Shown one piece after another: positions 1-10,995 of a stretch of 10,995 nt of DNA. The position numbers were made by a program, and so were the translations under genes. The number at the start of each line of letters is the position of its first letter. Position 1 is the first letter of the stretch. This DNA is from Gemmatimonadota bacterium (GTDB lineage: Bacteria; GCA-2686955). Under the pieces are notes generated by a model, which made no database searches, was not told the DNA's origin, and saw only the letters and a program-made list of their open reading frames with translations. The DNA lies in NCBI GenBank assembly GCA_002686955.1, contig NYZA01000077.1:1-10995 (forward strand). The letters run 5' to 3'.

Positions 1-530
1 GCCCGCACGAGGTCGCCCGCCGGATCGCTCGCCGTCACCACGACTCGGTCGCCGATCTCCAGGCCGAGATCGTCGGCGACACCCCGGCCGAGCACGATCG
101 GGCTCTTGCGCCCGCCCGTCAGGAACTCCCCTTCGACAAGAAATGCGGTGACATCCTGCAGCGCGATCTCTTCTGAAATGTCGCTACCGATGAGCTGAAT
201 GCCCGCATTGCCTCGCGACGATGAGACGAGTCCCTCGATTCGCACGCGCGGAATCGCCGCCACGACCCCCGGGGCTTCGCGGATCGATTCGAGGATGCCG
301 CGAGGTTGTTCGATCAGGCGGGCCGGATCCCCGCTCGCCCAGTACCCTCGCGCATGGATCAGCAGATCGCCGCCGGCCGTCCTCGCGGCACTGCGGGTCA
401 TCTCGCCATACATCGCGTCGCCCATGCCGAGCGAAATCAGCATCAATCCGAGAGAGAGCGCGATCGCCGAAGCTGTGATCAGCGTGCGAATCCTGTTTCG
501 CCGCAAGTTCCTCCAGGCGAGAAGCAGCAA
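1..530 (-). CDS. FtsX/LolC-type ABC transporter permease, N-terminal part (runs off left edge)
   Basis: About 176 N-terminal codons of an inner-membrane ABC permease of the MacB/LolC/FtsX class. They begin MLLLAWRNLRRNRIRT, a basic N-terminus before TM1 (about residues 15-36), which is typical of this class. A long extracytoplasmic MacB_PCD-like region follows (IPRVRIEGL, then VLGRGVADDLGLEIGDRV near the edge). I place the start at TTG 530-528: no ATG or GTG is in frame nearby, and GGGGAGG lies 7 nt upstream. This start is 1 nt after the stop of the preceding permease, which suggests coupled translation. The frame stays open to base 1, so the C-terminal TM bundle lies outside. It is probably the second permease of a heterodimeric exporter with the 532-1797 gene; an ATP-binding subunit is expected further left. 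The family call is firm; the substrate is inferred from the LolA-like neighbour. Confidence 0.85.
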   Translation of the reverse strand, partial: MLLLAWRNLRRNRIRTLITASAIALSLGLMLISLGMGDAMYGEMTRSAARTAGGDLLIHARGYWASGDPARLIEQPRGILESIREAPGVVAAIPRVRIEGLVSSSRGNAGIQLIGSDISEEIALQDVTAFLVEGEFLTGGRKSPIVLGRGVADDLGLEIGDRVVVTASDPAGDLVR

Positions 531-531
531 A

Positions 532-1797
532 TCAGGTCCTCCCCGCGATGGCTCGCACCGAATCGATCCGTGCCGATTTCAGAGCCGGCCAGAGTCCGCA
601 GATCGATCCGAGGGCGAAGAGGGTGGCCCAGGGCATGATGGCCATGCGCGGAGTCAGGCGGAAGTAGAGCCGGGGGGCGAAATCGACCCCGAGGTAGCTG
701 AAGCTGCCGTCACCTGTGCTGGTGAATGCGCCCATGTTCAGTCCGTAGGCGGAGTGGTACCAGGTGATCGCGGAGCCGAGCGCGACGCCCGCGAGACCGC
801 CGATGGCGGCGAGGGATACCGTTTCGAGCACGATCAATCCCGCCATGCGACGCGGCGTAACGCCGATGGCCAGCAGCACACCGAACTCTCGCCTTCGCTC
901 GAAGGCGCTCATCCGTTGGGTATTGAAGATGCAGAGCCCAGCCAGGAAGTAGAGAATCCCGTAGAGGATCCAGATCGAGCGCTTCGAGAGCTCGATCATA
1001 TCCGCCAGATCGGGAACGATCTCACTCCAGTGTCGCAACACGATTTCGTCAGGCGCGGCGGCGGTGTCCAGCAACTCCTTCACCGGCGCGAGAGACTCCG
1101 CGCCGGGGGTTTTCGGGTCCAGGCGGAGGGCGACTTCGTGCCATTTCCCTTCGAGCGCCCCAAGGAATTGTGCGTCTTCGATGTGCAGGTAGATCGCTGC
1201 CCGATCCAGCATCGAGTTTCCCGTGCGCGCGATCCCCACCACTTCGAGCAGATCGTTGCCGAGCGATCCATCGGCTGCTTGCAGGAAGAGCACCAGCTCC
1301 GAGCCTACGCGGGCCTTCAGCTCGCCGGCCAGAGTGCGGCCAAGAACGCATTCGCGCGGCTCTCCATCGCGCGCCGGTCGGCCGGCGAGCCATCGGCCGT
1401 CCGTGATGCTCCGAGCGACGCGGGTCGTTTCGAGCTCCATCGCTGGATCGACGCCGGTGAGGCGTCCGACGCGGGATCGTTGCTCGTTTCCGATCAGTCC
1501 GAATAGCAGAACACGCGGCGCCGCGGCATCGATCGCCGGCAGGGCTCGGAGCCGATCGAGCGGCACCGCATCCTCGCCGAAAGTGTGGAAGATACTCCGC
1601 TCTTCCACGTAATCGCGCGCGTGGATCTGGGCATCGGCGAGCTCCACGGCAGTGACGCTCGACGCCATTTCCGAGAGGAATGCCTCGTTCATCCCCTCGG
1701 TCCAGATCAGCATCGCCGTCGCTACCGCGATCCCGCCGGCCGTGAGCCCGCTACGCCATCGATTTCGCGACAGGTTGCGTAGCGCCAGCTTGAGCAT
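532..1797 (-). CDS. FtsX/LolC-type ABC transporter permease
   Basis: A complete 421-residue permease. It starts MLKLALRNLSRNRWRSG with TM1 at about residues 17-35, followed by a large periplasmic domain (about 40-270). Three C-terminal membrane segments lie at about 274-294, 319-345 and 387-405. The cytoplasmic loop ERRREFGVLLAIGVTPRRM (299-317) matches the coupling-loop pattern of FtsX-domain proteins (xEFGxLxAIGxxxRxM). Length and topology (1+3 TM) fit the LolC/LolE/MacB-like family of about 400 residues. Its ATG overlaps the TGA of the upstream LolA-like gene (TGATG), and its own stop is followed 1 nt later by the TTG start of a second permease. The context suggests extraction or export of a lipoprotein or lipid from the inner membrane. 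Assignment as LolC or LolE proper is not justified. Confidence 0.9.
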   Translation of the reverse strand: MLKLALRNLSRNRWRSGLTAGGIAVATAMLIWTEGMNEAFLSEMASSVTAVELADAQIHARDYVEERSIFHTFGEDAVPLDRLRALPAIDAAAPRVLLFGLIGNEQRSRVGRLTGVDPAMELETTRVARSITDGRWLAGRPARDGEPRECVLGRTLAGELKARVGSELVLFLQAADGSLGNDLLEVVGIARTGNSMLDRAAIYLHIEDAQFLGALEGKWHEVALRLDPKTPGAESLAPVKELLDTAAAPDEIVLRHWSEIVPDLADMIELSKRSIWILYGILYFLAGLCIFNTQRMSAFERRREFGVLLAIGVTPRRMAGLIVLETVSLAAIGGLAGVALGSAITWYHSAYGLNMGAFTSTGDGSFSYLGVDFAPRLYFRLTPRMAIMPWATLFALGSICGLWPALKSARIDSVRAIAGRT

Positions 1798-2471
1798 CAG
1801 CGTTTTCGCGACGCTCGCCGCAGTCCTCTCGGAGTGAAGAGGTTCCCGTCGATCTCTATGTCGAACTCCATCTCCTCGTAGACGACGCGGGTGAGCTCGG
1901 TCGGCTTGTCGCTGGGCACGAGCTCCAAGACCGATGGCAGGGATCGATCACCCAACGCTTTCACATTGCTGAAGTGCATGCGGCGAACGATCTCGTTGTC
2001 ATCGTAATAGTCGACGCGAATGGGGAGCCAGGTGTCGGGCTCCAGCAGCTGTACGACGCTCGTATAGACGACCGCGGCATCGGCATGTGGAGTCATGGTG
2101 GCGCGAAGAAAACGCGCATCACCCTCTTGATGCCAATCTAGAACCGTCCCGTAGTCATCGTCGAGCTCCGATTCTCGCATCAGATCATCGTTGGAGAAAT
2201 GGCTGCCCATCCAGCTGTCGGAGAGCAGAGCGGGGGGGATGCGCATCAGACGATCGGCCCTGGGAGCGTAGTTCCACAGACCTTCTTCGGTGCGAAGGGT
2301 GGCGGTGCCGGCCTCACGCGCCGGGGCGCGGATCACCATGAGGGCCAAATCGTCGCCGACGCTCCACGATTCGATCTCGATGGTGCGCGAGAAATCGCTG
2401 GTTCGCACCTCCATGCGGATCGAGGCGTGGCTCGAGCTCGAGCGATAGAGGTCGTCGAGTCGGCCCGTCAC
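1797..2471 (-). CDS. LolA-like outer membrane lipoprotein-sorting protein (mature domain; 5' end uncertain)
   Basis: About 224 residues that resemble the 'outer membrane lipoprotein-sorting protein' LolA-like family. Family-typical segments are LDDLYRSSSSHASIRMEV at the start, IRAPAREAGTATLRTEEGLW, YAPRADRLMRIPPALL, DSWMGSHFSNDDLMRESELDDDY and VLELVPSDKPTELTRVVYE near the end. Such proteins are periplasmic beta-sandwich chaperones and need a signal peptide. None is reachable from the GTG at 2471, which also has no well-spaced ribosome-binding site. Reading further upstream in the same frame gives AQPPSSPLPSVEEV, then an in-frame TGA at 2519-2517, then a hydrophobic signal-peptide-like stretch. 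The gene may therefore be nonsense-interrupted, or the base may be a sequence error. Its stop overlaps the ATG of the permease (TGATG). The family call is fairly sure; functionality is not. Confidence 0.75.
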   Translation of the reverse strand: MTGRLDDLYRSSSSHASIRMEVRTSDFSRTIEIESWSVGDDLALMVIRAPAREAGTATLRTEEGLWNYAPRADRLMRIPPALLSDSWMGSHFSNDDLMRESELDDDYGTVLDWHQEGDARFLRATMTPHADAAVVYTSVVQLLEPDTWLPIRVDYYDDNEIVRRMHFSNVKALGDRSLPSVLELVPSDKPTELTRVVYEEMEFDIEIDGNLFTPRGLRRASRKR

Positions 2472-2516
2472 CTCTTCGACGGAAGGGAGCGGGGAGGATG
2501 GAGGCTGGGCCGTGGC

Positions 2517-2600
2517 TCAGCCAATCGGTCCCGGAAAGGCAATGAGCAACGCCGTGAGAAGGCGTACGTCAGTACGTGACGATTCGCACTTTGACTTCAT
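2517..2600 (-). other. Apparent signal-peptide segment of the LolA-like gene, cut off by an in-frame TGA
   Basis: From the ATG at 2600-2598 the frame reads a basic N-region (MKSKCESSRTDVR), a hydrophobic core (LLTALLIAFPGPIG) and then TGA. Immediately after, in the same frame, comes ATAQPPSSPLPSVEEV leading into the LolA-like domain. If the TGA were TGG (Trp) or CGA/GGA, the ATA|Q sequence would be a good signal peptidase I site. The ATG lies inside the 3' end of the upstream gene (32-bp overlap), and no clear Shine-Dalgarno precedes it. What is seen: frame continuity and hydrophobicity. What is inferred: that this is the lost leader. Confidence 0.45.
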
Positions 2601-2997
2601 GGCAGAAGGTGTCGTCCGTGGCGCGCCGGAGCGTGATGACGTTGGTGTCGAGCCCGTAGTAGTAGGCACCGGTATAGCCGCGGTCGATGCCGTCGAGCGC
2701 CCGGCCACCGTAGCCGATGTGGTGTTGGCCGTGTGCATCGCTGCGCGTATCGAAGAGCACGATATAGCGATCCGGATCGCCGCCGACGGCGTGGGTCACT
2801 GTCGTCTCTTCCCCCTTGGTCAGGGCGATCCAGCCGCTGTCGTAGGCCATGACCGGGCCGGCAATGAGAGCGGGTTGGGGTTGAAGCGCTTCGATTCGCT
2901 GCTCCAGGGCTTCTATCCTGTCGAGTGCCGCCGCGAGCGGATCTTGGGCGACGGGAGATTGGGTCAGAGCGGCCGCGAGGGCGAGGAGAGGGATCAT
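2569..2997 (-). CDS. Small secreted protein with a short coiled coil and a beta-rich C-terminal domain, function unknown
   Basis: 142 residues. The start MIPLLALAAALTQSPVAQ is a short signal peptide (cleavage plausible around residues 16-18). A heptad-like helix follows (ALDRIEALEQRIEALQP, about 24-40), and then a domain of about 95 residues rich in Tyr, Gly and Asp. The domain contains DSGWIALTKGEETTVTHAVGGDPDRYIV, quoted in parts here: DSGWIALTKG, THAVGGDPDRY, YTGAYYYGL and VITLRRATDD, ending VKVRIVTY. The pattern 'SGW + threonine-rich strand + GGDPDxY + WY/YY + xITVxRxxDD + VRIR' recurs in uncharacterised bacterial exported proteins. I do not know a function. The ATG at 2997 has AAGGA 5 nt upstream, a good ribosome-binding site. 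It is the first gene visible in the permease operon, and its 3' end overlaps the putative leader of the LolA-like gene. Confidence 0.75.
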   Translation of the reverse strand: MIPLLALAAALTQSPVAQDPLAAALDRIEALEQRIEALQPQPALIAGPVMAYDSGWIALTKGEETTVTHAVGGDPDRYIVLFDTRSDAHGQHHIGYGGRALDGIDRGYTGAYYYGLDTNVITLRRATDDTFCHEVKVRIVTY

Positions 2998-3419
2998 GGG
3001 GTTCCTTGTCTTCGGGGGGATGCGGTTCGGTTTGCCGTTCGGTTTCAGGCCCGAGTGTAGCCGATGAGGGGCCTCCGAGCGGAGCGCCCGTATCCGATCG
3101 GTGCCGGAGATCGCGGCCGGTCGTCCATGAGAGTGGACGCACGGACACGCGCGGCGCTGCGATCGCCTCCGCCTCGGATCATCTGTGTGGAGGCGGTAAC
3201 ACGCGATGCTTCAACGAGTTTCCGCCCGCCATGATCGACCGCTTGCCCAACGATTGCGCACTACCGGACCCGGGCACCCTCTTTGCGCTTTGTTCGGCGC
3301 AAGTATTCAGGACTCGGTGACGGACAACAGGAGACTTGCGATGTTCCACACAGCACTGCATCTCGGCCGCTTGATCGGCACGCTGCCGGCGAGCACCACC
3401 TCCTGAACCCGTCCGCGGG
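2998..3419. other. Region of about 420 bases without a convincing gene
   Basis: It separates the start of the leftward operon from the MITE-like element. The operon's promoter should lie in roughly 3000-3100, but I see no clear -35/-10 pair there. The only structures noted are a 6-bp hairpin (TTGCGC at 3283-3288 with GCGCAA at 3297-3302) and a very short ORF with a good ribosome-binding site at 3341. Confidence 0.5.
3341..3406 (+). CDS. Possible 21-codon small ORF with a good ribosome-binding site
   Basis: ATG at 3341 is preceded by AGGAG (3329-3333) with a 7-nt spacer, an unusually good Shine-Dalgarno for an otherwise empty region. The product reads MFHTALHLGRLIGTLPASTTS and ends 13 nt before the target duplication of the neighbouring foldback element. 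No homologue is recognised. It could be a real small protein, the remnant of a gene shortened by rearrangement, or chance. No clear sigma70 promoter was seen upstream. Confidence 0.2.
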   Translation: MFHTALHLGRLIGTLPASTTS

Positions 3420-3423
3420 CTAG
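3420..3423. repeat. CTAG target-site duplication, left copy
   Basis: CTAG immediately outside the left inverted repeat of the foldback element; its partner is at 3600-3603. Confidence 0.6.
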
Positions 3424-3599
3424 CCCGGATATCTCACCAACTTTCTGCTGTGGCGACGCATCTCCGCACCCTGGCAGCACTTCCCCCCGTTTCGCTTTGT
3501 GCGACGTGCAACCAGCACGCCTCCGCGCGAAACGGTGCGAAACACCGCCAGGCCACGAATCTGCGCTGCCTCGCGACGAAAGTTGGTGAGAGATCCGGG
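3424..3599. mobile_element. MITE-like foldback element, 176 bp, with 22-bp terminal inverted repeats and CTAG target duplication
   Basis: The left end reads CCCGGATATCTCACCAAC and continues to 3445. The right end (3578-3599) is its reverse complement with one mismatch, 21 of 22 bp. Both sides are flanked by CTAG (3420-3423 and 3600-3603), a 4-bp target duplication. Further complementary blocks lie inside: CCTGGC 3470-3475 with GCCAGG 3547-3552, and CCGTTTCGC 3487-3495 with GCGAAACGG 3527-3535. Almost the whole element can therefore fold into one long imperfect hairpin. It has no coding capacity. CC...GG ends with a 4-bp duplication fit IS1380-type elements (established family pattern), so it may be moved in trans by such a transposase; that assignment is inference. 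Confidence 0.75.
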
Positions 3600-3603
3600 C
3601 TAG
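3600..3603. repeat. CTAG target-site duplication, right copy (contains the MFS gene stop codon)
   Basis: CTAG immediately outside the right inverted repeat. On the minus strand its TAG (3602-3600) is the stop codon of the MFS transporter remnant, so the element entered exactly at a stop codon and left the protein end unchanged. Confidence 0.6.
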
Positions 3604-4247
3604 CCACGCCCCTCCCGCCCCCAAAGCCGCCGCCCCGCGACAGTCCACAAAGCCGCCGGAACGAGCAACGATCCGGTCACCGCGCCGGCCAAGAGACGCA
3701 GATCGATTCCAAGAGCGGCCAGTTCGCCGTAGATCCAGGTACTCGTGGCGATCATGAGTGTCACCATCGCCATATCGGCGGCGAAAACGCGCCCTCGGAA
3801 TTCGTCGGGAACCATGCGCTGCAAGAGCACGGTCGAATCGACCCAGACGATGCTTCCTCCGAAGTGCGCGATGACGACACAAATGAACGTCAGGGCGGGG
3901 TGATGAACGATGGCGAAGAGGGCGTACCAGAGGGCTCCCCAAACGAAGGCGATGCCTAGCAACGGACGCATTCGTGAAGAGAGCTCGCCGGTGATGCGGC
4001 GCGAGAGCAGCGGGCCGATGCCGGTCCCGAGGGCGCGCGCCACATAGAGGAGGCTGATTCCCAGGTCCGGTCGACCGCCGATCGCGTAGATGCGCTCTCC
4101 GGAGAGAGTGAGCAGGAGCGAGATCGCTCCGGCGAGTCCACAGCCGCTCTTGAGCAGCATGACGGCCGCCACTTGGCGATGCGCCGCGAGGTAGCGTGCG
4201 CCCTCGGCGAGGTCGCGGGCGCCCGTAACGCTCCCCAAATCACCAGT
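3600..4247 (-). pseudogene. MFS transporter, C-terminal part (TM7-12), separated from its N-terminus by an insertion
   Basis: The readable part starts near GDLGSVTGARDLAEGARYL and runs about 212 residues to GRREWGREGRG-like basic tail (actual end RRLWGREGRG) and TAG. Hydrophobic segments match TM7 (VAAVMLLKSGCGLAGAISLL), TM8 (ISLLYVARALGTGIGPLL), TM9, TM10 (FICVVIAHFGGSIVW), TM11 and TM12 of an exporter of about 420 residues (MFS_3/enterobactin-exporter-like). The motif LQRMVPDEFRGRVFA is the typical inter-domain loop of this family. No ATG or ribosome-binding site starts this part; a TGA lies upstream near 4262. The matching N-terminal part is at 5829-6281 on the same strand. The left boundary of the homologous part is uncertain by about 20 nt. 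Confidence 0.8.
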
Positions 4248-4325
4248 ACGATGAAAACTCTCTCACAAAGCTCGATCTCGGCAGGGTGGAGGTGTGCTGA
4301 ACCAACAGGAAAGTGACTACCCAGA

Positions 4326-4343
4326 AGGAAGCCGCGGCCTTCG
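4326..4343. repeat. Direct repeat copy 1, AGGAAGCCGCGGCCTTCG, near-palindromic
   Basis: An 18-bp unit repeated exactly at 4391-4408, 65 bp on. The core GAAGCCGCGGCCTTC is an imperfect palindrome. Both copies lie in the non-coding leader of the inserted segment, upstream of the ATPase promoter. A REP-like or protein-binding role is possible. Confidence 0.6.
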
Positions 4344-4390
4344 TGTGCCACCACCACGGGGCGATAGCCCGATGTCCTGCTGGACTGGAG

Positions 4391-4408
4391 AGGAAGCCGC
4401 GGCCTTCG
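4391..4408. repeat. Direct repeat copy 2, AGGAAGCCGCGGCCTTCG
   Basis: Exact second copy of the unit at 4326-4343. Weaker similarity extends a few bases to the left in both copies (GACT...AGA/GAG). Confidence 0.6.
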
Positions 4409-4450
4409 GGACCGGGTTGCAGGATCAGATTCCCAACCACCTAGGGCTGC

Positions 4451-4479
4451 TTGACCGAAGCTCCGAAGTCGTCCATTAT
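4451..4479 (+). promoter_or_regulatory. Candidate sigma70 promoter of the ATPase gene
   Basis: TTGACC (4451-4456) and CATTAT (4474-4479) are separated by 17 nt. They match the consensus at 5 of 6 and 4 of 6 positions. Transcription would start near 4486, about 35 nt before the ATG at 4520. This gives the inserted gene its own expression, opposite to the broken transporter. Confidence 0.45.
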
Positions 4480-4519
4480 GCAATCGAGTTGCAACATAGA
4501 CGCGCGAGAGGATTTCGCG

Positions 4520-5743
4520 ATGTACATCCAGAGAACCATGGAAGCCCACTTCCGTCGAGCATCGGAGCAGTTTCCAGTGCTCCTGGTCACCGGTGCGCGT
4601 CAGGTGGGTAAGACGACATTCCTGCGTCATCTCAGCGACGCCGACAGAACCTACATAAGTCTCGACGATCCCCGGATCCTCGAGCTGGCGCGTAGCGACC
4701 CAGCCATGTTCATGCAACGCTTTCCGGGGCCGGTGCTCATCGACGAGATCCAATACGCTCCGGGCCTGCTGCCTTTTATCAAGATGGCCGCCGATCGTGA
4801 CGGCGAGGCGGGGCGCTTCTGGCTCACAGGCTCCCAGCAGTTCCACCTCATGCGCGAGGTTTCCGAGTCGCTGGCCGGTCGTGTGGGGATCGCCAACCTT
4901 CTGGGACTGTCTCGTAGGGAGCTCGACGGGACGGATGCCAACGGTGCACCCTTCCTGCCGACGAGCGACATCGTGACCGCAAGGCTTGTGGACGAGACCG
5001 ATCTGTCGCTACCTCGACTCTATGAGCGGATCTGGCGTGGGTCATACCCGGCAATCGCGTCGAACGCGAGCGTCGACCGAGATCTCTACTTCAGCTCCTA
5101 TGTGCAAACATATCTTCAGCGCGACGTTCGCGACCTTGCGCGAGTCGGCGACGAGCTGGCCTTCCTTCGCTTCGTGCGCGCCTGCGCGGCGCGCACGGCT
5201 CAACTCCTCAACCTCGCCGACCTTGCGCGCGACGTCGGCATCGTGGCGAACACGGCCAAGAGCTGGCTCTCGATCCTCGAGTCCTCGAACATCATCCCCC
5301 TGCTCGAGCCGTACCACTCGAATGTCACCAAACGCCTTATCAAGTCACCGAAGCTCTACTTCCTCGATACCGGCCTTTGTGCGTGGCTGACGGAGTGGAC
5401 GACGCCGAAGACACTCGAGGCGGGTGCCGCGTCCGGAGCGATGCTGGAGACCTGGATTCTCGGCGAGATTCTGAAATCCTGGTGGCACCGAGGCAGGCGA
5501 GCTCCATTCTACTTCTATCGAGACAAAGACCAGAAAGAGATCGATCTACTGATCAAACAAGACGATGTGGTCTACCCCTTGGAGTTCAAGAAGAGCGCCT
5601 CTCCCGGGCGGAAATCGCTCATGCATTTTCGAAAGCTCGAAGGGCTCGGTCTGAAGGTAGGTTCGGGTGGCGTCGTCTGTTTGGCGGAGTCATCGTTGCC
5701 CCTCGAGGGCGACTTGGCCTCGATACCGATCCGCGCGCTTTGA
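4520..5743 (+). CDS. AAA_14 / DUF4143 family ATPase
   Basis: 407 residues. The start ATG 4520 is chosen because MYIQRTMEAHF matches the usual family N-terminus and AGAGGA lies 7 nt upstream; longer frames begin inside the promoter. The N-terminal P-loop ATPase has Walker A GARQVGKT (25-32), Walker B VLIDE (72-76) and sensor-like FWLTGSQQF (100-108). A winged-helix region follows (LARVGDELAFLRFVRACA, ARDVGIVANTAKSWLSILE). The C-terminal DUF4143 part ends with FYFYRDKDQKEIDLLI and PLEFKKS. Asp342, Glu355 and Lys357 resemble a PD-(D/E)xK nuclease-type triad, though many family members are not shown to cut DNA. The family is widespread, patchily distributed and functionally unresolved; roles in defence or toxin-like activity are speculation. 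The gene looks intact and is the only gene in the segment that interrupts the MFS transporter. Confidence 0.93.
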   Translation: MYIQRTMEAHFRRASEQFPVLLVTGARQVGKTTFLRHLSDADRTYISLDDPRILELARSDPAMFMQRFPGPVLIDEIQYAPGLLPFIKMAADRDGEAGRFWLTGSQQFHLMREVSESLAGRVGIANLLGLSRRELDGTDANGAPFLPTSDIVTARLVDETDLSLPRLYERIWRGSYPAIASNASVDRDLYFSSYVQTYLQRDVRDLARVGDELAFLRFVRACAARTAQLLNLADLARDVGIVANTAKSWLSILESSNIIPLLEPYHSNVTKRLIKSPKLYFLDTGLCAWLTEWTTPKTLEAGAASGAMLETWILGEILKSWWHRGRRAPFYFYRDKDQKEIDLLIKQDDVVYPLEFKKSASPGRKSLMHFRKLEGLGLKVGSGGVVCLAESSLPLEGDLASIPIRAL

Positions 5744-5828
5744 GGGGGGCATGGCTGACAACACTCGCCGATCGGCCGATTGTGGCGCAGATGGGATGCC
5801 ACATGACAAGTCATTCTTCGCGAACCCT

Positions 5829-6281
5829 AAGGGCGTTGGCCGCGGCGAGCGCCCTCGGCGAGACCAGGTTGGGCAGGGTGGCTTGGCGGGCCGGCTCGGC
5901 GAAGGCGGCGGTGGCCATCTGCAGGAAGGTCAGGGTGAAGACGATAGGGGTGGCGTGCGTGGGGAAGAGCGGGGCGGCGAAGAGGGCGGAGACGAGGAGG
6001 AAGCGGAGGAGGTCGGCGACGATCATGATCCGCTTTCGGTCGAAGCGGTCGGCGACCACTCCGGCCGCGGGGCCGGCGACGAAGGCGGGCAGGAGCTTGA
6101 TGATGAAGACGCCGCCTACGACTCGCGGGTCGGAGCCGGTGACCTCGCGGAGCAGGGCGAGGATGCCTAGCAGATTGAACCAATCGCCGAGCAGGCTGGT
6201 GGTGCGCGCGAGGAAGAGGCGGCGGAATCCGGCGTGCACGCGCAGCACTTCCAGGTAGCCGATTCGATGGCTTCGGGGCAT
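5829..6281 (-). pseudogene. MFS transporter, N-terminal part (TM1-4), interrupted
   Basis: ATG at 6281 begins MPRSHRIGYLEVLRVHAGF. It contains TM1 (LFLARTTSLLGDWFNLLGIL), TM2 with MFS motif A GVVADRFDRKR, TM3 and TM4, and the conserved ARQATLPNLVSPRALAAANAL. After AANAL the family expects about 60-70 residues covering TM5-6. Here the frame runs into foreign RVREE and a TGA (5813-5811). The rest of the gene resumes at about 4247. The combined remnants (about 150 + 212 residues) fall short of the usual 420 or so by the missing TM5-6. The start lies 53 nt from the divergent DUF2868 gene. Confidence 0.85.
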
Positions 6282-6333
6282 TCACGGGGGTCCGGTGTGG
6301 CGGGGGAGCGGGGGGCGCGGTAGATTCCCGTGC

Positions 6334-7890
6334 ATGATTGGACCGACCGCGACAGAGATCGAGGGCGAGAGTAGCGCTCAGGGGCGGGGGGCGCGGCGGC
6401 GATCGGCGCTGAGTCTGGGGGAGATCTTCGCCTTGGAGCGGCAGCATTTGCGCGATCGTGGACGGAGCGATTCGGAGCTGCGCAGACGAGATCGCGAGAT
6501 CGGGCGGGCGCTTTCGAGGATCGGAGGGGAGGGGAGCGGGAACCGGCGCGTGCTCTATCGGGGCTGGCTGAGGAGCCTGGGGGGCGAGGCGGCGCGCGAT
6601 GCGGCGCGCATGGAGAAGGCGGTGGCGGCGGCGGCGATGGGACTGGTCTTGGCCGGCGCGATCTCCGGCGGTGGGACGGCCTTGGGGCTCCTGCGCTACG
6701 ACGGATCGACTCCGATCAATCTGCTGCATTTCGTGGGGGTGTTCGTCGTTCTTCAGGTGCTGCTGCTGGTGGCCTGGATCGTTGCGTTGGCGGCGTGGCG
6801 AGGGGGATGGCGAGCGCCGGGGGCGGTGACGACGGTGGTGGGGGGCACGGTGCATTGGGTGTTGCGCCGGGGCTTCGAGGGGGAGCGGCGCGATGCACTG
6901 CGTGCCGATCTCGAGTGGTTGCGAAGTGTCGGGGGCTGGTACTCAGCGGTCGAGCGATGGTCGGTGGCGCGCTTGGGGCAGATATTCGGTGTCTCTTTCA
7001 ACGTCGGCGCGCTGGCGGTGGCGGCGCTCTTGATGGCGACCTCCGATCTCGCCTTCGCGTGGCGCAGCACGATCGATTGGCGCCCGGAGCAGATTCATGG
7101 GTTGCTGGCGGCGATCTCGGTTCCTTGGGGATCGGCGTTGCCCGCGGCGGTGCCAAGCCTGGAGCTCGTCGAGGCGAGCCGGCATTTCCGGGGGACCGGC
7201 GCACCCGCGCTTTCGCCCGAGCTGATGGCCCGGTGGTGGTCCTTTCTGATTCTGGCGCTGCTCTGCTACGGGCTCGTGCCGCGAGCGCTCACCTGGTGGT
7301 TCTCGGAGCTCGGGCTGCGACGGGCGCTGCGCTGGATCGATCTCGATCGGGGGGACTTCGCCGATCTGCACGATCGTCTGACGCTGCCTCTCGTCGAGAC
7401 CCCGGGCACCGATCCGAATGGTGATCCTTCCGGCAGGGAGGGCTTGGCGACCGACCGGAAGCCGATCGATGAGGGGCGCGCGTGGGCGATCGTCTGGCGC
7501 GACGCGCCGATCGACGAAGCGCGGGTCGAGGCGATCGCCGGAGAGCGCCTTCGATGGGGAATCGAGAAGGTCCTGGCGGCGGGTGGAGGGACCGATGCGA
7601 ATGTAGACGGGGAAGCGCTGGGAGCGCTCGATTCGATCCCGAAAACTATGTCGTTGCTGCTTCTGGCCGAATCGTTCGATCCGCCGACGAAAGAGCTGCA
7701 CAAGTTTCTTTGCGACGCGGCCGAAAGGCTCGGCCCTTCGCGCGATCTCGTGGTTTGTTTGGTCGAGCTCCGTGACGATGGCGCCTGGTCGCCGGCCGAG
7801 GATTCACAAATCGCGATTTGGCGGCGAGCATTGGCGACACTTCGACTCCCGCGCCTTCGCGTGGTGACGCGACTCGATGGGAAAAGATGA
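6334..7890 (+). CDS. DUF2868 family membrane protein
   Basis: 518 residues from ATG 6334; an in-frame GTG at 6295 would add 13 residues and cannot be excluded, since neither has a strong ribosome-binding site. The N-terminus (about 1-92) is charged and helical: LGEIFALERQHLRDRGRSD, RRRDREIGRALSRIG. Four membrane segments follow at about 96-119, 130-155, 217-243 and 301-323. A soluble C-terminal domain (about 340-518) has AWAIVWRDAPIDEARVEAI and DLVVCLVELRDDGAWSP. The arrangement and the coupled downstream GTPase match the DUF2868-DUF3482 pairs known from proteobacteria. Its TGA overlaps the ATG of the GTPase gene (ATGA). Function is unknown; a membrane anchor or regulator of the GTPase is an inference from the conserved pairing. 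Confidence 0.8.
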   Translation: MIGPTATEIEGESSAQGRGARRRSALSLGEIFALERQHLRDRGRSDSELRRRDREIGRALSRIGGEGSGNRRVLYRGWLRSLGGEAARDAARMEKAVAAAAMGLVLAGAISGGGTALGLLRYDGSTPINLLHFVGVFVVLQVLLLVAWIVALAAWRGGWRAPGAVTTVVGGTVHWVLRRGFEGERRDALRADLEWLRSVGGWYSAVERWSVARLGQIFGVSFNVGALAVAALLMATSDLAFAWRSTIDWRPEQIHGLLAAISVPWGSALPAAVPSLELVEASRHFRGTGAPALSPELMARWWSFLILALLCYGLVPRALTWWFSELGLRRALRWIDLDRGDFADLHDRLTLPLVETPGTDPNGDPSGREGLATDRKPIDEGRAWAIVWRDAPIDEARVEAIAGERLRWGIEKVLAAGGGTDANVDGEALGALDSIPKTMSLLLLAESFDPPTKELHKFLCDAAERLGPSRDLVVCLVELRDDGAWSPAEDSQIAIWRRALATLRLPRLRVVTRLDGKR

Positions 7891-9290
7891 GTCCACCGAT
7901 CCACTTCGCCGTCGTGGCCGCCGTGAACCGAGGCAAGTCTAGTATTGTATCGACCTTGGCCGAAAACGACTCGATTCGGATTTCTCCGAGCCCAGGCACC
8001 ACGCGTGAAGCTCGCTCCTACCCGGTCGTCGTAGATGACGAGACACTTTTCGTATTGACCGATACACCGGGATTCGAGCGCGCCCGCGAGCTACTCGCCT
8101 GGATCGAGCGGGAGCGAGGCCCGGAGGGCTCACCCGGGAGCGTCCTGGAGCGCTTTGTGCGGGAGCACCGCGATGACTCGGGTTTTCGCGCCGAGTGTGA
8201 GCTCTTGGCGCCGATTCTGGGGGGCGCGGCGGTCCTCTATGTGGTCGACGGAGCGGTTCCCTTTCGCGACCACATGCGCGCCGAAATGGAGATCTTGCGC
8301 TGGGCGGCGCCGCTTCGTGTCGCGCTGATCAATCGCCGAGGGGAGCATCTGGAGGGCTGGAAGGGAGAGCTGCGGGCGCATTTTCAGATGGTGCGGGAGT
8401 TCGACGCGCAGCGCGTGGGCTTTGGGGAGCGGATCGGATTGCTGCGGGGCTTGAGGGAGGTGAACGAGGGGCATTGGAGGGAGGGGCTCCAGCGGATCGT
8501 CGAAGCGCTGGAGCTGGACTGGAAGCGGCGCAGGCGTCGTTCCGCTCGAATCATCGCCGATCTGGTGGCGAAATCGATCGTGCACGGATTGCGGGTGCCG
8601 ATCCCTTCCGGGGACGATCCGGAGGATCACCAGGCCAGGCTGACTAAGCGCTTCCACGACGACCTCAGAAAGCTCGAGGAGAAAGCGCGCGTCGAGATCG
8701 AGGCGCTGTACAAGCATGCACGCTTGGAGCATGCCGAGGCGGCCGATCGCCCGGTCTGGGAGGAGGATCTCTTCGATCCGGCCCGCTGGGAGCCGCTGGG
8801 ACTGGCGCCGCGTCAGCTCCTGGCCCTGGGTGCGACCCTGGGCGCGGTGACGGGAGGCGCGGTCGATGTGGCGGTGGGGGGAGCCTCGTTCATGCTGGGC
8901 GCGGTGCTCGGCGCGGCGATGGGAGCGGGGGGGGCGCTCTGGCGCTCCGGACAGCCGATCGCTTCGGTCGAGGGGCTGAGGGGGTTGGTTCGGGGGGATC
9001 GCCTGCTGCGCATCGGACCCCACCCGAATCCGAACTTCCCCTTCGTTCTGCTAGACGCCAATCTGCTCCACTGGACCGCGATCCGCGAGCGCGCTCACGC
9101 CGAACGGAGCACATTGGTCTTGGAGAGGGCCGGCGAGAAGGAGGGGCCGAGCTCCGCTCTTGGCGCCGGGGAGCGGAAAGCGCTCTCGAAGTGCTTCGCG
9201 GGGGTCCGAAAGCGGGCACCTCGTGTGGATCCGAGCGCCCGTGACCTGCTCGCGGAGAAGGTCGAAGGGCTGATGGGGCGGTTGGAGTGA
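7887..9290 (+). CDS. Era-like GTPase with DUF3482 C-terminal region
   Basis: 467 residues from ATG 7887, whose ATGA overlap with the preceding stop fixes the start. The GTPase domain (1 to about 210) has a P-loop AAVNRGKS (11-18), PGTT (36-39, switch I/G2) and DTPGF (59-63, G3). G4 is NRRG (149-152) instead of NKxD, and the first P-loop glycine is alanine. A long helical region (about 210-290: AIIADL-type and KRFHDDLRKLEEKARVEIEA) leads to a glycine-zipper hydrophobic stretch (311-352, LGATLGAVTGGAV, LGAVLGAAMGAGGALW), likely to insert in or lie on the membrane. A C-terminal domain follows. This organisation is that of DUF3482 proteins, which pair with DUF2868. GTP binding is likely but specificity is uncertain with the altered G4. 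Biological role unknown. Confidence 0.85.
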   Translation: MSPPIHFAVVAAVNRGKSSIVSTLAENDSIRISPSPGTTREARSYPVVVDDETLFVLTDTPGFERARELLAWIERERGPEGSPGSVLERFVREHRDDSGFRAECELLAPILGGAAVLYVVDGAVPFRDHMRAEMEILRWAAPLRVALINRRGEHLEGWKGELRAHFQMVREFDAQRVGFGERIGLLRGLREVNEGHWREGLQRIVEALELDWKRRRRRSARIIADLVAKSIVHGLRVPIPSGDDPEDHQARLTKRFHDDLRKLEEKARVEIEALYKHARLEHAEAADRPVWEEDLFDPARWEPLGLAPRQLLALGATLGAVTGGAVDVAVGGASFMLGAVLGAAMGAGGALWRSGQPIASVEGLRGLVRGDRLLRIGPHPNPNFPFVLLDANLLHWTAIRERAHAERSTLVLERAGEKEGPSSALGAGERKALSKCFAGVRKRAPRVDPSARDLLAEKVEGLMGRLE

Positions 9291-9353
9291 GCGGTTTCCA
9301 GGAGCTTTCGACCCATGCTCCAGTTGGTCCGGCACAGCTCGTGTCGAAGCCTT

Positions 9354-9360
9354 AAGGAGA
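9354..9360 (+). promoter_or_regulatory. Strong ribosome-binding site of the IS-interrupted gene
   Basis: AAGGAGA, 5 nt before the ATG at 9366. It is among the best Shine-Dalgarno matches in the window and argues that a real gene began here before the insertion element arrived. Confidence 0.6.
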
Positions 9361-9365
9361 GAAGA

Positions 9366-9389
9366 ATGCAAACACGGCTCCTCGGAACC
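9366..9389 (+). pseudogene. First codons of an interrupted gene, probably an aldo/keto reductase
   Basis: The reading is MQTRLLGT up to base 9389, then IS sequence (CQRL and a TGA). M-Q-x-R-x-L-G followed by N/T-SGLxVSxLGLG is the common N-terminus of aldo/keto reductases. Eight residues are short evidence, but the start codon, the strong ribosome-binding site and the coincidence of the break with the likely IS terminus agree. The remainder should lie beyond the far end of the IS, outside the window. It may have been cotranscribed with the GTPase gene 75 nt upstream, or had its own promoter; I see no clear one. Confidence 0.4.
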
Positions 9390-9408
9390 TGTCAACGACT
9401 TTGAGACA

Positions 9409-10434
9409 TCATGGGTTGTTATTTAGTGCCGATGTCACTCGCTCGCGGGCAAGATGTCGGCGTGGTGGGTTGATCCAGACTTCGGTGGGCAGTGAGCCCG
9501 GTGAGGGGGGTCGTCGGACAAAGCGTTCTGGGTGCCGATCGTATGCGGCTCCGAGGACTGCGCGGCGACGTTCCAGCACGTCTTTGCCTCGACCGTAGTG
9601 GACTGCCTCCGGCGTGAGCATTGCGATGCCAGCATGGCGGTGTTCGGTGTTGTACCAGCGAAAGAGCGAGCGACAGAAAGCGGTGGCATCCTCGATGACG
9701 CCGAAACGGCCGGGGAAGCTGGGGTGGTACTTCAGGGTCTTGAACTGGGCCTCGGAGAATGGGTTGTCGTCCGAGACATGCGGTCGGCTGAGTGAGCGGT
9801 TGACGCCGAGATCGGCCAGCAGTTGGGCCGTGGTCTTGGCGGTCATCGGTACACCGCGGTCGCTGTGCAGGCTCAAGTCCGTATCGGTGGCGCCTTGCTT
9901 TTCGCAGGTCTGGGCGATCAGACGCCGCGCGTGTGCAGCATTCTCACGCTCAGCGACCATCCAGCCCACCACGTAGCGGCTGAAGATATCGATGATGACG
10001 TAGAGGTAGAACCACGACCATTTGACCGGGCCGCGCAGCTTGGTGATGTCCCATGACCAGACTTGATTGGGGCCGGTAGCGAGCAGCTCCGGCTTCTGGT
10101 AGACAGGGTGGCGCAGCTGATTGCGCCTCTCGCGCACCTCCTTGTTCGCTTCCAGAATGCGATACATGGTTCGCTCAGAGCACACGTAGCGCCCCTCGTC
10201 GAGCAAAGTCGCTACAACCTCGGCTGGTGCCCTATCCACGTAGCGCTCAGAGTGGAGGATATCGAGGACGCATTGACGCTCGCCCGCGCTGAGTGCTCGC
10301 GACGGGACGGGACGTGGGGCCGCAGGCTCCTTCGGTCGCGGACGGTGGTGGCGATACCAGCTGGCCCTCGAAACTCCCAGTGCCTCGCAGGCAGAGACAA
10401 CACCAACGGAGTCGGCGAGGTCAGCGGCGACCAT
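9409..10434 (-). CDS. IS3-family transposase, orfB (rve integrase core)
   Basis: 341 residues. The N-terminal part is the HTH_21-like region (SACEALGVSRASWYRH, RTMYRILEANKEV). The catalytic core has Asp129 (VWSWDITKL), Asp192 (LHSDRGVPM) and Glu228 with Lys235 (NPFSEAQFKTLKY), giving the D-D(35)E-x6-K signature. The DDE core appears intact. Its ATG shares one base with the orfA stop (TGATG), so it can be made by reinitiation; it lies in the -1 frame relative to orfA, open back to an A8 run, so a fused OrfAB transposase by frameshifting is also possible. It cuts and joins the IS ends; with only one copy in view, present activity is unknown. Confidence 0.95.
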   Translation of the reverse strand: MVAADLADSVGVVSACEALGVSRASWYRHHRPRPKEPAAPRPVPSRALSAGERQCVLDILHSERYVDRAPAEVVATLLDEGRYVCSERTMYRILEANKEVRERRNQLRHPVYQKPELLATGPNQVWSWDITKLRGPVKWSWFYLYVIIDIFSRYVVGWMVAERENAAHARRLIAQTCEKQGATDTDLSLHSDRGVPMTAKTTAQLLADLGVNRSLSRPHVSDDNPFSEAQFKTLKYHPSFPGRFGVIEDATAFCRSLFRWYNTEHRHAGIAMLTPEAVHYGRGKDVLERRRAVLGAAYDRHPERFVRRPPSPGSLPTEVWINPPRRHLARERVTSALNNNP

Positions 10435-10949
10435 CAGTCGTTCCTTCCGCTCTCGCCCTGGCTCGAGAGGCTGATCCCGAGAAGAGTGGAGAGTTTTTTT
10501 TGGACGTCGATGACTGTCTCCGCCTTGCGAAGTTGCTCGCGCAATCGCTCGTTCTCCCGTCGCAGGCGCTGGTTCTCGCGGACGACGAAGTTCTCGGGCT
10601 TGGCCTTGCGTCCACGCTTCTTCGGAGCCAATCCCGCCGACTCACCGCTGGATCGCTGCCGGCGCCAACTCGACAGAAGTGAGGAGTAGAGCCCCTCACG
10701 CCGAAGCAACGCACCAATCTCGCCCGGCTCACTGCATCCATCCGCCAGACGCAGGATGCGCAGCTTGTAGCTGGCCGTAAACCGGCGGCGGCGCGCTTTC
10801 GGAGGAACCTCTGGATCAGGCCCAAGACTTCCAGGAGAAGGATTGGCCGTCATGGCGCCCTCTCCGGCCCCTTCGGGCTCGCTACGCTCCCCCTCCGGTG
10901 CCTCCGCGGGCGCCATGACGGCCAGGGGTGCGGACATCGTTGCGGTCAT
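10434..10949 (-). CDS. IS3-family transposase, orfA (DNA-binding HTH and leucine zipper)
   Basis: 171 residues from ATG 10949, preceded by GAGAGAGAAG about 6 nt away. An alternative start at 10853 (MTANPSP, with GGAGAGG 5 nt upstream) gives 139 residues, and a TTG at 10970 is possible. The HTH_Tnp_1-type domain reads RRFTASYKLRILRLAD and GALLRREGLYSSLLSSWRR. A basic linker KKRGRKAKPE follows, then a leucine-zipper helix RENQRLRRENERLREQL and VIDVQKKLSTLLGI. This is the ends-binding and dimerising part of an IS3 transposase. The extended N-terminus (APEGERSEPEGAGEGA) is low-complexity and coincides with an inverted repeat in the DNA. Confidence 0.9.
   Translation of the reverse strand: MTATMSAPLAVMAPAEAPEGERSEPEGAGEGAMTANPSPGSLGPDPEVPPKARRRRFTASYKLRILRLADGCSEPGEIGALLRREGLYSSLLSSWRRQRSSGESAGLAPKKRGRKAKPENFVVRENQRLRRENERLREQLRKAETVIDVQKKLSTLLGISLSSQGESGRND
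10450..10469 (-). promoter_or_regulatory. Stem-loop downstream of the slippery run
   Basis: CTCTCG (10450-10455) pairs with CGAGAG (10464-10469) around an 8-nt loop. On the transcript it begins about 24 nt after the A8 run, a position that could stimulate frameshifting. It is a short stem, so the role is tentative. Confidence 0.4.
10494..10501 (-). promoter_or_regulatory. Candidate -1 ribosomal frameshift site (A8 run) in orfA
   Basis: On the coding strand the orfA codons read CAA AAA AAA CTC, which contains the slippery heptamer A AAA AAA. The -1 frame from here is open through to orfB with no stop. A-rich slippery sites of this type make OrfAB in many IS3 elements. Confidence 0.6.
10845..10923. 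repeat. Perfect 16-bp inverted repeat (47-nt loop) covering an orfA start codon
   Basis: GGCCGTCATGGCGCCC (10845-10860) and its exact reverse complement GGGCGCCATGACGGCC (10908-10923). On the orfA transcript the second arm contains the ATG at 10853 and the end of its spacer; the first arm is transcribed about 50 nt earlier. The loop contains a smaller GCCC/GGGC hairpin. Confidence 0.75.
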
Positions 10950-10995
10950 GCTCTGCTTCTCTCTCGACAAGGTGCGTCACCTCTCGCCCTTCTAC

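Follow-up and report, generated by a model that had tools for sequence, protein, structure and literature searches.

A foldback sequence lies directly against the stop codon of a transporter gene in a Gemmatimonadota contig, which raises the question of whether it is a mobile element, which enzyme could have moved it, and why it sits exactly at a stop. The window analyzed here is one whole contig (C77; 10,995 nt) of a 4.28-Mb, 270-contig assembly that is 84.5% complete. The initial annotation described a foldback element with inverted repeats, a CTAG duplication and a paired interior, and the first two of these were confirmed by direct reading: a foldback element of 176 bp occupies window 3424-3599, with inverted repeats of 22 bp (21/22 positions matching) and CTAG duplicated on either side. 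The features of the locus are as follows.

3420-3423, no strand: left target-site duplication CTAG (family consensus YTAR), from direct reading
3424-3599, plus strand: foldback MITE, non-coding, 176 bp, based on own-genome copies, folding, and hairpin covariation over 48 elements
3424-3445, plus strand: left terminal inverted repeat CCCGGATATCTCACCAACTTTC, with its outer 15 bp common to the IS1380 element L141
3446-3453, plus strand: left subterminal box TGCTGTGG (CTGCTGCGG-type), conserved between genomes (alignment A1)
3505-3519, plus strand: apical stem CGTGC...GCACG, the best conserved interior helix (helix 9 of the covariation analysis, 98.8% of cells paired)
3569-3577, minus strand: right subterminal box GTCGCGAGG, conserved between genomes (alignment A1)
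3578-3599, minus strand: right terminal inverted repeat CCCGGATCTCTCACCAACTTTC, from arm comparison
3600-3603, no strand: right target-site duplication CTAG, whose minus-strand TAG is the stop of the MFS fragment (direct reading and stop-frame coding score)
3600-4238, minus strand: C-terminal portion of a broken MFS transporter gene, with its end in the right duplication (MFS_1, E 5.1e-4, below the Pfam cut-off)
4523-5743, plus strand: AAA_14/DUF4143 ATPase gene between the two MFS parts, on the opposite strand (domain match)
5811-6281, minus strand: N-terminal MFS part (domain match)

With the CTAG and two chance bases added, the arms extend over 3418-3445 and 3578-3605 and are 96% complementary. 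The end motif occurs in only two places in the window, both of them element ends (0.05 expected).

Copies, target sites and distribution

The features by which bacterial MITEs are recognized, namely a size below 500 bp without a transposase gene (here 176 bp), terminal inverted repeats (21/22 bp), a target-site duplication and many copies per genome, are all present. As the initial annotation had anticipated, the host genome contains further copies: blastn recovered at least 40 copies or part-copies, and at least 77 matches when self-complementary ones are counted. Pattern searches identified at least 72 ends at up to 3 mismatches and at least 91 sites combining YTAR with the end at up to 1 mismatch, against 0 for a reversed-pattern control. 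Many of the own-genome copies are located at contig ends.

The flanks of the copies are mostly CTAG, CTAA or TTAG. Identical 4-bp flanks border 10 of the 13 full-length own copies, CTAA/CTAA included, and one 56-bp version is bordered by TTAG/TTAG. Because the CTAA/CTAA and TTAG/TTAG pairs are direct and non-palindromic, the four bases represent a target duplication (consensus YTAR) and not an extension of the inverted repeat. Twelve of these 13 copies differ from their consensus by 3-19%; the family is therefore not brand new. Versions of 54-56 bp, with little beyond the two ends back to back, were also detected, two of them 56-bp deletion versions in the own genome (L041 1467-1522; L048 1501-1556) and one in a Fermentibacteria MAG (L068 2483-2536).

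The genome contains another repeat family, whose inverted ends are CTAGGARCCTGTTGCGCATAG ... CTATGCGCAACAGGCTCCTAG; it was observed at about 1300-1500 of locus L005 and also in L004, L012, L022, L041 and L201. Several MITE copies are placed at the terminal CTAG of this repeat, and the same CTAG is free of the MITE in L004 and at one end in L201.

Beyond the host, the exact 26-base pattern (target plus end) was found in MAGs labelled Fermentibacteria, Holophagae/Acidobacteriota, Gammaproteobacteria and Actinomycetes. It is present in 29 of 396 genomes sampled from the same phylum as the Holophagae MAG G103, and in 9 of 336 genomes taken as relatives (own genome counted; nearly all from elsewhere in the domain). 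Copy numbers can be considerable, with 243 ends at up to 1 mismatch in G098 (Fermentibacteria label) and 115 in the 1.9-Mb G100 (Acidobacteriota label), the control giving 0 in both. The phyla are named after MAG labels, and isolated occurrences may reflect misbinning; since copy numbers are high, such errors are unlikely as a general explanation. Elements of 174-178 bp with about 60% identity between genomes stand under MAG labels of several phyla, and this conservation of length and fold across genomes is the unusual part of the finding. Plasmid and phage DNA yielded only weak, chance-level matches to the element, with the exception of the Nostoc IS1380 end described below.

Fold and covariation of the hairpin

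RNA folding bore out the paired interior of the element, with -97.5 kcal/mol for the plus strand (z -9.3) and -123.7 kcal/mol for the minus strand (z -11.5); no shuffle folded as well on either strand, and DNA folding parameters agree (z -7.0 and -8.3). Alignment A1 comprises 48 elements of 174-178 bp from nine genomes, aligned end to end, and reveals conserved subterminal boxes (CTGCTGCGG, GTCGCGAGG) and a conserved apical stem in main groups that are often about 60% identical. Both sides had changed in 26 of 40 pairs, the covariation score being 0.354 versus 0.146 in a shuffle test that ignores relatedness. In the A1 structure 93.3% of cells were paired versus 28.7-49.0% when slid, a control that retains relatedness but is biased towards a structure obtained from the alignment being tested. 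No Rfam match to the element was obtained at the gathering threshold.

The two strands are not equivalent: in 47 of 48 elements, the GTCGCGAGG-first strand is the more stable one by about 20 kcal/mol. In a strand-neutral count, A.C mispairs outnumber G.T mispairs in 34 of 48 elements, but the signal is clear for the own lineage only. For this reason, and because related elements are not independent, the asymmetry should not be read as proof of an RNA function.

These observations bear on whether the element is primarily a selected RNA or single-stranded DNA structure, a mobile RNA hairpin for which the IS1380 ends described below are just the means of spread. The covariation, the retention of 174-178 bp in most genomes sampled despite about 60% identity between groups, and the better-folding strand speak for this reading, whereas the insertions at stop codons, assigned by best-scoring frame, involve 15 left and 9 right ends, so the more stable strand shows no preference for the mRNA. 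The lineage-restricted mispair count also argues against this reading, and arm-to-arm correction can keep foldback arms alike without any function; overall, we consider it unlikely. An RNA-level role of the hairpin is possible. With low confidence, we suggest that one MITE lineage spread over several phyla has kept its length of ~176 bp, its asymmetric subterminal boxes and a covarying hairpin with a stabler GTCGCGAGG-first strand through selection on the folded RNA or single-stranded DNA itself, for instance because it serves an IS1380 transposase as a transposition signal or, as an RNA, makes post-stop insertions tolerable.

The candidate transposase partner

A search for an autonomous element with CCCGGATTTCTCACC ends, a check named in the initial annotation, was successful in another genome. 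Locus L141 (G174:C63), from a genome sampled from the phylum of an Acidobacteriota MAG, contains a 1,740-bp element arranged as CTAG, CCCGGATTTCTCACC ... GGTGAGAAATGCGGG, CTAG, and carries an intact 485-aa IS1380-family transposase (NF033539, E 1.9e-113). This element and the MITE have in common the outer ends CCCGSATWTCTCACC and the 4-bp CTAG duplication. Loci L144 and L102 encode an IS1380 transposase just inside CTAG plus the end, and L125 has two matching stretches in the same position. The MITE is like IS1380-family insertion sequences (NF033539, PF13701) in its ends and target duplication (L141, L102, L144, L125), a 4-bp duplication not being universal in IS1380. The IS1380 element NLP_RS31740 of the Nostoc plasmid pNLP1 has similar outer ends (CCCGGATTTCTCACCAACT) and a 5-bp duplication, TCCAG, in contrast to the 4 bp of the MITE. 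For IS1247, a 5-bp duplication and 16/13 ends are reported (PMC3281130).

The overlap between L141 and the MITE is confined to the outer ~15 bp. Unlike IS1380 elements, the MITE has no transposase gene, measures 176 bp versus 1,740 bp, and possesses its own subterminal boxes and foldback interior, which were not found at the L141 ends; as the subterminal boxes are not in common, the MITE did not arise simply by deletion from L141. No IS1380 transposase was found in the 84.5%-complete host assembly by family and protein search, nor was one detected in the other MITE-rich genomes (G098-G103). Multi-copy insertion sequences are often lost from fragmented MAG assemblies, and since the assemblies are of this kind, the absence is weak evidence.

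Could a different transposase family, such as IS701 or another of the IS4 group, have moved the MITE instead? YTAR duplications are an IS701 trait, and the own genome has one IS701-type gene (L055) and no IS1380 gene that could be found; yet the 3.5-kb locus of L055 contains none of these ends, and the autonomous element that does have both ends and the CTAG duplication (L141) is an IS1380 element. This alternative is highly improbable, and IS701 as a source on the strength of YTAR was rejected, given that L055 is without MITE ends.

The common ends and duplications point to mobilization in trans by IS1380, and, judged from sequence, the MITE very probably borrows an IS1380-type transposase. 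The IS1380-type mobilization suggested earlier is therefore one that we infer from the ends, the CTAG duplication and the transposase of elements in other genomes, with no such gene found in the host. We have high confidence that the sequence at window 3424-3599 represents a single copy of a non-coding, high-copy MITE moved by an IS1380 transposase in trans. The transposase would bind the MITE ends, excise the element and insert it at a YTAR tetranucleotide, much as eukaryotic piggyBac does with TTAA. The conserved foldback may bring the ends together, be read by the transposase or act as RNA, which is the speculative and weakest step of this scheme.

Stop codons, host genes and known systems

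The element had been placed exactly at the stop codon of an MFS gene. The TAG of the right CTAG does end the ORF at 3600-4238 on the minus strand; the MFS gene itself is not intact, its N- and C-terminal parts lying on either side of the AAA_14/DUF4143 gene, which looks as if it had entered and broken the transporter gene. No MFS homologue with which to find the empty site of the window copy was present in the single same-family genome examined.

Other features were recorded on the contig. A short second repeat (window 5764-5835) borders the DUF4143 gene insertion on one side and matches the own-genome loci L203 279-352, L186 673-728 and L209 317-383 at 82-88% identity. At 6295-9290 on the plus strand, a DUF2868 membrane protein gene adjoins a GTPase/DUF3482 gene, a conserved pair. 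Two overlapping ORFs occupy 9409-10970 on the minus strand and resemble a two-frame insertion sequence of the IS3 type; integrase core and HTH domains (rve, rve_3) are found in the larger one.

Location at a pre-existing stop turned out to recur within the family. Own-genome ORFs served to train a codon model, and with it 65 MITE ends, which are not fully independent because two ends may come from one copy, were scored against 154 other YTAR sites in the same loci. The target was the in-frame stop of a coding ORF at 12 of the 65 MITE ends versus 2 of the 154 background sites (Fisher p 1.1e-5), and a coding frame was interrupted at none of the MITE ends (0/65) versus 33/154 background sites (p 4.6e-6). 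In the stop cases the duplication is in frame, so YTAR was already the stop before insertion. The pattern fits purifying selection together with a target that contains TAG/TAA; a direct preference of the transposase for stops is conceivable. Under the IS1380-driven mechanism, insertion at a gene's own stop would recreate that stop and be harmless, as YTAR contains TAG/TAA stop codons; copies at stop codons would survive and insertions into reading frames would be lost, and the window copy would have entered at the stop of the MFS gene.

That the hairpin, very stable and directly following the stop codon, is a fixed transcription terminator or mRNA-stabilizing element of the MFS gene and not mobile can be dismissed as a sole explanation and is scarcely credible, given that dozens of copies occupy unrelated loci between matching direct duplications, that 56-bp deletion versions exist, and that neither a T-run after the hairpin nor a terminator-like site was found in window 3200-3900. 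An inserted copy may have a secondary RNA effect.

Several known systems resemble the element in part. The Chunjie MITE of Geobacter uraniireducens (178-235 bp, with terminal inverted repeats, duplications and dozens of mostly intergenic copies; PMC10969869) is similar in size and behaviour, as a review describes it. Correia/NEMIS and ERIC are high-copy bacterial MITEs that fold into hairpins, with ERIC copies found at gene 3' ends (PMC10969869); by description they are like the present element in copy number and hairpins, and they differ in their hosts and in their known RNase processing. The termini of GTAG REPs often supply the TAG stop of flanking ORFs (PMC3733652), but these are 20-40 bp palindromes linked to tyrosine (RAYT) transposases and have no target duplication of this kind. 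The piggyBac elements end in CCC and use 4-bp targets of the TTAA type, TTAG and CTAA variants included, and piggyBac trees have been rooted with IS1380 (PMC10813416). At the sequence level only, they are like the MITE in their CCC ends and TTAA-type 4-bp targets; unlike it, they are eukaryotic, autonomous and mostly strict for TTAA.

By the features tested, the element is a bacterial MITE using IS1380-type ends, a known kind of element belonging to a family for which we found no earlier description in the literature on IS1380 and MITEs (subscription papers mostly outside the search). IS1380 is not among the topics of a 2024 review on prokaryotic MITEs, which leaves it unmentioned, and no text linking IS1380, target site and CTAG was found in the literature searched.

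The stop-codon pattern shows how a genome can bear dozens of copies of such an element at low cost. Since length and fold are retained at about 60% identity, selection on the hairpin is open to testing. As YTAR targets and CCC ends parallel piggyBac, the bacterial pair of IS1380 and MITE could serve as a compact test system for TTAA-type transposition.
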